IMG/VR virus record: IMGVR_UViG_3300036401_000045
Coordinates: 1 to 49,101 of that record
Strand: one strand, 5' to 3'
DNA: 49,101 nt
Source: a virus
Shown: positions 1 through 49,101 of the stretch, one piece after another
How the letters are laid out: each line of letters opens with the position of its first letter
Position numbering within the stretch: the first letter of the stretch is position 1
The notes under the pieces: generated by a model
The model's database searches: none
Seen by the model: only the letters and a program-made list of their open reading frames with translations
What the model was told of the DNA's origin: nothing
Program-made: the position numbers and the translations under genes

Positions 1-127
1 AAAAAAAAAAAAAAAAAAAAACTGAGTAAGAAACGATGCAGCATCCGAGCCATACTTATCAATTAATGTGACAATGGTGGGGTAATGGTGGGGAACTCGG
101 TATGGCCCCGCCACTTGCGAACCGTTC
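1..127. repeat. Terminal redundancy of the contig (left copy)
   Basis: Bases 1-127 are identical to 48975-49101. The overlap is exactly 127 nt, a common assembler k-mer size, so it is best read as the overlap of a circular assembly and not as a biological terminal repeat. The genome unit is then about 48,974 bp, and genes or sites at one end continue into the other. The right copy stops inside a palindrome (115-131) that is complete only in the left copy. Confidence 0.9.
98..110 (+). promoter_or_regulatory. Intergenic motif CGGTATGGYCCCG, copy 1
   Basis: Reads cggtatggccccg. The same 13-mer with T at the Y position occurs at 47117-47129 (+) and 48865-48877 (-). Shorter versions are at 35344-35353 and 41143-41151. 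All are in gene-free DNA beside promoters or gene starts. Function unknown; a regulator binding site is the simplest idea. Confidence 0.55.
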
Positions 128-181
128 GCAACAAGTCCCCGCATGGTATTGCGAGTCGTTGTCATTGCGAACGACTCGCAA
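115..181. promoter_or_regulatory. Cluster of TTGCGA-type palindromes upstream of TerS
   Basis: Bases 115-131 form a perfect palindrome, TTGCGAAC, one central C, GTTCGCAA. Bases 149-160 and 170-181 form a perfect 12-base inverted repeat (TTGCGAGTCGTT and its complement) around a 9-base loop. The loop contains another TTGCGA half-site (165-170), so the half-site TTGCGA(A/G) occurs five times in 67 bases in both orientations. This is typical of an operator array or a site bound by a dimeric DNA-binding protein. Next to TerS it could equally be a terminase recognition site. Confidence 0.6.
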
Positions 182-419
182 ACGCGATCCACTCGGAATT
201 TTCGTCGTGGCGGGGGCGGGGGCCAAAACTCGGCCGCCCCCTCGCGGCCCAGACCCTCTGCGCAAATTTTGTGAGAAACTCGCAGGGTATGGCTCAGGGC
301 CTGAAGGCCTCTTGGGCCAGGGTCCCATCTGGCTTAACGGTGGGTTTTAAGAGGTATGGGTCAGAAACTGCTTGACAAAGAAATGGCTGAGGCGCAGGAT
401 ATCCGCACGGAGGGTTGCT

Positions 420-1067
420 GTGTCCGATTTGGCGTTAGACCTTACCAGAACCTCTGGGCGGGCCGCGAAGGCGGTTCAGGTCGAGATCGTTCGGGCTCTG
501 ACCGTGGCGGACCTCGAGTTGCTGGAGATGGAGCGCGGGATCAAGCCAGTCGCGGTCAAGCGGATGCGGGACTCCCATCATCTAATCGCGCGCTACATCG
601 CGAAGGGCTTGAGTGGTGCTGAGGTCGCGGCCCTGACGGGCTACAGTCAGAGCAGGATAAGTATCTTGCGTTCCGATCCGGCCTTCTCTGAACTCGCGGA
701 GTTCTACCGCGCGAACCTCAAGGATATCCAAGACGAGGTGGATAGGTCGGGATATGCGAAGGCCGTGGCGATCCGTGATGAGGCAATGGACCTTGTCCTT
801 GACCGCTTGATCGACACACCGGAGACGGTCAATCTCGATCAGGCCGCGGAGATCGCGCTCAAGTTCGGGGATCGCACCGGGCTCGTCCCTGCGTCCCGTT
901 CCTCGTCCCTCGTTGCTCATATTGACCTCGCTGATCAAGTCGCTGCTGGACGACAGCGAATTGAGAAGCTGAGCGCGGTGGTACAGGCAAGCCTCCCGGC
1001 ACCGACACCCACCGCAGGGCCGGGAGAGACCATTGACCAGTCTCTCCCGGCCAAGGTGCCGCCATGA
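420..1067 (+). CDS. terS: Terminase small subunit (TerS)
   Basis: Probable DNA-recognition subunit of the packaging motor, 215 residues. A central helix-turn-helix-like segment (about residues 50-85: IAKGLSGAEVAALTGYSQSR followed by ISIL) is flanked by long charged helices, as in TerS proteins that form rings. The C-terminus is Pro/Ala-rich and probably disordered. I chose the GTG at 420 because it follows a strong ribosome site (ggaggg, 5-base gap). The frame opens further upstream with a TTG at 372 that has no such site. Its stop overlaps the TerL start (ATGA, 1064), so the two are translationally coupled. The family call rests on position, size and the HTH; sequence similarity among TerS proteins is low. 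Confidence 0.75.
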   Translation: MSDLALDLTRTSGRAAKAVQVEIVRALTVADLELLEMERGIKPVAVKRMRDSHHLIARYIAKGLSGAEVAALTGYSQSRISILRSDPAFSELAEFYRANLKDIQDEVDRSGYAKAVAIRDEAMDLVLDRLIDTPETVNLDQAAEIALKFGDRTGLVPASRSSSLVAHIDLADQVAAGRQRIEKLSAVVQASLPAPTPTAGPGETIDQSLPAKVPP

Positions 1068-2569
1068 GTCCAGAAGAGGTTCTAAACGAACTCTCCGCTT
1101 ATACGAAGGACCCCTACCACTTCGTCCTATTCAGTTTCCCTTGGGGTGAGAAGGAAACAGAACTCGAGCACTTTCGCGGGCCGGAGCCTTGGCAGCAGCG
1201 GGTCCTCCTTCAAATCAAAGACCGTCTTGAGGATGGGGCCTCCATCAACGAGGCCATCCAGATCGCTGTCGCCTCCGGTCACGGAGTCGGCAAGAGCGCC
1301 TTAGTCAGTTGGATCATCCTTTGGGCCATATCAACATTCGAGCATACTCGAGGAGTTGTCACTGCAAATACGGAAACTCAACTTAAAACTAAAACCTGGG
1401 CCGAACTCGGAAAGTGGCATCGTCTGTTCATCGGCCGCGATTTCTTCAAGCTCACCGCCACAGCCCTCTTCAGTTCGGATAGTCGTAATGAGCGAACGTG
1501 GCGCATTGATATGGTGCCTTGGTCGGAGCGAAACACCGAAGCTTTTGCGGGCTTACACAACAAAAACCGGCGCGTCGTGCTCATCATGGATGAAGCATCG
1601 GCGATCCCAGACATCATCTGGGAAACCGCCGAGGGCGCGATGACGGACTCCGACACTCAAATCCTTTGGTGCGTCTTTGGAAACCCGACGAGGAATACCG
1701 GGCGGTTCCGGGAGTGCTTCGGACGATACGCCTCGACATGGTGGCACGAACAGGTTGACTCGCGCGAGGTCTCCATCACGAACAAGGAGCAGTTCAAGAA
1801 GTGGATCAGGGACTATGGCGACGATAGTGACTTTGTCCGCGTCCGGGTACGAGGTACTTTCCCTCGCGCCGGCTCCATGCAATTCATTTCAGGGGAACTC
1901 GTCGACGAGGCTGCGCGACGGGAGGTTATTGTACACTTACATGACCCCCTTGTGCTCGGGGTTGATGTGGCACGTTTTGGTGACGATGAGTCCGTTATCT
2001 ATATCAGAAAAGGTCGAGATGGCAGAACTCATGCTCCAATGCGTTTCCGAGGCCTCGATACAATGACTCTTGCAGGAAAGGTCAGTGAAATTGCCAGTCA
2101 GTTCCGCGCGGATGCGATCTTTGTTGACGGCGGGGGTGTCGGAGGAGGCGTTGTGGACAGGCTTCGGCAACTCCAGGTCCCTGTCTGGGACATTCAGTTT
2201 GGATCAAAGGCGGATGGAACGGGCTACGTTCAGGGCGATGCTGGCACTACGTACGCAAATAAGAGGGCGGAGATCTGGGGCTCAATGCGGGAGTGGCTCA
2301 AAGGCGGTTGCATCCCAGAAGAAGCCGAAGTCCGAGACCAGCTGATCGGGGTCGAGTATGGCTTCAACGTGAGGAACGAAATCCAACTGGAAAAGAAAGA
2401 GGACATGAAACGGCGGGGATTGGCCTCGCCCGACATTGCCGATGCCCTCGCCCTGACGTTTTCCTTCCTTGTCCAGCCCTCCGCGATGGCGGGACGGGAA
2501 GGCGCAGATCGTGATCCCCTCGTCAAGCATGAGTATAACCCGTTTGATCAGGAGCACCTGGCCGCATGA
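1064..2569 (+). CDS. terL: Terminase large subunit (TerL)
   Basis: ATP-driven DNA packaging motor and nuclease, 501 residues, normal length for the family. The ATPase domain has Walker A SGHGVGKS (71-78) and Walker B VVLIMDEAS (171-179), followed by the coupling segment FGNPTRNTGRF (about 205-215). The RNase H-fold nuclease domain begins at LGVDVARFGDD (D301 is the first metal ligand), continues through FVDGGGVGGGVVDRL, and ends in SPDIADALAL with the last acidic ligand. It starts on the stop of TerS, and a 39-codon gene starts on its own stop. All key motifs are intact. Confidence 0.95.
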   Translation: MSPEEVLNELSAYTKDPYHFVLFSFPWGEKETELEHFRGPEPWQQRVLLQIKDRLEDGASINEAIQIAVASGHGVGKSALVSWIILWAISTFEHTRGVVTANTETQLKTKTWAELGKWHRLFIGRDFFKLTATALFSSDSRNERTWRIDMVPWSERNTEAFAGLHNKNRRVVLIMDEASAIPDIIWETAEGAMTDSDTQILWCVFGNPTRNTGRFRECFGRYASTWWHEQVDSREVSITNKEQFKKWIRDYGDDSDFVRVRVRGTFPRAGSMQFISGELVDEAARREVIVHLHDPLVLGVDVARFGDDESVIYIRKGRDGRTHAPMRFRGLDTMTLAGKVSEIASQFRADAIFVDGGGVGGGVVDRLRQLQVPVWDIQFGSKADGTGYVQGDAGTTYANKRAEIWGSMREWLKGGCIPEEAEVRDQLIGVEYGFNVRNEIQLEKKEDMKRRGLASPDIADALALTFSFLVQPSAMAGREGADRDPLVKHEYNPFDQEHLAA

Positions 2570-2685
2570 AACGCCTTGCGAGATTATGTGACCGTGCGGA
2601 GTGTTGGTGCTGGATCAACGGCCCAGAATGGCTGGCTCGCCGTCTCTGCCGCCTTGGCCCGCGACTATGGATGAGGTCAAAATGA
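2566..2685 (+). CDS. Small Trp/Cys-rich protein between TerL and the portal region
   Basis: 39 codons, starting MKRLARLCDR and containing ECWCWINGPEW. The start overlaps the TerL stop (gcATGA) and the stop overlaps the next start (aATGA, 2682), so it would be coupled on both sides. It is too short for reliable family assignment, and I recognise no function. The head of the operon has no spare DNA, and this frame exactly fills the space between two genes, which favours a real gene. Confidence 0.5.
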   Translation: MKRLARLCDRAECWCWINGPEWLARRLCRLGPRLWMRSK

Positions 2686-2882
2686 GTCCCTCGGTCAATA
2701 TGCCTCCACCACCAGCGGCGCCTCCGCCCCCGCCAAACCCTCCAATGTTTGGATCGACGCAGACCGGAGCGGCGGGAACACAACAGCGGCAGCGGGCGAT
2801 GGCAGCGGGCGGCTTCGGTGGAACCATCCTCGGTTCCGGCAACCCCACGAACACAGGGCAAAAGACCCTCTTAGGGCAATAG
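2682..2882 (+). CDS. Pro-rich small phage protein, head region
   Basis: 66 residues with a run of prolines (about 8-24) and a C-terminal Gly/Thr-rich part (RAMAAGGFGGTIL ... TLLGQ). Similar small proteins sit between TerL and the gp8-type portal in many podoviruses, but their job is unknown to me. I chose the ATG at 2682 because GAGG lies five bases upstream; the frame is open further 5' without a good site. The stop is one base short of the portal start. Confidence 0.6.
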   Translation: MSPSVNMPPPPAAPPPPPNPPMFGSTQTGAAGTQQRQRAMAAGGFGGTILGSGNPTNTGQKTLLGQ

Positions 2883-2883
2883 C

Positions 2884-4608
2884 ATGGCAGGACTTTCGCC
2901 AGACCCAAAGGAAGAGGCCTCACCGGGCAACGAATTGACCGCGCAGAAGATTGCTATTCGCCGGCAGGTCGATGACCGACTTCAAGGCCTCCGGGTGTAC
3001 CGTTACTCGTGGTGGGTGCATTGGCGGGAACTGGCGGATTTCATCTTACCGAGGCGCTATAAATGGCTGATCACTCCAAACATGATGAGCCGGGGCAGCC
3101 CGATCAACCAGCACATTCTCGACAGCACTGGCACTATGGCCGCAAGAAATCTCGCAAGCGGTCTCATGTCCGGCATCACAAGCCCGACAAGGCCGTGGTT
3201 CAAGCTAAAGATTGGAAGGCAAGACTCTACGCAGACCTCACCGACCTCATTATGGCTATCGGAATGTGAAAGGATTATGTACCTCATATTCGGGGAGTCC
3301 AACTTTTACAACGCGATGGCTGTGCTGTACTTCGATCTCGTCGTCTTTGGGACCGCCACCATGCTGATCTATGAGGACTTCGACGACGTAATCCACTGCT
3401 GCAATCCCTGCGCGGGCGAGTATTTCCTCGGGGAGAACGACAAGTTCGAGGTGGATACCTTCTATCGGGAGTTCACTCTCACCGTCAGTCAGGTCGTCAA
3501 TCAATTCGGGATCGAGAACTGTTCGACCTCCATCCGGAGTCTTTTCAAGACCGGCGGGTCGAGCCTTGAGAAGGAGATCATCGTCGCTCACGCTATCGAG
3601 CCGAACAACGACGGAAGGAAGCTCGGCATCCCCACCCATTTCAAGTACCGCGAAATCTATTGGGAGTGGGGACAGGCGCAGGAGTTCCTCCTCCTCAAGC
3701 GCGGCTACCACGAGGCCCCAATGATCTGCCCGCGGTGGGATATAGTCTCCAACGATCCGTATGGACGCTCTCCGGCGATGGATGCCCTGCCGGATATCAA
3801 GCAACTCCAGCAGGAGGTCAAGCGCAAGGCACAGGCCATCGACAAGATGGTGAACCCTCCGCTTATCGCGGACGTCCAGCTGAAGAACCAACCCGCGAGC
3901 CTCCTCCCCGGTGGTGTGACCTATGTGACCGGAGTGAACAACGTCGGGATGAAGCCGGTCTATCAGGTTATGCCTCAGCTGAAGGATATGATGGAGGACT
4001 TGAACGAGGTTCGCGACCGGATCGGCAAGACCTTCTTCAACAACCTTTTCCAGAACATCTCGCAGTACGAGCCGAAGTCCAACGTCAGCGCAACCGAGAT
4101 GGACATGAGGCGAAGCGAAGTCCTCGTGATGCTCGGCCCGGTCCTCGAGCGCATCTACGATGAGGGGATCAAACCCACGATCGAGCGGGTCTTTGCGGTT
4201 GCGGCCCGCGCTGGCATTTTGCCTCCGGCCCCTCCCGAAATCCACGGTGAGCCAATTCAGATCGAGTTCGTCTCGATGCTTCAGGCAGCGCAGAGCGCAA
4301 CGCAGACCCAGGGCATCGAAAGGCTCTTGCAGATCGCGGGCTCGTTGGTGTCGGTCGATCCCGCTGTGATGGACAATATCGACATTGACTACGCCTTTGA
4401 CAAGTATTCATCGCTGATGGGCAATGACCCGAAGATGATTAGGTCGCCCGGCGAACTCCAGCAAATCCGCGCCAATCGTGACAGGCAGCAGCAACAGCAA
4501 CAGCAGATCGACAATGCTCAGAAACTCGCGCAGGGCGCACAGACCCTTTCCGAGACGAAGATCGGCGGGGGCAATGCGCTTGAGGCCATGACAGGACAAG
4601 GGCAGTGA
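2884..4608 (+). CDS. Portal / head-to-tail connector protein (T7 gp8 type)
   Basis: Forms the dodecameric portal through which DNA enters and leaves the head. At 574 residues it is of typical size for the T7 gp8-like connector family. Recognisable features are the N-terminal segment around residues 40-75 with WRELADFILPRR, the tract DSTGTMAARNLASGLMSGIT (about 80-99), the segment WDIVSNDPYGRSPAMDALPD, and the late segment NISQYEPKSNVSATEMDMRR. The C-terminus is Gln-rich with a seven-Gln run, probably flexible. It lies directly after TerL and before capsid genes. This connector type is one of the main reasons for calling the phage a podovirus. Confidence 0.92.
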   Translation: MAGLSPDPKEEASPGNELTAQKIAIRRQVDDRLQGLRVYRYSWWVHWRELADFILPRRYKWLITPNMMSRGSPINQHILDSTGTMAARNLASGLMSGITSPTRPWFKLKIGRQDSTQTSPTSLWLSECERIMYLIFGESNFYNAMAVLYFDLVVFGTATMLIYEDFDDVIHCCNPCAGEYFLGENDKFEVDTFYREFTLTVSQVVNQFGIENCSTSIRSLFKTGGSSLEKEIIVAHAIEPNNDGRKLGIPTHFKYREIYWEWGQAQEFLLLKRGYHEAPMICPRWDIVSNDPYGRSPAMDALPDIKQLQQEVKRKAQAIDKMVNPPLIADVQLKNQPASLLPGGVTYVTGVNNVGMKPVYQVMPQLKDMMEDLNEVRDRIGKTFFNNLFQNISQYEPKSNVSATEMDMRRSEVLVMLGPVLERIYDEGIKPTIERVFAVAARAGILPPAPPEIHGEPIQIEFVSMLQAAQSATQTQGIERLLQIAGSLVSVDPAVMDNIDIDYAFDKYSSLMGNDPKMIRSPGELQQIRANRDRQQQQQQQIDNAQKLAQGAQTLSETKIGGGNALEAMTGQGQ

Positions 4609-4979
4609 GTGACTACAATGCTTCAGATCGACGCCATGTTAAGCTCGCCGCCAAGGACGCGAAGGCCTCTGAACTCGTTGATAAGGACGTTGTTGTCTCT
4701 ATCATGGGCACTACTAGTGGCCGCAAGTGGATGTGTGATCGTCTCACAGAGTCACACATCTTCGCGACCTCGTTCACTCTTAACGCCCTCGGAACTGCTT
4801 TCGCTGAAGGCGAGCGTTCCCAGGGACTACGTTTACTTAACCAGATAATGCTGTTCTGCCCAGAACAGTATGTTCAAATGATGAGGGAAGAAAATGCCCG
4901 ATCCAGTGCCAGCGCCGAACGACGGCGGAAGTCCTCTGAGCCAGACGCCGACACCGGGGACGGCGACACCTTCGACTGA
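4605..4979 (+). CDS. Bbp19-like structural protein
   Basis: 124 residues, starting at a GTG that overlaps the portal stop. The central segment, with GRKWMCDRL, TSFTLNALGTAFAEGERSQG and LRLLNQIM, matches the pattern of the Bbp19 family found beside the portal in BPP-1-like phages. The last 30 residues are polar and disordered-looking. Its 3' end overlaps the scaffold gene by 86 bases in another frame. Role in the virion is not certain. Confidence 0.6.
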   Translation: MSDYNASDRRHVKLAAKDAKASELVDKDVVVSIMGTTSGRKWMCDRLTESHIFATSFTLNALGTAFAEGERSQGLRLLNQIMLFCPEQYVQMMREENARSSASAERRRKSSEPDADTGDGDTFD

Positions 4980-5619
4980 AACACCAGCAACCCCATCCCC
5001 CCCAGTCGCTGATGTTAAGCCAGTTGCGCCCCCAACTGAAGGAGCGAAGCCGCCCCCGGTGTTACTTAACGAGCCCGGCAAGGAGCCGCCGAAAGAGGCC
5101 AAGGCCGAGGAGAAACTCGCCGGGCCGCCGGAGAAGTATGAGGACTTCAAGGTGCCGGAGGGCTACGTCCTCGACCCGGAGGTCGCGAAGGAGGCCACGG
5201 ACCTCTTCAAGGAGACCGGCCTCACGCAAGAGGGCGCACAGAAATTCGTAGACTTTTACGCTGCTAAGACGAAGGAAGCTTTTGAAGCTCCGTTCAAGGC
5301 CTGGGCGGACACCCAAGAGAAATGGGTTAGCGAGCTTAAGAACGACCCCGAAATCGGTGGTAAGCTTGATCTCGTAAAGGCCACGGTTAGCAAGGCCATT
5401 GATGGCCTTCCTCCGCAGATGGCGAAAGACTTCCGAGACGCGATGGAGTTTACAGGCGCTGGCAACAACCCGGCTTTTGTCCGAGCGTTCTATGCCCTCG
5501 CCTCGAAACTCACGGAAGGCCAGCATATCGCTGGTCGGCCGACTAGCTCGGATGGACAGCAACCCGGCAGAAAGCCCACTGCGGCCGAAGCCATATTCCC
5601 CAACCTCGCGAAAGGATAA
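4894..5619 (+). CDS. Scaffolding protein (T7 gp9-like)
   Basis: Capsid assembly scaffold expected to be lost before DNA fills the head. It has 241 residues: a long Pro/Thr/Ala/Glu-rich disordered half (1-85), then a helical part (DEVAKEATDLF-like helices from about 95, NDPEIGGKL near 150) ending in AAEAIFPNLAKG. This layout, acidic and Pro-rich with a helical C-terminal half and placed right before the capsid gene, is that of T7-type scaffold proteins. The start follows gaggg within the end of the Bbp19-like gene. The capsid gene begins three bases after its stop. Confidence 0.8.
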   Translation: MPDPVPAPNDGGSPLSQTPTPGTATPSTETPATPSPPVADVKPVAPPTEGAKPPPVLLNEPGKEPPKEAKAEEKLAGPPEKYEDFKVPEGYVLDPEVAKEATDLFKETGLTQEGAQKFVDFYAAKTKEAFEAPFKAWADTQEKWVSELKNDPEIGGKLDLVKATVSKAIDGLPPQMAKDFRDAMEFTGAGNNPAFVRAFYALASKLTEGQHIAGRPTSSDGQQPGRKPTAAEAIFPNLAKG

Positions 5620-5622
5620 CGC

Positions 5623-6666
5623 ATGGCTACGATTGGCGCATCTGCGCTAACCTACGCGGACTGGGCGAAGCGACTCGATGACAACTACAAGATCGCACGG
5701 ATCATCGAACTGCTCTCGCAGACGAACGAAATTCTTGATGATATGATGGTCGTAGAGGGCAACCTCCCGACCGGTCACAAGACTACCGTTCGCACCGGTC
5801 TGCCCCAAGCCACTTGGCGCCTGTTGAATACGGGCGTCCCAAACGCTAAGTCAACGACCGCACAGATCGTTGATGCTTGCGGGAACCTCGAAACGTACAG
5901 CGTGATCGACAAGGACATCGCTGACCTCAACGGCAATACCGCCGAGTTCAGGCTTTCGGAAGTGAAAGCCTTCCTCGAGGGGATGAGCCAACAGATCGCC
6001 GCGACCTTGATCTATGGCAACCAGTCGACTAACCCGGAACGGTTCACTGGCTTTGCCCCGCGCTACTCGACCAAGACCCTCGCGAACGCGCAGACCGCAG
6101 CGAATGTGCTCGACGGCGGCGGACTCTCCAACACGAACACTTCAATGTGGATCGCTGTGTGGGGTGCCGACACCTGTCACGCCACGTTCCCGAAGGGGAA
6201 GATCACTGGCCTACAGCACCGGGATATGGGTGAGTGGCCGGTGACCGACTCGGCGGGCAATACCTATCAGGCCTACCGCGACCACTTCAAGTGGGAAATC
6301 GGGTTGGTCCTGAGGGATTGGCGTTACGTTGCTCGCGTTGCGAACATCGACGTGAGCCTCTTGACGGGCGTTTCAGCCGCGAACCTGATCAACCTGTTGG
6401 TTCGTGCGCTCTACCGTCTGCCGACCGCGCCGGTGTCTGCGACGACCATCCAGACCTCAGACGCCCCGGAAGTCCGAGCGAATATGGGCCGTACGGCTAT
6501 CTACTGCAACCGTATTCTCCGTACCTACCTCGATCTCCAGGCGATGAACAAAACCAACGTGCTCCTTCGTATTGAGGAGTTCGATGGCAAACCCGTCACG
6601 ACCTTCCGTGGCATCCCCATCAGGACCTGCGACGCGATCCTGAGCAACGAGGCACAGGTAACTTGA
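5623..6666 (+). CDS. Major capsid protein
   Basis: 347 residues, placed between scaffold and cement genes. It resembles the HK97-fold capsid proteins of BPP-1-like and related podoviruses. Supporting segments are LLSQTNEILDDMMVVEGNLP near the N-terminus, an E-loop-like TGHKTTVRTGLPQATWR, IDKDIADLNGN, RDHFKWEIGLVLRDWRYVAR and a C-terminal FRGIPIRTCDAIL. Exact family is from pattern memory. Position and size leave little doubt that this is the main shell protein. Confidence 0.85.
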   Translation: MATIGASALTYADWAKRLDDNYKIARIIELLSQTNEILDDMMVVEGNLPTGHKTTVRTGLPQATWRLLNTGVPNAKSTTAQIVDACGNLETYSVIDKDIADLNGNTAEFRLSEVKAFLEGMSQQIAATLIYGNQSTNPERFTGFAPRYSTKTLANAQTAANVLDGGGLSNTNTSMWIAVWGADTCHATFPKGKITGLQHRDMGEWPVTDSAGNTYQAYRDHFKWEIGLVLRDWRYVARVANIDVSLLTGVSAANLINLLVRALYRLPTAPVSATTIQTSDAPEVRANMGRTAIYCNRILRTYLDLQAMNKTNVLLRIEEFDGKPVTTFRGIPIRTCDAILSNEAQVT

Positions 6667-6678
6667 AAGGGATCTGAC

Positions 6679-7233
6679 ATGATCATTGATGGCCTTCTCC
6701 GGTTCACCGGAGTCACTCCCGCTTCTGGCATTGGCAACGCCGACGGCACTGACTCGCCGACGACGGGTGCCCAGACCAGCACCAACATCTTGGACCTCCA
6801 TATGTTGGGCATCCCGGTCCTCGCCAACCTTCAAGGCGCTCGCGATATGGGCATTGGCGACGATCCCGCGCTGAAATTGCTCGTTCAGGTACAGGCCGCC
6901 TTCACTGGTGGCACCAGCCTGATCGTTGCACTTGCAGGCGCGACCGACAACGGCTCTGGTGCACCGAACGCCTTCAGCGTCTGGTGGACCAGTCCAACCT
7001 ATGCCGAAGCTGGCTTAACTGTTGGAACTCGACTCTATGATATGGATATGCCTCGCCCACCGGCTGGCGTAGCCGTGCCACGGTTCCTTCAGTTGAACTA
7101 CACTTCGGCGGGCTCTCATGGTGCTGGTAAACTGTCTGGCCAGATCATTCTCGATCGGTTTGACCAGATGTATCAGAGCACCAACAATGCTGTTCTCGGT
7201 GGATACCCCGCAGGTATCGTGATCGCGAACTGA
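6679..7233 (+). CDS. Capsid cement protein (Bbp16-like)
   Basis: 184 residues, directly after the capsid gene. Segments such as LRFTGVTPASGIGNADGTDS, NILDLHMLGIPVLANLQGAR and LGGYPAGIVIAN fit the jelly-roll cement protein of BPP-1 (Bbp16), which decorates and stabilises the head after expansion. It is preceded by agggatctgac as ribosome site. The pair capsid + Bbp16-like protein ties this genome to BPP-1-type heads. Confidence 0.75.
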   Translation: MIIDGLLRFTGVTPASGIGNADGTDSPTTGAQTSTNILDLHMLGIPVLANLQGARDMGIGDDPALKLLVQVQAAFTGGTSLIVALAGATDNGSGAPNAFSVWWTSPTYAEAGLTVGTRLYDMDMPRPPAGVAVPRFLQLNYTSAGSHGAGKLSGQIILDRFDQMYQSTNNAVLGGYPAGIVIAN

Positions 7234-7241
7234 GGTACACC

Positions 7242-7754
7242 ATGAACAAGCACACAACAGTAATGGGAGGGGCCTTAGGGCTCCTCCTACTTGGCGCGCT
7301 GGCGTTTGCTCAGCCTATAGTCCAAAACCAAGTTACCGGCAATGAGTGCTGGAGCGCTGGTCAAGGCCCTGGCGGTACAAGCGCCTTTCTTTGCTTGAAC
7401 ATCGTTCGTGGCGGTACGGCTGCCGTGGTAGCAACCTCGGTCGCGGGTAGCTTCACTATCGGTGCGACGGCGGCACAGGCTGCGATTACTGATGGTGGTA
7501 ATCTCATCATCACAGCGCAGCCCGCAGCGGCGACCATTACACTACCAGCAAACCCTGTCATAGACGGTGGCGTTGTTGGTATCTGCAATGGAACAAACTC
7601 GGCGTTCGCTACCAACGTCGTGACTGTTGCCGCCAATAGCGGTCAGACGCTGGTCCCAACCGGCGCTGCAATTACCCTTACGACCCTTGCCGCCGCAACC
7701 TGTGTCAGGTATCAATGGACACAGCCAACTCTCTCTTGGTATAAGGTGCAATGA
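7242..7754 (+). CDS. Exported small beta-rich protein 1 (signal peptide)
   Basis: 170 residues. The N-terminus is a Sec signal peptide (hydrophobic GGALGLLLLGALAFA, likely cut after AFA-Q near residue 23). The rest is rich in Ala, Thr, Val and Gly, with four Cys and beta-like alternation. It is the first of three consecutive genes with signal peptides placed between head and tail genes, in the same operon. No family recognised; it could be a secreted or envelope factor made late in infection, or a virion protein exported before assembly. Confidence 0.7.
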   Translation: MNKHTTVMGGALGLLLLGALAFAQPIVQNQVTGNECWSAGQGPGGTSAFLCLNIVRGGTAAVVATSVAGSFTIGATAAQAAITDGGNLIITAQPAAATITLPANPVIDGGVVGICNGTNSAFATNVVTVAANSGQTLVPTGAAITLTTLAAATCVRYQWTQPTLSWYKVQ

Positions 7755-8173
7755 TGAAACGACTTCTGCTGGCATTGCTTCTGGCACTTGCATCGGCGGT
7801 GCCAGCAGCCTCTCAACCCGCCGTCTTCGGTTGCAACAAGGTCTACTCGGTTAACCAGGGCGCGACCTCGATCGCGAAGATCATCTCAGGTGCGGCGGGC
7901 TCGGCAATTCAAATCTGTGGTATCGACGTCAACGCTGGCGCTGCGGGTTCATCCACTATCGTCAGCTATGGCACAGGCGTTAACTGCGGCACAGGTAACG
8001 TCGTGCTTATCCCCGCTATCGTTCTTGGTATTAACGGGGTCTTTGTCGATCATGTTGCGGTCCCGCACTTTCCAGTCCCGTCCGTCAACGCCTCAGGCGT
8101 TCCGATCGACCTCTGTCTCAACACGACCGGCACAGGTCCGACTACCATCATGATCTTCTACGCACAGTTCTAG
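7751..8173 (+). CDS. Exported small beta-rich protein 2 (signal peptide)
   Basis: 140 residues. The signal peptide MKRLLLALLLALASAVPAAS is followed by a compact beta-rich domain with four Cys. The start overlaps the previous stop (ATGATG; the second ATG at 7754 has better spacing to aaggtg). Composition resembles both neighbours, suggesting a small family created by duplication and divergence. Function unknown. Confidence 0.7.
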   Translation: MMKRLLLALLLALASAVPAASQPAVFGCNKVYSVNQGATSIAKIISGAAGSAIQICGIDVNAGAAGSSTIVSYGTGVNCGTGNVVLIPAIVLGINGVFVDHVAVPHFPVPSVNASGVPIDLCLNTTGTGPTTIMIFYAQF

Positions 8174-8182
8174 GAGACCACT

Positions 8183-8608
8183 ATGAAACGTCTTTTCCTT
8201 GTTCTGTTATTCCTTCTGGCTTTGCCCGGCCTCGCCCTTGCGCAGTATCAGGTCCAGCTAACGCCCGGCAATGGTGGACCGCTATGGTGGAATAGCACAG
8301 GGGCGGGGTTCTTCTCCAATCACATTCTTAACAACGGGGCGACTCCGGCCGTAACGTCCTGCGGAGCCGCTGGTACAGCTATTACCGGCTCCGACTTCGC
8401 CGGGACCGTGACAGTTGGCGGAACCGCCTCAACGACCTGTACGATTACCTTCGCCGCTGCCTTTGGCGTGGCCCCGACCTGTGTGCTTTCCTGGCCCACT
8501 GGTCCCTTGGCCGCTATGTCATGGACAACGTCCACTACTGCGATCACGGTCACTCAGACCTCGACCGCGTCGAACAAGATCAGTTACATCTGCACTGGAA
8601 CACAATAG
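8183..8608 (+). CDS. Exported small beta-rich protein 3 (signal peptide)
   Basis: 141 residues. The signal peptide MKRLFLVLLFLLALPGLALA is probably cut before QYQVQL. The mature part has two halves; the C-terminal one (from about residue 65, ITGSDFAGTVTVGGTASTTC onwards) resembles small beta domains that phages attach to fibre proteins. Ribosome site ggagaccact. It forms a cassette with 7242-8173. Function unknown. Confidence 0.7.
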   Translation: MKRLFLVLLFLLALPGLALAQYQVQLTPGNGGPLWWNSTGAGFFSNHILNNGATPAVTSCGAAGTAITGSDFAGTVTVGGTASTTCTITFAAAFGVAPTCVLSWPTGPLAAMSWTTSTTAITVTQTSTASNKISYICTGTQ

Positions 8609-8617
8609 GAGGGCCTT

Positions 8618-8956
8618 ATGGCTCGTTTTCGTCTGACTGGAAAGCACTATCTCAAGGTCTCCGATCCGCCCTGTGAGTGGGAGCAAAAGGAATGGAACCA
8701 GACTACCGGCAAACAGGCGCGGAAGGTTTATCCCGTTCCGATGTACCTTGATCCGGATAATCCCGGCGACTGCAACTATCCCGGCGAGATCATCGTCGCA
8801 ACGAAGCGGGAGGCTGCCTATCCGAGGGATATTATCTTCATTGGACTGCCAACTACCGAGATGGAACCACTCGATCCCGAAGCCACGAAGCTTTCGACCG
8901 AGGCTAAGAAGCGTGGCGAACACCCAATCGAGTCACTCCCGGCGAACGGCCCATGA
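8618..8956 (+). CDS. Conserved-looking phage protein of unknown function
   Basis: 112 residues starting MARFRLTGKHYLKV, preceded by agg-agggcctt. It is polar, without membrane segments, and contains PVPMYLDPDNPGDCNYPGE and RDIIFIGLP. It has the look of a small soluble virion or assembly factor in the head-tail region. The stop overlaps the next start (ATGA). Confidence 0.65.
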   Translation: MARFRLTGKHYLKVSDPPCEWEQKEWNQTTGKQARKVYPVPMYLDPDNPGDCNYPGEIIVATKREAAYPRDIIFIGLPTTEMEPLDPEATKLSTEAKKRGEHPIESLPANGP

Positions 8957-9273
8957 GAACCAAACGCTCCGACGAAGCCTATGTCTTGATCGACCATCGG
9001 AACTCGCCGGGTATCACGCCCGAGTTCTTGAAGGCGAATAAGCTTGATGGCCCTGCCGTTGGAGCGGGACAGGTCTTTGAGTCGGCTATTGTCGTCTGCC
9101 ACTGCTGCGGCAATGACATAATCCTCAATCCTAACCGCTCGCGAGCGCGAGAATGGTGTTATGAACACGACGCCTACTTGTGCGATCGTTGTGCTGTTAC
9201 TCGTAAAATAACTGGCTCTTGCGTTCCACTACGAAAGAAGTTGGACGACCTCTTTCGACGATTAACCAAGTAA
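8953..9273 (+). CDS. Small zinc-ribbon-like phage protein
   Basis: 106 residues. Two Cys pairs, CHCCGND (about 51-57) and CDRC (about 76-79), with a further CYEH near 71, look like a zinc-binding ribbon; between them lie NPNRSRAREWCYEHDAYLC residues typical of this small phage family. The start overlaps the preceding stop. Molecular role unknown; nucleic-acid or protein binding is possible. Confidence 0.65.
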   Translation: MRTKRSDEAYVLIDHRNSPGITPEFLKANKLDGPAVGAGQVFESAIVVCHCCGNDIILNPNRSRAREWCYEHDAYLCDRCAVTRKITGSCVPLRKKLDDLFRRLTK

Positions 9274-9285
9274 AGGAGACACCCG

Positions 9286-9804
9286 ATGTCTGTTTTCACT
9301 TTCCAAGTTGCTACTATCACCCCCGGTGCGGGAACGGCTGATAACGTGGCAATGCCTGCGGCCGGCTGGATGGAACTCGTAGGTGGCAGCGCTCTACAGA
9401 CGAACTTCATCGACGAAGTCTACATGGGCGGTCAGGCGGCCTCAACGGCTCCACTCATCATGCTGCTAGCCCCTGACTCGACGAAGGCAGCTACGCCGAC
9501 TGCGCTAGCAACGCCAAACTCGAACGGCCCTGATAACGTCAACGCAGGTGTCCTGACCAGCCCGGCGGTTGGCGCTGTTGCCGCTACGACCCCACCCACT
9601 CGCTCGAACTCGGCCTCGGTAGCAAAGAAAAACTTCACCTTCAACGCCTTCGGCGGTATCGTGCGGGCGAACTACGCCAACACCTCAGACCGCTTCTGTA
9701 TCTTCAGCGCAACGGCCCCGGCGGGTGCTGCCAGTCTATCGTCGTTTACCGGCTCGACTGCCGGTGCAGCGATTGGCGCTCACATTATCTACGAGACGAT
9801 GTAA
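9286..9804 (+). CDS. Putative virion protein, Ala/Thr/Ser-rich
   Basis: 172 residues with good ribosome site (aaaggagacacccgATG). It has a low-complexity Ala/Thr/Pro-rich middle and a beta-like end (TSDRFCIFSATAPAG). No signal peptide and no membrane segment. Lying just before the first fibre gene, it may be a decoration or adaptor protein. No family recognised. Confidence 0.6.
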   Translation: MSVFTFQVATITPGAGTADNVAMPAAGWMELVGGSALQTNFIDEVYMGGQAASTAPLIMLLAPDSTKAATPTALATPNSNGPDNVNAGVLTSPAVGAVAATTPPTRSNSASVAKKNFTFNAFGGIVRANYANTSDRFCIFSATAPAGAASLSSFTGSTAGAAIGAHIIYETM

Positions 9805-9813
9805 GGTCGAGCC

Positions 9814-10998
9814 GTGGCTAAACTCTTCGACCTTGCGCGTATGTACACGGCTACGATTGGCACTGGGATTATAACCCTCGGTGCCGCCGTACCGCCGTTC
9901 CTCTCGTTCGCTGCTGCGGGCATAGCCAATGGCGATATAGTCTCGTACTCCATTCTCGATGGTGCTAACTCCGAAATCGGCACTGGCACTTACACCGCCG
10001 CTGGTACTACCCTCACCCGTACAGTTACGAAATCGACGAACGCGAACGCTGCGATCAGCTTGTCGGGCGGCGCTCAGGTCATGCTTGCAGCCCGCGCTGA
10101 GGACATCGCGAACCTCGGCCAGCCAAACACCTTCACTGACGCTACTAACTCCACTACCCCCGCGACTGGCTCCATTGTTCTTGCTGGCGGTATGGGAGTG
10201 GCGAAGGACCTCCACGTCGGTGGAACACTTGGACAATTCGGTCCAGGAACAGGAACGGCGATAGTTGTCGTTAATGGTGGAAACACAAACGCAAATGACG
10301 GAGCTGCGGTTGCTTTTCAGAACAACGGTGTCAATGGCAGCGCGATAGGCGACCGTAGTGTGCTAATTGGCGGGGCCTTTAATAACGCTCTTACTTTAGT
10401 CTCTGGCACAGGTACTGTTCGTACCCCAAATAATATGACAATCGAGTCTGGTACTCTTTCATCTTCATTTACTACAGGCGCGCTTGTTGTCACTGGTGGT
10501 GTTGGTATCTCCAACAATATGTATGCTGGAGGAATTGGAAGTTTTGGTAGTAACAATCCAGCTTCCACACAGGCTTTAGAGTGCAATATTGCAGCTGGTA
10601 GCGTTAATGGAACTAGCATTGTTATATTTAGGCTTGCTGGAGCTTTCATTGCTGATATCGGTTATAACTCAGGAACTGGCGGTGTTCTTTACAACGTGAC
10701 CTCGGACTATCGTCTAAAACGAGACTATACGCCAATCTCTGATGCACTCGCTAGTCTTTCAGAGCTTAAACCTTACGATGGTTACTATACTAATGGAGAT
10801 GGAACTAAAGCACAGTTCCTTATTGCACATGAGGCTCAACTCGTCGTCCCTTGGGCTGTCAGTGGACAGAAGGACGAGATGACTAAGGACGGGGAGCCAA
10901 AGTATCAGGGCATTGATTATAGTCAACTCGTCCCGTTGCTGATCGCCAGTATTCAAGAACTAAGCGCACGTCTAGACGCCTTAACGAAGGCAAAGTAA
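9814..10998 (+). CDS. Tail fibre protein with S74 chaperone domain
   Basis: Receptor-binding fibre, 394 residues, GTG start after aaggtcgagcc. The N-terminal part (1-100, including IANGDIVSYSILDGANSEIG) is the type of module that joins fibres to virions. The middle is Gly/Asn/Thr-rich, shaft-like sequence. The C-terminus (about 300-394) has the endosialidase-chaperone (peptidase S74) pattern: TSDYRLKRDY at the self-cleavage site, then HEAQLVVPWAVSG, then a final helix QLVPLLIASIQELSARLDAL. The chaperone trimerises the fibre and is normally cut off before the conserved Ser. The middle third is more A+T-rich than its neighbours (about 10300-10850), suggesting an acquired segment. Confidence 0.8.
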   Translation: MAKLFDLARMYTATIGTGIITLGAAVPPFLSFAAAGIANGDIVSYSILDGANSEIGTGTYTAAGTTLTRTVTKSTNANAAISLSGGAQVMLAARAEDIANLGQPNTFTDATNSTTPATGSIVLAGGMGVAKDLHVGGTLGQFGPGTGTAIVVVNGGNTNANDGAAVAFQNNGVNGSAIGDRSVLIGGAFNNALTLVSGTGTVRTPNNMTIESGTLSSSFTTGALVVTGGVGISNNMYAGGIGSFGSNNPASTQALECNIAAGSVNGTSIVIFRLAGAFIADIGYNSGTGGVLYNVTSDYRLKRDYTPISDALASLSELKPYDGYYTNGDGTKAQFLIAHEAQLVVPWAVSGQKDEMTKDGEPKYQGIDYSQLVPLLIASIQELSARLDALTKAK

Positions 10999-12225
10999 AT
11001 GCTTGGCTTTGGCGCATTAGGCCAGTTTCCATTAGGTGGGGGTCCAGACCTCCAACCTAAGACGCTGAGCGTTCAGCAGTTCACTGACCTCGCAGCGCAG
11101 CCGAAGCGCAAGGCCATCAGCGATGTATTCCCGACGATCAATGCCCTGCTGACGCCCAATCCATCTCGTCCGTTCGTACAGGCTTTGTGGGATAATCCGG
11201 CGAAGAGGCGCACCGTTGCGACGAGCGAGCCTGTCCTAAGCGGTATCCGCACCGCACCTGTGGTAACTAAACCGTTTCATCAAGACCTGTGGGATGCAGC
11301 CAAGCCCGCTAAGGTAAAGGCCCTTCCAGAAGTTTTCGACGTTATCAATCCACTCTTTAGTCCAAATCCGCCGAGGCCATTCTCGCAGACCGATTGGGAC
11401 CTTGCAGCGAACCCGAAGATCAAGGCTCAGCCCGAAGCCTTCGATGTCAGCAATCCACTTTTCTCCCCGAACCCATCTCGCCCGTTTGCTATGCACGACT
11501 GGCAGCGGGTGCGAAGGGTTACAAGGACAGCGAAGGTCGATGACGTTGTTAATCTCATGGGCCTTCGTGGAGTCGTCGTCGTTCCGACGCCCTTCAATCA
11601 AGACCTTTGGGAAGGTGCGGCCAAGCCACGACTCAAGATCACCGATGTATCCATTGGAACCTCATTACCCCTTACACAGTTTCTTCCAATTAATCAGAAC
11701 CTGTGGGAGAACGCTAAGCCACCACGGCTGTCGCAGAAGTCCGATGCACCGGCGAATATGCTGCCATTACTCGCACCGAACCCTGCTATCCCATTCAATC
11801 AGGACCTGTGGGAAAACGCAGCGTTTGCTCGGGTTAAGGCCAGGGTCGATGACTTTGCCAACCTGCGTCCAATCCAGACCGTTGTGGTTGTTGTCGCTCC
11901 GTTTAATCAGACTGATTGGGCACGGCCAGCGGCCCTTCGTCAGCCGATCAAGTCCGATATCTACGTCAACCTTCTCCCGCTTCACACCCCGCCTGTCGTC
12001 TCCGGCCCGCCGTTCTTCCAGACCGATTGGACTGGCGTTGCCACTCCACGGCGAGCGGCGAGGGTCGATGACGTGGTTAACCTCTTAGCAATACAGAACC
12101 CGCCTCCAATTCCACCCATTCCGCCTCAGCCGCCCAATATCAAGATGCGGGTAGTTCGGGACTATTGGGATAGGGATGAGTGGGGTAACTTCATTCCAGG
12201 TGGCGGTACGAGGGAAACACTATGA
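10999..12225 (+). CDS. Tandem-repeat virion protein (PFxQxxW repeats)
   Basis: 408 residues built from about ten degenerate repeats of 35-40 residues. Each has a PF(N/H/S/F)Q(D/T/N)(L/D)W core followed by a basic stretch and a DVxNxL(L/P) tail; examples are PFHQDLW, PFSQTDW, PFNQDLW (twice), PFFQTDW. An aromatic C-terminus follows (RDYWDRDEWGNFIPGG). It starts one base after the S74 fibre stop, and its stop overlaps the spike start (ATGA). It is probably a structural or adhesion protein; no named family is certain. Confidence 0.7.
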   Translation: MLGFGALGQFPLGGGPDLQPKTLSVQQFTDLAAQPKRKAISDVFPTINALLTPNPSRPFVQALWDNPAKRRTVATSEPVLSGIRTAPVVTKPFHQDLWDAAKPAKVKALPEVFDVINPLFSPNPPRPFSQTDWDLAANPKIKAQPEAFDVSNPLFSPNPSRPFAMHDWQRVRRVTRTAKVDDVVNLMGLRGVVVVPTPFNQDLWEGAAKPRLKITDVSIGTSLPLTQFLPINQNLWENAKPPRLSQKSDAPANMLPLLAPNPAIPFNQDLWENAAFARVKARVDDFANLRPIQTVVVVVAPFNQTDWARPAALRQPIKSDIYVNLLPLHTPPVVSGPPFFQTDWTGVATPRRAARVDDVVNLLAIQNPPPIPPIPPQPPNIKMRVVRDYWDRDEWGNFIPGGGTRETL

Positions 12226-14633
12226 CCTCACAGATCGACTACGATCAAGGTGGTACGTTTCGGCAGAAGGTCCGTCGATACCTCGGCCCGTCTGTCGGGT
12301 GGGTTGAGTCGCCTGACGACAACGTAGTCAACGTCACTACCGGCGGGACCACGACTATCAGCGTCGATACCACCCTTGTACTCGTCAACGTCAACGCTCC
12401 TGTGACGATCCAGCTACCAAAGGCGAAATCGCCACTCGTTTCGGCTGGTGTTCTTCCCGGTCTCTATCTTGGCCTTCCAATCACGATAGTTGATATTGGC
12501 GGGCTTGCCTCCAACACTAACACTATCACTATCCTTCCGGTGGCGGGCGAGACTATCTCAGGTGGCACCAGCATTGTCATCAACACTAAGTACGGGGCTG
12601 TTATCCTTCAGCCAAATCTTGCCCTTGGCGTATGGTCTGAAATTCCGTTTCCAGGCTCTGGAAATCTTCCATTTTTCGATATTAGAACCTTTGGCGGGGT
12701 TTGTGATAGTAACAACTCGCCAGGAAACGGGACTGATAACACCGCCGCCTTGCGTGCCGCAGTTGCCGCCATGCCAATCACTGGTGGAATATTGTATATT
12801 CCGGCTATGACTGGCTCGTGTCGTATCACTAACAATATTACGATTAACAAGCCTATCATCATTCAAGGGCCGGGTTGGGCTGCCACTGGTCCCATCTATG
12901 GCCTCTATGCCGATTTTAGCGTTGGTGTCGCGGCAGAAGTCTTGCTCTTTACAACCTCTGGTGGACAGGTAAGGGACCTTGCGTTCGTCGCCAACCAGCC
13001 TACACCAGCAACAGGAACGGTGACGATTGATATTGCCAATCCTGCAATCATTCATTGGCCCGGCTCCAACAGAAACAGCGGAAATGCTATAGTCTTTGAA
13101 ACGACCGGCGCTCTTCCAACAGGGATCGTTGCTGATACAGCCTATTACGTTCTTCCTACTGGACTAACAGCGGATCAATTTCAAATTGCCATAGCGCCAG
13201 GCTTTGCAGCTGTTGTTACCTCTGGAACACAGAGCGGAACACACACCGCCGCCGCCTTTGGTGCAGATGCAAATCCTTGGGGAATTCACTGTTATCGCGC
13301 TCCGTTCGCCAATGATGGTGGCAATGATATCAAGATCACTAACGTAATGATGGCTAACATCTCGCATGGTATCTATATGGATGGCAGCGAGCGTACCGTC
13401 ATTGATGGAATGTACGGAAACCCACTAATTCAAGGAATTAAGGCCTCGCAGCAATTCGATGTCATCCGAGTCCACAATGTTCACTTCTTTCCGTTTTGGG
13501 GAACTGGGCTTAATTTCACTGGCTTGCAGAGCAGGGCTTGGAACGCCTGGACCGGGGCTTGGGCGACGGCTTTCTGGTTTGGTCGTGTTGACAACCCGAT
13601 CGTTTCGAACTTTTTCACCTTTGGCTATCGTATTGGTCTCAGCTTTAATCAAGAAGCTGGCCCATCCAGTCCAGGGACTACAAGCCTATTGCAAGGCCTT
13701 AATCTTGGGTTTGATGATGCTATCTTTGGTATAATGGTGAATACAGGTGCTTCTGGCACTACCATGCAGCTGTCCAATTTATACTTCACAGGTGCCGCTG
13801 ATGTAAGTACTGGTATTGATACCTTTGGTCTATTCCTTCAAGACCCAAGCTTTTCACAAGTTCAGATGGAAAACGCTGAATTTCACAATTCTGATTATGC
13901 AATATACAATGGTGGAGGTGGGGCCGCTGGGACCGGAAACAGTATTACTGGCACGAACTGTAGTTTCAGCTTTGGTGGCTATGCTCGAGGAAAGAATTAC
14001 CCTGCTATAACTTCCATCTCGCCAAGTATCGCATCAATATTTGGTGGCTGGCAAACACTTGTAGGCCATCCATTCGCGTCCGGTCTCGTTACCTTAACTG
14101 GCCCTTCGCTTGGTGCAGACCCTTCGATTTGGGCCGTGAACACCAACAACGTCGAGGGCCTTTATCAGAACAATGTCGGACAGGTCGGTTTCCGCGCGGG
14201 TGCGCTCGGCGTGACGGATGGAAGCGCTGCGGCGGCGGGTATTATCGGTGAGTATGTTCCCTCGTCCATAGCCGCGCCCGGTACGACACTGACAAGCGCG
14301 GCCGCGAAAGATGTTACTTCAATCATTCTTCCGGCTGGTGATTGGGATGTTCGGTTCTCTGTATCATTCCGTGCGGCAACCACAACGACCGTAACTTTTC
14401 TTCAATCATCTATTTCTGCAACACTAAACACAATGGACTACACACCGGGGTCTGCTACTCAGCAATCGTGGATGGGTCAAACGATTGGGTCTATTGGTGA
14501 TGTAACGCAGAATGTTGGTCCTGTCAGAATTTCTTCAAACGGATCAACGACAGTTCATGGCGTTGTCCTTGCTGGTTTTGCAACGGCGGGCTGCACAGCT
14601 TACGGCCTACTGTCGGCCCGGCGCGTTAGATAA
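12222..14633 (+). CDS. Tail spike with pectate-lyase-like beta-helix
   Basis: 803 residues. Residues 1-145 look like an attachment module. From about 149 (FFDIRTFGGVCD ... GNGTDNTAALRAAV) comes the start pattern of a pectate-lyase-3 right-handed beta-helix, used by spikes that bind or cut capsule or LPS sugars. A beta insert lies near 265-355, and the helix goes on to about 640 with many N/G turns. The last ~150 residues form a separate C-terminal domain. It is the most likely host-range determinant and possible depolymerase. Catalytic residues cannot be assigned from sequence alone. Confidence 0.8.
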   Translation: MTSQIDYDQGGTFRQKVRRYLGPSVGWVESPDDNVVNVTTGGTTTISVDTTLVLVNVNAPVTIQLPKAKSPLVSAGVLPGLYLGLPITIVDIGGLASNTNTITILPVAGETISGGTSIVINTKYGAVILQPNLALGVWSEIPFPGSGNLPFFDIRTFGGVCDSNNSPGNGTDNTAALRAAVAAMPITGGILYIPAMTGSCRITNNITINKPIIIQGPGWAATGPIYGLYADFSVGVAAEVLLFTTSGGQVRDLAFVANQPTPATGTVTIDIANPAIIHWPGSNRNSGNAIVFETTGALPTGIVADTAYYVLPTGLTADQFQIAIAPGFAAVVTSGTQSGTHTAAAFGADANPWGIHCYRAPFANDGGNDIKITNVMMANISHGIYMDGSERTVIDGMYGNPLIQGIKASQQFDVIRVHNVHFFPFWGTGLNFTGLQSRAWNAWTGAWATAFWFGRVDNPIVSNFFTFGYRIGLSFNQEAGPSSPGTTSLLQGLNLGFDDAIFGIMVNTGASGTTMQLSNLYFTGAADVSTGIDTFGLFLQDPSFSQVQMENAEFHNSDYAIYNGGGGAAGTGNSITGTNCSFSFGGYARGKNYPAITSISPSIASIFGGWQTLVGHPFASGLVTLTGPSLGADPSIWAVNTNNVEGLYQNNVGQVGFRAGALGVTDGSAAAAGIIGEYVPSSIAAPGTTLTSAAAKDVTSIILPAGDWDVRFSVSFRAATTTTVTFLQSSISATLNTMDYTPGSATQQSWMGQTIGSIGDVTQNVGPVRISSNGSTTVHGVVLAGFATAGCTAYGLLSARRVR

Positions 14634-14644
14634 GGAACTGAAAA

Positions 14645-16000
14645 ATGACAGTTTCATCGACCTTAAGCAAGATCATCTATCAGGGCAATGGGTCTACGAC
14701 GGCTTTCAACTTCCCGTTCCCCGGCGTCGCGGCCAGTGATCTTCAAGTTTATTACACTGATCTGTCTGGTATTCAGACCCTTCTTTCGCCCGCACAGTAT
14801 TCAGTCGTTCTCAACCCACCGCTTTCACCGAACCCAACTGGCAGCGGCGGAACGGTCAATTACCCTCTGACGGGTTCACCTATTGTTGCTGGCACGTTCC
14901 TAACAATCTTGCGGGTGCTTCCGCTAACACAGCCCGTCTCGCTTGCCAATCAAGGGACGCTCTATCAACAGGTCATTGAAAGCGAGTTTGATAATTTGCT
15001 GATGCAACTGCAACAGATCAACGAGGTTTTCGTACGGGGCCTCGCCGTTGCTGTCAGTGATCCGACGCCTAATCCACTTCCGCCAGTCGCGCAGCGGGCA
15101 GGGCAGTTCTTGGCTTTTGACTCGAACGGTAATCCGATTGCGGCGCTTGCATCGCCTGGAACTGTTCCGATCTCCGTAGCGATGCAGCCGGTCGTCGCGG
15201 CCTCAACGATTGCGGCGGCGCAAGCCCTTCTTGGAATTGCACCGTTTCCAGCTGGACTTGAAGCACCTTTCGCTGGCCTTATCGCCCCGTCCGGCTGGTA
15301 CTTTGAATATGGTCAGGCTGTTACCCGCGCAGGGGACGGTCCACTACTCGCGGCTATTGCCCCCACCTTTGCTTGCACAATAACCAGTGGCCTTACTACC
15401 GTCACTGGCATCTCCTCCACTTTGGGTATGTATATCAGTATGCCGGTTGAGAGCGCGGCCTTCTCGCCGGGCACCACCGTCGCTTCGGTCAGCTCGCCTA
15501 CAAGCATCACGATAAGTGCCCCGGCAATTTCCAATGGCTCGGCTTTCCAGGCCTTCCCCTTCGGGAATGGCAACGGTTCCACAACCTTTAATATCCCTGA
15601 TGGTCGCGGTGTTGTCTATGCTGGCAGTGATAATATGGGTGGAACGGCGGCGAACAGGCTGCCAGGCTTCTCTGGCGTCAGTGGTATGTTTGGAACGCAA
15701 ACTCATACGCTTACGAACGCTGAAATGCCATCGCATCAGCACGCTGTGTTTTTGAAAGACCCGCAACATACACATACTGAAAGTGGAACTGTGTCTGTTG
15801 GGTCCGTCGGAACAAATGCTGTTATTAGCAATGTTGCTGGACCTCCGGCCGCTGGAATTATCCAGCCATCATCGACGGGTCTTACTATCGGAAGCGTCAA
15901 TGGCGTAGCCAACGACAACCAAACTGCTCTTCTCGGAGGTGGCGGTGCCATGTCCCTCGTCCAGCCCACCTCAACTCGCAACATGATTATTAAGAGGTGA
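14645..16000 (+). CDS. Fibre protein with tail-collar-like domain
   Basis: 451 residues. The N-terminal part (1-150) begins with IIYQGNGSTTAFNFPFPG and includes QQVIESEFDNLLMQLQQINE, a module widely used to anchor fibres in podoviruses. From about 205 a tail-collar (microcin-like) domain follows: APFAGLIAPSGWYFEYGQAV ... NIPDGRGVVYAGSDNMGG, then SHQHAV and a His-rich stretch, ending in PTSTRNMIIKR. A small beta insert (about 240-300, ITSGLTTVTGISSTLGMYIS) interrupts the collar domain. Role: accessory fibre or adsorption. Confidence 0.8.
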   Translation: MTVSSTLSKIIYQGNGSTTAFNFPFPGVAASDLQVYYTDLSGIQTLLSPAQYSVVLNPPLSPNPTGSGGTVNYPLTGSPIVAGTFLTILRVLPLTQPVSLANQGTLYQQVIESEFDNLLMQLQQINEVFVRGLAVAVSDPTPNPLPPVAQRAGQFLAFDSNGNPIAALASPGTVPISVAMQPVVAASTIAAAQALLGIAPFPAGLEAPFAGLIAPSGWYFEYGQAVTRAGDGPLLAAIAPTFACTITSGLTTVTGISSTLGMYISMPVESAAFSPGTTVASVSSPTSITISAPAISNGSAFQAFPFGNGNGSTTFNIPDGRGVVYAGSDNMGGTAANRLPGFSGVSGMFGTQTHTLTNAEMPSHQHAVFLKDPQHTHTESGTVSVGSVGTNAVISNVAGPPAAGIIQPSSTGLTIGSVNGVANDNQTALLGGGGAMSLVQPTSTRNMIIKR

Positions 16001-16003
16001 TCC

Positions 16004-16165
16004 ATGCCAAGCAAATCTGGAAAGCAAGCTCGGTTCATGGCAATGGTCGCGCACGATCCATCAGCAGCGCGCCGGGTCGGTGTTCCGCAGAGTGTCGGGA
16101 GAGAGTTCAATCAGGCTGATGCCAAGACCGGCATTTTAAGGAAAAAGAAGAAAGGGAATAAGTAA
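16004..16165 (+). CDS. Small basic phage protein
   Basis: 53 residues, MPSKSGKQARFMAMVAHDPS at the start, VGVPQSVGREF in the middle and a Lys-rich end. Proteins with this core are widespread in phage structural operons; function unknown to me. It has a ribosome site (aagaggtgatcc) and a stop that overlaps the next start (taATG). Confidence 0.7.
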   Translation: MPSKSGKQARFMAMVAHDPSAARRVGVPQSVGREFNQADAKTGILRKKKKGNK

Positions 16166-16536
16166 TGGAAGAAAGAGCTTCGTCCGAACTTAGTCTGGAG
16201 CGAATGGGTCGTGAGTTGAAAACGATCCGAGAGTCGCTCAGTAAGGTTATCAACTACATGGTTGATGCCGAGTCTGAAATTCCGGAGAAGATGCGACGGT
16301 TCGTCACATATATGCACTGCCTTCACGACATTGCCTATATGTATGAGGAGCGCGGCCATCCAGTTCCTCAGTACGTCCTTCGAGAGATGGAACGGTGCGA
16401 CGACCGCTACCGACAGTTGCTTACAGCGTCTCATTCGGACGGCGGAACCTTCGAAGTCGTTCGGCGTGAAATGGCAAAAGACCCACTCAATCGGTGGGAT
16501 CACACAAGGCAAATAACATCGGAGAAGGGAACATGA
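16165..16536 (+). CDS. Helical phage protein of unknown function
   Basis: 123 residues, almost all charged helix (ERMGRELKTIRESLSKVINY; VLREMERCDDRYRQLL). No membrane segment. It is coupled to both neighbours by overlaps. Position before tail-tube genes suggests a virion or assembly role, but nothing in the sequence proves it. Confidence 0.65.
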   Translation: MEERASSELSLERMGRELKTIRESLSKVINYMVDAESEIPEKMRRFVTYMHCLHDIAYMYEERGHPVPQYVLREMERCDDRYRQLLTASHSDGGTFEVVRREMAKDPLNRWDHTRQITSEKGT

Positions 16537-16733
16537 AACAAGGTCATGCACACTCGAGTGGCCCGGCCAGTCATAAGGTCGAGCCAAAAGCGCAAGCAGT
16601 TAATGTGCCCACCGTTGCCCAGAAGGGAATTGCGGTAGCCTTCGAGAAGAAGGAACTCTTCAAAGGTCGAGGCTATGAGGCCCCGAAGGCCGGGGGCGAG
16701 GTTCATCACTGTGGTTCACAAGGGAAACACTAA
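16533..16733 (+). CDS. Small His/Lys-rich phage protein
   Basis: 66 residues from the ATG at 16533, which overlaps the preceding stop (ATGA) and follows ggagaaggg. Composition is disordered (MKQGHAHSSGPASHKVEPKA, ending HHCGSQGKH). Unknown function. Confidence 0.6.
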   Translation: MKQGHAHSSGPASHKVEPKAQAVNVPTVAQKGIAVAFEKKELFKGRGYEAPKAGGEVHHCGSQGKH

Positions 16734-16734
16734 C

Positions 16735-17019
16735 ATGGCAAGGGATATTCTTAGCGAGTTCGGCCCTGACAGGCCAGCGCACAAGGAGTCGCATGGAAGC
16801 AGCGGTCTCGCCACTGGCGGCGGCCAGCCGGTGAAGCACGACGTTCACAACTACGCCATGCCACAAGGTCCGACGAACATTCACGACGCCGCCTCACCGG
16901 GCCTCAAAGGCACGAACTGGGGTAACAGCGGGACGCAGGGACCGCCAATGCCGAAAGAAGCCGAGATTGGCGAGGCCGGCATCTCGCATGAGCATCATCC
17001 TCACGGCTCACAGAGGTAA
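16735..17019 (+). CDS. Small Gly/His/Pro-rich phage protein
   Basis: 94 residues, largely disordered, with MARDILSEFGPDRPAHKE at the start and HEHHPHGSQR at the end. Starts two bases after the previous stop, with aaggg at a rather long distance. Similar low-complexity proteins appear next to tail-tube genes in related phages. Unknown function. Confidence 0.6.
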   Translation: MARDILSEFGPDRPAHKESHGSSGLATGGGQPVKHDVHNYAMPQGPTNIHDAASPGLKGTNWGNSGTQGPPMPKEAEIGEAGISHEHHPHGSQR

Positions 17020-17022
17020 GTC

Positions 17023-17829
17023 ATGACCGCGGAAGTCGATATTGCTAACCGAGCGCTATCGGCTATCGGAACACGCTCGCAAATCGCGGCGCTGACGGAG
17101 GCCTCGAACGAAGCGAACCAAGTGAACCTTTTGCTTGATCCGCTTCGGGATGAGCTTCTCCGTTTGGCGCCGTGGGGCTGTGCAACGAACTATGCCAACC
17201 TGACCCTGCTTTGCGCAGCGCCCGGTACACCAGAGAACCCAACTGCAAGCCCGGCGGTTTGGTCCAAGGGCATCCCACCGCCGGGATGGGCCTACGAATA
17301 CGAGTATCCAAGCGATTGCTTGCGCGCCCTATGGATCGTTCCACAGTTCGCAACGGGCTTCACCTCAGGTGTCCCGATTACGACAGCGGTGACGGGTAGC
17401 GCGGTGAGTTTCTGGAACGGCCCGCCGGTCAAGTTCAGGATCGCGATAGACCAGATCACTGATGGCGTTCCCGCTGTTGGCGGGGCCGACACTAAGGTCA
17501 TCTTGACCTCGCAGGAACAGGCCATTCTGTGCTATGTGAAGCAGGTAATTAACCCTGACATTTGGGACTCGCAGTTTCAACAGGCCCTCGTCGCGGGTCT
17601 TGCAGCCCGGCTTATCATGGCGTTGATAGGCGACAAAGGCCTCGCTAATCAGAAGCTGGTCGAGGCCAATGGGTATATCACTCTTGCGAGACAGGGTGAT
17701 GGGAACGAAGGCCTGACTGTGAACGACGTTACGCCGGACTTCATTCGGCAGCGCGGGATAGCTTATTCCGGTGACGGATACTCCCCAAACAATATGTTTG
17801 ATTGGGGACCGATGCTAACACTATACTGA
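17023..17829 (+). CDS. Tail tube protein A / head-tail adaptor (T7 gp11-like)
   Basis: 268 residues. The first part (EVDIANRALSAIGTRSQIAA, then EANQVNLLLDPLRDELLRLA) is the usual opening of podovirus tail tubular A or adaptor proteins that ring the portal exit. A loop region with W and P residues (SKGIPPPGWAYEYEYPSDCL) and a late helix (QQALVAGLAARLIMALIGDK) follow. It is placed immediately before the tube B/nozzle gene, as in T7-like phages. Confidence 0.8.
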   Translation: MTAEVDIANRALSAIGTRSQIAALTEASNEANQVNLLLDPLRDELLRLAPWGCATNYANLTLLCAAPGTPENPTASPAVWSKGIPPPGWAYEYEYPSDCLRALWIVPQFATGFTSGVPITTAVTGSAVSFWNGPPVKFRIAIDQITDGVPAVGGADTKVILTSQEQAILCYVKQVINPDIWDSQFQQALVAGLAARLIMALIGDKGLANQKLVEANGYITLARQGDGNEGLTVNDVTPDFIRQRGIAYSGDGYSPNNMFDWGPMLTLY

Positions 17830-17863
17830 TACATACCCACCGGCAACCGGGAGATATGGCTCA

Positions 17864-20437
17864 TTGTCTGAGAACCGCATCCAGACCTCTTTCGCGGCAG
17901 GGGAATTAGCCCCGAGTATATTCGCGCGCACGGATCTGAGTAAGTATCACTCAGGCGCGGCGGTTCTGCGGAACTTCTTCGTTGATTACCGATCAGGGGC
18001 ATCGACCCGGCAGGGCTCAAAGTTCATCATTCAGGCCCTGATCTCGAATAAGCCGGTCCGACTTATTCCATTTCAATATTCCACGATCACCTCTTATATG
18101 CTCGAGTTTGGTGATTTCTATGTGAGGTTCATTAACAACGGGACGTCAGTCCTCGAGTCCGGCTTCGCGATTACTGGTGCAACGGCGAGCAGTCCAGGGC
18201 AACTCACCGTCACCGGCAACAACTTCGTCGATGGCGACTGGATCTTCGTTCAGGGTATCAACGGGGCGACAGGCTATAACGGGCGCTATTACCTCGTGAG
18301 CGTTTCCGGCGCGACGGTCACGCTGTCAGATGTAAACGGGGTGCCGATCAACGCTGGAAGCTTTGGCATCTATACCTCCGGCGGAACGGCCTCGCGGGTT
18401 TACAAGCTTGCCTCGCCCTACGCCGCGGCGGACTTGGCGTTGTTGAAGTTCACGCAAAGTGCGAGTGTGATGACGTTTGTGCATCCAAACTATCCACCGA
18501 CGACGCTGAGTCTTATTAGTCCGACGAATTGGGTGTTCTCCACGATTGTGTTTGGAACCACTGTTCTTCCGCCGAGCGGTGTTGCCGCTGCTATCACAGG
18601 CGCGGCTGGTTCAACTGACTATGCTTACGTCGTGACCTCTATCGACGATAGTGGGCAGGAAAGCGTAATGTCCTCCCCTCCCGCGACGATAGTCAATGGG
18701 ATTGATATCGGTGCAACTGCTGGAACAGTGACACTCACCTGGGTCGCGGCGACCGGGGCGGTCTCCTATAATATTTACAAGGCCGAGATATCCTTCGCCG
18801 GTCCTGTCCCTTCCGGTGCGGCCTTCGGCTTTATTGGCTCCGCGACCGGCACGACCTTCATTGACTCGAACATCGTGCCAGACTTCGCGACGACCCCGCC
18901 GATAGTCGATAATCCATTCACTGGAGGCAACAACCCCGGCACGACCTGCTACTTCCAGCAGCGCCAGGTGTACGGAGGATCAAACTCGCAGCCCCAGACC
19001 TTCTGGATGAGTCAGCCAGGCGCGTTCAATAACTTCAATTTAAGCGATCCAACCCAACCTGACGATGCAATTACTGGTGCTCTTATCAGCCTTCAGGTCA
19101 ATGCGATCAAATCAATGCTGCCAATGCCAGGCGGCCTTGTGATCTTGACCTCGAAGGGCGCATGGCAGGTGTCAGGTGGGGGCAACGCCTCAACTACTGG
19201 TATCACCCCGGCGAACGCCACCGCTGTTCCACAGGCCTACAATGGCGCATCAGAACTCCCACCGATAGTCGCTAACTACGATATCATTTTTGTTCAGGCC
19301 AAAGGTTCTATTGTTCGAGACCTTTCGTATAATTTCTATGTTAATATCTATACAGGCCAGGATATTTCCATTCTGTCAAACCATCTTTTCCTCGGTCGTC
19401 AGCTTAAAGAGTGGGCCTACGCGGAAGAGCCCTTCAAGCTTGTTTGGGCTGTTACAAGTGATGGAGCCATTCTATCCCTGACCTTTGTTAAGGAACAGGA
19501 GATCTATGGGTGGGCGCGGCATGATACGCTTGGACAGTATCAGTCCGTGGCGTCAATAACTGAGGGCCAGGTCGATGCGATCTACACTGTCGTGAAGCGA
19601 TATCTCGGTGGGCAATGGGTTCAGATGATCGAAAGGTTTGCAGATCGCGCCTTCCCATATGGTGCAGAGGATGCTTGGTCAGTTGACTGTGCGATCCAGT
19701 CGATCATGCCAACCCCGGCGGCCAATCTCACCGTGAGCGCGAGTACTGGCCTCGCGACCTTCACTGCCGATCAGAACGTGTTCTCGGCGGGAAGTGTTGG
19801 GAGTGTCCTACGGGTTGGTGGCGGGATAGCGACGATCACGGTCTACGTGAGTCCAACAGTTGTACAGGGCAATATCACTCAGCCAATCACCGCGACCCTC
19901 GCGAACGATCCGAATAAGACACCGCTCCCGGCGGCCTCCGGCAGTTGGTCTTTGACCAAGCCTTCGTTGACCTTTACCGGCCTTGATTACCTTAATGGTC
20001 AGACCGTCTCGATCCTCGCGGACGGAAGCGTGATAGCACCACAGGTCGTTAGTGGTGGAGTGATTACACTGGCGCAACCAGCAACGAAGGTCGTGGCGGG
20101 CTTGGCTTTCCAGGCCCAACTCCAAACGATGTACCTTGATGTAGGCGAGCCGACAATACAAGGTAAGCGCAAGAAGATCAACGCCCTGACTGTTCGCGCC
20201 GCGAATACGAGGGGGCTGAAGGCCGGACGGACCTTTGCCACAGTGATCCCGATCAAGCAACTCACTGAGACTATCCCGCTTAACGGAGTGATCCCGCTTT
20301 TGACCGGCGACGCTCGTATTGTCATGGACCCGCTGTGGGATGTTCCAGGGCAAATTTGCATACAGGTCGACGATCCCTTGCCGGCCACTGTTCTTGGTGT
20401 GATCCCTGAGATAACTCAAGGAGACACAGCCAAATGA
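17864..20437 (+). CDS. Tail tube protein B / nozzle (T7 gp12-like)
   Basis: 857 residues. The N-terminus (FAAGELAPSIFARTDLSKYH ... LRNFFVDYRSGASTRQG) is the hallmark of the large tail-tube/nozzle proteins of podoviruses. A fibronectin-like insert (about 240-330: YVVTSIDDSGQES ... GAVSYNIYKAE) sits in the middle, then the conserved NNPGTTCYFQQRQVYGGSN and PGAFNNFNLSDP. The start is probably the TTG at 17864, with gggag upstream at a longish distance; no ATG fits. The stop overlaps the following gene. Confidence 0.85.
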   Translation: MSENRIQTSFAAGELAPSIFARTDLSKYHSGAAVLRNFFVDYRSGASTRQGSKFIIQALISNKPVRLIPFQYSTITSYMLEFGDFYVRFINNGTSVLESGFAITGATASSPGQLTVTGNNFVDGDWIFVQGINGATGYNGRYYLVSVSGATVTLSDVNGVPINAGSFGIYTSGGTASRVYKLASPYAAADLALLKFTQSASVMTFVHPNYPPTTLSLISPTNWVFSTIVFGTTVLPPSGVAAAITGAAGSTDYAYVVTSIDDSGQESVMSSPPATIVNGIDIGATAGTVTLTWVAATGAVSYNIYKAEISFAGPVPSGAAFGFIGSATGTTFIDSNIVPDFATTPPIVDNPFTGGNNPGTTCYFQQRQVYGGSNSQPQTFWMSQPGAFNNFNLSDPTQPDDAITGALISLQVNAIKSMLPMPGGLVILTSKGAWQVSGGGNASTTGITPANATAVPQAYNGASELPPIVANYDIIFVQAKGSIVRDLSYNFYVNIYTGQDISILSNHLFLGRQLKEWAYAEEPFKLVWAVTSDGAILSLTFVKEQEIYGWARHDTLGQYQSVASITEGQVDAIYTVVKRYLGGQWVQMIERFADRAFPYGAEDAWSVDCAIQSIMPTPAANLTVSASTGLATFTADQNVFSAGSVGSVLRVGGGIATITVYVSPTVVQGNITQPITATLANDPNKTPLPAASGSWSLTKPSLTFTGLDYLNGQTVSILADGSVIAPQVVSGGVITLAQPATKVVAGLAFQAQLQTMYLDVGEPTIQGKRKKINALTVRAANTRGLKAGRTFATVIPIKQLTETIPLNGVIPLLTGDARIVMDPLWDVPGQICIQVDDPLPATVLGVIPEITQGDTAK

Positions 20438-20853
20438 CAGTTCAGGTTCTTTCCGCAACAGAGGACGACCTTGCGGCGGTCATCAAGCGAAGCGTTTATG
20501 CTGGAAAGAAAGATGAAATAAAGATGGTGCAGCTTTATTTCCGGCGCTCGATCTTCGTGTGGGCGGGCTTTTCGGACGGAGTACCAGTCTGCATTTGGGG
20601 CCTTATTGCCCCGACGATCCTTAATGATAGGGCCTATCTGTGGTTGCTCGTGAATGATCTCGTCGATAAACATCAGTTCACCTTCGTCCGCCATTCGCAG
20701 ATGGAAGTCAAGAAGATGCTGAAGATTTATCCGAGGATAGTTGGCCATGTTGTCGAGCGCGAAGAGCGGTCAAAGCGCTGGTTGAAATGGCTCGGAGTGC
20801 GCCTTGGTGCCCGGCACGATGGCTTCATCGACTTTGAATTGAGGAGTGCCTGA
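20434..20853 (+). CDS. Internal virion protein A-like (T7 gp13 type)
   Basis: 139 residues. It has the truncated GNAT-like pattern of T7 gp13-type proteins: FVWAGFSDGVPVCIWGLIAP, AYLWLLVNDLV, KMLKIYPRIVGHVV and a final RLGARHDGF. T7 gp13 is a small head protein needed for infectivity. Order here (gp13-, gp14-, lysozyme- and gp16-like) matches the T7 internal core block. Both ends overlap neighbours. Confidence 0.7.
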   Translation: MTVQVLSATEDDLAAVIKRSVYAGKKDEIKMVQLYFRRSIFVWAGFSDGVPVCIWGLIAPTILNDRAYLWLLVNDLVDKHQFTFVRHSQMEVKKMLKIYPRIVGHVVEREERSKRWLKWLGVRLGARHDGFIDFELRSA

Positions 20854-21398
20854 TGGCTGACCCGGTAACACTAGGGATCATGGCAGTTGGGACTGCTGTC
20901 AGTGCCTATGGCAAGATGCAAGCCGGCGCTGGCGAAGAGGCCATGTATAACTACAAGGCTCAGGTCGCGGCGATCAATCAGGATATCGCGAATAAGAACG
21001 CGATCTATGCGGGTAAGGTCGGGGAGACTCAGGCACAGACTGTTGGGATGCAAACGAGGTATGATATTGGTACGGAAAAGACTCAACAGGCCGCGAGTGG
21101 TCTCGATGTGAACAAGGGCTCCGCGGTTGATATCCGAGCCTCGCGGGCCGAGGTCGGCGCGGAAGATGTTGCGGTGACGAGGGCAAACGCGGCCAAGACG
21201 GCCTACGGATATCGAACTCAGGCAATGGGATTTCAAGCGGAGTCGGCAATACAAACCGCAGCGGCGCGAAACACGGCAACAGCCACTCAGTTCAATGTCG
21301 CCTCGACGATCCTAAGCGGCGCGAGTGGTATCTCTGATAAGTGGACTAAGATGGCCGGTACTGGCCTCAACGTTCCTCAAAACCCGATAGTGATGTAA
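20853..21398 (+). CDS. Internal virion protein B-like (T7 gp14 type)
   Basis: 181 residues. It has a hydrophobic N-terminal stretch (ITLGIMAVGTAVSAYGKMQA-like, about 5-24) and then long Ala/Gln-rich helices (YNYKAQVAAINQDIANKNAI). T7 gp14 is ejected into the outer membrane to start the DNA conduit, and this composition fits. The assignment rests mainly on position and composition. Confidence 0.65.
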   Translation: MADPVTLGIMAVGTAVSAYGKMQAGAGEEAMYNYKAQVAAINQDIANKNAIYAGKVGETQAQTVGMQTRYDIGTEKTQQAASGLDVNKGSAVDIRASRAEVGAEDVAVTRANAAKTAYGYRTQAMGFQAESAIQTAAARNTATATQFNVASTILSGASGISDKWTKMAGTGLNVPQNPIVM

Positions 21399-23581
21399 TG
21401 CCACAGGTTCCTTACGAAGCAGCACCGAAGGTCGGGGTCTCCCAACAGGGAACGCCCTACATGAATGTGCCAACAACTCCGGCGGCGTTCGGGGTTACTG
21501 TTGGACAGGCCGAGGCGGGCTTTGGTGATGCGATTGAGAAGGCGGGAGAAACTCTTGCTACTGATCGCATTTATATTCAGCAATTTAAGAACTCTGCTAA
21601 TGTAGATAATGCAGCCGCAGCAAATTTCAAGGCTCGCGGCGATCTTGATAACCAGTTTCGTTTATTGTCAGGCGATCAACCGCAAGCGAAACTAAACGAT
21701 CATATTGCAGCACTGGAAAAAGCGAGACAGGCCGGCGAGGACTCACTAACCAGTCCTGTTGCGAAGGAGGCTTATAGAAAGGAAACGATTAGACAGTTTG
21801 CTTATGACGCGGTTAATGCTGGCAATCATGCCGCAACTGAGATGAAGAAGTTTAAGAGGGAAAGCGCAATCGCTTTGGAGAACGAGAAAATTGACGCGAT
21901 GATAGCTGATCCGTATAATGTGCAGTTAAGAGAAGATACAGTTAAGAGTTTAATTGAAACTCAACACGCTCAAGGTTTGGAGGATGGTCTTAGCCAGCCA
22001 GCCGCGACTGATAGGATGAACAAGAGGATTGGTGCGGCCATCAGCAAGGTATCTGCCGCGTTGGCGAATACTGATCCAGATGCGGCGGAAGATCTTGTTA
22101 AAGCTTACAAGGGAAAGCTTCCTGAGTCCATTTACGCGCCGGCTCTCGAGGCCGTTCGGAAGAAGGGAATTGATGTTCGCGCCACTATGACAGGGCAGGC
22201 TATTGGGTCTGAACAGGGCGCAGTAGCGAATGTGCCGGGAAGCTTTATTGCAGGAATTAAGCACTCCGAAGGATTTATGCCGGTAGCAAAATGGGATTAT
22301 AAGCAGAATACAAATGGTTACGGAACCAAGGCACTTTATCCCGGAGAACAGATTGATAGAGCAACTGCACAGGCGCGGTTCGAGTCCGAGATAACTCACG
22401 CTGCAAGCATTGTCGATAAAGTAAGTCCTAATCTTGATCCAGGGACGCGGGCCGCGTTGATCTCTTTGACATTTAATGCTGGTGATAAATGGGTCACCTC
22501 AGGGTTGGGTGATAAGATTAGGGCTGGCGATATCGAGGGTGCAAAGGCATCCTTTGTTCAGTATGTGAAGGCCGGTGGTGTGGATAATCCGGCGCTCTTG
22601 GCGCGGCGCATGCGAGAGGCTCAGTGGTTTGGTCAGGGCGGAACAGGGGCAGGACCACAGGCAGAAGTCAGTGCCGCGCAACGAATTGAAAATCTTGCTA
22701 ACGAATACTATCCTGATGATCCTGTTTCTCGTGCAGAGTTTATTGTTAAGGCACAGGGGGCGACTTCACGACAGTCTACATTCCAGCAGAAACAACAGAA
22801 CATAGAGAAAACACAACTCCAAAATCAAATCCAGACCACTCTTAATGTTGAAAATCCGACAACACAGCGGAAGCCAATCTCTGATGCAGATGCGAGAGCG
22901 GCCGATCCTGACTTTGATACGAAACTGACGAGGCTGCTTGAAATTAACCCGCACTATCGTCACACGCTCGATCAGGCCTATTTGGCAAATGCTAATCAGG
23001 ATAATCCCGACTCGATGCCGAGGCGAATGGAGTATGAACGATGGCGGGGAAGTTCGACAGAGAGTAGAATGGGCTACGATGCTAACGCGGCCTTTAATCA
23101 AGGGAAGATTACAAATAAGGCACGCTTGGATATCATTGCGGAGCAAAGCAAGACACGACATACTGCTGAGGAGGATAATCGCGCAGATCTTATTCTTAAC
23201 CGGCATCGCGCTGCGACTGACGCGGAGAAGGCCTTCCCGAGTAGAACTAATAAGGCTGCAAACGAACGATACGAACAGTTCCGTGGTGCATTAATTATGG
23301 AACTGAAGAAGGCGGAGGCCGGTGGTATTCCGGTTAGGAAACCTGAAGAAGAGGATAAGATAATTAGCAATATCATTCACTCCAGAGTTAAAACTGGACA
23401 ACAACACTGGTACGGAGGTGATATTACGGCTCCACTGTATCAAGTTGAAGGTGATGAATATCGAAATAGCAATCTTCCACCGATTGTGGTTAAGTCAACA
23501 GAAGAGGCAAAAGCACTTCCTCCTGGCAGACAGTATATTCTTAATGGTATTCAAGCCACTAGATCAAGGCCCTCGCAATGA
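21398..23581 (+). CDS. Internal virion protein with lysozyme domain
   Basis: 727 residues. Residues about 282-415 form a T4-type (GH24) lysozyme domain: catalytic Glu in IKHSEGF (E291), the NTNGYGT segment (T310), a conserved LTFNAGD near 358-363, and a C-terminal RRMREAQWF. The flanks are long helices. In T7-like phages a virion-borne muralytic protein opens the cell wall locally for DNA entry; here it is carried by the gp15-position protein. Its start and stop overlap neighbours by a few bases, so the four core proteins are made from one coupled block. Confidence 0.82.
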   Translation: MPQVPYEAAPKVGVSQQGTPYMNVPTTPAAFGVTVGQAEAGFGDAIEKAGETLATDRIYIQQFKNSANVDNAAAANFKARGDLDNQFRLLSGDQPQAKLNDHIAALEKARQAGEDSLTSPVAKEAYRKETIRQFAYDAVNAGNHAATEMKKFKRESAIALENEKIDAMIADPYNVQLREDTVKSLIETQHAQGLEDGLSQPAATDRMNKRIGAAISKVSAALANTDPDAAEDLVKAYKGKLPESIYAPALEAVRKKGIDVRATMTGQAIGSEQGAVANVPGSFIAGIKHSEGFMPVAKWDYKQNTNGYGTKALYPGEQIDRATAQARFESEITHAASIVDKVSPNLDPGTRAALISLTFNAGDKWVTSGLGDKIRAGDIEGAKASFVQYVKAGGVDNPALLARRMREAQWFGQGGTGAGPQAEVSAAQRIENLANEYYPDDPVSRAEFIVKAQGATSRQSTFQQKQQNIEKTQLQNQIQTTLNVENPTTQRKPISDADARAADPDFDTKLTRLLEINPHYRHTLDQAYLANANQDNPDSMPRRMEYERWRGSSTESRMGYDANAAFNQGKITNKARLDIIAEQSKTRHTAEEDNRADLILNRHRAATDAEKAFPSRTNKAANERYEQFRGALIMELKKAEAGGIPVRKPEEEDKIISNIIHSRVKTGQQHWYGGDITAPLYQVEGDEYRNSNLPPIVVKSTEEAKALPPGRQYILNGIQATRSRPSQ

Positions 23582-26500
23582 AGAATGAGCTTGGCGATGA
23601 TGTTCTTGAGGCACCAACTCCTCGAGGCCCGGCAGGGCCAAGCGGGACAGTTAATGAACTTGGCGATCCAATTATGGAGTCGCCTCATAATGGCAACATT
23701 GTTCAGGGCGTTTCGACTCCACCGGAGAGGGCCGCAAAGTCCATTGATATCTCAAATAAGTCCGGTATTCCCTCTCCTATTGTCCATCTTGACCCTGAGA
23801 GCTACGAGCGTGATTATAATATTGACCAAGGCGTCGCCGCTGCGTATAGAAACCCCTACACGCAAAACTATATTAACACCTTCCCGCTTGCATCGTCAGT
23901 CTCGCAGGACGATTGGCCTGCACTAGATCGGGCCTCGCAAGCTGTTCAACAGCTTCATCCTGACGGCCTGGGCAAGCAAGCCGAAGCGGGCTTGCTTCTC
24001 AAGGCTCCTGAAATGGCAGCACTGGCTGACCTTGCGGCTGGCAGACGACAATTCTTGGATATAGTGCAAGACAAGTCGTTCTCTGGTGAATTTAGAAAAC
24101 AGCTTCTCTTGTCACAGACAGCGACGTTCAGCCCGCTTGACATTGCAATGAGCAAGCTGTCGGAGTGGTATGGAAAGGGTATCTCGGCGGCAACTGGAGG
24201 GTTGATACCACCGGAGGAGGCCGAGAAGTCTTTGATGGCGCTTGGCGGTGGTAAGGTCGCGAAGGCTCCGATAGCAGTGCCAACTGATGTTGAGGGCTTT
24301 CTCAGTACCCTGCGAGGTCTGAAAGACCGTGGCGCGATTGAAGAGTTTCTGGCGCGTCGAGCGCGAGGCGAGGTCTATGACGATAAGACTAAGACTTGGT
24401 CAGGAACGCCAAGTCCGCAAACAGAAAATCAGTTAAAGATTGAATACGCGAATAACGCTGCGATGAAGGCGAAGGAGGCTATTGAAGCCGTTGGCGAGAC
24501 CAAGACTGCCGGAAGATCTCAACCAGCGATTGATGCTTGGGCGGCGGCGCATGACGAGCACGGAACAGTGCATATTCCTGGCACAAAACTCATGGAGGTC
24601 TATAAGGCTGCCGGCAAGATACCGATGGTTGGTGACGGCCTCTTTGGGTTCGTTCCCGGCCTCGCACAGAAGATGGAGACGACAGCGGAACTCGGGACGG
24701 AGGTCTCGATCCCGGTTACGAAGTATATTGCCAATATGGCGAACCATCCTGAGGTTCACGATCAGGTCGCTGACGTTGCGCGGTGGCAGCCGAAGGGGAC
24801 GACGCTGGAGGAGGCGAAAGAATTTGGAAAGGCAGAGCCGGAGAAGGGGCCAGCCGAGCCAACGGCAGAAACAGCACCAGTAGCAGGACCTGAGAAGGAT
24901 AAACAGGTTCTCGAGGCCGTTGCCAAAGAGAGCAATTCTTTAAGCACCTCGAAGCCTGAACTCTTTACTAAGCCATTTATCGAAGATGCGGAGACCCTCG
25001 GCGTTACCAAGGGTGAGCTTAAACGCTACGCTGATCTAATTGATCGCGCCAATGAGGCCAAGCTGACTAAAGCTGTGGCGTTCGCGGCGCGGGAGGTTAA
25101 GCGACGACAAGGCCCTGAATGGAAGAGCAATCAAGATGAGATACGCTCAGAGGTTGAAACAGACTTCCGATCCAGACCTGACCTTGCGGCTGATAGATAC
25201 CTGCGGACCGGCGATCTTCCGTCTGGAATATCAGTCGAAAAGGTTAAGCTTAATAGAGCGGAGGTTGAAAAGATCGCTGGCAAGGGCGCGCTCGCTAAGT
25301 TCGCCACTGATGAAGAGGGCGCTAACCTTAATGTACTCGCGAATACTTTTGGCTTCAAGGACGCGCCAGATCTTATTCGTTCTTTGGACGCCCTTGATAA
25401 GGCACGGAAGGCGGCTGATAAGGGACCGAAGGCCCACACAGACCAACTAATCAAGGACGAGACAGGAAGGAGAATGGAAGAGAAGTATGGGAACCTGAAT
25501 GAGAATATTGCACTGGAGGCGAGTGCAATGGCACTGGCAGATCATGAGGTTGATCTGTTGTCGGCACAATGGAGGATGCTCGCGAAACTCAACGGAAAGG
25601 AGCCTCCAGTTCAGTTGGATAACTTGAAGTCGTGGGCCAAGGACCAATTTGATCAGGCAGAGGTCTCACAGGTTAGCTATGAGACCTTCCGGCGGGCGGC
25701 TGAGAAAGGTGGGCGCGAGGTCGAAAAGGCCATGCTCAAGCAGGATTGGGCAGAGGCACTGAAACAAAAGCAGAGCCAGACCTTAAATGTTATTCTCGCG
25801 AAAGAGGCAAAGGCTTTTGAAAAAGAACGAGCCTCGCTTGATAAGCTCGTCGATAAGTATAAGAGCGATGCTAACCTGCCTAGGGTCGATCAGGCCTTCA
25901 CCGATCAAATCCACGGCCTCTTGCAGATGTATGATGTGGGGCTGAAACGAACCCGGCAGAACATTGACTACAATCTTGATGGAAAGACTTGGAGCGATTT
26001 CGTTGACGAGCAGAACCGCAATGGTTCATTGCTGCCAAAACCGTCCTTACCGACTCCCGGTGCGGGCCACAATGGAGGGCCTCCGCTAGGGATCGAGGAC
26101 TTCACTGTTAGTCAGTTCAGGGACTATGTGAGCTTGCTTAAAAGTCTCGATCATAACGGACGGGTCGCGAAGCAGATCGAGATTGCTGGAAAGAAAGAGG
26201 ACTTTTTCCAAGCCATAGATAAGATCACGAAGAACTTAGATACACTCGAAAAAGAGAATTTCGATCCTGATGCGAAGGGGCCAATCAGTGCATTGCGACG
26301 GATGGGTCGCTATGTTGACTCGAAGCTCTTGAAAGCCGAGAAGCTCTTTGACTGGATTGATAAGGAGGACCCGCTCGGCCCGATGAACTCTGCGGTCCTG
26401 AGAGGATTGATTGAAGGAGAACAGAACAAAGGGTTTATGATTACGAAGCTCGCTAAAATGGCAGATGCCCTTCCTAATAATCGGGCTTGGGGCAAGGCAT

Positions 26501-28407
26501 TAAATGACCTTGCAGATAATCAAGAGCTGCGCGACTTTGAAACGGGCGAGCTGATTAAAGTCACGAACGAGAATAAGATTTCAATGGCCCTGAACTATGG
26601 GAACATGGGCAATCGGAATGTAATGCTGAGAGGGCATCATTGGACTGAAACTGACGTAGAGGCGTTCCTCAATCGTACAATGACTAAGATGGATTGGGAC
26701 GTTGTTAATGCTATCCATGATCTATTCAAGCCACTCGGACCATTAGTCGAGGAAGTGACGAGAAAGCGATCGGGACTGGCAATACCGCTGGTCGAGGGCA
26801 CTCCGTTTCTTAGCTCGAAGGGCGGATACTTTCCGCTGATCCAGAACCCAAGGGACATTCTGATTGGGGCAAAGCAATCCACGGACTTGTTTGATAAGAC
26901 TAAGTTTGACCCGTTGCCAATGTCGCAAGCGCTTAAGCAGCGAACTGGTGCGGTCTATCGGTTGGACTTTAGTTTGAACCGACTACACAGTATTATATCG
27001 CAGACCGTCCATGCGGTGTATATGCAGGACCCTGTGATTAACGCGAATAAAGTTATAAAGGACCCGCTTGTGCGTGAGGGCGTTGCGAACGGATTTGGAC
27101 CTGAGTACGTTAAGATGATGGATGATTATATCAGGGACGTTGCAAACAATGGTGGACAGGATGATGACGCGACAGCCTCCTGGGTCAGTCGAAACCTAAG
27201 AGAGAACGTCACGACAATGCTGATGGGTTACAAGGTTTCGACCGCACTGATACATGGCGGGTCGGCCGCTGCGGCATCGCTCTACGAGATGGGTAAGATG
27301 CACTTAGAAGAGAAAGGACCGAAGGCGTTTGTGCTGGCACCAGCGGAGTTGATTAAGAACATTAAGGCTCTTGGCCTCGATCAATTTCTGCCGGAGGAGA
27401 CCCGGCGGTTCTTCTCCAGTTCATCGAACGTGCTAAGCACTTATGAAGAAGTTATGAGCAAATCGAGAGAGTTGCCAAACCGGCAGAGAGCCTTACAGAA
27501 GGACTTTGGCTTTCAGTTAGGCAAGCTCGTTAACAAGGATATGATGGACGACATTATGCAACTGCGAGCCTATCATCAGGCCTATGCTATGTCGTTGGTT
27601 GGCTATCTCGACTTGCTTACTGCAACGCCGGTATGGAAAGCTGCGGAGGCAAAGGCCTTGCTAGAAGGTCATGAGCCAGACGATGCAATTTACATTGCTG
27701 ACAAAGCGGTTAGAGAAGCACATGGCTCAGCGTCACTTGTCAGTCGCGCCAATATAGGACGAGGTGAGATAAACAAGTGGATGACCATTGCTTACAATGG
27801 CTATTGGAACCATAACTACAATAAGTCAAGAGAGGTCTCGAATGTTCTTACGGGAAGAGCTGGTGGGCCATCGGAGCCCCCACCGCCGGGATTTGATACA
27901 GGGCCAAATTTTGGTGGCGAAGATGGTGGCGGATCGAGGTACTCTCGTTCTATGAAGTTCGCCCTCGCGGCAGGGTTTATGACTGCGATGGTTGTGGCCC
28001 CGGCCCTCGTTCATCATGCTGTTCGCGGGGACGAGGCAGAGACAACGGAGGGCGCAATCCTTGGAATGTTGCTTTCACAGACCGGCGGGCAAGTCCCTCT
28101 CGTCAACACTTTAATGTATAGCTTCATTCACAATCGCGATCCCTCGATCTCTCCAATAGAAAATGTGCTGCGCGCTATTGTCAATGTAGTGCGTGATGCG
28201 AAAAAGCTCGCTAACGGTGATGACCCGGCTCGACCTTGGACACATGGCGCACAGGCCATTGGCTATTTAACAGGTCTGCCTCCGACACAGCAACTCATTG
28301 ATGGACTTAATTTTATGAATGATGTAGTTAATGGGGATCAAGATCCTGATAGTATTGGCGAGTGGGCTAATGGATTATTAACTGGTAAGACACAACCAAG
28401 GAGGTAA
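23578..28407 (+). CDS. Giant internal virion / DNA ejection protein (T7 gp16-like)
   Basis: 1609 residues, the largest gene. It is mostly charged helix and coiled-coil-like, with a Pro/Glu-rich linker (about 415-440). A Gly/Pro-rich break (PGAGHNGGPPLGIEDF, about 825-840) and a C-terminal part with a putative membrane segment at about 1459-1482 (MKFALAAGFMTAMVVAPALV) follow. Size, composition and position fit the ejected inner-core protein that spans the inner membrane during DNA entry. No lytic transglycosylase motif is evident; the muralytic activity seems to sit in the preceding gene instead. Confidence 0.75.
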   Translation: MKNELGDDVLEAPTPRGPAGPSGTVNELGDPIMESPHNGNIVQGVSTPPERAAKSIDISNKSGIPSPIVHLDPESYERDYNIDQGVAAAYRNPYTQNYINTFPLASSVSQDDWPALDRASQAVQQLHPDGLGKQAEAGLLLKAPEMAALADLAAGRRQFLDIVQDKSFSGEFRKQLLLSQTATFSPLDIAMSKLSEWYGKGISAATGGLIPPEEAEKSLMALGGGKVAKAPIAVPTDVEGFLSTLRGLKDRGAIEEFLARRARGEVYDDKTKTWSGTPSPQTENQLKIEYANNAAMKAKEAIEAVGETKTAGRSQPAIDAWAAAHDEHGTVHIPGTKLMEVYKAAGKIPMVGDGLFGFVPGLAQKMETTAELGTEVSIPVTKYIANMANHPEVHDQVADVARWQPKGTTLEEAKEFGKAEPEKGPAEPTAETAPVAGPEKDKQVLEAVAKESNSLSTSKPELFTKPFIEDAETLGVTKGELKRYADLIDRANEAKLTKAVAFAAREVKRRQGPEWKSNQDEIRSEVETDFRSRPDLAADRYLRTGDLPSGISVEKVKLNRAEVEKIAGKGALAKFATDEEGANLNVLANTFGFKDAPDLIRSLDALDKARKAADKGPKAHTDQLIKDETGRRMEEKYGNLNENIALEASAMALADHEVDLLSAQWRMLAKLNGKEPPVQLDNLKSWAKDQFDQAEVSQVSYETFRRAAEKGGREVEKAMLKQDWAEALKQKQSQTLNVILAKEAKAFEKERASLDKLVDKYKSDANLPRVDQAFTDQIHGLLQMYDVGLKRTRQNIDYNLDGKTWSDFVDEQNRNGSLLPKPSLPTPGAGHNGGPPLGIEDFTVSQFRDYVSLLKSLDHNGRVAKQIEIAGKKEDFFQAIDKITKNLDTLEKENFDPDAKGPISALRRMGRYVDSKLLKAEKLFDWIDKEDPLGPMNSAVLRGLIEGEQNKGFMITKLAKMADALPNNRAWGKALNDLADNQELRDFETGELIKVTNENKISMALNYGNMGNRNVMLRGHHWTETDVEAFLNRTMTKMDWDVVNAIHDLFKPLGPLVEEVTRKRSGLAIPLVEGTPFLSSKGGYFPLIQNPRDILIGAKQSTDLFDKTKFDPLPMSQALKQRTGAVYRLDFSLNRLHSIISQTVHAVYMQDPVINANKVIKDPLVREGVANGFGPEYVKMMDDYIRDVANNGGQDDDATASWVSRNLRENVTTMLMGYKVSTALIHGGSAAAASLYEMGKMHLEEKGPKAFVLAPAELIKNIKALGLDQFLPEETRRFFSSSSNVLSTYEEVMSKSRELPNRQRALQKDFGFQLGKLVNKDMMDDIMQLRAYHQAYAMSLVGYLDLLTATPVWKAAEAKALLEGHEPDDAIYIADKAVREAHGSASLVSRANIGRGEINKWMTIAYNGYWNHNYNKSREVSNVLTGRAGGPSEPPPPGFDTGPNFGGEDGGGSRYSRSMKFALAAGFMTAMVVAPALVHHAVRGDEAETTEGAILGMLLSQTGGQVPLVNTLMYSFIHNRDPSISPIENVLRAIVNVVRDAKKLANGDDPARPWTHGAQAIGYLTGLPPTQQLIDGLNFMNDVVNGDQDPDSIGEWANGLLTGKTQPRR

Positions 28408-28410
28408 GAG

Positions 28411-28572
28411 ATGCAAAATCTAGGACTCGTTCTTCTCGCGTTTGCTTTCGTTTGTGCGTGTCTCGCGTCACGAGGTATTGGCGCTCCCAACTGGTCACTC
28501 GGCTGGTTGGCGATCGCCTTCTGGATCGCTAGTGAACTGTTCGCTGGCGTAGGTAGGATGCTTGTTCATTAA
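28411..28572 (+). CDS. Small two-helix membrane protein (holin candidate)
   Basis: 53 codons. Two hydrophobic segments (GLVLLAFAFVCACLA and LGWLAIAFWIASELFAGV) are separated by a short polar turn. The ribosome site aaggaggtaagag is excellent. Small two-helix proteins in this location are often holins or envelope-active factors, but the sequence has no family mark, so this is only a candidate. Confidence 0.6.
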   Translation: MQNLGLVLLAFAFVCACLASRGIGAPNWSLGWLAIAFWIASELFAGVGRMLVH

Positions 28573-28588
28573 CAGGAAAGGAAAGACT

Positions 28589-28912
28589 ATGGACCACGAA
28601 GATGTACTGACGCTTTTGAAGGTTGTCGCGTTGGCGAAGGACTATCCGAACCTTAGGGCCCTCCATGATTTGGCAATGGGCTTGCTGTCCGACAAGGCGG
28701 TGGAGGCTCAGAAGGAACTCGACAAGCGGGCCAAAGCGAAGGCCGAGGCAGAGGCGAAGGCCAAGGCCGAGGCCGACAAGAAGGCTGCTGAGGAGAAGAA
28801 AGCTGCCGACGCGAAGAAAGCAGCTGACGACAAGGCGGCGGCGCAGATTGCAGCGAGGCCTGTAGAGACGGCTCACACGACAACGCCGACTCATCCGGTC
28901 CCGCAGCAGTAA
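28589..28912 (+). CDS. Coiled-coil Ala/Lys/Glu-rich protein
   Basis: 107 residues. After a folded-looking start (MDHEDVLTLLKVVALAKDYP) comes a long Ala/Lys/Glu helix (about 48-90), then a Thr/Pro-rich tail. I chose the ATG at 28589 because aggaaaggaaag precedes it; the open frame begins slightly upstream. It resembles no named family strongly. The stop overlaps the next start (taATG). Confidence 0.65.
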   Translation: MDHEDVLTLLKVVALAKDYPNLRALHDLAMGLLSDKAVEAQKELDKRAKAKAEAEAKAKAEADKKAAEEKKAADAKKAADDKAAAQIAARPVETAHTTTPTHPVPQQ

Positions 28913-29127
28913 TGTTTACCGCTGGCGCGAAGGCGATACATAGCTTCGCGGAGAGCATGAAGGCACAGCCGTTGGCGATGGCACTCGTCATCATCAACGT
29001 GCTGTTCCTTGGGGCGGCGGTACTGGTCATGCGCGACGTAGCGACCAATGCGAAAGTGCGAGATGCGGCAGAGGTTCAGCTACTCACGAAGGTCTTGCAG
29101 GACTGTGGGCTCAAGCCTAATAAATGA
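28912..29127 (+). CDS. Small single-helix membrane protein
   Basis: 71 residues with one strong hydrophobic segment (PLAMALVIINVLFLGAAVLV, about 20-39) between an amphipathic N-terminus and a charged C-terminal helix ending CGLKPNK. It could be a holin-like or spanin-like envelope protein. It is the last gene of the rightward operon, and its end overlaps the end of the convergent - strand gene by 11 bases. Confidence 0.65.
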   Translation: MFTAGAKAIHSFAESMKAQPLAMALVIINVLFLGAAVLVMRDVATNAKVRDAAEVQLLTKVLQDCGLKPNK

Positions 29128-30358
29128 AGTCGGGTTTTGGCAAAGGTATGTAGTGTGGCGAGCCATCTACGAAGGTGAGCTTCAGCTCCTTCGAGTCGCA
29201 CATCGTTTGAATAACCTTGCTGATAGTCCATGAGTCCACTCGGTCTCGAAGGAACGTGACGAGGACTGAGGCGCTGATCGGGGCCTTCCCGTTTTTATTG
29301 TAAAGCCTGATAAGATGGAAATGAAGGTCATCCATGTGACGACCCTCCGTTGTCACTCCTGCTGACACGAATAAGTCTCCCATGTTCGCCTCGGCCTCGA
29401 GAAGCCATCTACGAGCGGTATGGAAATTGTCCAAGGTAATGTTAAGACTGTCGGACTGAGCCGCTGATGCGACCATGCACAGTTTGAGAACGTGGGCCAG
29501 TCGGCGTGTGTTATAATGTGTCAGCTTTCGTTGAGCCGGGACTGGTGGACACAGGTTCGTATTCCAATCTTCAATAGCCTCCATAGCGCGCCCATCCCAG
29601 GTAACCTCACCAGAAAGCTTGTTAATCTTTCGGAGATCAATCGTTAGATCATGGAAGAGCTGCTCGTGTTCGAGGGCATTTTCCCTGTTGCCAAACACAC
29701 TGCCGGGCTTGAACTCACCGGAGAAGATAAAGATCGTTCGCGAGGTAAAGCCTTGGTCCCAGGCTCCATCAGGTAGGGTGCTGTTAAGATAGCTAGGGGT
29801 GGTGCCACCGATGATAGAAAGAAGTGGGAGTTCTATCTTGATATGATTGACCTTGCCAGTGCGGCGGCGCTCCTCGTAGAACTCCCCATCGTAGAGCTTT
29901 GTGAGGGTGTTCATGAAGGCCGGGTCATAAGAGGGGAGGAACACTCCGAGTTCGGACCCGATCACCTGAAGGGAATTGAATATGGTCTTGACCGGCTTGT
30001 AGATGACTCGCGGGGCGAGAACCAAAGAGTCGATTAACGAGGCGGTGGTGACTGACGAGGGTGCGATGTGCATCTCGCTTTCTGAAAGCGGATCGCTGAC
30101 TGACCGGGCCATTCGCTCTGAGCGCTTCAAGACCTCGGATTTGCCAAGGCCGGGCGCTGCGACGAGCACAATGTAAAGGTTAGGGAATAGGCGTGAGCCC
30201 TTGGTAAATGCCCATACCTTGCGTTCCATCGCAGAGGATATAAGTCCTATCGCGGCCCATCGCTGAAAGATCGCCGGGCTTTGAATTGCAGAACAGTTAC
30301 GAATAAAGGACTCTATCCAGTTGGGTAGCCGCCGGGACGATTTGCCTTGTTCTTCCAT
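29117..30358 (-). CDS. DUF3987-like primase/helicase ATPase
   Basis: 413 residues from the ATG at 30358 (aaggg five bases upstream; a GTG two codons earlier is an alternative). A Walker A motif APGLGKSE lies at about 68-75. The opening (PNWIESFIRNCSAIQSPAIF) and FQRWAAIGLIS follow the DUF3987 (YfjI-like) pattern, along with LPLLSIIGGTTPSYLN and TSRTIFIFSGE further on. Such proteins stand in for replicative helicases or primase-helicases in phages. It is the last gene of the leftward replication operon, and it overlaps the polymerase gene by 62 bases. No separate DnaB-like helicase or primase is seen, so this is the likely one. Confidence 0.7.
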   Translation of the reverse strand: MEEQGKSSRRLPNWIESFIRNCSAIQSPAIFQRWAAIGLISSAMERKVWAFTKGSRLFPNLYIVLVAAPGLGKSEVLKRSERMARSVSDPLSESEMHIAPSSVTTASLIDSLVLAPRVIYKPVKTIFNSLQVIGSELGVFLPSYDPAFMNTLTKLYDGEFYEERRRTGKVNHIKIELPLLSIIGGTTPSYLNSTLPDGAWDQGFTSRTIFIFSGEFKPGSVFGNRENALEHEQLFHDLTIDLRKINKLSGEVTWDGRAMEAIEDWNTNLCPPVPAQRKLTHYNTRRLAHVLKLCMVASAAQSDSLNITLDNFHTARRWLLEAEANMGDLFVSAGVTTEGRHMDDLHFHLIRLYNKNGKAPISASVLVTFLRDRVDSWTISKVIQTMCDSKELKLTFVDGSPHYIPLPKPDFIY

Positions 30359-31814
30359 CGCCACCCTTGTATTTCCTTAGACCATCAGGATTGTCGGGGG
30401 CTTCGACTGACCAGTTCCAGCCCGTCTTAGCTTCGGAGGGGATTAAGAGTTCGCGATTGTGAAGAAGTGGAACGGGGACTTGAATGGCTTTAAGGACCTG
30501 AGGTAGGACTGTATCTTCTTGTTCTTCGGGATATTGGATTAGAATTGCATCATGGATTTGGAGAAGCAACTGACAAATTCGGAGTCGCCAGACTTGTAAC
30601 ATTCCTCTGTTAAGAATGTCGCCGACTGATCCCTGCGGATCGTATGCAATGGCTTCTCTGACAGTCGCATCGTCGTTGCGCCTACCAAAAAACCAGCGGC
30701 GGCGGCCAGTAAGAGTAGTAAGATTGCCCGTAGTGAAAAGCTCCTGCGCAACGTGGCCATGCCAGCGCTGGTGAGCGGGGAAGGCGGTGAAGTAGGCAGA
30801 CTGGAAGGCGGCGATAAGTTTCGCGTCGAGCTTTGTATGCTTGGCCATAGTGTAAGGCTTGCCGTTGTAGTTTGTTCCGTGGCCAAGCACCTTAGCCATG
30901 TGTCGATAACTGTGCTGTCGATAGAAAGGTGTCTCAGCCAGTTCTCTGTCACTTTTAAGATCTCCGGTCCAGGCGAGCTGGTTTCCCCATGCGAGCCTAC
31001 AGACGCTCGTATGAAGATCTCCACTTTCACAGGCATCAAGGTATCTCCCATCCTGAAATAAGTTCCACTCGATCGCGCCGACCAGCCGGGACTCGGCTTG
31101 CTCTAGGTCGATGTAAGCGAACTTATGGCCTGGATCAGCAACGAACACCGATCGGAGGCGCTCTTCGATATTTTGGAGATTTGTTCCAGTCCCGAAATCA
31201 CTGAGCGAAGAACTGAACCGGCCTGTGGTTGTGCCCGCAATATTGTAACTAGTTCGCATCCTCCCATCGCTGTCAATTCCCGTCTTGAGGACTCCGATCT
31301 TTTTTCCAATGTCTCTAAGTCCGAGGATATGGCTAACAAGAGGCTGTGCCATAAAGTAATTGTCGAGTTGCTCAAGGGCGTCTCTGTTGACTGTAGGTTC
31401 GTAAAACCCCTTGGCGTTGCGTTTTTTAATCGGTGGTAATCCAAGAACTGTATAAAATAGTTCTCGGAGCTGCTTAGGTGATCGCCAGTTGAGAGCCGGT
31501 ATTCCAATTCCCTCAGATAGAATTCGTTCAAGGTTTCCGGCGATAATTCCGAGCTGGAGTTCGTATTCATGGATTACCTTATCACGAAGCTGCTGGTCCA
31601 CCAAAACGCCTCGAAGCTTCATCTCGAGGACTGGTGCTTGAAGGGCTTTCTCGAACTCGTAAGTGGCGCGGGTCTGGTTGTCAAGCTGAGGCTTGGTCGC
31701 GGCGAGGACCTCGGAGGTCACGCAACAGTCGAGGCCATTATATATCCAGAGCTTCTCCGTTTCGCTGTTGGGCATGGTAAGGACGGAGAGTTCGTGGGTT
31801 TTAATGGCTTTCAC
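30297..31814 (-). CDS. DNA polymerase, family A (polymerase half, with last proofreading motif)
   Basis: 505 residues, GTG start (an in-frame stop lies seven codons upstream; aaagaga precedes it). The N-terminus carries YNGLD (25-29), the Exo III (YxxxD) motif of a 3'-5' exonuclease whose Exo I and II motifs are in another gene, 32832-33842. Polymerase motifs: TTGRFSSS (196-203), motif A AYIDLEQAESR (D236, E241), motif B RHMAKVLGHGTNY (R304, K308, H312, Y316), motif C QIHDAI (H421, D422). Two positions differ from the usual: motif C has HDA instead of HDE, and the residue equivalent to E. coli F762 is His. Both catalytic Asp are kept, so activity is expected. Confidence 0.9.
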   Translation of the reverse strand: MKAIKTHELSVLTMPNSETEKLWIYNGLDCCVTSEVLAATKPQLDNQTRATYEFEKALQAPVLEMKLRGVLVDQQLRDKVIHEYELQLGIIAGNLERILSEGIGIPALNWRSPKQLRELFYTVLGLPPIKKRNAKGFYEPTVNRDALEQLDNYFMAQPLVSHILGLRDIGKKIGVLKTGIDSDGRMRTSYNIAGTTTGRFSSSLSDFGTGTNLQNIEERLRSVFVADPGHKFAYIDLEQAESRLVGAIEWNLFQDGRYLDACESGDLHTSVCRLAWGNQLAWTGDLKSDRELAETPFYRQHSYRHMAKVLGHGTNYNGKPYTMAKHTKLDAKLIAAFQSAYFTAFPAHQRWHGHVAQELFTTGNLTTLTGRRRWFFGRRNDDATVREAIAYDPQGSVGDILNRGMLQVWRLRICQLLLQIHDAILIQYPEEQEDTVLPQVLKAIQVPVPLLHNRELLIPSEAKTGWNWSVEAPDNPDGLRKYKGGDGRTRQIVPAATQLDRVLYS

Positions 31815-31842
31815 TGTGGGTCTCTTTAATCAGCATGGCGGC

Positions 31843-32013
31843 CTAATCCTTGTTCCTGATAGCCGAAGCAATCGAACGTGCTATAGTTGCGGCGTCAGTG
31901 TGAAAAACAATCGTTTCTGCTTTATCTTCCGCAATCTTGGCGCACCGCTCGCGCTCAGTGGCCACGGCTTTCAGCACTATTAAATCGACGTGGGCGCTAC
32001 CGTAGTTTGCCAT
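31843..32013 (-). CDS. Small phage protein inserted between polymerase halves (1)
   Basis: 56 residues, mostly helix (LIVLKAVATERERCAKIAED; DAATIARSIASAIRNKD), of the type common in short phage early genes. The start is four bases after the previous stop. One of five small genes lying between the proofreading-half gene and the polymerase-half gene. Unknown function. Confidence 0.55.
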   Translation of the reverse strand: MANYGSAHVDLIVLKAVATERERCAKIAEDKAETIVFHTDAATIARSIASAIRNKD

Positions 32014-32017
32014 AGGG

Positions 32018-32185
32018 CTATTCCTTCAATTCAAGATATTCTGGCCAATCAATCGGCTTCGGGCCAGTAACACCTTTGGCGGGATCGCCACAGACAAGAC
32101 GACGCAGTTCGGCTTGACGAATGGCAATCTCTCGCTGCAATCTGGTAACCTTCTCAGCGAATGTTTCCACGGTGGGCCTATTCAT
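32018..32185 (-). CDS. Small phage protein inserted between polymerase halves (2)
   Basis: 55 residues. A helical basic first part (VETFAEKVTRLQREIAIRQA) is followed by a Pro-rich end (GPKPIDWPEYLELKE). Its ATG overlaps the stop of the DUF7768-like gene (gaATGA), implying coupling. Unknown function. Confidence 0.55.
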   Translation of the reverse strand: MNRPTVETFAEKVTRLQREIAIRQAELRRLVCGDPAKGVTGPKPIDWPEYLELKE

Positions 32186-32517
32186 TCAATCACCTGTTCC
32201 CGCTTCCCCTCTAACCATCTCAGCTTCACTGGCTTGCCCAACCTCGCCGCCCGCGTTATCCCGTAGAGCATCCCCGTTGTCACGCCTCGGTCCATGTAGA
32301 CCGCTATGTAGTCCGCCACTTCGAGCCAGCCAATAGCAGCATCAATACCCTTACGGCGCTCTTCAGCGATTGTATCGTCGAGTATTCCTTTTTGTGTGTA
32401 TAGGAGATGACTTGCGAACGGACTTTCACCACGATTAAGACAGTCACGGATGCACTGACGGGAGTACTTGACATTGGCAAAGCCTCCAGCGAATGGACTC
32501 TCGACGATGACTCTCAC
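32182..32517 (-). CDS. DUF7768-like nucleoside-deoxyribosyltransferase-fold protein
   Basis: 111 residues, GTG start overlapping the previous stop (GTGA). The pattern VIVESPFAGGF at the N-terminus, then ESPFASHLLYTQKGILDD, GIDAAIGWLEVADYIAVYMD and a final RGVTTGMLYGITRAARLGKP, is that of the small Rossmann-like DUF7768/DUF4406 proteins, which resemble nucleoside 2-deoxyribosyltransferases. A role in nucleotide metabolism or in handling nucleotide signals is possible, not shown. Confidence 0.7.
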   Translation of the reverse strand: MRVIVESPFAGGFANVKYSRQCIRDCLNRGESPFASHLLYTQKGILDDTIAEERRKGIDAAIGWLEVADYIAVYMDRGVTTGMLYGITRAARLGKPVKLRWLEGKREQVIE

Positions 32518-32657
32518 GGAGGAAGGTTCCCCACGAGGTTGATAACGAGAGCGCCAGTTGTATTGTTGATTGTGACTTTGAAGATGTTGCCCTTGTCGGT
32601 GAGGATAAAGAAGTATCCGTCGAAGGGTACGACCGCTACGATTTTACCGTTAATCAT
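32514..32657 (-). CDS. Small beta-rich phage protein inserted between polymerase halves
   Basis: 47 residues with alternating hydrophobic pattern (KIVAVVPFDGYFFILTDKGN, then IFKVTINNTTGALVIN). The ATG overlaps the preceding stop (ATGA), and ggagaagaaat is a good ribosome site. Unknown function. Confidence 0.5.
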   Translation of the reverse strand: MINGKIVAVVPFDGYFFILTDKGNIFKVTINNTTGALVINLVGNLPP

Positions 32658-32830
32658 ATTTCTTCTCCTGTTTTAAGGCCGTCTATTAAGGCAGATGTAA
32701 GAATTCTTATAGTTTCGGCTGCCGAAAGAGTTGCAAGACGAACTTCTTGTGACCACCCTTTACCCGCAAGTGACTCATATTGTTTCTTATTTTCTATTTG
32801 AAGGCGCTCGATAACCTTTACCCAATCCAT
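32654..32830 (-). CDS. Small helical phage protein inserted between polymerase halves
   Basis: 58 residues (MDWVKVIERLQIENKKQYES ...). I prefer the ATG at 32830, nine bases after agaggg; the frame also has an ATG at 32839 with no gap to the ribosome site. It starts two bases after the stop of the UDG-exonuclease gene. Unknown function. Confidence 0.55.
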   Translation of the reverse strand: MDWVKVIERLQIENKKQYESLAGKGWSQEVRLATLSAAETIRILTSALIDGLKTGEEI

Positions 32831-32831
32831 A

Positions 32832-33842
32832 TTATTCATCCCTCTTAATGGTTGTCTTACCGCGCTGACGCATCAACTTCCATGAGGCCTCGTTAGTGTA
32901 GACCGAGCCCAAGAACGCAAGACCTTTCTCGGACTCGGGTTGCAACGAGTGATGCAACAGCATTGTGTCGTCTTCATAGTTCACGACAGGTATTCCGTAT
33001 CCTTTCCATAGGAAATTGATATCATACAGTCCATTCTGTGCAACTTTTCGCTGTGGCGAAGAGAGGACTTTATTAACATATCGCCAGGCTCGACTTTCAT
33101 CCGTTGCAGTAGGCCAGTAACTTCCATTTGCTGTTCGTGGGTCCACGAAGGGTACAACAATTGCTGAAAGAGGGCCTGGAGCAAATCCAATGCAAGTAAT
33201 TTGTTGACCGGCGGTCTCAATGTCAAAGGAGATTTCTTCGGCGGGCCGGAGAAAGTTGTCATAGTACCACTCCATTTCGTCTAGGGTTGGCTCGATATAG
33301 ATAGTTCGCTCAGGTCGTCGAACCTCGGGAAACTCCGACTCGCGGGCGGCCTTGGTAAAGTCGAGGACGGTGACGGCTCGGAGGTCCCACTGGCGCAAGA
33401 TGGCGGCGGGGTGATAGGTCGGAAGGCACTTGAGCCCCGGAAGTGCGGTAGAAGCAATGACAGTTCCCCTAATCTTGGAGATACCTGTGTTATGTAAAAA
33501 TGCCCAGGCGGCAGTATTACCAAGCAGTATGGCGATGTTGGGTTTAAGATCTCGAAGTTCTTTGACGACTCGCTGAACCTCAGGGAAATACTGCGGGAGA
33601 AGATACTTGCCTGCACGAAGAGGTGGGAAACCGCCCGCCTTCTCCTTCCCGCAAAGGTTCTCAATATCGTTCGACGGGCGCGGGCGCAAGTTGAACACGT
33701 TAGTAAGGAAGCAATCCGCACGGTGTATTCCTCCCTCGTTGAGCATCTTCGTGAGTTCCCAACCGGCGGGGCCGACGAAGGGAGCACGTTCGCGTTCCTC
33801 GTACTCTCCCCACGCCTCCCCGACGATTGCGATCTTAGTCAC
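32832..33842 (-). CDS. Uracil-DNA-glycosylase-like domain fused to 3'-5' exonuclease domain (polymerase N-terminal half)
   Basis: 336 residues from the GTG at 33842, which overlaps the DUF3310 stop. Residues 1-165 follow the UDG superfamily (family 4/5-like) pattern: VGEAWGEYEERERAPFVGPA (7-26) and YHPAAIL (143-149). From about 203 a DEDD exonuclease begins: Exo I FDIET (D207, E209), Exo II QNGLYDINFL (N270, D274), then DDTMLLHHSLQ (291-301). The protein stops at 336, before any Exo III motif; that motif (YNGLD) opens the polymerase gene about 1 kb further on. The UDG part may scan for uracil or be structural. This appears to be the N-terminal half of a UDG-exo-pol polymerase. Confidence 0.82.
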   Translation of the reverse strand: MTKIAIVGEAWGEYEERERAPFVGPAGWELTKMLNEGGIHRADCFLTNVFNLRPRPSNDIENLCGKEKAGGFPPLRAGKYLLPQYFPEVQRVVKELRDLKPNIAILLGNTAAWAFLHNTGISKIRGTVIASTALPGLKCLPTYHPAAILRQWDLRAVTVLDFTKAARESEFPEVRRPERTIYIEPTLDEMEWYYDNFLRPAEEISFDIETAGQQITCIGFAPGPLSAIVVPFVDPRTANGSYWPTATDESRAWRYVNKVLSSPQRKVAQNGLYDINFLWKGYGIPVVNYEDDTMLLHHSLQPESEKGLAFLGSVYTNEASWKLMRQRGKTTIKRDE

Positions 33843-34068
33843 GGCAAAGCCTGTTAATGTACCACTGTGCCTTCTTAAGATCAGCCAACCTCTCTCCCTT
33901 GAGCGGGGCGCGCGAGAGGTAACGAATAGTCTGACCAACGAGGAAGCCATCGACGGCATTGTAGCTCTTGATGATGTCCTCGATGATCTCGATGGTCTCG
34001 AACTTGCCGCCGGTATAGTGTGGCGGGTGGTTAATCATATTAGTTTCAGACTTTTCTTTCTTAGACAT
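33835..34068 (-). CDS. DUF3310-type phage protein
   Basis: 77 residues. NHPPHYTGGKFETIEIIEDI, then VGQTIRYLSRAPLKG and a final LKKAQWYINRL, is the compact pattern of DUF3310, a nucleotide-kinase-associated small phage domain. It is preceded by ggagaaagtga and starts one base after the methyltransferase stop. Role probably in nucleotide or replication metabolism, not defined. Confidence 0.8.
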   Translation of the reverse strand: MSKKEKSETNMINHPPHYTGGKFETIEIIEDIIKSYNAVDGFLVGQTIRYLSRAPLKGERLADLKKAQWYINRLCRD

Positions 34069-35343
34069 TCACTTTCTCCTCAGGGCTCTGGACGTTTTAA
34101 GAGTTCGATTGGCCCCTTCCGCGAACTCTTTATTGATTTCTATCCCAAGAACGTATCGCGCGTTAAGCGACTCAGCCGCTCGCAGCGAACTTCCACTACC
34201 ACAGGTGGGGTCAAGGACAAGACTACTTTCGTCCACAAACATCCTGAAGAAGTTGCGCAGGACTGGTTCGGGTTTGATAGACATATGCTGCGAGCGGTCA
34301 GTCGGCGCAGCGTAAGCATTGCTAATTGGAGCGACAATCTTGCGATCACCTCGTGAACCGAAGAACGCTGTTTCATAAATCCTCCGAGGCCCCCGCGACG
34401 GATCAGGTAAGATGCCCACGTTGTCGGACTTGAGCCAGATTAAAGGGAAAGGATCAAAAAGTATATCGCTATAACGAGTAAAGTGATCGAGGGTAGAATA
34501 GTAATTGTGCATGGAGAACCAAAACATGAAATGACAAGACTCAGTTGTAAGACGATCAAGGTTCCTTGTAAGGCAATTAACCAAATTCCAATAAGTGCTG
34601 TCAGTGTCGGCATAGCCACCATGCGTCGGGGCCGACCCCTGATTAAAGCTGTCAGCGCCGATACCATAAGGGAAATCACAATGGATGAAATTGAAACGAG
34701 GTCCATCGTAAGCTGGAGCCCACTCCAAGAAGCTAGTATTGAGGACACTTTCAATCTCCTCTCCTTCAAGTGGCTTCGCGATGTTCGCGACGGCGCGGAG
34801 TTGGATCAAGGCCTCCTCGTCTTTCCGTGCGCTGGTTCGCTCCGTAATGCCCTTGGCCGTGGAGTACTTTGGAGCCTCAATAACTCTTGGATTACCGGAT
34901 ACCAGTTCCTTGGCAACCACGATCTTGTCAGCAATGGTTTGCTGAGGAATACCCAACGCCACACCAGTATCCTCTTGGGTCCACGTAGGCTCAGAGGCTT
35001 TGCGGAGGTTGTGGTAATTGTAGATCGCCTGGCACTCTTCCTGCCAAGTAAGGTTCGACCTCTTAATGTTCTCCTCGAGTTCGATCTCATGAAGGCGCGA
35101 CTCCTCTAGTTCATCCGTGTATTGAGCAGATATATGAGTATGACCAAGATTAGCACAAGCAGCGAGGCGACGCTCGCCGGCAACCAGGGTGTTCTGTCGG
35201 GTGATAACAATAGGATGAATAAGTCCAAGACGATTGATGCTATCAGCAAGCTCATCAAGATTGGGTAGGTCATTACGTTGCCTCCCTTCGCGATCAACGA
35301 AGATCGAAGCGATTTCAACGCTGTGAAATTGGCCGGAGGTCAT
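34069..35343 (-). CDS. ParB-like domain fused to DNA methyltransferase
   Basis: 424 residues. The N-terminal ParB/Srx-like domain has IHPIVI (42-47), LVAGERRLAAC (53-63) and ENIKRSNLTW (91-100), with a helical HTH-like stretch to about 145. The C-terminal half is an amino-methyltransferase with the catalytic motif first, DFPYG (223-227, a variant of (D/N)PPY), and the AdoMet-binding LDPTCGSGSS later (377-386), the order of beta-class enzymes. It probably methylates N6-adenine or N4-cytosine, perhaps to evade restriction or mark phage DNA. The start overlaps the motif ggtatggtcc. Confidence 0.88.
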   Translation of the reverse strand: MTSGQFHSVEIASIFVDREGRQRNDLPNLDELADSINRLGLIHPIVITRQNTLVAGERRLAACANLGHTHISAQYTDELEESRLHEIELEENIKRSNLTWQEECQAIYNYHNLRKASEPTWTQEDTGVALGIPQQTIADKIVVAKELVSGNPRVIEAPKYSTAKGITERTSARKDEEALIQLRAVANIAKPLEGEEIESVLNTSFLEWAPAYDGPRFNFIHCDFPYGIGADSFNQGSAPTHGGYADTDSTYWNLVNCLTRNLDRLTTESCHFMFWFSMHNYYSTLDHFTRYSDILFDPFPLIWLKSDNVGILPDPSRGPRRIYETAFFGSRGDRKIVAPISNAYAAPTDRSQHMSIKPEPVLRNFFRMFVDESSLVLDPTCGSGSSLRAAESLNARYVLGIEINKEFAEGANRTLKTSRALRRK

Positions 35344-35353
35344 GGTATGGTCC
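35344..35353 (+). promoter_or_regulatory. Intergenic motif GGTATGGYCC, copy at the methyltransferase start
   Basis: Reads ggtatggtcc, directly before the ParB-methyltransferase ATG. Same core as at 99, 41143 (nine of ten), 47118 and 48867. Confidence 0.4.
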
Positions 35354-35603
35354 TAACGGTTCCCGGTTAGTATGTATAGAACCCTGCCCCCGGCGGAGTC
35401 GGAAAACAACACCGGGGACAGGGCGGGCGACAGGTATGGGTGAGTTCCTGTCTCCCATCTGAAGGGCTAGGAAGAGACCTCTAATCGTCTGCCAACCTTT
35501 CGATCAACAGCCTCACGGTCGGTGTTCTGTGAACCGCCGGGGTGGACTCGCACCACCTGTCTCAACCTAACCCCATTTTTAGGCCGTGTTACTCGGGACC
35601 GGC
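35344..35603 (-). ncRNA. Structured intergenic RNA candidate upstream of the ParB-methyltransferase
   Basis: 260 bases without a plausible gene. Read on the - strand it folds into several stems. A 12-pair hairpin (35382-35393 with 35412-35423) has an 18-base loop; a 6-pair hairpin is at 35429-35434 with 35447-35452; a 9-pair stem is at 35578-35586 with 35600-35608. In the 12-pair hairpin the one irregular pair is G-U on the - strand but C-A on the + strand, so the fold favours a - strand transcript. The loop contains UUCCGACUCC, the exact complement of the ribosome-site box GGAGTCGGAA used by several phage genes. It may be a leader, a processed small RNA, or both. I cannot match it to a known RNA family. 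Confidence 0.5.
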
Positions 35604-36041
35604 CTAAACCTTTGCGGTGTTCTTGACCTGCGCGAACACCTGCTTTCCGTCATCGCTGGTCTGATGGGACAGCGTGACCAGAACCTGCTTTCCCATCGAC
35701 TCACCGATCAAAGCACTGCGATTGCCCTTCGAGCGATCCAGACCGAGGTTCTCGAAGAACTGATCGAGACGCCATGCGGCATCGTCAGTCAGCCACATGG
35801 TATGCTTGACCTTCTTATCCTGAAGGGCCTTCTCCTTCAAAGCATCGTGGAGGGCCTGTTGGTCTACGTCGCCTTGAGCCTGGATGGGCTTCATATTGAA
35901 GGTGACGCAGTAGTTGTTGTTCTTCCCCTTCTGGGCGATTTCCGGCTGACCATCCACGATCATGAGGTAAGTGCCGACGGGAAGGGCGGAAGGTGGTTCA
36001 GCGTTTGCGGGTTGGTTGAGGATTTCTTGGAACGAGGCCAT
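35604..36041 (-). CDS. SSB-like / DUF669-like phage protein
   Basis: 145 residues. PPSALPVGTYLMIVDGQPEI, CVTFNMKPIQAQGDVD, KHTMWLTDDAAWRLDQFFEN and a closing VLVTLSHQTSDDGKQVFAQV resemble small OB-fold-type single-strand-binding proteins found in phage recombination operons. Its place between recombination genes and the polymerase supports this. The start follows aaggat. Assignment is by pattern and context. Confidence 0.6.
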   Translation of the reverse strand: MASFQEILNQPANAEPPSALPVGTYLMIVDGQPEIAQKGKNNNYCVTFNMKPIQAQGDVDQQALHDALKEKALQDKKVKHTMWLTDDAAWRLDQFFENLGLDRSKGNRSALIGESMGKQVLVTLSHQTSDDGKQVFAQVKNTAKV

Positions 36042-36044
36042 GTT

Positions 36045-36455
36045 TCAGATCCTTTCTTCGTGCAGACGTGTTGATTTGATTTTGGCGAGATCTTCTGCGG
36101 ATTTTTTATCAAGCCTTTGAAGCGCGTTCTCCTCCTTTAGGTCTCGTTGAAACTGCTCCTCTTCGGTTTTGATAGGATCAGTTTCAATCTGATATCCTGC
36201 AATTTCTAGCAGACCACATACTTGATGACCTGCACAAGTAAGCGTCGTGCAGTTTGTGTTCTCGTGATGCGTCTCCGCAAGACCTTTACTCATAAGAGCA
36301 CCTCTTACGGGTAGTGCTACCATGTGCGGAAATGAGTCTCCGCCGCGTTGATACATGAAAATCAACGCGCTTATTTGAGCTTCGGACAGAGCAAGATTGA
36401 ACGAGCTGCTTCTTACATACTGTCCGAAAACACTAGTTCTTCCTAGTGTATCCAT
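36045..36455 (-). CDS. Possible winged-helix phage protein
   Basis: 136 residues from the ATG at 36455 (aaagga upstream). The frame is open far upstream, but that part overlaps two other genes. ALSEAQISALIFMYQRGG, then LPVRGALMSKGLAE and LTCAGHQVCGLLEIAGY, look like a winged-helix fold with a helix-turn-helix; the C-terminus is a charged helix. It could be a DNA-binding regulator. No named family. Confidence 0.55.
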   Translation of the reverse strand: MDTLGRTSVFGQYVRSSSFNLALSEAQISALIFMYQRGGDSFPHMVALPVRGALMSKGLAETHHENTNCTTLTCAGHQVCGLLEIAGYQIETDPIKTEEEQFQRDLKEENALQRLDKKSAEDLAKIKSTRLHEERI

Positions 36456-36468
36456 AGATAAGTCCTTT

Positions 36469-36666
36469 CTATTCGACTGAGTCGACTGCATCAACAGCGT
36501 TTTGTGCGCTGTCAATTCGGTTCTGAAGCTCGTCCATTTTAAGCTGGCGGGCTTCGGTTTCTTTCTCGTTCTGAGCCTCTTCGAGCTTATCAAACTCCTC
36601 TTGAAGCTCAGAGACGTACAAGGCGAGCTTGGACGACATATCATCAGTGGCAGGTTTCTTAGCCAT
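36469..36666 (-). CDS. Small coiled-coil phage protein
   Basis: 65 residues, acidic helix with heptad-like spacing (LALYVSELQEEFDKLEEAQN). The ribosome site gaggggctaca overlaps the end of the Acb2-like gene. Unknown function. Confidence 0.6.
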   Translation of the reverse strand: MAKKPATDDMSSKLALYVSELQEEFDKLEEAQNEKETEARQLKMDELQNRIDSAQNAVDAVDSVE

Positions 36667-36675
36667 TGTAGCCCC

Positions 36676-36891
36676 TCAGAAGGTTGCAGCTTTCACGGCC
36701 CACATAGCCGCATCTTCGTAGTAGGTTTGGGCTAGGGCCCAGAGCCGTTGATGTTCGCCGTCGGCGCTGCCTTTGTTCCTCCCACTCTCACAGAGGTCGA
36801 TCAGCTCCGCGGACTTTTGCTTGAGCTGTGCGACCAGCGAGTTGTCGCTCGGATTGAACTTGATCCGAACTCTATCTTGTCCAAGAGACAT
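36676..36891 (-). CDS. Acb2/Tad1-type hairpin protein (cyclic-nucleotide sponge)
   Basis: 71 residues. RVRIKFNPSDNSLVAQLKQK, ELIDLCES, then QRLWALAQTYYEDAAMWAVK and a final AATF follow the two-helix Acb2/Tad1 hairpin domain. That domain occurs in phage proteins which bind cyclic nucleotides made by CBASS or signals of Thoeris, and so block these defences. The whole length is the domain, as in known Acb2. It is coupled to the Sak4-like gene, with aaagga as ribosome site. Family match is from memory of the pattern; ligand is not predictable. Confidence 0.75.
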   Translation of the reverse strand: MSLGQDRVRIKFNPSDNSLVAQLKQKSAELIDLCESGRNKGSADGEHQRLWALAQTYYEDAAMWAVKAATF

Positions 36892-36894
36892 ATC

Positions 36895-37671
36895 TTATCC
36901 TTTCACAGTCTTGAAGAATTCTGCTAGGCCGGTTTCTACTGGTAAAGACGCTGCCATCTTAAAGGCCGCAGGATTTTTAAGATCAATCAGCGCGGTCGGG
37001 ACGGTTTGTATGAACCTTTTGCCAGCGACCGTCTGGCATAAGGCCATGTTCTCGAAGTACGCGGGTATAGTCGGCCCAAGGGCTTGCCCTACCGATGCGG
37101 GATAGCCTTTCATAGTACCGTCTGGCCGATTTTGCCAATTGACATGAGCGATGACGACGACATGAGTATGAAAAGAGGCAGCTGTCAGTAAGGCAAGGGT
37201 GCCCTCCACCGCTTGTTGGGCTGTGTAAAACCATTGGCGGGGGTCCTTTGCACTCGGGTTCATACCCTTGGCCCAATTAAAGGCCGCGTCGGAAAGGAAG
37301 GTCAGGGAGTCGATGACGAGGACATACTCCGGTCCCCAGTCCTTGGGGATTGTCCCGTCAGACCACTTATCGAGGAGGGCCAGTCCTTTGGTAAATGCGT
37401 GAGGAACCCCGTCAAGGATCGGGCCAAGGCCACTTGATTTAAGGCGGTCCCGGAGAGACTCGAACTCGACAAACCCAAGCTTGTCTGGTGCGTCTCGTTT
37501 AATGAGTATTGGCAAAATCCCACCCGCGATCTTGTTATCGAAATCGAGAACTCGCAGTTTGTATCCCGCGCTGACAAGAGACGCGAGAGCACCTGTTTTA
37601 CCAGTTCCGCTATCTCCGACGAGAAGGAGTTTGACGATAGTGTTGACATTAGCGACCTCAAGGGTTGGCAT
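36895..37671 (-). CDS. Sak4-like / AAA_24 RecA-fold ATPase
   Basis: 258 residues from the ATG at 37671; an in-frame ATG five codons upstream is possible, and no strong ribosome site decides. Walker A is GDSGTGKT (about 19-26), a DFD segment follows near 45, Walker B is YVLVIDSLTF (about 116-125), and HVVVIAHVNW is the sensor-like strand. This is the phage nucleotide-binding protein type (Sak4/RadA-like) that helps single-strand annealing and recombination-dependent replication. It sits with an SSB-like protein and a RecB-like nuclease. Confidence 0.78.
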   Translation of the reverse strand: MPTLEVANVNTIVKLLLVGDSGTGKTGALASLVSAGYKLRVLDFDNKIAGGILPILIKRDAPDKLGFVEFESLRDRLKSSGLGPILDGVPHAFTKGLALLDKWSDGTIPKDWGPEYVLVIDSLTFLSDAAFNWAKGMNPSAKDPRQWFYTAQQAVEGTLALLTAASFHTHVVVIAHVNWQNRPDGTMKGYPASVGQALGPTIPAYFENMALCQTVAGKRFIQTVPTALIDLKNPAAFKMAASLPVETGLAEFFKTVKG

Positions 37672-37846
37672 CGGACGGACTTTCATATTCGAGGACGATC
37701 TTGACCTGACCGTAAGGAAGTGGCTCGTTGTCGAGAGGGAAGGAGACTTTGATACCGCCAAGGTCTATATCGACAAAGCGTTCCCCGCGCTCCTCTCGAG
37801 TTACATAGTGGCTTCGGGCGATAATGTGGACGACTCGGTGCTTCAT
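37658..37846 (-). CDS. Small phage protein between nuclease and Sak4-like genes
   Basis: 62 residues, beta-like pattern (HRVVHIIARSHYVTRE; GERFVDIDLGGIKVSFPLDN). The ATG overlaps the nuclease stop (ATGA), and its end overlaps the next start by 14 bases. Unknown function. Confidence 0.6.
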   Translation of the reverse strand: MKHRVVHIIARSHYVTREERGERFVDIDLGGIKVSFPLDNEPLPYGQVKIVLEYESPSDANP

Positions 37847-38820
37847 CGCGGCACCAGCGGGTTCCAGTGTTTCACATAGAAATCCGACTCGAGGAACTTA
37901 TCCCGGACCTCCGGCGACTTCGAGCAGACCTTCCGGAACGGACAGCCGCCGTACTTGTGACAGCTTTTGTCGTTCATTGGCCAGTAGCCTTCGGTGGCGT
38001 AGTGCTCTGCAAGGGCAAACCAGGCCCTAGTGTCGTGGAGCCATTCAGAGATCTGTGTGTCGGTTCGATAGGTAAATCCGCGACTAAAGCGGCTAAACCC
38101 GACAGCAATTTGTACTGCGTCAATAATGACGCCTTTGACTGGTGTTTGATAAATGACCTTAGCAGCCAAAGTATACAGTGACATTTGATTATCTGGATCG
38201 AACTGGTCAAAGTAGTTCGAGGCGACTGTGGAAGAACTAGTCTTGCGGTCCATGACATAGGTGCCTCCGGCGAAGTTGACTACGCGGTCGAGATGGCCGC
38301 AAAGGACGTAAGGGACATAGGTTTGACGTTCCTCATTGAATGAATGGTTGGTCTTTGGCCCCCACTCAAGTTCCATCTTGAAGCTCAGCTCCACTGCCGG
38401 TTGGCCGTTCGCGAGTTGTACCGTCTGCGCGGGGTCGTCCTTGAAGTGGTCGATGTACCAAATCAAGGAGCGGATCAGCGTCTCGCGGGTCTTGTTGGGA
38501 TGATCCGAGGCCCACGGACGAGCCGGGAGTTCCTCGGTGGCCGGGAGCCAGGTCTCTGTCAGCATGAACTCGACAGTGCTTCGCAAGGCATCATCGTGTT
38601 CGTGACCAAGGGAACGGAGATGATCGTAGTGCTCAAGACCGGAATGATACCAGCGGCCGAAGTCCAAGTGAACGCTGTCAGACTTTGTTCGGTAGCCGAG
38701 GATCATTGAGTACTGATACTTGCGCGGGCACTCTTTCAGCCAACCAAGGCTGGTTGAGTCCCAGGCATATTGAATGTGAGTTCCGGGTAGGAAAGGCGAG
38801 TTGATTGTGGACGAGTCCAT
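37843..38820 (-). CDS. PD-(D/E)XK nuclease, RecB/Cas4-like
   Basis: 325 residues. STSLGWLKECPRKYQYSM at the start, FGRWYHSGLEHY, then LCGHLDRVV and VMDRKTSS give the nuclease core (D and K of the DxK strand), followed by QMSLYTLAAKV. Late cysteines (CHKYGGCPFRKVC and the early C in KECPRK) could bind an iron-sulphur cluster, as in Cas4/AddB-like enzymes. It likely makes 3' ends for recombination. The start follows the shared box GGAGTCGGAA (38823-38832). Confidence 0.82.
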   Translation of the reverse strand: MDSSTINSPFLPGTHIQYAWDSTSLGWLKECPRKYQYSMILGYRTKSDSVHLDFGRWYHSGLEHYDHLRSLGHEHDDALRSTVEFMLTETWLPATEELPARPWASDHPNKTRETLIRSLIWYIDHFKDDPAQTVQLANGQPAVELSFKMELEWGPKTNHSFNEERQTYVPYVLCGHLDRVVNFAGGTYVMDRKTSSSTVASNYFDQFDPDNQMSLYTLAAKVIYQTPVKGVIIDAVQIAVGFSRFSRGFTYRTDTQISEWLHDTRAWFALAEHYATEGYWPMNDKSCHKYGGCPFRKVCSKSPEVRDKFLESDFYVKHWNPLVPR

Positions 38821-38822
38821 GT

Positions 38823-38832
38823 TTCCGACTCC
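38823..38832 (-). promoter_or_regulatory. GGAGTCGGAA ribosome-site box of the nuclease gene
   Basis: GGAG is the ribosome site, eight bases from the ATG at 38820. TCGGAA is shared with four other gene starts and one orphan copy. It is fully complementary to the loop at 35395-35404 read on the - strand. Confidence 0.65.
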
Positions 38833-39030
38833 TTATACGAGGTTACTTTCGGCGTCGTCGAGGTGAGTGTCAGCTACGTCCAGTTCGGTGTAAGCTGACT
38901 CGAAGGTTTCTTTGAGTTCGTCGTCTTCAGTATCTTCGCAGGTCGCGATCTCGGTGTCGAGCTTATTCATTAGCTCTTTGAGCTTCTCGCGGAGGGTCTT
39001 GATCTCGGTATGGAACTGTTCTTTGGTCAT
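38833..39030 (-). CDS. Small acidic coiled-coil protein
   Basis: 65 residues, nearly all charged helix (EIKTLREKLKELMNKLDTE) with a very acidic end. Its start overlaps the preceding stop by four bases. Unknown function. Confidence 0.6.
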   Translation of the reverse strand: MTKEQFHTEIKTLREKLKELMNKLDTEIATCEDTEDDELKETFESAYTELDVADTHLDDAESNLV

Positions 39031-39227
39031 AGGTCACCTAAAATGTCGTCGAGGTTTGTGATCTTCGTGACGGAGCTGGCGTCTTTCATCTTCTTGGTGG
39101 CCCCGGCGCTCTTCACCCCGGCGGTGAACTGAGCGCGGGCGTTTCGATAGTAGGCGATGATTTCATCGAGGTTCTCTTTCGTTAGCTTGAGGGGGTCCTC
39201 GGTGAATAGTGTAGCTATGTCGCTCAT
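39027..39227 (-). CDS. Small phage protein
   Basis: 66 residues (LTKENLDEIIAYYRNARAQF, Lys-rich, ending NLDDILGDL). Similar small proteins accompany recombination genes in phages. It overlaps both neighbours by four bases. Unknown function. Confidence 0.6.
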   Translation of the reverse strand: MSDIATLFTEDPLKLTKENLDEIIAYYRNARAQFTAGVKSAGATKKMKDASSVTKITNLDDILGDL

Positions 39228-39424
39228 ATGTCCTCCAATGGAAGTTTGAGTTGTGGGGTGTTTTGTGCAACGGTCTCTTCAACACGCTTGAGATGACCCA
39301 TTACAAGTTCGCGGATTACCTTGCTCGCTCCGAGCCGACCGTGAAGGATGCGGAGCCGGTCAACGTCACCCTTTCGCAGGTTCAACGTGACCTTCTCCAT
39401 TTCGTAGTTCTCGGTGCGCTTCAT
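39224..39424 (-). CDS. Small ribbon-helix-helix-like protein
   Basis: 66 residues from the ATG at 39424 (gaggaa six bases upstream, overlapping the preceding stop). The strand MEKVTLNLRKGDVDRLRILH followed by two helices (LGASKVIRELVMGHLKRVE) is the ribbon-helix-helix layout of small DNA-binding regulators. It is one of the few regulator candidates in the genome; targets unknown. Confidence 0.6.
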   Translation of the reverse strand: MKRTENYEMEKVTLNLRKGDVDRLRILHGRLGASKVIRELVMGHLKRVEETVAQNTPQLKLPLEDI

Positions 39425-39624
39425 TGCAGTTTCCTCTTTACTAACCAAAGGTCCTTATCAGGATTGACCGGAGAGAGTTGAATTGCGATACAATCCAGAT
39501 CAGGATCATTGAGTTCCTTGCGTATGGCGTAAAGCTTCTGGCGGGTGAGGTCGATATCGTTCGTAGTGATAACGACACCGACCTCACTGCCAAGAGCCTC
39601 ATACCAAAGCTCACGAAAGTTCAC
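39421..39624 (-). CDS. Small phage protein
   Basis: 67 residues, mixed alpha/beta (VGVVITTNDIDLTRQKLYAI; DLDCIAIQLSPVNPDKDLWL). Overlaps both neighbours by four bases. Unknown function. Confidence 0.6.
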   Translation of the reverse strand: MNFRELWYEALGSEVGVVITTNDIDLTRQKLYAIRKELNDPDLDCIAIQLSPVNPDKDLWLVKRKLQ

Positions 39625-40133
39625 TCCATTAACTCCGTCGTGGCGTTGATAACCTCCAAAGCCGCGTCGATCTCATGCGGTTCGGTGCGGTAGAGCGACA
39701 GCATCTTATCTCGCCGCTCGGGATCGTAGTGGCGGACGATGGTGATTTGCTGAGGCGCTCCGGTAGACTGAGGGAGCGTACCCTCGCGGAGGCCCCGGTC
39801 GGTCAGCTTCGACCAAGTAGCGAAATCGACCCCGGCATACTCGCGCCGACGCCAGACCCATTCAGAGATCGACTTGGTAACATCTTTGTCGCCAAGCTTG
39901 ATCGTGACCTTCGTGGCGAGGTTGGTACGCTGGATCGCGCAGAGGAGACGGACGTTCTCCTGCGAGGTATCGTCACAGCCTTGCAACCACTCGACAATCT
40001 TCGCGGCGGTTTCAGGGCCGTAAAGAGGCGTCTCGTGAGAGAGGTTCGCGGAAACGCTTCCGATCCGAGTTTGAAGGTCAAAAATCTTCTCCTTGTTCGC
40101 TTTGACCCTTTTCATCGCTTCGATAATCTTCAT
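39621..40133 (-). CDS. Helical protein, possibly DIP1984/septicolysin-like
   Basis: 170 residues with aaggat as ribosome site. Helices (MKIIEAMKRVKANKEKIFDL) and the middle segment IQRTNLATKV weakly resemble the DIP1984 helical-bundle family, which is often found in phages without known function. The rest (WVWRRREYAGVDFATWSKLT) is not diagnostic. I report the resemblance only as a lead. Confidence 0.6.
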   Translation of the reverse strand: MKIIEAMKRVKANKEKIFDLQTRIGSVSANLSHETPLYGPETAAKIVEWLQGCDDTSQENVRLLCAIQRTNLATKVTIKLGDKDVTKSISEWVWRRREYAGVDFATWSKLTDRGLREGTLPQSTGAPQQITIVRHYDPERRDKMLSLYRTEPHEIDAALEVINATTELME

Positions 40134-40413
40134 TTTTGATCCTTACTAAGCTTCGAAAACGTGGGAGTGGAACGGTGGCGTCTGATAAATCATACTCCTC
40201 GATGGTTCCATCAGACGTATAACAAATGATGTAGTCCGTTTTAGTAGTGCCGCCTACACAGGAAGCCGGGGAAGTCCACTTTGACGAACAACTAAACTTT
40301 CTCCCGGTCATTTTGATCGCAGCCTTAAAACGTACAACTGACGGACTTGCGGTAATTGAGACTTGCTTCCTTACCGCTTGAGACTTGCACCCTTGCCTTT
40401 CGTTTGGAGCCAT
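40078..40413 (-). CDS. Doubtful ORF next to the tRNA-like gene
   Basis: 111 codons, overlapping the next gene by 56 bases. The upstream half has no ribosome site and unremarkable composition; an internal ATG at 40311 would give 77 residues with a more protein-like part (TDYIICYTSDGTIEEYDLSD). It may be a real small gene starting at 40311, or only an open frame. No function recognised. Confidence 0.3.
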   Translation of the reverse strand: MAPNERQGCKSQAVRKQVSITASPSVVRFKAAIKMTGRKFSCSSKWTSPASCVGGTTKTDYIICYTSDGTIEEYDLSDATVPLPRFRSLVRIKNEDYRSDEKGQSEQGEDF

Positions 40414-40420
40414 CCAAAGG

Positions 40421-40492
40421 CACCAACAGCGGGATTTGAACCCACGACCTTCTGATCCAGTATCAGACGCTCTACCTTTGAGCTATGTTGAA
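40421..40492 (-). tRNA. tRNA-like gene, anticodon CUG (Gln)
   Basis: 72 bases with a cloverleaf. The acceptor stem has five good pairs, a G-U and an end mismatch. U8-A9 are present, the D stem is GCTC/GAGC, the anticodon stem TCTGA/TCAGA with a seven-base loop TACTGGA, the variable loop five bases, and the T arm GTGGG-TTCAAAT-CCCGC. The anticodon by position is CUG (Gln). Position 33, almost always U, is A here. No CCA is encoded. The protein frame across it on the other strand shows the familiar false peptide of a tRNA. It could be a working phage tRNA with an odd loop, or a decaying one. Confidence 0.75.
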
Positions 40493-40539
40493 TTGTGCTC
40501 ATCTCTGTGGTGTTTATCTCTGTGCATCGACAGGACGAG

Positions 40540-40562
40540 GGGGAGGGTTTTAGGCCCTCCCC
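40540..40562 (-). terminator. Terminator-like hairpin after the 40570-41079 gene
   Basis: Perfect 8-pair G+C stem (ggggaggg / ccctcccc) with a seven-base loop, eight bases after the stop on the - strand. No U-run follows, so it may be an imperfect terminator or a transcript-stabilising end. Confidence 0.45.
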
Positions 40563-40569
40563 GATTGCC

Positions 40570-41079
40570 TTACGCCGCGACGGCCTTCGGCTCTTTCTGC
40601 TTCAGGCCGGAGACGAGATCCGAAAGATCCTCGGCAGCCGCCAGTTGGGCCTCTTCGACGCGCTGCTTGGCCAAGGTCATGATCGGCTCGCCGCGCGGGG
40701 AAGCGAGGAGCTTCTTTGCCGCCTCGGTAATCGCAGAGGTCTCGACCGAAGCCAGCTTGACGCCCTTCTTCTTAAGCGCTGCCCGGATTTGGTTCTTCGC
40801 GATATTCATCGCCTCGCTCATGACCGGATCGCGAGTGACCCCACCGACGCGGACGCCGAATTGATAGTCGGCAGCGTAGTCGGAGAACTCGGCCTGGAGA
40901 ACCTCTTGATCGAACTCGTTTTTCTCCACGGCCTCCTTGACACGCTTCGCAAAGTTGTTGCGGAGATTTTCGTGATAGGTCTGGTTCAATGCCGAAGCCT
41001 CGCCGGCGGTCAACTCATGGCCTTCCTCATAGCGGGACGGAGCATCGAAGGTCTTGCCAGAAATAGTAATCTGTTCCAT
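40570..41079 (-). CDS. Phage protein, paralogue of 48224-48700
   Basis: 169 residues from the ATG at 41079 (aaggat upstream). The central block, GGVTRDPVMSEAMNIAKNQI then RAALKKKGVKL and AITEAAKKLL, is shared with the protein at 48224-48700 (GERDPVRSEAIKLATKAV; HAAIKKAGKK; AIREKAVANI). The rest is helical and charged. Each copy has its own sigma70-like promoter, so the two may be strongly expressed. Unknown function; a nucleoid- or DNA-associated role is only a guess. Confidence 0.7.
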   Translation of the reverse strand: MEQITISGKTFDAPSRYEEGHELTAGEASALNQTYHENLRNNFAKRVKEAVEKNEFDQEVLQAEFSDYAADYQFGVRVGGVTRDPVMSEAMNIAKNQIRAALKKKGVKLASVETSAITEAAKKLLASPRGEPIMTLAKQRVEEAQLAAAEDLSDLVSGLKQKEPKAVAA

Positions 41080-41128
41080 GTTCAAAATCCTTGGTTGGTT
41101 GCCTTTGGCCCGTTTGGGCCGACTATGC

Positions 41129-41158
41129 ACGATACGGCACCGGGTATGGCCGTGTCAA
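41129..41158 (-). promoter_or_regulatory. Sigma70-like promoter for 40570-41079
   Basis: TTGACA (41153-41158) and TATCGT (41129-41134) with an 18-base spacer. The spacer contains a near copy of the intergenic motif (ggtatggcc on the + strand, 41143-41151), so a protein bound there could block the promoter. Confidence 0.65.
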
Positions 41159-41161
41159 GCG

Positions 41162-41356
41162 TTATTTTGCAGTTCCACGTTCTTTTTGCAGCAAACGAGC
41201 CATATCAGCCTTATCGGCTAAGTGGTCTCGAAGGCCACCATTGTAGATCGTCTCGCCCGCCATCTTGTAGGCGGCCTCCTCGTCCATGCCCGCGTCCATC
41301 AGGACTTGGGTTCGGCGCTCTACCAGTTCGATAAACACATCTTTCATTCTGCTCAT
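41162..41356 (-). CDS. Small helical phage protein
   Basis: 64 residues (MKDVFIELVERRTQVLMDAG; DEEAAYKMAGETIYNGGL; a basic end). Its start overlaps the preceding stop by four bases. Unknown function. Confidence 0.6.
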   Translation of the reverse strand: MSRMKDVFIELVERRTQVLMDAGMDEEAAYKMAGETIYNGGLRDHLADKADMARLLQKERGTAK

Positions 41357-41652
41357 GTTAGTTCCTCCACGGTTAAAGATACTTGACGGACGACAATCTC
41401 GACCGCGTTCCCTTTCATAGTGATAACGAGACTATCGTAGGGGCTGCGGTCGTGTAGCATATGGGTAGGATCGGGGTAGATCTTGGCATTGTTCTTCCGA
41501 TCCAGCTTTCGGAACGAATTGCACCGACCCTGGAACCGACGGGCCGCGCCGTACTCGTTAAAGGATACCCTGACACCGCGAACAGAGGTAAGAGCGCGGT
41601 CGAGCACTTCTTTAACGTCAGGATATGCGATAAGCGAACCGGAGTTAGGCAT
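41353..41652 (-). CDS. Phage protein of unknown function
   Basis: 99 residues. A possible nucleic-acid-binding look comes from YGAARRFQGRCNSFRKLDRK; it then reads SPYDSLVITMKGNAVEIVVR at the end. Overlaps the helicase gene by eight bases. Unknown function. Confidence 0.6.
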   Translation of the reverse strand: MPNSGSLIAYPDVKEVLDRALTSVRGVRVSFNEYGAARRFQGRCNSFRKLDRKNNAKIYPDPTHMLHDRSPYDSLVITMKGNAVEIVVRQVSLTVEELT

Positions 41653-43135
41653 TGAAGTCTTTCAGGTCTGCGAGGAAGAGCGAGTTCTTCGCTCGGGTCT
41701 GGATGACGTAGCGAACATTAAGTTCTTGTTCAATCTCTTCGTCAGATTTCGCATACTTGCTGGGGACCCGCCAAGGGTCAAGATGATAAACTGTCTCCCA
41801 CTCGAGTCCTTTTGCTTTATGTCCAGAGAGAAGTTGAATTGTTCCCTGTCTTTTGAACATATCCTCAGTAAAGACGCAAGCAGTTGCAAGGTCTTTTCCA
41901 AAACTAGCAAAGACGCGGAAGCAGTCAGCCTTGTCGCGAACGGAGGCCTCCGACTTAGCGCTTCTAAGCTTCGTCTTTTCCCATTCGTCAATCGCGGCAT
42001 AGACCTCCTCCTGTGTCATTGTAAGCGGGCCGAGCTTCTTCATGGTCTTGACCAAAGAAGGACCAATATCGAACCCAATAAGACTAACGCCCCGACCGCA
42101 CTGGAGCAGCTTGAAGGCCAAAGAAAACAGAGGAGCGTTATTGCGGCAAATGATAGCAGCGCCATCAACAATGGTTCTGTCATCCCATTCCTCCAGTCGA
42201 CGGACCTCGCCAGGCTTCGCCCACTCAGGCCAGCGCATATGAGGGACGCGGCTTTGAGCGGCCTTAACGACCTCGATGGGACATCGGAAGCTGACTGAAA
42301 GGTTCATCTCAGTCATGTTGAAGTCGGCCTTGAGGCGGGCCATCCCTTTCGAGACTGCCCCACGAAAACCATAAATGCTCTGCCACGGATCGCCCACTGC
42401 AATAAGACGGCCCTTTGCGAGTTTCTTGAGCATCGCATGGTTAAGCGCCGAAAGGTCTTGGGCCTCGTCCACCATGACAAGTGGAAATTGCGGAAATGTT
42501 CCTCCGAACAGTGTGGACATATATATCTGGTTGTCAAAGTCAATCGTTCCGTCGTAGGCCTGTTTAATTCCTTCTGTAAGGATGGTATCCACCATAGCCC
42601 GACTAGAGAGTAGTTCTTCATCTTCCGCGGCCGCTGCATCCCAGAACTCCTCGCAAGAAATGAGACGAGTGGCATGGGGCATAATGCCGTCAGGAATGTA
42701 ACCGGCAGCCTTTGCCCGCGAGACCAATCGAAGCGTTTCCGAGAATACCTCGTAAGCCTCACTTTTATCCGCACGGCTGAGACCCTCGATTTGAGCCTTC
42801 AAGATGTTGTAGGACTTCTTCGTGTCCAAGTTGATCTTCTTGGAACACACTTGCATCCAGACGCGATGGCCGACGGAGTTCAACGTCTGAGCTTTAACGT
42901 GGCCGGGGAGGCGCTTGGTCATTTCCTCAGCAATGCGTTTGTTAAAAGCAAGGCTAAGGATGGGCTGCACTGGCAGGTACTTACAAAGAAATTGTAAAGT
43001 CGAAGTCTTTGCCGCACCTGCGAGGGCGTTAATGAGAATGTTTTCCTTCGACGCGAGTGCGAGGTCGATGATAGCTTCTTGCTCTTCCGTAGCATGGAGA
43101 AGCCTTTCATCAACTTGGAGTTCGTACTTGGACAT
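41645..43135 (-). CDS. UvrD/Rep-like SF1 helicase
   Basis: 496 residues. Q-motif-like ATEEQEAIIDLAL (15-27); Walker A AGAAKTST (39-46, a variant with Ala for the usual Gly-Thr-Gly); motif Ia LAFNKRIAEEM; Walker B MVDEAQDL; motif III VGDPWQSIYGFRGA; motif IV-type FRCPIEVVKAA; motif V SGHKAKGLEW; motif VI RYVIQTRAK. Complete but shorter than bacterial UvrD, lacking most 1B/2B insertions. Likely a recombination or replication helicase for phage DNA. Confidence 0.88.
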   Translation of the reverse strand: MSKYELQVDERLLHATEEQEAIIDLALASKENILINALAGAAKTSTLQFLCKYLPVQPILSLAFNKRIAEEMTKRLPGHVKAQTLNSVGHRVWMQVCSKKINLDTKKSYNILKAQIEGLSRADKSEAYEVFSETLRLVSRAKAAGYIPDGIMPHATRLISCEEFWDAAAAEDEELLSSRAMVDTILTEGIKQAYDGTIDFDNQIYMSTLFGGTFPQFPLVMVDEAQDLSALNHAMLKKLAKGRLIAVGDPWQSIYGFRGAVSKGMARLKADFNMTEMNLSVSFRCPIEVVKAAQSRVPHMRWPEWAKPGEVRRLEEWDDRTIVDGAAIICRNNAPLFSLAFKLLQCGRGVSLIGFDIGPSLVKTMKKLGPLTMTQEEVYAAIDEWEKTKLRSAKSEASVRDKADCFRVFASFGKDLATACVFTEDMFKRQGTIQLLSGHKAKGLEWETVYHLDPWRVPSKYAKSDEEIEQELNVRYVIQTRAKNSLFLADLKDFNA

Positions 43136-43166
43136 CTTTTGACCTTTCGTTGGACGATGAATAAGG

Positions 43167-43192
43167 CCCTGCGCCGTTGGTGTGGCGCAGGG
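43167..43192 (-). terminator. Terminator-like hairpin after the PEP-CTERM gene
   Basis: Perfect 9-pair stem (ccctgcgcc / ggcgcaggg) with an 8-base loop, about nine bases after the stop of 43201-43812 on the - strand. It is followed by cctta-tt, a weak U tract. It would separate this gene from the helicase downstream. Confidence 0.5.
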
Positions 43193-43200
43193 AGGTAAAG

Positions 43201-43812
43201 TTAGGCAACTTTCTTTCGACGACGACCGAGCATCATCAGCCCACCGATGCCGCTGGCGAATAGCCAGACAGCTCCGGGAAGCGGAGTCGCCGCCAAGTTG
43301 GCACCTACGTCGATGCGATTGTGCTCGAATTCGGTGATTGTACCTCCGATGTCGAGCAGCGTCAGCGTAGTCATTAACTCACCGTTGATGGCGGTCAGCG
43401 TGAACCCAGACTGTGCGTTTGGGTCGAGCTGGCCGAGATCAAAAGTGAACAGGCCGTCCGAGGCCAGCACCTTCAGAATAACGTCGCCAGTGCCCTTAAG
43501 TGAGAACACTTGCGTGAGGGTGCCGATCTCGAAGGTATTCGACGGGTCTTTAACGTCGATCACGATACCAACGGTATTGTCGATCTTGATGTCGTTGCCG
43601 CTGGCGGCACCAATGAAGCCGGTGCTTAAACCAGTATAGTCAATGACATCAACGTGCTGGCCATTGAGATGACCGATAGCGGAGTTTGGAAACAAGGTGT
43701 CGGCTATCACGTTGTCGCCCGTCCCGCTCAAGTGCGGATCGAGGAGAACGCTCGCGTTAACAGCCGTCGCACTCAACATGAGAGCGGCGGATAGCATTAG
43801 GAGCTTCTTCAT
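43201..43812 (-). CDS. Exported protein with PEP-CTERM/VPLPA-type sorting tail
   Basis: 203 residues from the ATG at 43812 (aaggag nine bases upstream). An N-terminal Sec signal peptide (KKLLMLSAALMLSATAVNAS) is followed by a beta-rich, Asp/Gly-rich domain without known motif. The C-terminus is a complete tripartite sorting tail: the PLPGAVW motif, the hydrophobic LFASGIGGLMML and a basic GRRRKK end. Such tails are recognised by exosortases of Gram-negative bacteria. I see no exosortase here, so the host would have to supply it. Very unusual cargo for a phage; perhaps acts on the cell surface or biofilm. A hairpin (43167-43192) bounds it downstream. Confidence 0.85.
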   Translation of the reverse strand: MKKLLMLSAALMLSATAVNASVLLDPHLSGTGDNVIADTLFPNSAIGHLNGQHVDVIDYTGLSTGFIGAASGNDIKIDNTVGIVIDVKDPSNTFEIGTLTQVFSLKGTGDVILKVLASDGLFTFDLGQLDPNAQSGFTLTAINGELMTTLTLLDIGGTITEFEHNRIDVGANLAATPLPGAVWLFASGIGGLMMLGRRRKKVA

Positions 43813-43865
43813 TGCGCGCAACTCCTTAGTGAGGGCGATTAAGGCTGGCTGCCCTCGTTGCCAGT

Positions 43866-44063
43866 CTAGTGCATCTTTCGCATGGCGAGCTTGGTGACGT
43901 TCTTCACTGTCAACTTGAACATCTCACTGATAGCAAGCCAACCCTGCGCCTTAACCTTGTCGTTATCGCGGGTGAGGTGGCCAAGCATTGCGGCGGCCTC
44001 CTGGGCCTTTCTTATGTGCTCGAGAAGCTGAGAGAAGATCTCGCCTTCGGTTGGAATACTCAT
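43866..44063 (-). CDS. Small helical phage protein
   Basis: 65 residues, helix-rich (IFSQLLEHIRKAQEAAAMLG; WLAISEMFKLTVKNVTKLAM). Start overlaps the stop of the next upstream gene (ATGA). It shares the opening MSIPTE with that gene, suggesting a common leader or duplicated start. Unknown function. Confidence 0.6.
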   Translation of the reverse strand: MSIPTEGEIFSQLLEHIRKAQEAAAMLGHLTRDNDKVKAQGWLAISEMFKLTVKNVTKLAMRKMH

Positions 44064-44239
44064 TCTTTCTGTCCTCTTAAGGCCTGAATAAACTTTTCAA
44101 ACGCATAAAGAACTGATGGTTCAAGAAAGACAAAATCATCGCCATCAGTTCTCGGCGCTCTAAGTCTAACTTGATAGCCATCGAAGCTGGCATAGAGGCC
44201 GTCGCCCAAGTAAACCTCTTTTTCGGTTGGGATGCTCAT
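44060..44239 (-). CDS. Small phage protein (MSIPTEKEVYLGDG type)
   Basis: 59 residues: beta-like EVYLGDGLYASFDGYQVRLR, then RAPRTDGDDFVFLEP and a helix VLYAFEKFIQAL. Small proteins of this pattern are very common in phage accessory clusters; function unknown. The start follows ggagtcact, a partial match to the shared box. It is joined by four-base overlaps to both neighbours. Confidence 0.65.
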   Translation of the reverse strand: MSIPTEKEVYLGDGLYASFDGYQVRLRAPRTDGDDFVFLEPSVLYAFEKFIQALRGQKE

Positions 44240-44475
44240 AGTGACTCCAGCGGGTGTTGGGAGACGAGGCCTTTCTCGATGTCGGCCTTGGTAACCTGCG
44301 GTTTCATCTCGTCAACTGGATCGTGGCCGACCCGCTGCGCCTTACGCATGAAGATATCGAGATAGTCTCGAAGGTCCTGCAAGGACGCCTCGCTGAGACG
44401 GTCTGGATAGGTTATGGTGACTGGGCCTTCAGAAAGGGTGAAGGTTTCTTTGTTGCCTTGAGGCCATAATCGCAT
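44236..44475 (-). CDS. Phage protein of unknown function
   Basis: 79 residues from the ATG at 44475 (gaggag six bases upstream); the open frame upstream overlaps another gene. It reads RLWPQGNKETFTLSEGPVTI, then PDRLSEASLQDLRDYLDIFM and a Lys-rich end. Unknown function. Confidence 0.6.
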   Translation of the reverse strand: MRLWPQGNKETFTLSEGPVTITYPDRLSEASLQDLRDYLDIFMRKAQRVGHDPVDEMKPQVTKADIEKGLVSQHPLESL

Positions 44476-44492
44476 TTTAATCTCCTCTACAT

Positions 44493-44654
44493 TCAATCCA
44501 TTGACGGCATGTTCTCGAACGCCGTCTTTTTCCATTTGTCGCGGTCAGCTCGCAGTCGCTCAATCTCATCCTTGGCTTCGTAGCAAACAAGAGCCTTCGC
44601 AAGAATATCAACCTTGTGTTCTGCCACCTGTTCAAGTTTCTCGGTGATGTCCAC
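44493..44654 (-). CDS. Small helical phage protein
   Basis: 53 residues, GTG start eight bases after ggag. Charged helix (DITEKLEQVAEHKVDILAKA; YEAKDEIERLRADRDKWKKT). Typical small accessory protein; unknown function. Confidence 0.55.
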   Translation of the reverse strand: MDITEKLEQVAEHKVDILAKALVCYEAKDEIERLRADRDKWKKTAFENMPSMD

Positions 44655-44672
44655 GGAACGGCTCCTCTATAT

Positions 44673-44885
44673 TCAAGCCGGTTCAAAGTTGTCGGCAAAA
44701 TATTGTGCCGCTACGAGCCATTGGTCGTCGTGGTTCTTGGGGTTGCGGGCGATCATGTCACCAGACTTTGGCGAACCGGCTTCCTTGTCTGGTGCAGATA
44801 TGCTCACTCTGTCCATGTTCATACCAACCTCATAGGGCCGAAGTTCCGCGATCTGCTTGCGTCGGTATTGAGCAAACTCTGACAT
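44673..44885 (-). CDS. Small phage protein (MSEFAQYRRKQIAELRP type)
   Basis: 70 residues. YRRKQIAELRPYEVGMNMDR, then VSISAPDKEAGSPKSGDMIA and DDQWLVAAQYFADNFEP, is a pattern seen in many phage accessory regions. Ribosome site ataggagtttatc. Unknown function. Confidence 0.7.
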   Translation of the reverse strand: MSEFAQYRRKQIAELRPYEVGMNMDRVSISAPDKEAGSPKSGDMIARNPKNHDDQWLVAAQYFADNFEPA

Positions 44886-44926
44886 GATAAACTCCTATTT
44901 ATCGTTTCCTGTTAAGTCAACTACGA

Positions 44927-44949
44927 AAGGGCGGGCCGTACCGCCCCTT
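44927..44949 (-). terminator. Imperfect terminator-like hairpin
   Basis: aaggggcgg pairs with ccgccctt leaving one bulged G, loop about six bases, followed by tt-cg on the - strand. It lies between the lipoprotein gene stop (44962) and the next gene. Weak evidence. Confidence 0.35.
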
Positions 44950-44961
44950 CATAGCGAACTC

Positions 44962-45135
44962 CTAGCGCCGGGTGTCGCAACGGGCGACCTGAACGAGGTC
45001 GCGAGCGAGTTGCCGGCATTGGATACCGGCTGTGATGGCATCGACATCTGACCGGGTGTAGTACAACTGGTCCCGGTCAGTGACCATGCAACCCGCTAAG
45101 GCGAGCACTGCGAATAACACGCCGAGAACTTTCAT
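44962..45135 (-). CDS. Small lipoprotein (outer spanin candidate)
   Basis: 57 residues from the ATG at 45135 (ggagtatcacac upstream). MKVLGVLFAVLALAGC is a short lipoprotein signal with lipobox LAGC, so Cys16 would be the lipidated first residue. The mature 42 residues are polar. It overlaps the end of the M15 peptidase gene by 59 bases. A tiny lipoprotein beside a peptidase and a membrane protein suggests an outer-membrane spanin (Rz1-like), but the usual Pro-rich mature part is absent. Confidence 0.65.
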   Translation of the reverse strand: MKVLGVLFAVLALAGCMVTDRDQLYYTRSDVDAITAGIQCRQLARDLVQVARCDTRR

Positions 45136-45571
45136 GTGTGATACTCCTTCGCGCCGCGAGTTGCTGGCCACATGAGGCGGCGGTGACGCCGAGTTGAACA
45201 TGGCCATAATCACTGTGACACCATTCAGCACCTTCAAACAATCCATGTGCCCTCGCTATCGACGCAATTCGCTGAGGGCCAGGAAGATGACAGCGGTGGT
45301 CAACCCGACCACGACTAAGCTGGCAAACATCGAGGGCGAGGCCGCATGGATGCATACTCCCAGACCAACAATGGCCATGCCTGTAACCACCCATAAATCG
45401 TATGGACGCTCCTTGCGACTCGAGATCGTCGATGTAGGCCTGGAAGGCTGGACCGGCTTTAGCTGAGACATTCGCTTTTGCTCCTGCTTTTGAGTGAACT
45501 GTGAAGGCATTGGCAGCGCTAGAAAGGGCAATCAGGGCTACTAGTGCGGTCAGTGTCTTTTTCACTTTCAT
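45077..45571 (-). CDS. Exported M15-type peptidoglycan peptidase (endolysin candidate)
   Basis: 164 residues. The N-terminal hydrophobic segment (MKVKKTLTALVALIALSSAA) is a Sec signal. The catalytic domain has MGGYRHGHCWSGSMHPCGLA leading to LDV, giving zinc ligands H74 and D81, and EWCHSDYGHVQL with H124, the M15 (VanY/DacB-like) pattern. Six or more Cys may form disulphides in the periplasm. It probably cuts peptide cross-links at lysis. A second frame with two membrane helices lies wholly inside it (45256-45471), and its 3' end overlaps the lipoprotein gene, so three lysis-type genes are stacked here. Confidence 0.8.
   Translation of the reverse strand: MKVKKTLTALVALIALSSAANAFTVHSKAGAKANVSAKAGPAFQAYIDDLESQGASIRFMGGYRHGHCWSGSMHPCGLALDVCQLSRGRVDHRCHLPGPQRIASIARAHGLFEGAEWCHSDYGHVQLGVTAASCGQQLAARRSITHESSRRVIRSARLSGLHGH
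45256..45471 (-). CDS. Nested two-helix membrane protein (holin candidate) inside the M15 gene
   Basis: 71 residues in another frame, entirely inside the M15 peptidase gene. The ATG at 45471 is nine bases after ggag. The N-terminus is basic and polar (MSQLKPVQPSRPTSTISSRK), followed by two hydrophobic segments (DLWVVTGMAIVGLGVCIHAA and MFASLVVVGLTTAVIFLALS) and a basic end ELRR, a holin-like layout. It may be chance, because the host frame is Ala/Gly-rich, but the ribosome site, the topology and the lysis context agree. Confidence 0.5.
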   Translation of the reverse strand: MSQLKPVQPSRPTSTISSRKERPYDLWVVTGMAIVGLGVCIHAASPSMFASLVVVGLTTAVIFLALSELRR

Positions 45572-45791
45572 CCCCTAATGCCTCCGGTTGAAACTCCGCG
45601 TTAATGCAAGAGGCGAGTGCATTAATGCGGCCTTCGTCACCGAAGATGGTGATCTCGAGTTCCTCGGTTTTATCGTCGAAGGTGTTGCCGTGAACGATGA
45701 TAAGTCTGGCCCAAGAAGTACCACTTGTTAGGGTGTTGGCCTTCGCTTTGATCGTTACGAAATTATGGAGTGAAAGTTCGACAGTGCTCAT
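45519..45791 (-). CDS. Small phage protein
   Basis: 90 residues, beta-rich (SLHNFVTIKAKANTLTSGTS; TEELEITIFGDEGRINALAS). The start overlaps the preceding stop by four bases; its 3' end overlaps the M15 gene start by 53 bases. Unknown function. Confidence 0.6.
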   Translation of the reverse strand: MSTVELSLHNFVTIKAKANTLTSGTSWARLIIVHGNTFDDKTEELEITIFGDEGRINALASCINAEFQPEALGDESEKDTDRTSSPDCPF

Positions 45792-46114
45792 AGGTCGAGT
45801 TCCTCTAAGTCGATGATGCCAAGCTTACGCGGCTCAGCGGGTTCCTTGTTAATTGCGTAGTGATCGGGGAGGCCGTCTGGAAGTGGCGGCAGGGCCAGGT
45901 CCTCGACAAAGAGTATCCAAGGATGATTGCCGTGACCCGCGCCGATTAAGAGCTGATCCGCTGATGTGAGTAACTCACAGGACCAGTAGGGATGGGCGCG
46001 GTGGCCAGAGGTGGGGATGATCCAGATCTCCTCGTCCGCGCCGTCGAGGCGTTCTGCAACGTCGAAGGCGGCCTCGCCCCGGACCTTGTGCAGGATTAGG
46101 AAGGGACCGCTCAT
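45788..46114 (-). CDS. Phage protein of unknown function
   Basis: 108 residues from the ATG at 46114, which overlaps the preceding stop (ctATGA); the frame upstream overlaps another gene. It has GPFLILHKVRGEAAFDVAER, then EEIWIIPTSGHRAHPYWSCE and HPWILFVEDLALPPLP. Mixed alpha/beta, soluble. Unknown function. Confidence 0.6.
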   Translation of the reverse strand: MSGPFLILHKVRGEAAFDVAERLDGADEEIWIIPTSGHRAHPYWSCELLTSADQLLIGAGHGNHPWILFVEDLALPPLPDGLPDHYAINKEPAEPRKLGIIDLEELDL

Positions 46115-46257
46115 AGCAACACCAGCCAAAAAAGGAGAAGAAATGCTGGTCCACATACTACAACAGCCACCTCTGGCTTCATTCTGAAGGCAGTCAGAGC
46201 CAACGCAACTGAGATGCATCCAGCTGTTGCAGCGATCTCTGCGAGAAACTCATTCAT
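46111..46257 (-). CDS. Tiny two-helix membrane protein
   Basis: 48 residues with two hydrophobic segments (AATAGCISVALALTAF and AVVVCGPAFLLLFWLVLL). Ribosome site ggagttgggcct; start and stop overlap neighbours. It could be another envelope-active or holin-like peptide. No family. Confidence 0.55.
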   Translation of the reverse strand: MNEFLAEIAATAGCISVALALTAFRMKPEVAVVVCGPAFLLLFWLVLL

Positions 46258-46601
46258 AGGCCCAACTCCTTTAGGAACTGTTCGGCCTCGGCCTTTTCAG
46301 TCGCAGAGACTTGTTTAGTTTCTTGCATTGCCCTCAGCAACTCATTATACCTTTTGTCGTTAACGAGTGCCCGCTCGACCTGGTGACGAGTTGGCGCGCC
46401 GTTGGTGCTGAGATAGTGCCGCTCGTTCTCGGTTCGCTGACGGAGGATCTTGAGCGCCACGCCAAGACCGATCTCATTGTTTGGGAAGCTGACGCTGTGC
46501 TCCCCGGCCCCTTCCATAGGGCTGGGGAAGCCGAGCCAGATCTTGTCGCCCGCAATCCAGATGTGGGCGGCGTAAGAGGGGATGGGATATTTGTCTGTCA
46601 T
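46254..46601 (-). CDS. Phage protein of unknown function
   Basis: 115 residues from the ATG at 46601 (overlaps the preceding stop, ATGA). The first half is beta-like (YAAHIWIAGDKIWLGFPSPM), the second helical (NERHYLSTNGAPTRHQVERA; AEQFLKELGL). The end AEAEQFLKELGL is echoed in the 47437 protein (AEAFLKSIGL), suggesting a shared C-terminal tail. Confidence 0.6.
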   Translation of the reverse strand: MTDKYPIPSYAAHIWIAGDKIWLGFPSPMEGAGEHSVSFPNNEIGLGVALKILRQRTENERHYLSTNGAPTRHQVERALVNDKRYNELLRAMQETKQVSATEKAEAEQFLKELGL

Positions 46602-46816
46602 GCCCGCCTCCGAAAGAGCGCCGAAAACCCGCACTCGCGGATAATCGTTGTCTCTTTGCACTCTTCGCAGATACCGGCCCGAAAGAAGCGATCAAACTCG
46701 GCCATTGTCTGGCGCGAGCCACAATGCGAGCAGGTCCATTTCTGGAGGATCTGCCCGCCCTCGTCGATCACGGCCTGAGCCATGACGGCGCAGTCGAGGA
46801 TATTGATGTCCCTCAT
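46598..46816 (-). CDS. Small zinc-ribbon phage protein
   Basis: 72 residues from the ATG at 46816 (ATGA overlap). CSHCGSRQTM and CEEC, about 20 residues apart, form a four-Cys zinc ribbon. Common small phage protein type; function unknown. Confidence 0.65.
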   Translation of the reverse strand: MRDINILDCAVMAQAVIDEGGQILQKWTCSHCGSRQTMAEFDRFFRAGICEECKETTIIRECGFSALFRRRA

Positions 46817-47031
46817 TGGGTACCTGCCCAATCACGGAGGGCCTGTGCCGCCTCGGCCAGTTGATTGCGTTTGAAGGTCTTGCCTGTGATGGCGGTGACG
46901 ACCCGCAGCATATTACGGGGCGAATAGGCCCTGTTGATCTTGACCTTGTGCTGCGCGTAGAACTCGAGACCCTTCGCGACTGCGAGGGCCTGATATACCC
47001 GTATGCCGGGGCCTGTGATAGTTAGAGACAT
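46813..47031 (-). CDS. Small phage protein under a strong promoter
   Basis: 72 residues from the ATG at 47031, nine bases after the ggag of the shared box. It reads SLTITGPGIRVYQALAVAKG, then LEFYAQHKVKINRAYSPRNM and a helical end. First gene after the promoter at 47060-47088, so it leads the long leftward cluster. Unknown function; the basic middle could bind nucleic acid. Confidence 0.65.
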   Translation of the reverse strand: MSLTITGPGIRVYQALAVAKGLEFYAQHKVKINRAYSPRNMLRVVTAITGKTFKRNQLAEAAQALRDWAGTQ

Positions 47032-47034
47032 GGT

Positions 47035-47044
47035 TTCCGACTCC
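47035..47044 (-). promoter_or_regulatory. GGAGTCGGAA ribosome-site box of the 46813-47031 gene
   Basis: GGAG nine bases from the ATG at 47031; TCGGAA as in the other copies. Complementary to the loop at 35395-35404. Confidence 0.65.
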
Positions 47045-47059
47045 AGTTGGTAAAAACCG

Positions 47060-47088
47060 AGCATACCACAATCTGGCCACATTGTCAA
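47060..47088 (-). promoter_or_regulatory. Consensus sigma70 promoter with extended -10
   Basis: TTGACA (47083-47088), a 17-base spacer, TATGCT (47060-47065), and TG one base before the -10. This is the best promoter in the window. The start would fall about ten bases upstream of the GGAGTCGGAA box, giving a short leader that begins almost with the box. An intergenic motif copy lies upstream (47117-47129). Confidence 0.8.
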
Positions 47089-47116
47089 TGGTCCTGTTCC
47101 ATAATAATGCAGTACC

Positions 47117-47129
47117 CGGTATGGTCCCG
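47117..47129 (+). promoter_or_regulatory. Intergenic motif CGGTATGGYCCCG, copy 2
   Basis: Reads cggtatggtcccg, about 28 bases upstream of the -35 box of the promoter at 47060-47088, followed by aatggtggg as in the genome-junction region. Confidence 0.55.
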
Positions 47130-47210
47130 GCGAATGGTGGGAGCGAGTATTGCCCAACCGGAAAGCGGTCAGGCAATACCCAGTTTTTATTGGTTAGAGT
47201 GGCCAATACT

Positions 47211-47423
47211 TTAGCGCCACTCCCCATGATCGCCGCCGTGAGAGATGAATGTCAATTTGCCATTCTTGTCCCACATATCGGTAATCCGCTCGTCTCGAAC
47301 CGCACCGATCTTCCAACCGTCCGGTAGGTCCTGTAATGCCGCATCAAGTCTTGATTTGGCAATACCAGTTGCCCATCGGGCAATAGTGCTGTTCGGTCTG
47401 AATAGTTCGTACTTTGTTTTCAT
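47211..47423 (-). CDS. Small phage protein
   Basis: 70 residues from the ATG at 47423, behind a GGAGTCGGAA box (47426-47435). KYELFRPNSTIARWATGIAK, then LDAALQDLPDGWKIGAVRDE and a polar end. Soluble, unknown function. Confidence 0.6.
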   Translation of the reverse strand: MKTKYELFRPNSTIARWATGIAKSRLDAALQDLPDGWKIGAVRDERITDMWDKNGKLTFISHGGDHGEWR

Positions 47424-47425
47424 CT

Positions 47426-47435
47426 TTCCGACTCC
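47426..47435 (-). promoter_or_regulatory. GGAGTCGGAA ribosome-site box of the 47211-47423 gene
   Basis: GGAG eight bases from the ATG at 47423; same box as at 38823. Confidence 0.65.
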
Positions 47436-47436
47436 T

Positions 47437-47739
47437 TTAATCGAGGCCGATTGATTTAAGAAACGCCTCGGCGGCCTCGCGTTCCGCTGGCGCATGGGAC
47501 TGACGTTCAAGATTACTATTCTCGATGTAACGCAATATGGCCTTGATCTTTTTGCCTTTGCGCCAGTCATTGTAAACGCGAAGCATGAGCTTAGTGTGGC
47601 CATACACTGACTCGTTAATCGCCACCCGCAGTTCTTTTGGTAACGAGTCAAATATGGCCATGCGTTGCACTGCGCCCTGACGCGGGGGCTCGTCGGGGAT
47701 TTCGTCGTGGTACTGGCCACGACGTTTGAGTATTGGCAT
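47437..47739 (-). CDS. Phage protein of unknown function
   Basis: 100 residues from the ATG at 47739 (agaggtgccata upstream). It has a polar start (MPILKRRGQYHDEIPDEPPR), a helical middle (FDSLPKELRVAINESVYGHT) and the tail AEREAAEAFLKSIGLD, similar to the end of the 46254 protein. Unknown function. Confidence 0.6.
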   Translation of the reverse strand: MPILKRRGQYHDEIPDEPPRQGAVQRMAIFDSLPKELRVAINESVYGHTKLMLRVYNDWRKGKKIKAILRYIENSNLERQSHAPAEREAAEAFLKSIGLD

Positions 47740-47819
47740 TATGGCACCTCTGTGATAGACGCGATAAGACAGCACGTTATCGCGACCGCGCAGAATGATA
47801 GGGCAAAGAGTGTTAACAT
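47739..47819 (-). CDS. Tiny single-helix membrane peptide
   Basis: 26 codons, mostly hydrophobic (LTLFALSFCAVAITCCLIAS), after gggagtcctaaca; the stop overlaps the next start (taATG). Plausible as a membrane micropeptide, or only a coupling leader. Low certainty because of length. Confidence 0.35.
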   Translation of the reverse strand: MLTLFALSFCAVAITCCLIASITEVP

Positions 47820-47821
47820 TG

Positions 47822-48016
47822 TTAGGACTCCCACTTGAACGGCGATTGAAACGGGCACTCGCCAAAGGCCGCGACATTGGCTCGCATTTCGGTTTCAGTC
47901 ATAACGTGCCGATCAAAGTCCGCGCCAATATCATACTCTTGCGCGGCCTTTTCCGACTCGAATGGGCCGACGAATACAGTGTCCATTGGTGATATCACCA
48001 GTATGTAATAGTTCAT
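47822..48016 (-). CDS. Small phage protein (MNYYILVISPMDTVFVGPF type)
   Basis: 64 residues: NYYILVISPMDTVFVGPFES, then DRHVMTETEMRANVAAFGEC and a Pro-rich end. This pattern is common in small phage accessory genes. It follows a GGAGTCGGAA box (48019-48028). Unknown function. Confidence 0.65.
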   Translation of the reverse strand: MNYYILVISPMDTVFVGPFESEKAAQEYDIGADFDRHVMTETEMRANVAAFGECPFQSPFKWES

Positions 48017-48018
48017 GG

Positions 48019-48028
48019 TTCCGACTCC
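48019..48028 (-). promoter_or_regulatory. GGAGTCGGAA ribosome-site box of the 47822-48016 gene
   Basis: GGAG eight bases from the ATG at 48016; same box as at 38823. Confidence 0.65.
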
Positions 48029-48138
48029 ATTAGATCATGGCCAGTTTGTTTCTTGAGGCGCAGTCCCTAGCCAATGGCCGACTGCGCCCCATGCGGTCTG
48101 TTTTGATCCCGCACTTTATGACTGGTTATGGCGTTATG

Positions 48139-48148
48139 TTCCGACTCC
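48139..48148 (-). promoter_or_regulatory. Orphan GGAGTCGGAA box
   Basis: The same ten bases, but followed by ATA where other copies have ATG, and then a stop (ATA ACG CCA TAA). It lies just after the hairpin at 48153-48178. It may mark a lost gene or act as a decoy site. Confidence 0.5.
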
Positions 48149-48152
48149 ATGT

Positions 48153-48178
48153 ATATGCCGCCACCATTGGCGGCATAT
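48153..48178. other. Perfect 10-pair inverted repeat
   Basis: atatgccgcc and its complement around a six-base loop (accatt). No U-run on either strand, so a terminator is unlikely. It precedes the orphan box on the - strand; a leader or processing hairpin is possible. Confidence 0.6.
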
Positions 48179-48187
48179 TGATGAAGT

Positions 48188-48216
48188 CGGGGGCGGGTTT
48201 ATGTCGCCCGCCCCCG
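48188..48216 (-). terminator. G+C-rich hairpin after the 48224-48700 gene
   Basis: Ten-pair stem (c-ggggg-cggg / cccg-ccccc-g) with a nine-base loop, eight bases after the stop of 48224-48700 on the - strand. It is terminator-like but lacks a U-run. Together with the hairpin at 48153-48178 it gives two stable stems in tandem. Confidence 0.5.
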
Positions 48217-48223
48217 TTAGTCC

Positions 48224-48700
48224 TTACTCCGCCGCGATGGGCAAGTCCCCCGCGTCGATTTCGACGTTCAGTGCCTTTGCCCGTTCCACGTTTTCGCGGG
48301 CCGTGGCCATGAACTTTTCGATATTGGCAACTGCCTTTTCGCGAATGGCCTTTGCATCGTAATCCGCCGGTTTCTTTCCGGCCTTTTTGATCGCGGCGTG
48401 AACTGCTTTTGTGGCCAGTTTGATTGCTTCTGACCGGACTGGATCACGTTCCCCGCCACTCGCGGTGCGAACGTCCCCGGCATACATCGCGGCGAGTTTC
48501 TTTTCCGCAACCGCGCGGGACTCGGCCATTACGTCCCCGCCCGCCCCGACCTTTTCCGCAGTCACGCTTGCGTGCGAGTCCATAAGGATATTACGCAGTC
48601 CGATTTTGGCGATATGGGCCGCGACCGGGCCGAGTTTATCAAAGCCGAGTTGATCCGTGTTAACGTCCAACTCAATACCTTTTCCGATATTAACCAACAT
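48224..48700 (-). CDS. First leftward gene; paralogue of 40570-41079
   Basis: 158 residues from the ATG at 48700, behind a GGAGTCGGAA box and a sigma70-like promoter. The shared block is GGERDPVRSEAIKLATKAVH, AAIKKAGKKP and AIREKAVANIEKF (compare 40570-41079). The N-terminus (LVNIGKGIELDVNTDQLGFD) is unique. As the first leftward gene it is probably expressed very early and strongly. Function unknown. Confidence 0.7.
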   Translation of the reverse strand: MLVNIGKGIELDVNTDQLGFDKLGPVAAHIAKIGLRNILMDSHASVTAEKVGAGGDVMAESRAVAEKKLAAMYAGDVRTASGGERDPVRSEAIKLATKAVHAAIKKAGKKPADYDAKAIREKAVANIEKFMATARENVERAKALNVEIDAGDLPIAAE

Positions 48701-48701
48701 A

Positions 48702-48711
48702 TTCCGACTCC
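48702..48711 (-). promoter_or_regulatory. GGAGTCGGAA ribosome-site box of the first leftward gene
   Basis: GGAG seven bases from the ATG at 48700; same box as at 38823. Confidence 0.65.
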
Positions 48712-48749
48712 GTTGTTTTTGGCCGGGATCATTCCCGAACCATGCAATT

Positions 48750-48778
48750 CTTATACTCACGCATTTTGTAATTGGCAA
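48750..48778 (-). promoter_or_regulatory. Sigma70-like promoter for the leftward operon
   Basis: TTGCCA (48773-48778), a 17-base spacer, TATAAG (48750-48755). The transcript would start about 40 bases before the GGAGTCGGAA box. Good candidate for the early leftward promoter. Confidence 0.65.
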
Positions 48779-48864
48779 TAACTATTTTGACCGGACTCGA
48801 TCAACTAATCGTGATCGGCCCACAACGCTTTGCACGAGTCCGTGGCACGCTAATTGCGTGGCAC

Positions 48865-48877
48865 CGGGACCATACCG
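48865..48877 (-). promoter_or_regulatory. Intergenic motif CGGTATGGYCCCG, copy 3
   Basis: On the - strand reads cggtatggtcccg, upstream of the leftward promoter. Mirror partner of the copy at 98-110. Confidence 0.55.
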
Positions 48878-48971
48878 ACCGCGCCCCGGTGAGTATGGGC
48901 GTATGCCCACCATAACCCCACCATTGCCACCATTCGCCGTGTGTGCCATATCGGCCACTCTTTCTTTTCTT

Positions 48972-48995
48972 AAAAAAAAAAAAAAAAAAAAAAAA
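48972..48995. repeat. 24-nt poly(A) tract at the genome junction
   Basis: An uninterrupted run of 24 A follows a pyrimidine-rich stretch (tttcttttctt). The left end of the window shows the last 21 A of the same run. It lies in the middle of the divergent control region, between the leaders of the leftward and rightward operons. It could be a bent or easily melted element, a replication or packaging landmark, or a trace of A-tailed physical ends joined during library preparation. The sequence alone cannot decide. Confidence 0.85.
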
Positions 48996-49101
48996 CTGAG
49001 TAAGAAACGATGCAGCATCCGAGCCATACTTATCAATTAATGTGACAATGGTGGGGTAATGGTGGGGAACTCGGTATGGCCCCGCCACTTGCGAACCGTT
49101 C
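48975..49101. repeat. Terminal redundancy of the contig (right copy)
   Basis: Identical to 1-127. See the left copy for interpretation. Confidence 0.9.

Follow-up and report, generated by a model that had tools for sequence, protein, structure and literature searches.

How a phage can proofread its DNA with a family-A polymerase that is broken inside the proofreading domain is the question raised by this locus, which lies in a window of 49,101 nt (the whole stretch of DNA analysed) from a virus of bacteria. We consider the most probable answer (probability of about 0.85) to be a two-subunit polymerase, which arose by one ancient fission inside the proofreading domain and has an exonuclease site built from both halves. 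The N half would supply a UDG-like domain and the exonuclease sheet with D207, E209 and D274; the polymerase and the final helix of the exonuclease, which bears Y25 and D29, would come from the C half. One operon would encode both halves, each made as a protein of its own, and the two would then assemble and jointly form the exonuclease site. We infer this assembly into one proofreading unit; because each half carries part of the site and the break is common to more than 100 related viruses, the halves very probably must join to proofread.

Organization of the locus

The two ORFs described in an earlier note are both present, at 32832-33842 (N half) and 30297-31814 (C half). They lie 1,017 nt apart in the window, and the polymerase of phrog_17 is not encoded there as a single polypeptide. 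The features of the locus are as follows.

33835-34068, minus strand: upstream neighbour of the N half, a small gene with matches to PHROG nucleotide-kinase families; its stop and the GTG start of the N half overlap by 8 nt
32832-33842, minus strand: N half, GTG start, with a UDG-like domain (residues 1-170) and a 3'-5' exonuclease with Exo I and Exo II
33216-33224, minus strand: Exo I of the N half, D207-I-E209 (FDIET); D and E invariant in 106/106 rows
33021-33038, minus strand: Exo II of the N half, QNGLYD 269-274; N270 and D274 invariant in 106/106 rows
32832-32846, minus strand: 3' end of the N half, AAGAGGGATGAATAA, encoding the tail KRDE and doubling as a Shine-Dalgarno-like sequence that contains the next start codon
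32654-32839, minus strand: cargo gene 1, 61 aa, without Pfam match
32514-32657, minus strand: cargo gene 2, 47 aa, without significant match; a similar gene lies in the gaps of loci L020 and L022
32182-32517, minus strand: cargo gene 3, 111 aa, DUF7768 (Pfam E 2.8e-25) / PHROG 355, nucleoside 2-deoxyribosyltransferase-like
32018-32185, minus strand: cargo gene 4, 55 aa, without match
31843-32013, minus strand: cargo gene 5, 56 aa, without match
30297-31814, minus strand: C half, GTG start, with the Exo III helix and a family-A polymerase
31728-31742, minus strand: Exo III of the C half, YNGLD 25-29; Y25 and D29 invariant in 99/99 rows
31107-31109, minus strand: polymerase motif A aspartate D236 of the C half, 99/99 rows
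30549-30554, minus strand: polymerase motif C of the C half, H421-D422, 99/99 rows
29117-30364, minus strand: next operon gene, DUF3987 primase/helicase-like; its first 68 nt lie within the end of the C half

Five small genes do separate the halves, as the earlier note had it, but not all of their joins fall within the 1-5 bases that it gave. The N half and gene 1 overlap by 8 nt (or are separated by 1 nt if the second ATG of gene 1 is used) and a 28-nt gap precedes the C half, the remaining joins being three 4-nt overlaps and one 4-nt gap. No Pfam match at E ≤ 0.001 was obtained for cargo genes 1, 2, 4 and 5, and no homing endonuclease was found in the window's own gap.

Domains and catalytic residues of the two halves

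The N protein matched the Pfam families UDG (PF03167, E 1.5e-19, residues 3-155) and DNA_pol_A_exo1 (PF01612, E 7.8e-06, residues 201-318), and the C protein matched DNA_pol_A (PF00476, E 2.3e-36). In the PHROG profile phrog_17 (DNA polymerase), N covers positions 553-799 and C positions 804-1232, so the two proteins are consecutive within one polymerase profile, and the proposal that the joined halves read as one UDG-exo-pol polymerase holds. In fold comparison, the UDG-superfamily domain of the N half matched UdgX and family 4 UDGs with Z values of about 20.

The AlphaFold model of N has a mean pLDDT of 92.9; in the alignment it covers Klenow residues 324-493 and stops short of Exo III, and the C model aligns to Klenow from about 471-487 onward. 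Klenow Y497 and D501 are the catalytic Tyr and Asp of Exo III, and given these end points the corresponding residues lie only in C. Pfam, motifs and model thus agree with the earlier description of the first protein as UDG-like plus exonuclease with Exo I and Exo II, and the model contains no complete exonuclease fold within that protein alone, the finding that the earlier note had named as fatal to its reading. The C protein had been said to open with Exo III, followed by motifs A, B and C; all of these motifs are present, but a 24-residue head precedes Exo III. Sequence varies among relatives in the N tail, which was modelled at low confidence (pLDDT about 53-61), and over residues 1-16 of C.

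In the N alignment of relatives, from which L066 was excluded on account of a called start far upstream, D207, E209, D274 and D292 were invariant in all 106 N rows. The polymerase residues D236, R304, K308 and H421-D422 of the C half were found in 99/99 rows, with motifs A, B and C all matched. The DEDDy set of Exo I, II and III residues is complete only across both proteins, with D207, E209 and D274 in N and Y25 and D29 in C. The dN/dS values were low for N and C alike, at about 0.05-0.23 wherever they were not saturated, including the exonuclease part and the Exo III helix, and both halves are under purifying selection.

It is nevertheless conceivable, if quite unlikely, that the halves act apart, N sensing uracil or binding DNA, its exonuclease domain dead, and C polymerizing without proofreading. 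N may have a separate function, since the UDG-site residues E9, F22, N48 and H144 are kept in 103, 103, 104 and 105 of the 106 N rows, respectively. The covariation test also leans this way: in 88 paired rows, residue pairs linking the exonuclease part of N to the head of C were not enriched, with 1 of the top 30 pairs against 1.2 expected and 3 of the top 200 against 8.2 expected. However, the Exo motifs of polymerases without proofreading, such as Taq, decay, whereas the residues of Exo I, II and III show no variation here on either protein; furthermore, the break strips N of the last helix of the fold.

Distribution and origin of the split

The same break was found in at least 116 further distinct loci, with N-to-C gaps of -8 to 1,924 nt, and is therefore no accident of the window genome. 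Kuura, an isolated phage of Caulobacter sp. B15 with cargo genes 027 and 028, is also split at this place, as is its relative L271; Kuura makes plaques and reaches about 2.7e10 pfu/ml (PMC9959647). Relatives were sought with queries built from the split proteins, and each of the two scans took the best 80 of about 590 candidates, so that intermediate forms may have escaped detection; 45 loci (duplicates of the same junction) and 14 loci with one half only were left out of the counts. The C half of Kuura, used as a query, added one locus only, and the plasmid search returned only distant polymerases, all with less than 60% identity.

These junctions bear on whether the halves end up as one polypeptide, the gap being bridged by RNA splicing, by ribosome bypassing or by a frameshift, which we regard as highly unlikely. 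Introns do interrupt other phage polymerase genes, and an intron was considered for a similar split by the authors of PMC10580990. A search with Rfam at E ≤ 1 gave no match in 29000-35000 and hence no self-splicing group I intron RNA between the halves, although a missing match alone would not exclude an intron. However, 26 of the 117 loci are free of any insert, the N stop and C start overlapping or lying 0-3 nt apart, and yet they contain separate ORFs in three kinds of frame relation (21, 3 and 2 loci). Neither an intron nor a common frameshift therefore explains the split, and the differing frame relations rule out a fusion by frameshift or stop read-through. Moreover, the gap ranges from -8 to 1924 nt and holds different genes, and each half has a conserved end of its own.

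The difference between fused and split polymerases mapped to a single change on each of three trees: a polymerase tree of 153 rows with support 100, a careful tree of 50 rows (100/99, 200/200 bootstrap trees) and an N tree of 170 rows with support 98. One fission event accounts for all split relatives on these trees. The split is thus ancestral and clade-wide, and the five genes of the window are one version of a changing cargo, which goes beyond what the earlier note had proposed. A decaying gene or an assembly artefact in the window genome alone, for which nothing speaks beyond the break itself, is almost certainly the wrong explanation, being refuted by the relatives (at least 116 other loci and an isolated phage) and at odds with the purifying selection on N and C.

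Relation to known polymerases

The comparison with unsplit relatives that the earlier note had suggested was possible, as such relatives exist: ctMlz233 (MW202489), Microcystis phage Mel-JY34 (PP438425) and 70 IMG/VR loci among the matches listed have the same domain order. Both named phages have a DNA methyltransferase gene upstream, and Mel-JY34 has a DUF3987 gene downstream, as in the window. These sisters differ in having one ORF through the Exo II-Exo III junction, with a shorter linker there. The family-A DNA polymerase of phiLo (PDB 9qhs) likewise consists of an N-terminal UDG-like domain, an exonuclease and a family-A polymerase, but as a single unsplit chain of 1,142 residues. The N half matched it in sequence (E 3.5e-05) and in fold over the UDG and exonuclease parts (Z 14.0), with an rmsd of 16.2 because the domains sit differently.

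Split phage polymerases are already known, whereas a clade-wide split through the exonuclease site is new; the open-licence PMC literature yielded no family-A polymerase described as broken at this site, which is weak evidence of absence. In the T4-related Aeromonas phages 25 and 44RR, gene 43 is split as 43A/43B, and in phage 25 a seg homing endonuclease lies at the break; the 43A and 43B proteins of phage 25 are reported to co-purify and show polymerase activity (PMC2988022). This is also a replicative phage polymerase made from two cistrons, but it belongs to family B, occurs in few phages and has a different insert. In the OM43 phages MEP401 and MEP402 (PMC10580990) and in Vibrio phage vB_VspS_VS-ABTNL-3 (MF497422), two ORFs separated by a small one encode a family-A polymerase, but in all three the break lies within the polymerase domain and leaves the exonuclease whole. 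In Aeromonas phage Aeh1, NrdA is split by mobE in a functionally critical region, and the two proteins form a fully active enzyme (PMC2988022); this, however, is a ribonucleotide reductase rather than a polymerase.

The split described here divides a proofreading active site, with both parts retained under selection across a whole phage clade. More than 100 natural split exonuclease-polymerases, with unsplit sisters as controls, provide a model for the assembly of a shared active site, and make it possible to ask whether the proofreading function works when provided in trans and by what route other genes come to insert into an essential one.

The junction and its cargo

A Shine-Dalgarno-like motif was found within the last 21 nt of N in 87/117 loci, against 126/2,120 control stretches, and the arginine codon AGG makes up 56% of the 79 N-tail codons, against 9% of the 2,509 body codons. 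The next start codon lies at -8 to +3 nt from the N stop in 106/117 loci. The end of the N gene thus also serves as a Shine-Dalgarno-like sequence for whichever gene comes next. Translation of that gene would be coupled to that of N, as the Shine-Dalgarno-like end and the adjoining or overlapping start suggest. In some relatives the gene directly after N is the polymerase half itself; elsewhere, including the window, cargo fills the junction and leaves the polymerase half as the last gene of the block. A junction combining a coding tail, a ribosome-binding site and a stop/start overlap suggests how insertion into an essential gene can be tolerated.

The gap itself is a site of cargo turnover, chiefly of DUF7768 and sometimes of HNH endonucleases, and its contents differ between loci in both genes and length. 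DUF7768 was present in 28/91 gaps and absent from 705 kb of flanks, and among the split loci it was seen only between the two halves; HNH genes were present in 9 of the 91 gaps examined. A homing endonuclease or a passenger gene may have been the first to insert. A further idea, which we consider rather unlikely, is that the polymerase half works exo-minus and gains proofreading and the UDG-like uracil sensor only with N bound, the phage setting fidelity through coupled-gene translation, and that the DUF7768 cargo belongs to the same functional unit and acts on nucleotides at the replication complex.

Duplication of the junction by insertion was considered and rejected: across 88 open loci, the N tail and the sequence preceding C had a mean of 9.15 matches, against 9.24 for other-locus controls. 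A cargo gene with an N-like KRDE tail was present in only 1/88 loci, the recent case of L106, in which the tail is the same as that of N.

A proofreading site divided between two proteins

The earlier note had described a DNA polymerase divided into two open reading frames with five small genes between them, and both frames, listed here, and the five genes were found:

32832-33842 (-), N half (N): UDG-superfamily domain, then a DNA_pol_A_exo1 exonuclease, first part only
30297-31814 (-), C half (C): family-A polymerase

The two proteins matched consecutive stretches of the PHROG 17 profile (N, 553-799; C, 804-1232), and the proposed division of motifs held, with Exo I and Exo II located in N and Exo III (YNGLD, residues 25-29) in C. 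One of the five small genes belongs to DUF7768, a nucleoside 2-deoxyribosyltransferase-like family, and the other four had no significant match in Pfam or PHROG. The window covers all 49,101 bases of the virus record. The end of C is overlapped by 68 nt, in another frame, by a primase/helicase-like gene (29117-30364); the annotation of Pseudomonas phage PaP2 shows a comparable overlap of 82 nt. A gene with a ParB_N domain and an N6/N4 DNA methyltransferase domain (34069-35343) lies upstream of the polymerase block.

The alignments indicate that the exonuclease site residues are kept on two proteins: D207, E209, N270, D274 and D292 of N were invariant in 106 of 106 rows, and Y25 and D29 of Exo III in 99 of 99 rows of C. 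The polymerase residues D236, R304, K308, H421 and D422 of C were also invariant (99/99), and motif A position E241 was Glu in 74 rows, Asp in 21 and Gln in 4. The positions that we take, from family 4 UDGs, to form the UDG site of N were mostly kept (E9 and F22, 103/106; N48, 104/106; H144, 105/106). Where synonymous change was unsaturated, dN/dS was low for both halves (about 0.05-0.23), with a looser 16-residue head of C (0.15-0.46).

In the N model (mean pLDDT 92.9), the UDG domain is followed by the exonuclease strands and helices, up to residue 324, and then by an ill-defined tail. Structural alignment placed this model over Klenow 324-493 (153-155 residues, Z 14.7, rmsd 3.3-3.5), and it also aligned with family 4 UDGs (Z about 20). 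A long helix (residues 18-43) bearing Exo III opens the C model (mean pLDDT 91.7), which aligned from Klenow 471-487 to 928 (Z about 32). Of the Klenow catalytic exonuclease residues D355, E357, D424, Y497 and D501, the first three fall in N by these alignments. A complete exonuclease fold within N alone, which the earlier note had set against its own reading, was looked for and not seen, since the N model ends at Klenow 493 and Y497 and D501 fall in C. Sequences and models thus point to a stable two-protein family-A polymerase, in which C, the second protein, would have to complete the predicted proofreading site.

Distribution and origin of the split

Homologous loci (L-numbers) were collected from IMG/VR with each half singly (7 and 29 loci) and with alignments (80 loci per half, the best 80 of 589 and the best 80 of 584 confirmed candidates), and from genome contigs (5 loci); both halves were placed in every locus by one script, and 45 duplicates were removed before counting. 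This left 116 distinct split loci, 14 with one half only, and a sole fused locus, the distant L190 (36% identity). The break position was constant across all split loci: N ends a few residues past an invariant Trp-Lys (321-322), typically with the tail (T)TIKRDE, and C opens with M(K/R)xIxT, about 19-27 residues ahead of the YNGLD motif. The same split is present in the isolated Caulobacter phage Kuura, with two genes in the gap, and in its relative L271. Passages of PMC9959647 describe plaques of Kuura and a titre of about 2.7e10 pfu/ml, so the split arrangement supports a living phage. Split phage polymerases are already known (43A/43B; MEP401), but the open-licence PMC literature yielded none that runs through the exonuclease site of a family-A enzyme across a whole clade, and this feature would be what is new here.

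Relatives with an unsplit gene do exist (ctMlz233 and Mel-JY34). A scan with these two queries yielded 80 loci, none of them split at the N/C junction: 70 had one ORF through the junction to the end, 7 had an intact junction and a later break in the polymerase, and 3 were partial. L271, from the Kuura scan, was analysed beside them as the 81st locus. In the FastTree phylogeny of 101 split and 52 fused polymerase halves (153 rows), fused and split forms were separated by one change (support 100), as they were in the N-half tree of 170 rows (support 98), with long branches flagged in both. A mixture-model tree, inferred with greater care from 50 of the 153 rows, supported the single change at 100/99, and all 200 of its 200 bootstrap trees agreed. 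A single fission would therefore explain all sampled split cases, although intermediates may be missing, since the split and unsplit groups were sampled with separate queries.

The junction and its cargo

N and C were directly joined in 26 of 117 loci, by a 4-nt overlap (ATGA) in 11, by 1 nt (e.g., TAATG) in 8 and at -8 to +3 in 7 others; the remaining gaps measured 24-76 nt (3 loci) or at least 100 nt (88 loci). The last N codons in the window are ATT AAG AGG GAT GAA. A Shine-Dalgarno-like word lay within the final 21 nt of N at 87 of 117 loci, compared with 126 of 2,120 random N stretches, and AGG accounted for 56% of Arg codons in the N tail versus 9% in the gene body, suggesting that the final N codons double as a ribosome-binding site. 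In 106 of 117 loci, the next gene started at a distance of -8 to +3 nt from the end of N, with the same pattern whether C or cargo followed. The junction therefore looks like a translational-coupling cassette, which any newcomer gene could use.

The gap is a site of cargo turnover. On the tree of 153 polymerase halves, the state with or without an insert changed at least 18 times, 12 of these changes being forced by well supported branches, and close relatives differed (L101 and L103 without insert versus L104 with 194 nt and L106 with 225 nt; L093 without insert versus L114 with 318 nt). The 130 gap ORFs included DUF7768 (21), KTSC (12), HNH_3 (7), DUF1937 (5) and DUF4406 (3) by Pfam, and 26 matched PHROG 355 (nucleoside 2-deoxyribosyltransferase). 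In profile searches, DUF7768 was present in 28 of 91 gaps of at least 60 nt and absent from about 705 kb of sequence flanking the split loci; HNH was found in 9 of the 91 gaps and, at 9 loci, in the flanking sequence, and KTSC in 12 gaps, all of one clade. In a comparison set of 778 kb, made up of 92 loci from the unsplit clade and from other named phages, DUF7768 occurred at two loci, at one of them as a weak match. Cargo is present in all of the deepest split lineages (Kuura and L271, L036, L188), and in L036 and L188 it includes DUF7768; the fission may thus have been caused by an inserted gene that some lineages lost afterwards. The Kuura-like L271 carries an RNase H-like gene between its polymerase halves (4157-4678; PF00075, E 6.7e-07). 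The lone cargo gene of L106 ends in an N-like tail, VKRDE, directly before C (1 of 88 open loci).

Other breaks and inserts

A second, separate break was observed in the unsplit sister clade (L003, Vibrio phage MF497422; L232, L233, L238, L260, L261, L262 and L265): the polymerase stops past a GTNLQNIPxGDE-like stretch and restarts just ahead of motif A; most of these loci have a GGAGA-like sequence close to the stop, and several have a small gene between the pieces (dUTPase-like by eye in L265). The unsplit polymerase of L190 (6001-8241, Nealsonbacteria MAG contig) carries, after motif B, a long in-frame insert resembling an intein by eye, and L240, L243 and L246 have polymerase inserts of about 860-930 nt. 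L041 (1727-4364, MW202554) has two polymerase ORFs, 151 nt apart, broken just past the Exo III helix, a site different from the N/C junction of the window.

Follow-up and report, generated by a model that had tools for sequence, protein, structure and literature searches.

A phage hairpin whose loop complements, and covaries with, ribosome sites of several of that phage's own genes

A stable hairpin (H1) in the 260-base non-coding gap (35344-35603) that separates an SSB-like gene from a ParB-N/N6-N4 methylase gene carries in its loop the complement of a box that forms the ribosome site of several genes of the same phage, and loop and boxes change together among related phages. The window analysed, 49,101 bases long, comprises an entire virus record. 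The hairpin, its strand, the complementarity, the placement of the boxes and their covariation with the loop are read directly from the sequence. That one loop would pair, RNA to RNA, with many phage ribosome sites is well supported by these comparisons, while translational repression is inferred as the natural consequence of such pairing, without expression data. Masking of the ribosome sites of several own-phage genes by the hairpin seed, lowering translation as a feedback or timing switch, is judged highly probable, although repression, timing and action in trans are all inferences made with no transcript data and no host.

The box GGAGTCGGAA is found six times on the - strand of the window (Table 1), where 0.18 copies are expected, and none of 100 shuffles reaches the seven copies counted on both strands. 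All six positions given in the initial annotation were recovered exactly. Five of the boxes are Shine-Dalgarno sequences, as had been claimed, with 11-13 bases from box start to an ORF-opening ATG; behind the sixth (48139-48148), which has no start codon, there is perhaps a decayed gene. The lone + strand copy of GGAGTCGGAA is the complement carried on the - strand by the loop of H1, confirming that this hairpin holds the only complement of the box. Predicted duplexes between boxes and loop in the window range from -17.5 to -19.3 kcal/mol. H1 can be counted as 14 pairs with a 16-base loop or, as originally described, as 12 pairs with an 18-base loop; its stem has a G-U pair on the - strand where the + strand would have C-A, and the gap as a whole folds more stably than shuffled sequence (z = -3.9).

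Table 1 Hairpin, boxes and possible extra target in the window, and loops with their boxes in related phages (position and strand for the window only; pairs with the loop are predicted).
Feature	Position	Strand	Description
Hairpin H1	35381..35424	-	5' arm 35411-35424; loop 35395-35410 (GUUGUUUUCCGACUCC); 3' arm 35381-35394
Loop segment UUCCGACUCC	35395..35404	-	Box complement (anti-Shine-Dalgarno seed); covaries with boxes between phages
Remainder of non-coding gap	35425..35603	-	Branched fold; unlike even in 83% relative L011
Box GGAGTCGGAA	38823..38832	-	Ribosome site, PD-(D/E)XK nuclease (37843-38820); 11 pairs with loop
Possible extra target GGAGTTGGGC	46260..46269	-	Precedes 48-aa ORF; 9 pairs with loop, G-U allowed
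Box GGAGTCGGAA	47035..47044	-	Ribosome site, 72-aa gene (46813-47031); 11 pairs with loop
Box GGAGTCGGAA	47426..47435	-	Ribosome site, 70-aa gene (47211-47423); 11-12 pairs with loop
Box GGAGTCGGAA	48019..48028	-	Ribosome site, 64-aa gene (47822-48016); 10 pairs with loop
Sixth box GGAGTCGGAA	48139..48148	-	Start codon absent downstream
Box GGAGTCGGAA	48702..48711	-	Ribosome site, 158-aa early gene (48224-48700)
G010			Loop GAGUAGACUCC; boxes GGAGTCTA (four)
G012			Loop GUUUGGACUCC; boxes GGAGTCCAA (four), GGAGTCCAGAC
G026			Loop GUGCUGACUCC; boxes GGAGTCAG (seven)
G028			Loop AGACUGCGACUCC; boxes GGAGTCGCA (two), GGAGTCGC (one)
G029			Loop GGUUUCGACUCC; boxes GGAGTCGAA(A) (six), GGAGTCGAT (one)
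G032			Loop AGCUUCGACUCC; boxes GGAGTCGAA(G) (three)
L119			Loop AUUCGUGACUCC; GGAGTCACG at four ribosome sites
L046			Loop GGCAGACUCC; GGAGTCTGCC at two ribosome sites, GGAGTCTGAC at one
L041			Loop GGGGCUCC; box GGAGCCCT (also given as GGAGCCCU)

Upstream of the hairpin, the branched fold of the remaining gap is closed by a helix (GGGGUUAGG...CCUAGCCCU), includes a T-arm-like hairpin (GGUGG-UGCGAGU-CCACC) and is missing in L011. Around the hairpin (35250-35900 of the window) a scan detected neither promoter- nor terminator-like sites, which leaves a separate small transcript undemonstrated, and the test for an intrinsic terminator found no U run after the H1 stem in the window. The adjoining - strand gene (34069-35343) fuses a ParB N-terminal domain to an N6/N4 DNA methylase domain; it is widespread in uncultured phages, with isolates only ~27% identical. 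Also on the - strand, a uracil-DNA-glycosylase domain and a 3'-5' exonuclease in one gene, with a separate family A polymerase, constitute a split polymerase (32832-33959 and 30297-31814), and a tRNA-Gln (CUG) lies in the early block (40419-40492); in the relative L144 a tRNA is found directly behind the hairpin. Near the record end (~48970-49030) a long homopolymer run, through which two ORFs read FFFFFFFF, is perhaps an assembly artefact or the true end.

Relatives were collected as ~130 loci, all uncultured, in scans of IMG/VR with UvrD, SSB and ParB-methylase proteins. The hairpin region was unmatched by DNA in INPHARED phage records, where ParB-methylase and UvrD gave distant matches only; there is no close isolate and hence no isolate with a known host. 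Searching IMG/VR with the hairpin DNA pattern returned near copies only. L010 is a near copy of the window, and L011 (83% ParB identity) has the identical loop sequence UUUUCCGACUCC on an altered stem, in a gap that is otherwise unlike. In that gap an ORF between hairpin and ParB gene (3637-4030) resembles, by eye only, an HNH homing endonuclease, which suggests that the gap is an insertion site.

Structural counterparts of H1 were identified in ~40 related loci, and in many relatives a search blind to the boxes found hairpins with a loop ending in ACUCC at the equivalent position or close to it. As the initial collection used an ACUCC filter, other loop kinds would be missed. The stem score is met by 22 of 27 chosen loops vs 1.2% of other same-strand ACUCC sites, but these 27 were picked by eye from hairpin lists and the difference alone is not a test. 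Among the 27 hairpins, stem sequences differ and pairing is kept (344 pairs, 67 of them G-U, and a single A-C mismatch), and the fold on the gene strand beats its complement in 23; the strand-specific fold, first inferred from one G-U pair in the window, thus holds family-wide. The hairpin is followed by a second GC-rich one in a group of 11, where compensatory changes affect 12 of 20 consensus pairs and, in most members, the 5' arm shares sequence with the end of the SSB gene. A single MAFFT alignment of all hairpins did not line up the stems, and the subgroup was modelled instead; doubtful hairpins (G021, G022, G024 and G035) were excluded from the main statistics. On the G030 contig (~20296-20330; L195 ~296-330), the anti-Shine-Dalgarno hairpin is followed by ATTTTTT at the end of a gene block, like an intrinsic terminator with the seed as its loop.

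The 5' half of the loop is variable between phages, with 19 specificities. In each phage, ribosome sites beginning with GGAGT were compared with that phage's loop. Matches of at least 8 nt between ribosome sites and the phage's own loop number 50 in 24 phages, compared with 8.6 expected with shuffled loops (maximum 30 in 5000 shuffles). GGAGTC is the most used GGAGNN site in these phages; at the 100 ribosome sites (30 phages) that contain it, the next one, two and three bases match the own loop in 75, 58 and 37 cases, against shuffled-loop expectations of 30, 9.5 and 3.9, and none of 20,000 shuffles is as high. For the two-base match, shuffling gives 9.5 +/- 4.9 with a maximum of 40 in 20,000, and the expectation raised by the initial annotation, that loop and boxes should change together in related phages, is thereby strongly upheld. 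Of 43 gene-strand copies of the phages' own 9-mer boxes, 38 are ribosome sites; three copies fall on the other strand (2 and 7 in the reversed-box control). A duplex energy test agrees at strong cut-offs and is weak at a generous cut-off (-11). In nearly all sites the pairing covers GGAG at the normal Shine-Dalgarno distance, and almost every box is located on the 5' side of the hairpin within the early block. Natural loop/box pairs in relatives include ...CUGACUCC with GGAGUCAG and ...UUCGACUCC with GGAGUCGAA (see also Table 1).

Homologous genes carry different boxes that follow the loop. Homologues of the 158-aa gene, some of them remote (17-51% identity), have the sites GGAGTCGAAAA (G001), GGAGTCTA (G010), GGAGTCCAAG (G012), GGAGTCAAG (G025), GGAGTCAG (G026) and GGAGTCAC (G030), each complementing its own phage's loop over at least 8 bases. 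With the window left out, 6 of 12 homologues match their own loop by at least 8 bases, where 0.9 are expected and none of 20,000 permutations is as high. Nuclease orthologues also match their own loops (p = 0.01), and a 76-aa gene before SSB behaves in the same way, its box switching with the loop. Many target orthologues have no box at all, and the G005 nuclease site does not fit the G005 loop. The 158-aa protein itself has no convincing relative in Pfam, PHROG or PDB, and its structure model is of moderate confidence (pLDDT 79, pTM 0.48). On a maximum-likelihood ParB-methylase tree of 30 phages, used as proxy for the phage tree, the 19 loop specificities need at least 24 changes, no fewer than shuffled labels; loop identity is thus almost independent of ancestry, so that common descent does not account for the matches and the permutation tests hold as fair comparisons.

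A covariance model built from the group with two hairpins identified loci outside its training set, in which loops were read first and boxes sought afterwards. In this structure-only set of six members, a two-base match is seen at 8 of 20 GGAGTC sites, where 1.8 would be expected, and L119, L046 and L058 are the only contributors. These members appear to give partly independent support for loop-box matching, and L041 suggests that the fifth core base may also change with the loop. No convincing boxes for their own loops were found in L108, L070 and L078. L108 (IMGVR_UViG_3300010398_000063) has the loop AGCGACUCC, yet its boxes GGAGTCGAAAA and GGAGTCGAAC (5354, 5825, 14561) fit the loop of G001, a 79% relative, making it a possible intermediate of a specificity switch. 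Strong hairpins without a matching box in the available sequence are those of the group with loop AUUGACUCC (G015, G016 and G020; expected box GGAGUCAAU, sequence possibly incomplete) and of G006 and G018. In the close relative G039, which has GGAGTCGG at four ribosome sites, no complement was found in a gene-strand hairpin; the scan did not pick up the ParB gene of this phage, and the absence cannot be judged.

In the mechanism proposed here, a gene-strand transcript between the SSB-like and ParB-methylase genes would form a stable hairpin whose loop leaves an anti-Shine-Dalgarno seed of 10-12 nt free to pair. Its partners would be extended Shine-Dalgarno boxes, GGAGU followed by a tail that differs from phage to phage, in front of several of the phage's own genes. 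Most of these genes are located 5' of the hairpin within the leftward early block to which it also belongs, and pairing would hide their ribosome sites and reduce translation. Pairing over GGAG at Shine-Dalgarno distance blocks 30S binding in bacterial initiation. Lying late in the early block, the hairpin would be made after its targets, hence a feedback or timing switch. ACUCC would be invariant because the targets need a Shine-Dalgarno sequence, and the free part of the loop may drift, or be driven, to new specificities with the boxes following, leaving a circuit private to each phage. The initial annotation had already read the element as a translational regulon: the pairing on which that reading depended stands, now joined by covariation and strand bias, whereas a discrete small RNA, action in trans and repression have not been demonstrated. 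The larger proposal of a phage-wide regulon, in which one hairpin with a fast-evolving 'password' is, together with its matching ribosome-site tails, orthogonal to the circuits of co-infecting relatives, like RNA-based immunity specificity in phages where no integrase was detected, and times early-gene shut-off, has about even chances.

Pairing could instead take place in cis, within one long polycistronic transcript whose translation or decay it shapes, with no separate small RNA. Hairpin and boxes do lie on one strand of one gene block, and both the overlap of 5' arm and SSB gene end (group 1) and the failure of the scan to detect any promoter or terminator beside H1 are in keeping with this, but distances between hairpin and boxes reach 13 kb, the G030 hairpin with its ATTTTTT ends a gene block like the 3' end of a small RNA, and one loop facing up to seven boxes favours a diffusible RNA; pairing in cis is possible, if somewhat doubtful. 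The consequence of pairing is another matter, as the sign of regulation is not readable from sequence alone: the boxes might be sponges for the hairpin RNA, a role that would suit the box without a gene behind it, or pairing might stabilise or activate the mRNAs. Either is improbable given that GGAG itself is covered, at normal Shine-Dalgarno distance, in nearly all sites.

Two further readings dispense with RNA-RNA pairing. The box might be bound, as DNA or RNA, by a phage protein such as a RegA-like translational repressor or the ParB-like neighbour, with the hairpin as an inverted-repeat operator, given that the stem is an inverted repeat and adjoins a ParB-N domain gene in the window. However, the boxes have a single orientation and sit at ribosome sites, the hairpin displays the complement and not the box, stem sequence is free where pairing is kept, with G-U on one strand only, and matching boxes persist in G025, G028, G029 and G030, where 3-6 kb separate the hairpin from the ParB gene; nor would a protein site alter box and loop complementarily in ~ten specificities, which leaves this reading very unlikely. 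A parS-type or operator DNA site was also considered as a class for the element and rejected, as the stem sequence is unconserved, the orientation is always the same and the hairpin can be as far as 6 kb from ParB. Coincidence or shared ancestry, i.e. one ribosome-site sequence reused by duplication and matched by a hairpin by chance, would profit from the frequent agreement of ACUCC with GGAGU alone and from the prevalence of GGAGTC, but is left with almost no room by the permutation tests conditioned on GGAGTC, the homologous-gene tests, the unclustered loop label and the partly independent members.

Masking of ribosome sites by a hairpin loop belongs to a kind of antisense RNA that is already known (P1 c4, sX13). 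Of the marks of a multi-target base-pairing regulatory RNA, three are present: a seed whose complementarity to ribosome sites in several mRNAs exceeds chance, covariation of seed and target sites in relatives, and a conserved structure exposing the seed on the coding strand. As to a promoter or processing and a terminator giving a discrete transcript, the window scan showed no such promoter or terminator, and a T run follows the G030 hairpin. New would be the phage-wide regulon with fast-switching specificity. The Rfam scan that the initial annotation had proposed matched no family; the C4 antisense RNA gave no match at gathering score in the window or seven relatives, and with the sX13 (RF02232) covariance model the element scores 17 bits vs a cut-off of 50 (E = 0.44) and is not a member. 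Loop sequences of the c4 RNA of P1/P7 pair with a phage mRNA ribosome site and underlie heteroimmunity between related phages (PMC12197685). The likeness is that of a phage-coded RNA with its loop directed against a phage ribosome site, but c4 has one target (ant) and acts in the immunity of temperate phages, whereas here a loop faces up to seven genes and no integrase was found in nine genomes (controls positive). In sX13 of Xanthomonas, S. aureus RNAIII and H. pylori RNAs, C-rich loops at the tips of stable stems pair with G-rich motifs in many mRNAs, close to their start codons (PMC3771888); sX13-type RNAs are chromosomal and use generic 4C/4G motifs, in contrast to a single loop with a 10-12 nt phage-specific seed and same-phage targets. 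P22 sar, lambda OOP and aQ are phage RNAs that lower phage gene expression by pairing (PMC12197685), with one gene each, unlike a same-strand element with many separated targets. The phage-coded base-pairing small RNAs VpdS, PreS and 24B_1 (PMC12197685) act mainly on host or single phage genes and are Hfq-linked. The targets of phage antisense RNAs in that review are one phage gene or host genes, and a covarying within-phage set of ribosome sites is not described there (PMC12197685). A literature search, with most subscription papers outside its reach, found no description of this element.

If the proposal is true, a phage RNA would control a set of the phage's own genes via their Shine-Dalgarno sequences. 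Synthetic biology could draw on the relatives for a naturally evolved set of orthogonal loop/ribosome-site pairs, and their repeated natural compensatory changes are evidence for RNA-RNA pairing of a sort seldom available for small RNAs. The family is a ready test case for how one regulator and many targets shift specificity together, and the hairpin is a possible agent of early gene shut-off in phages that yielded no integrase.
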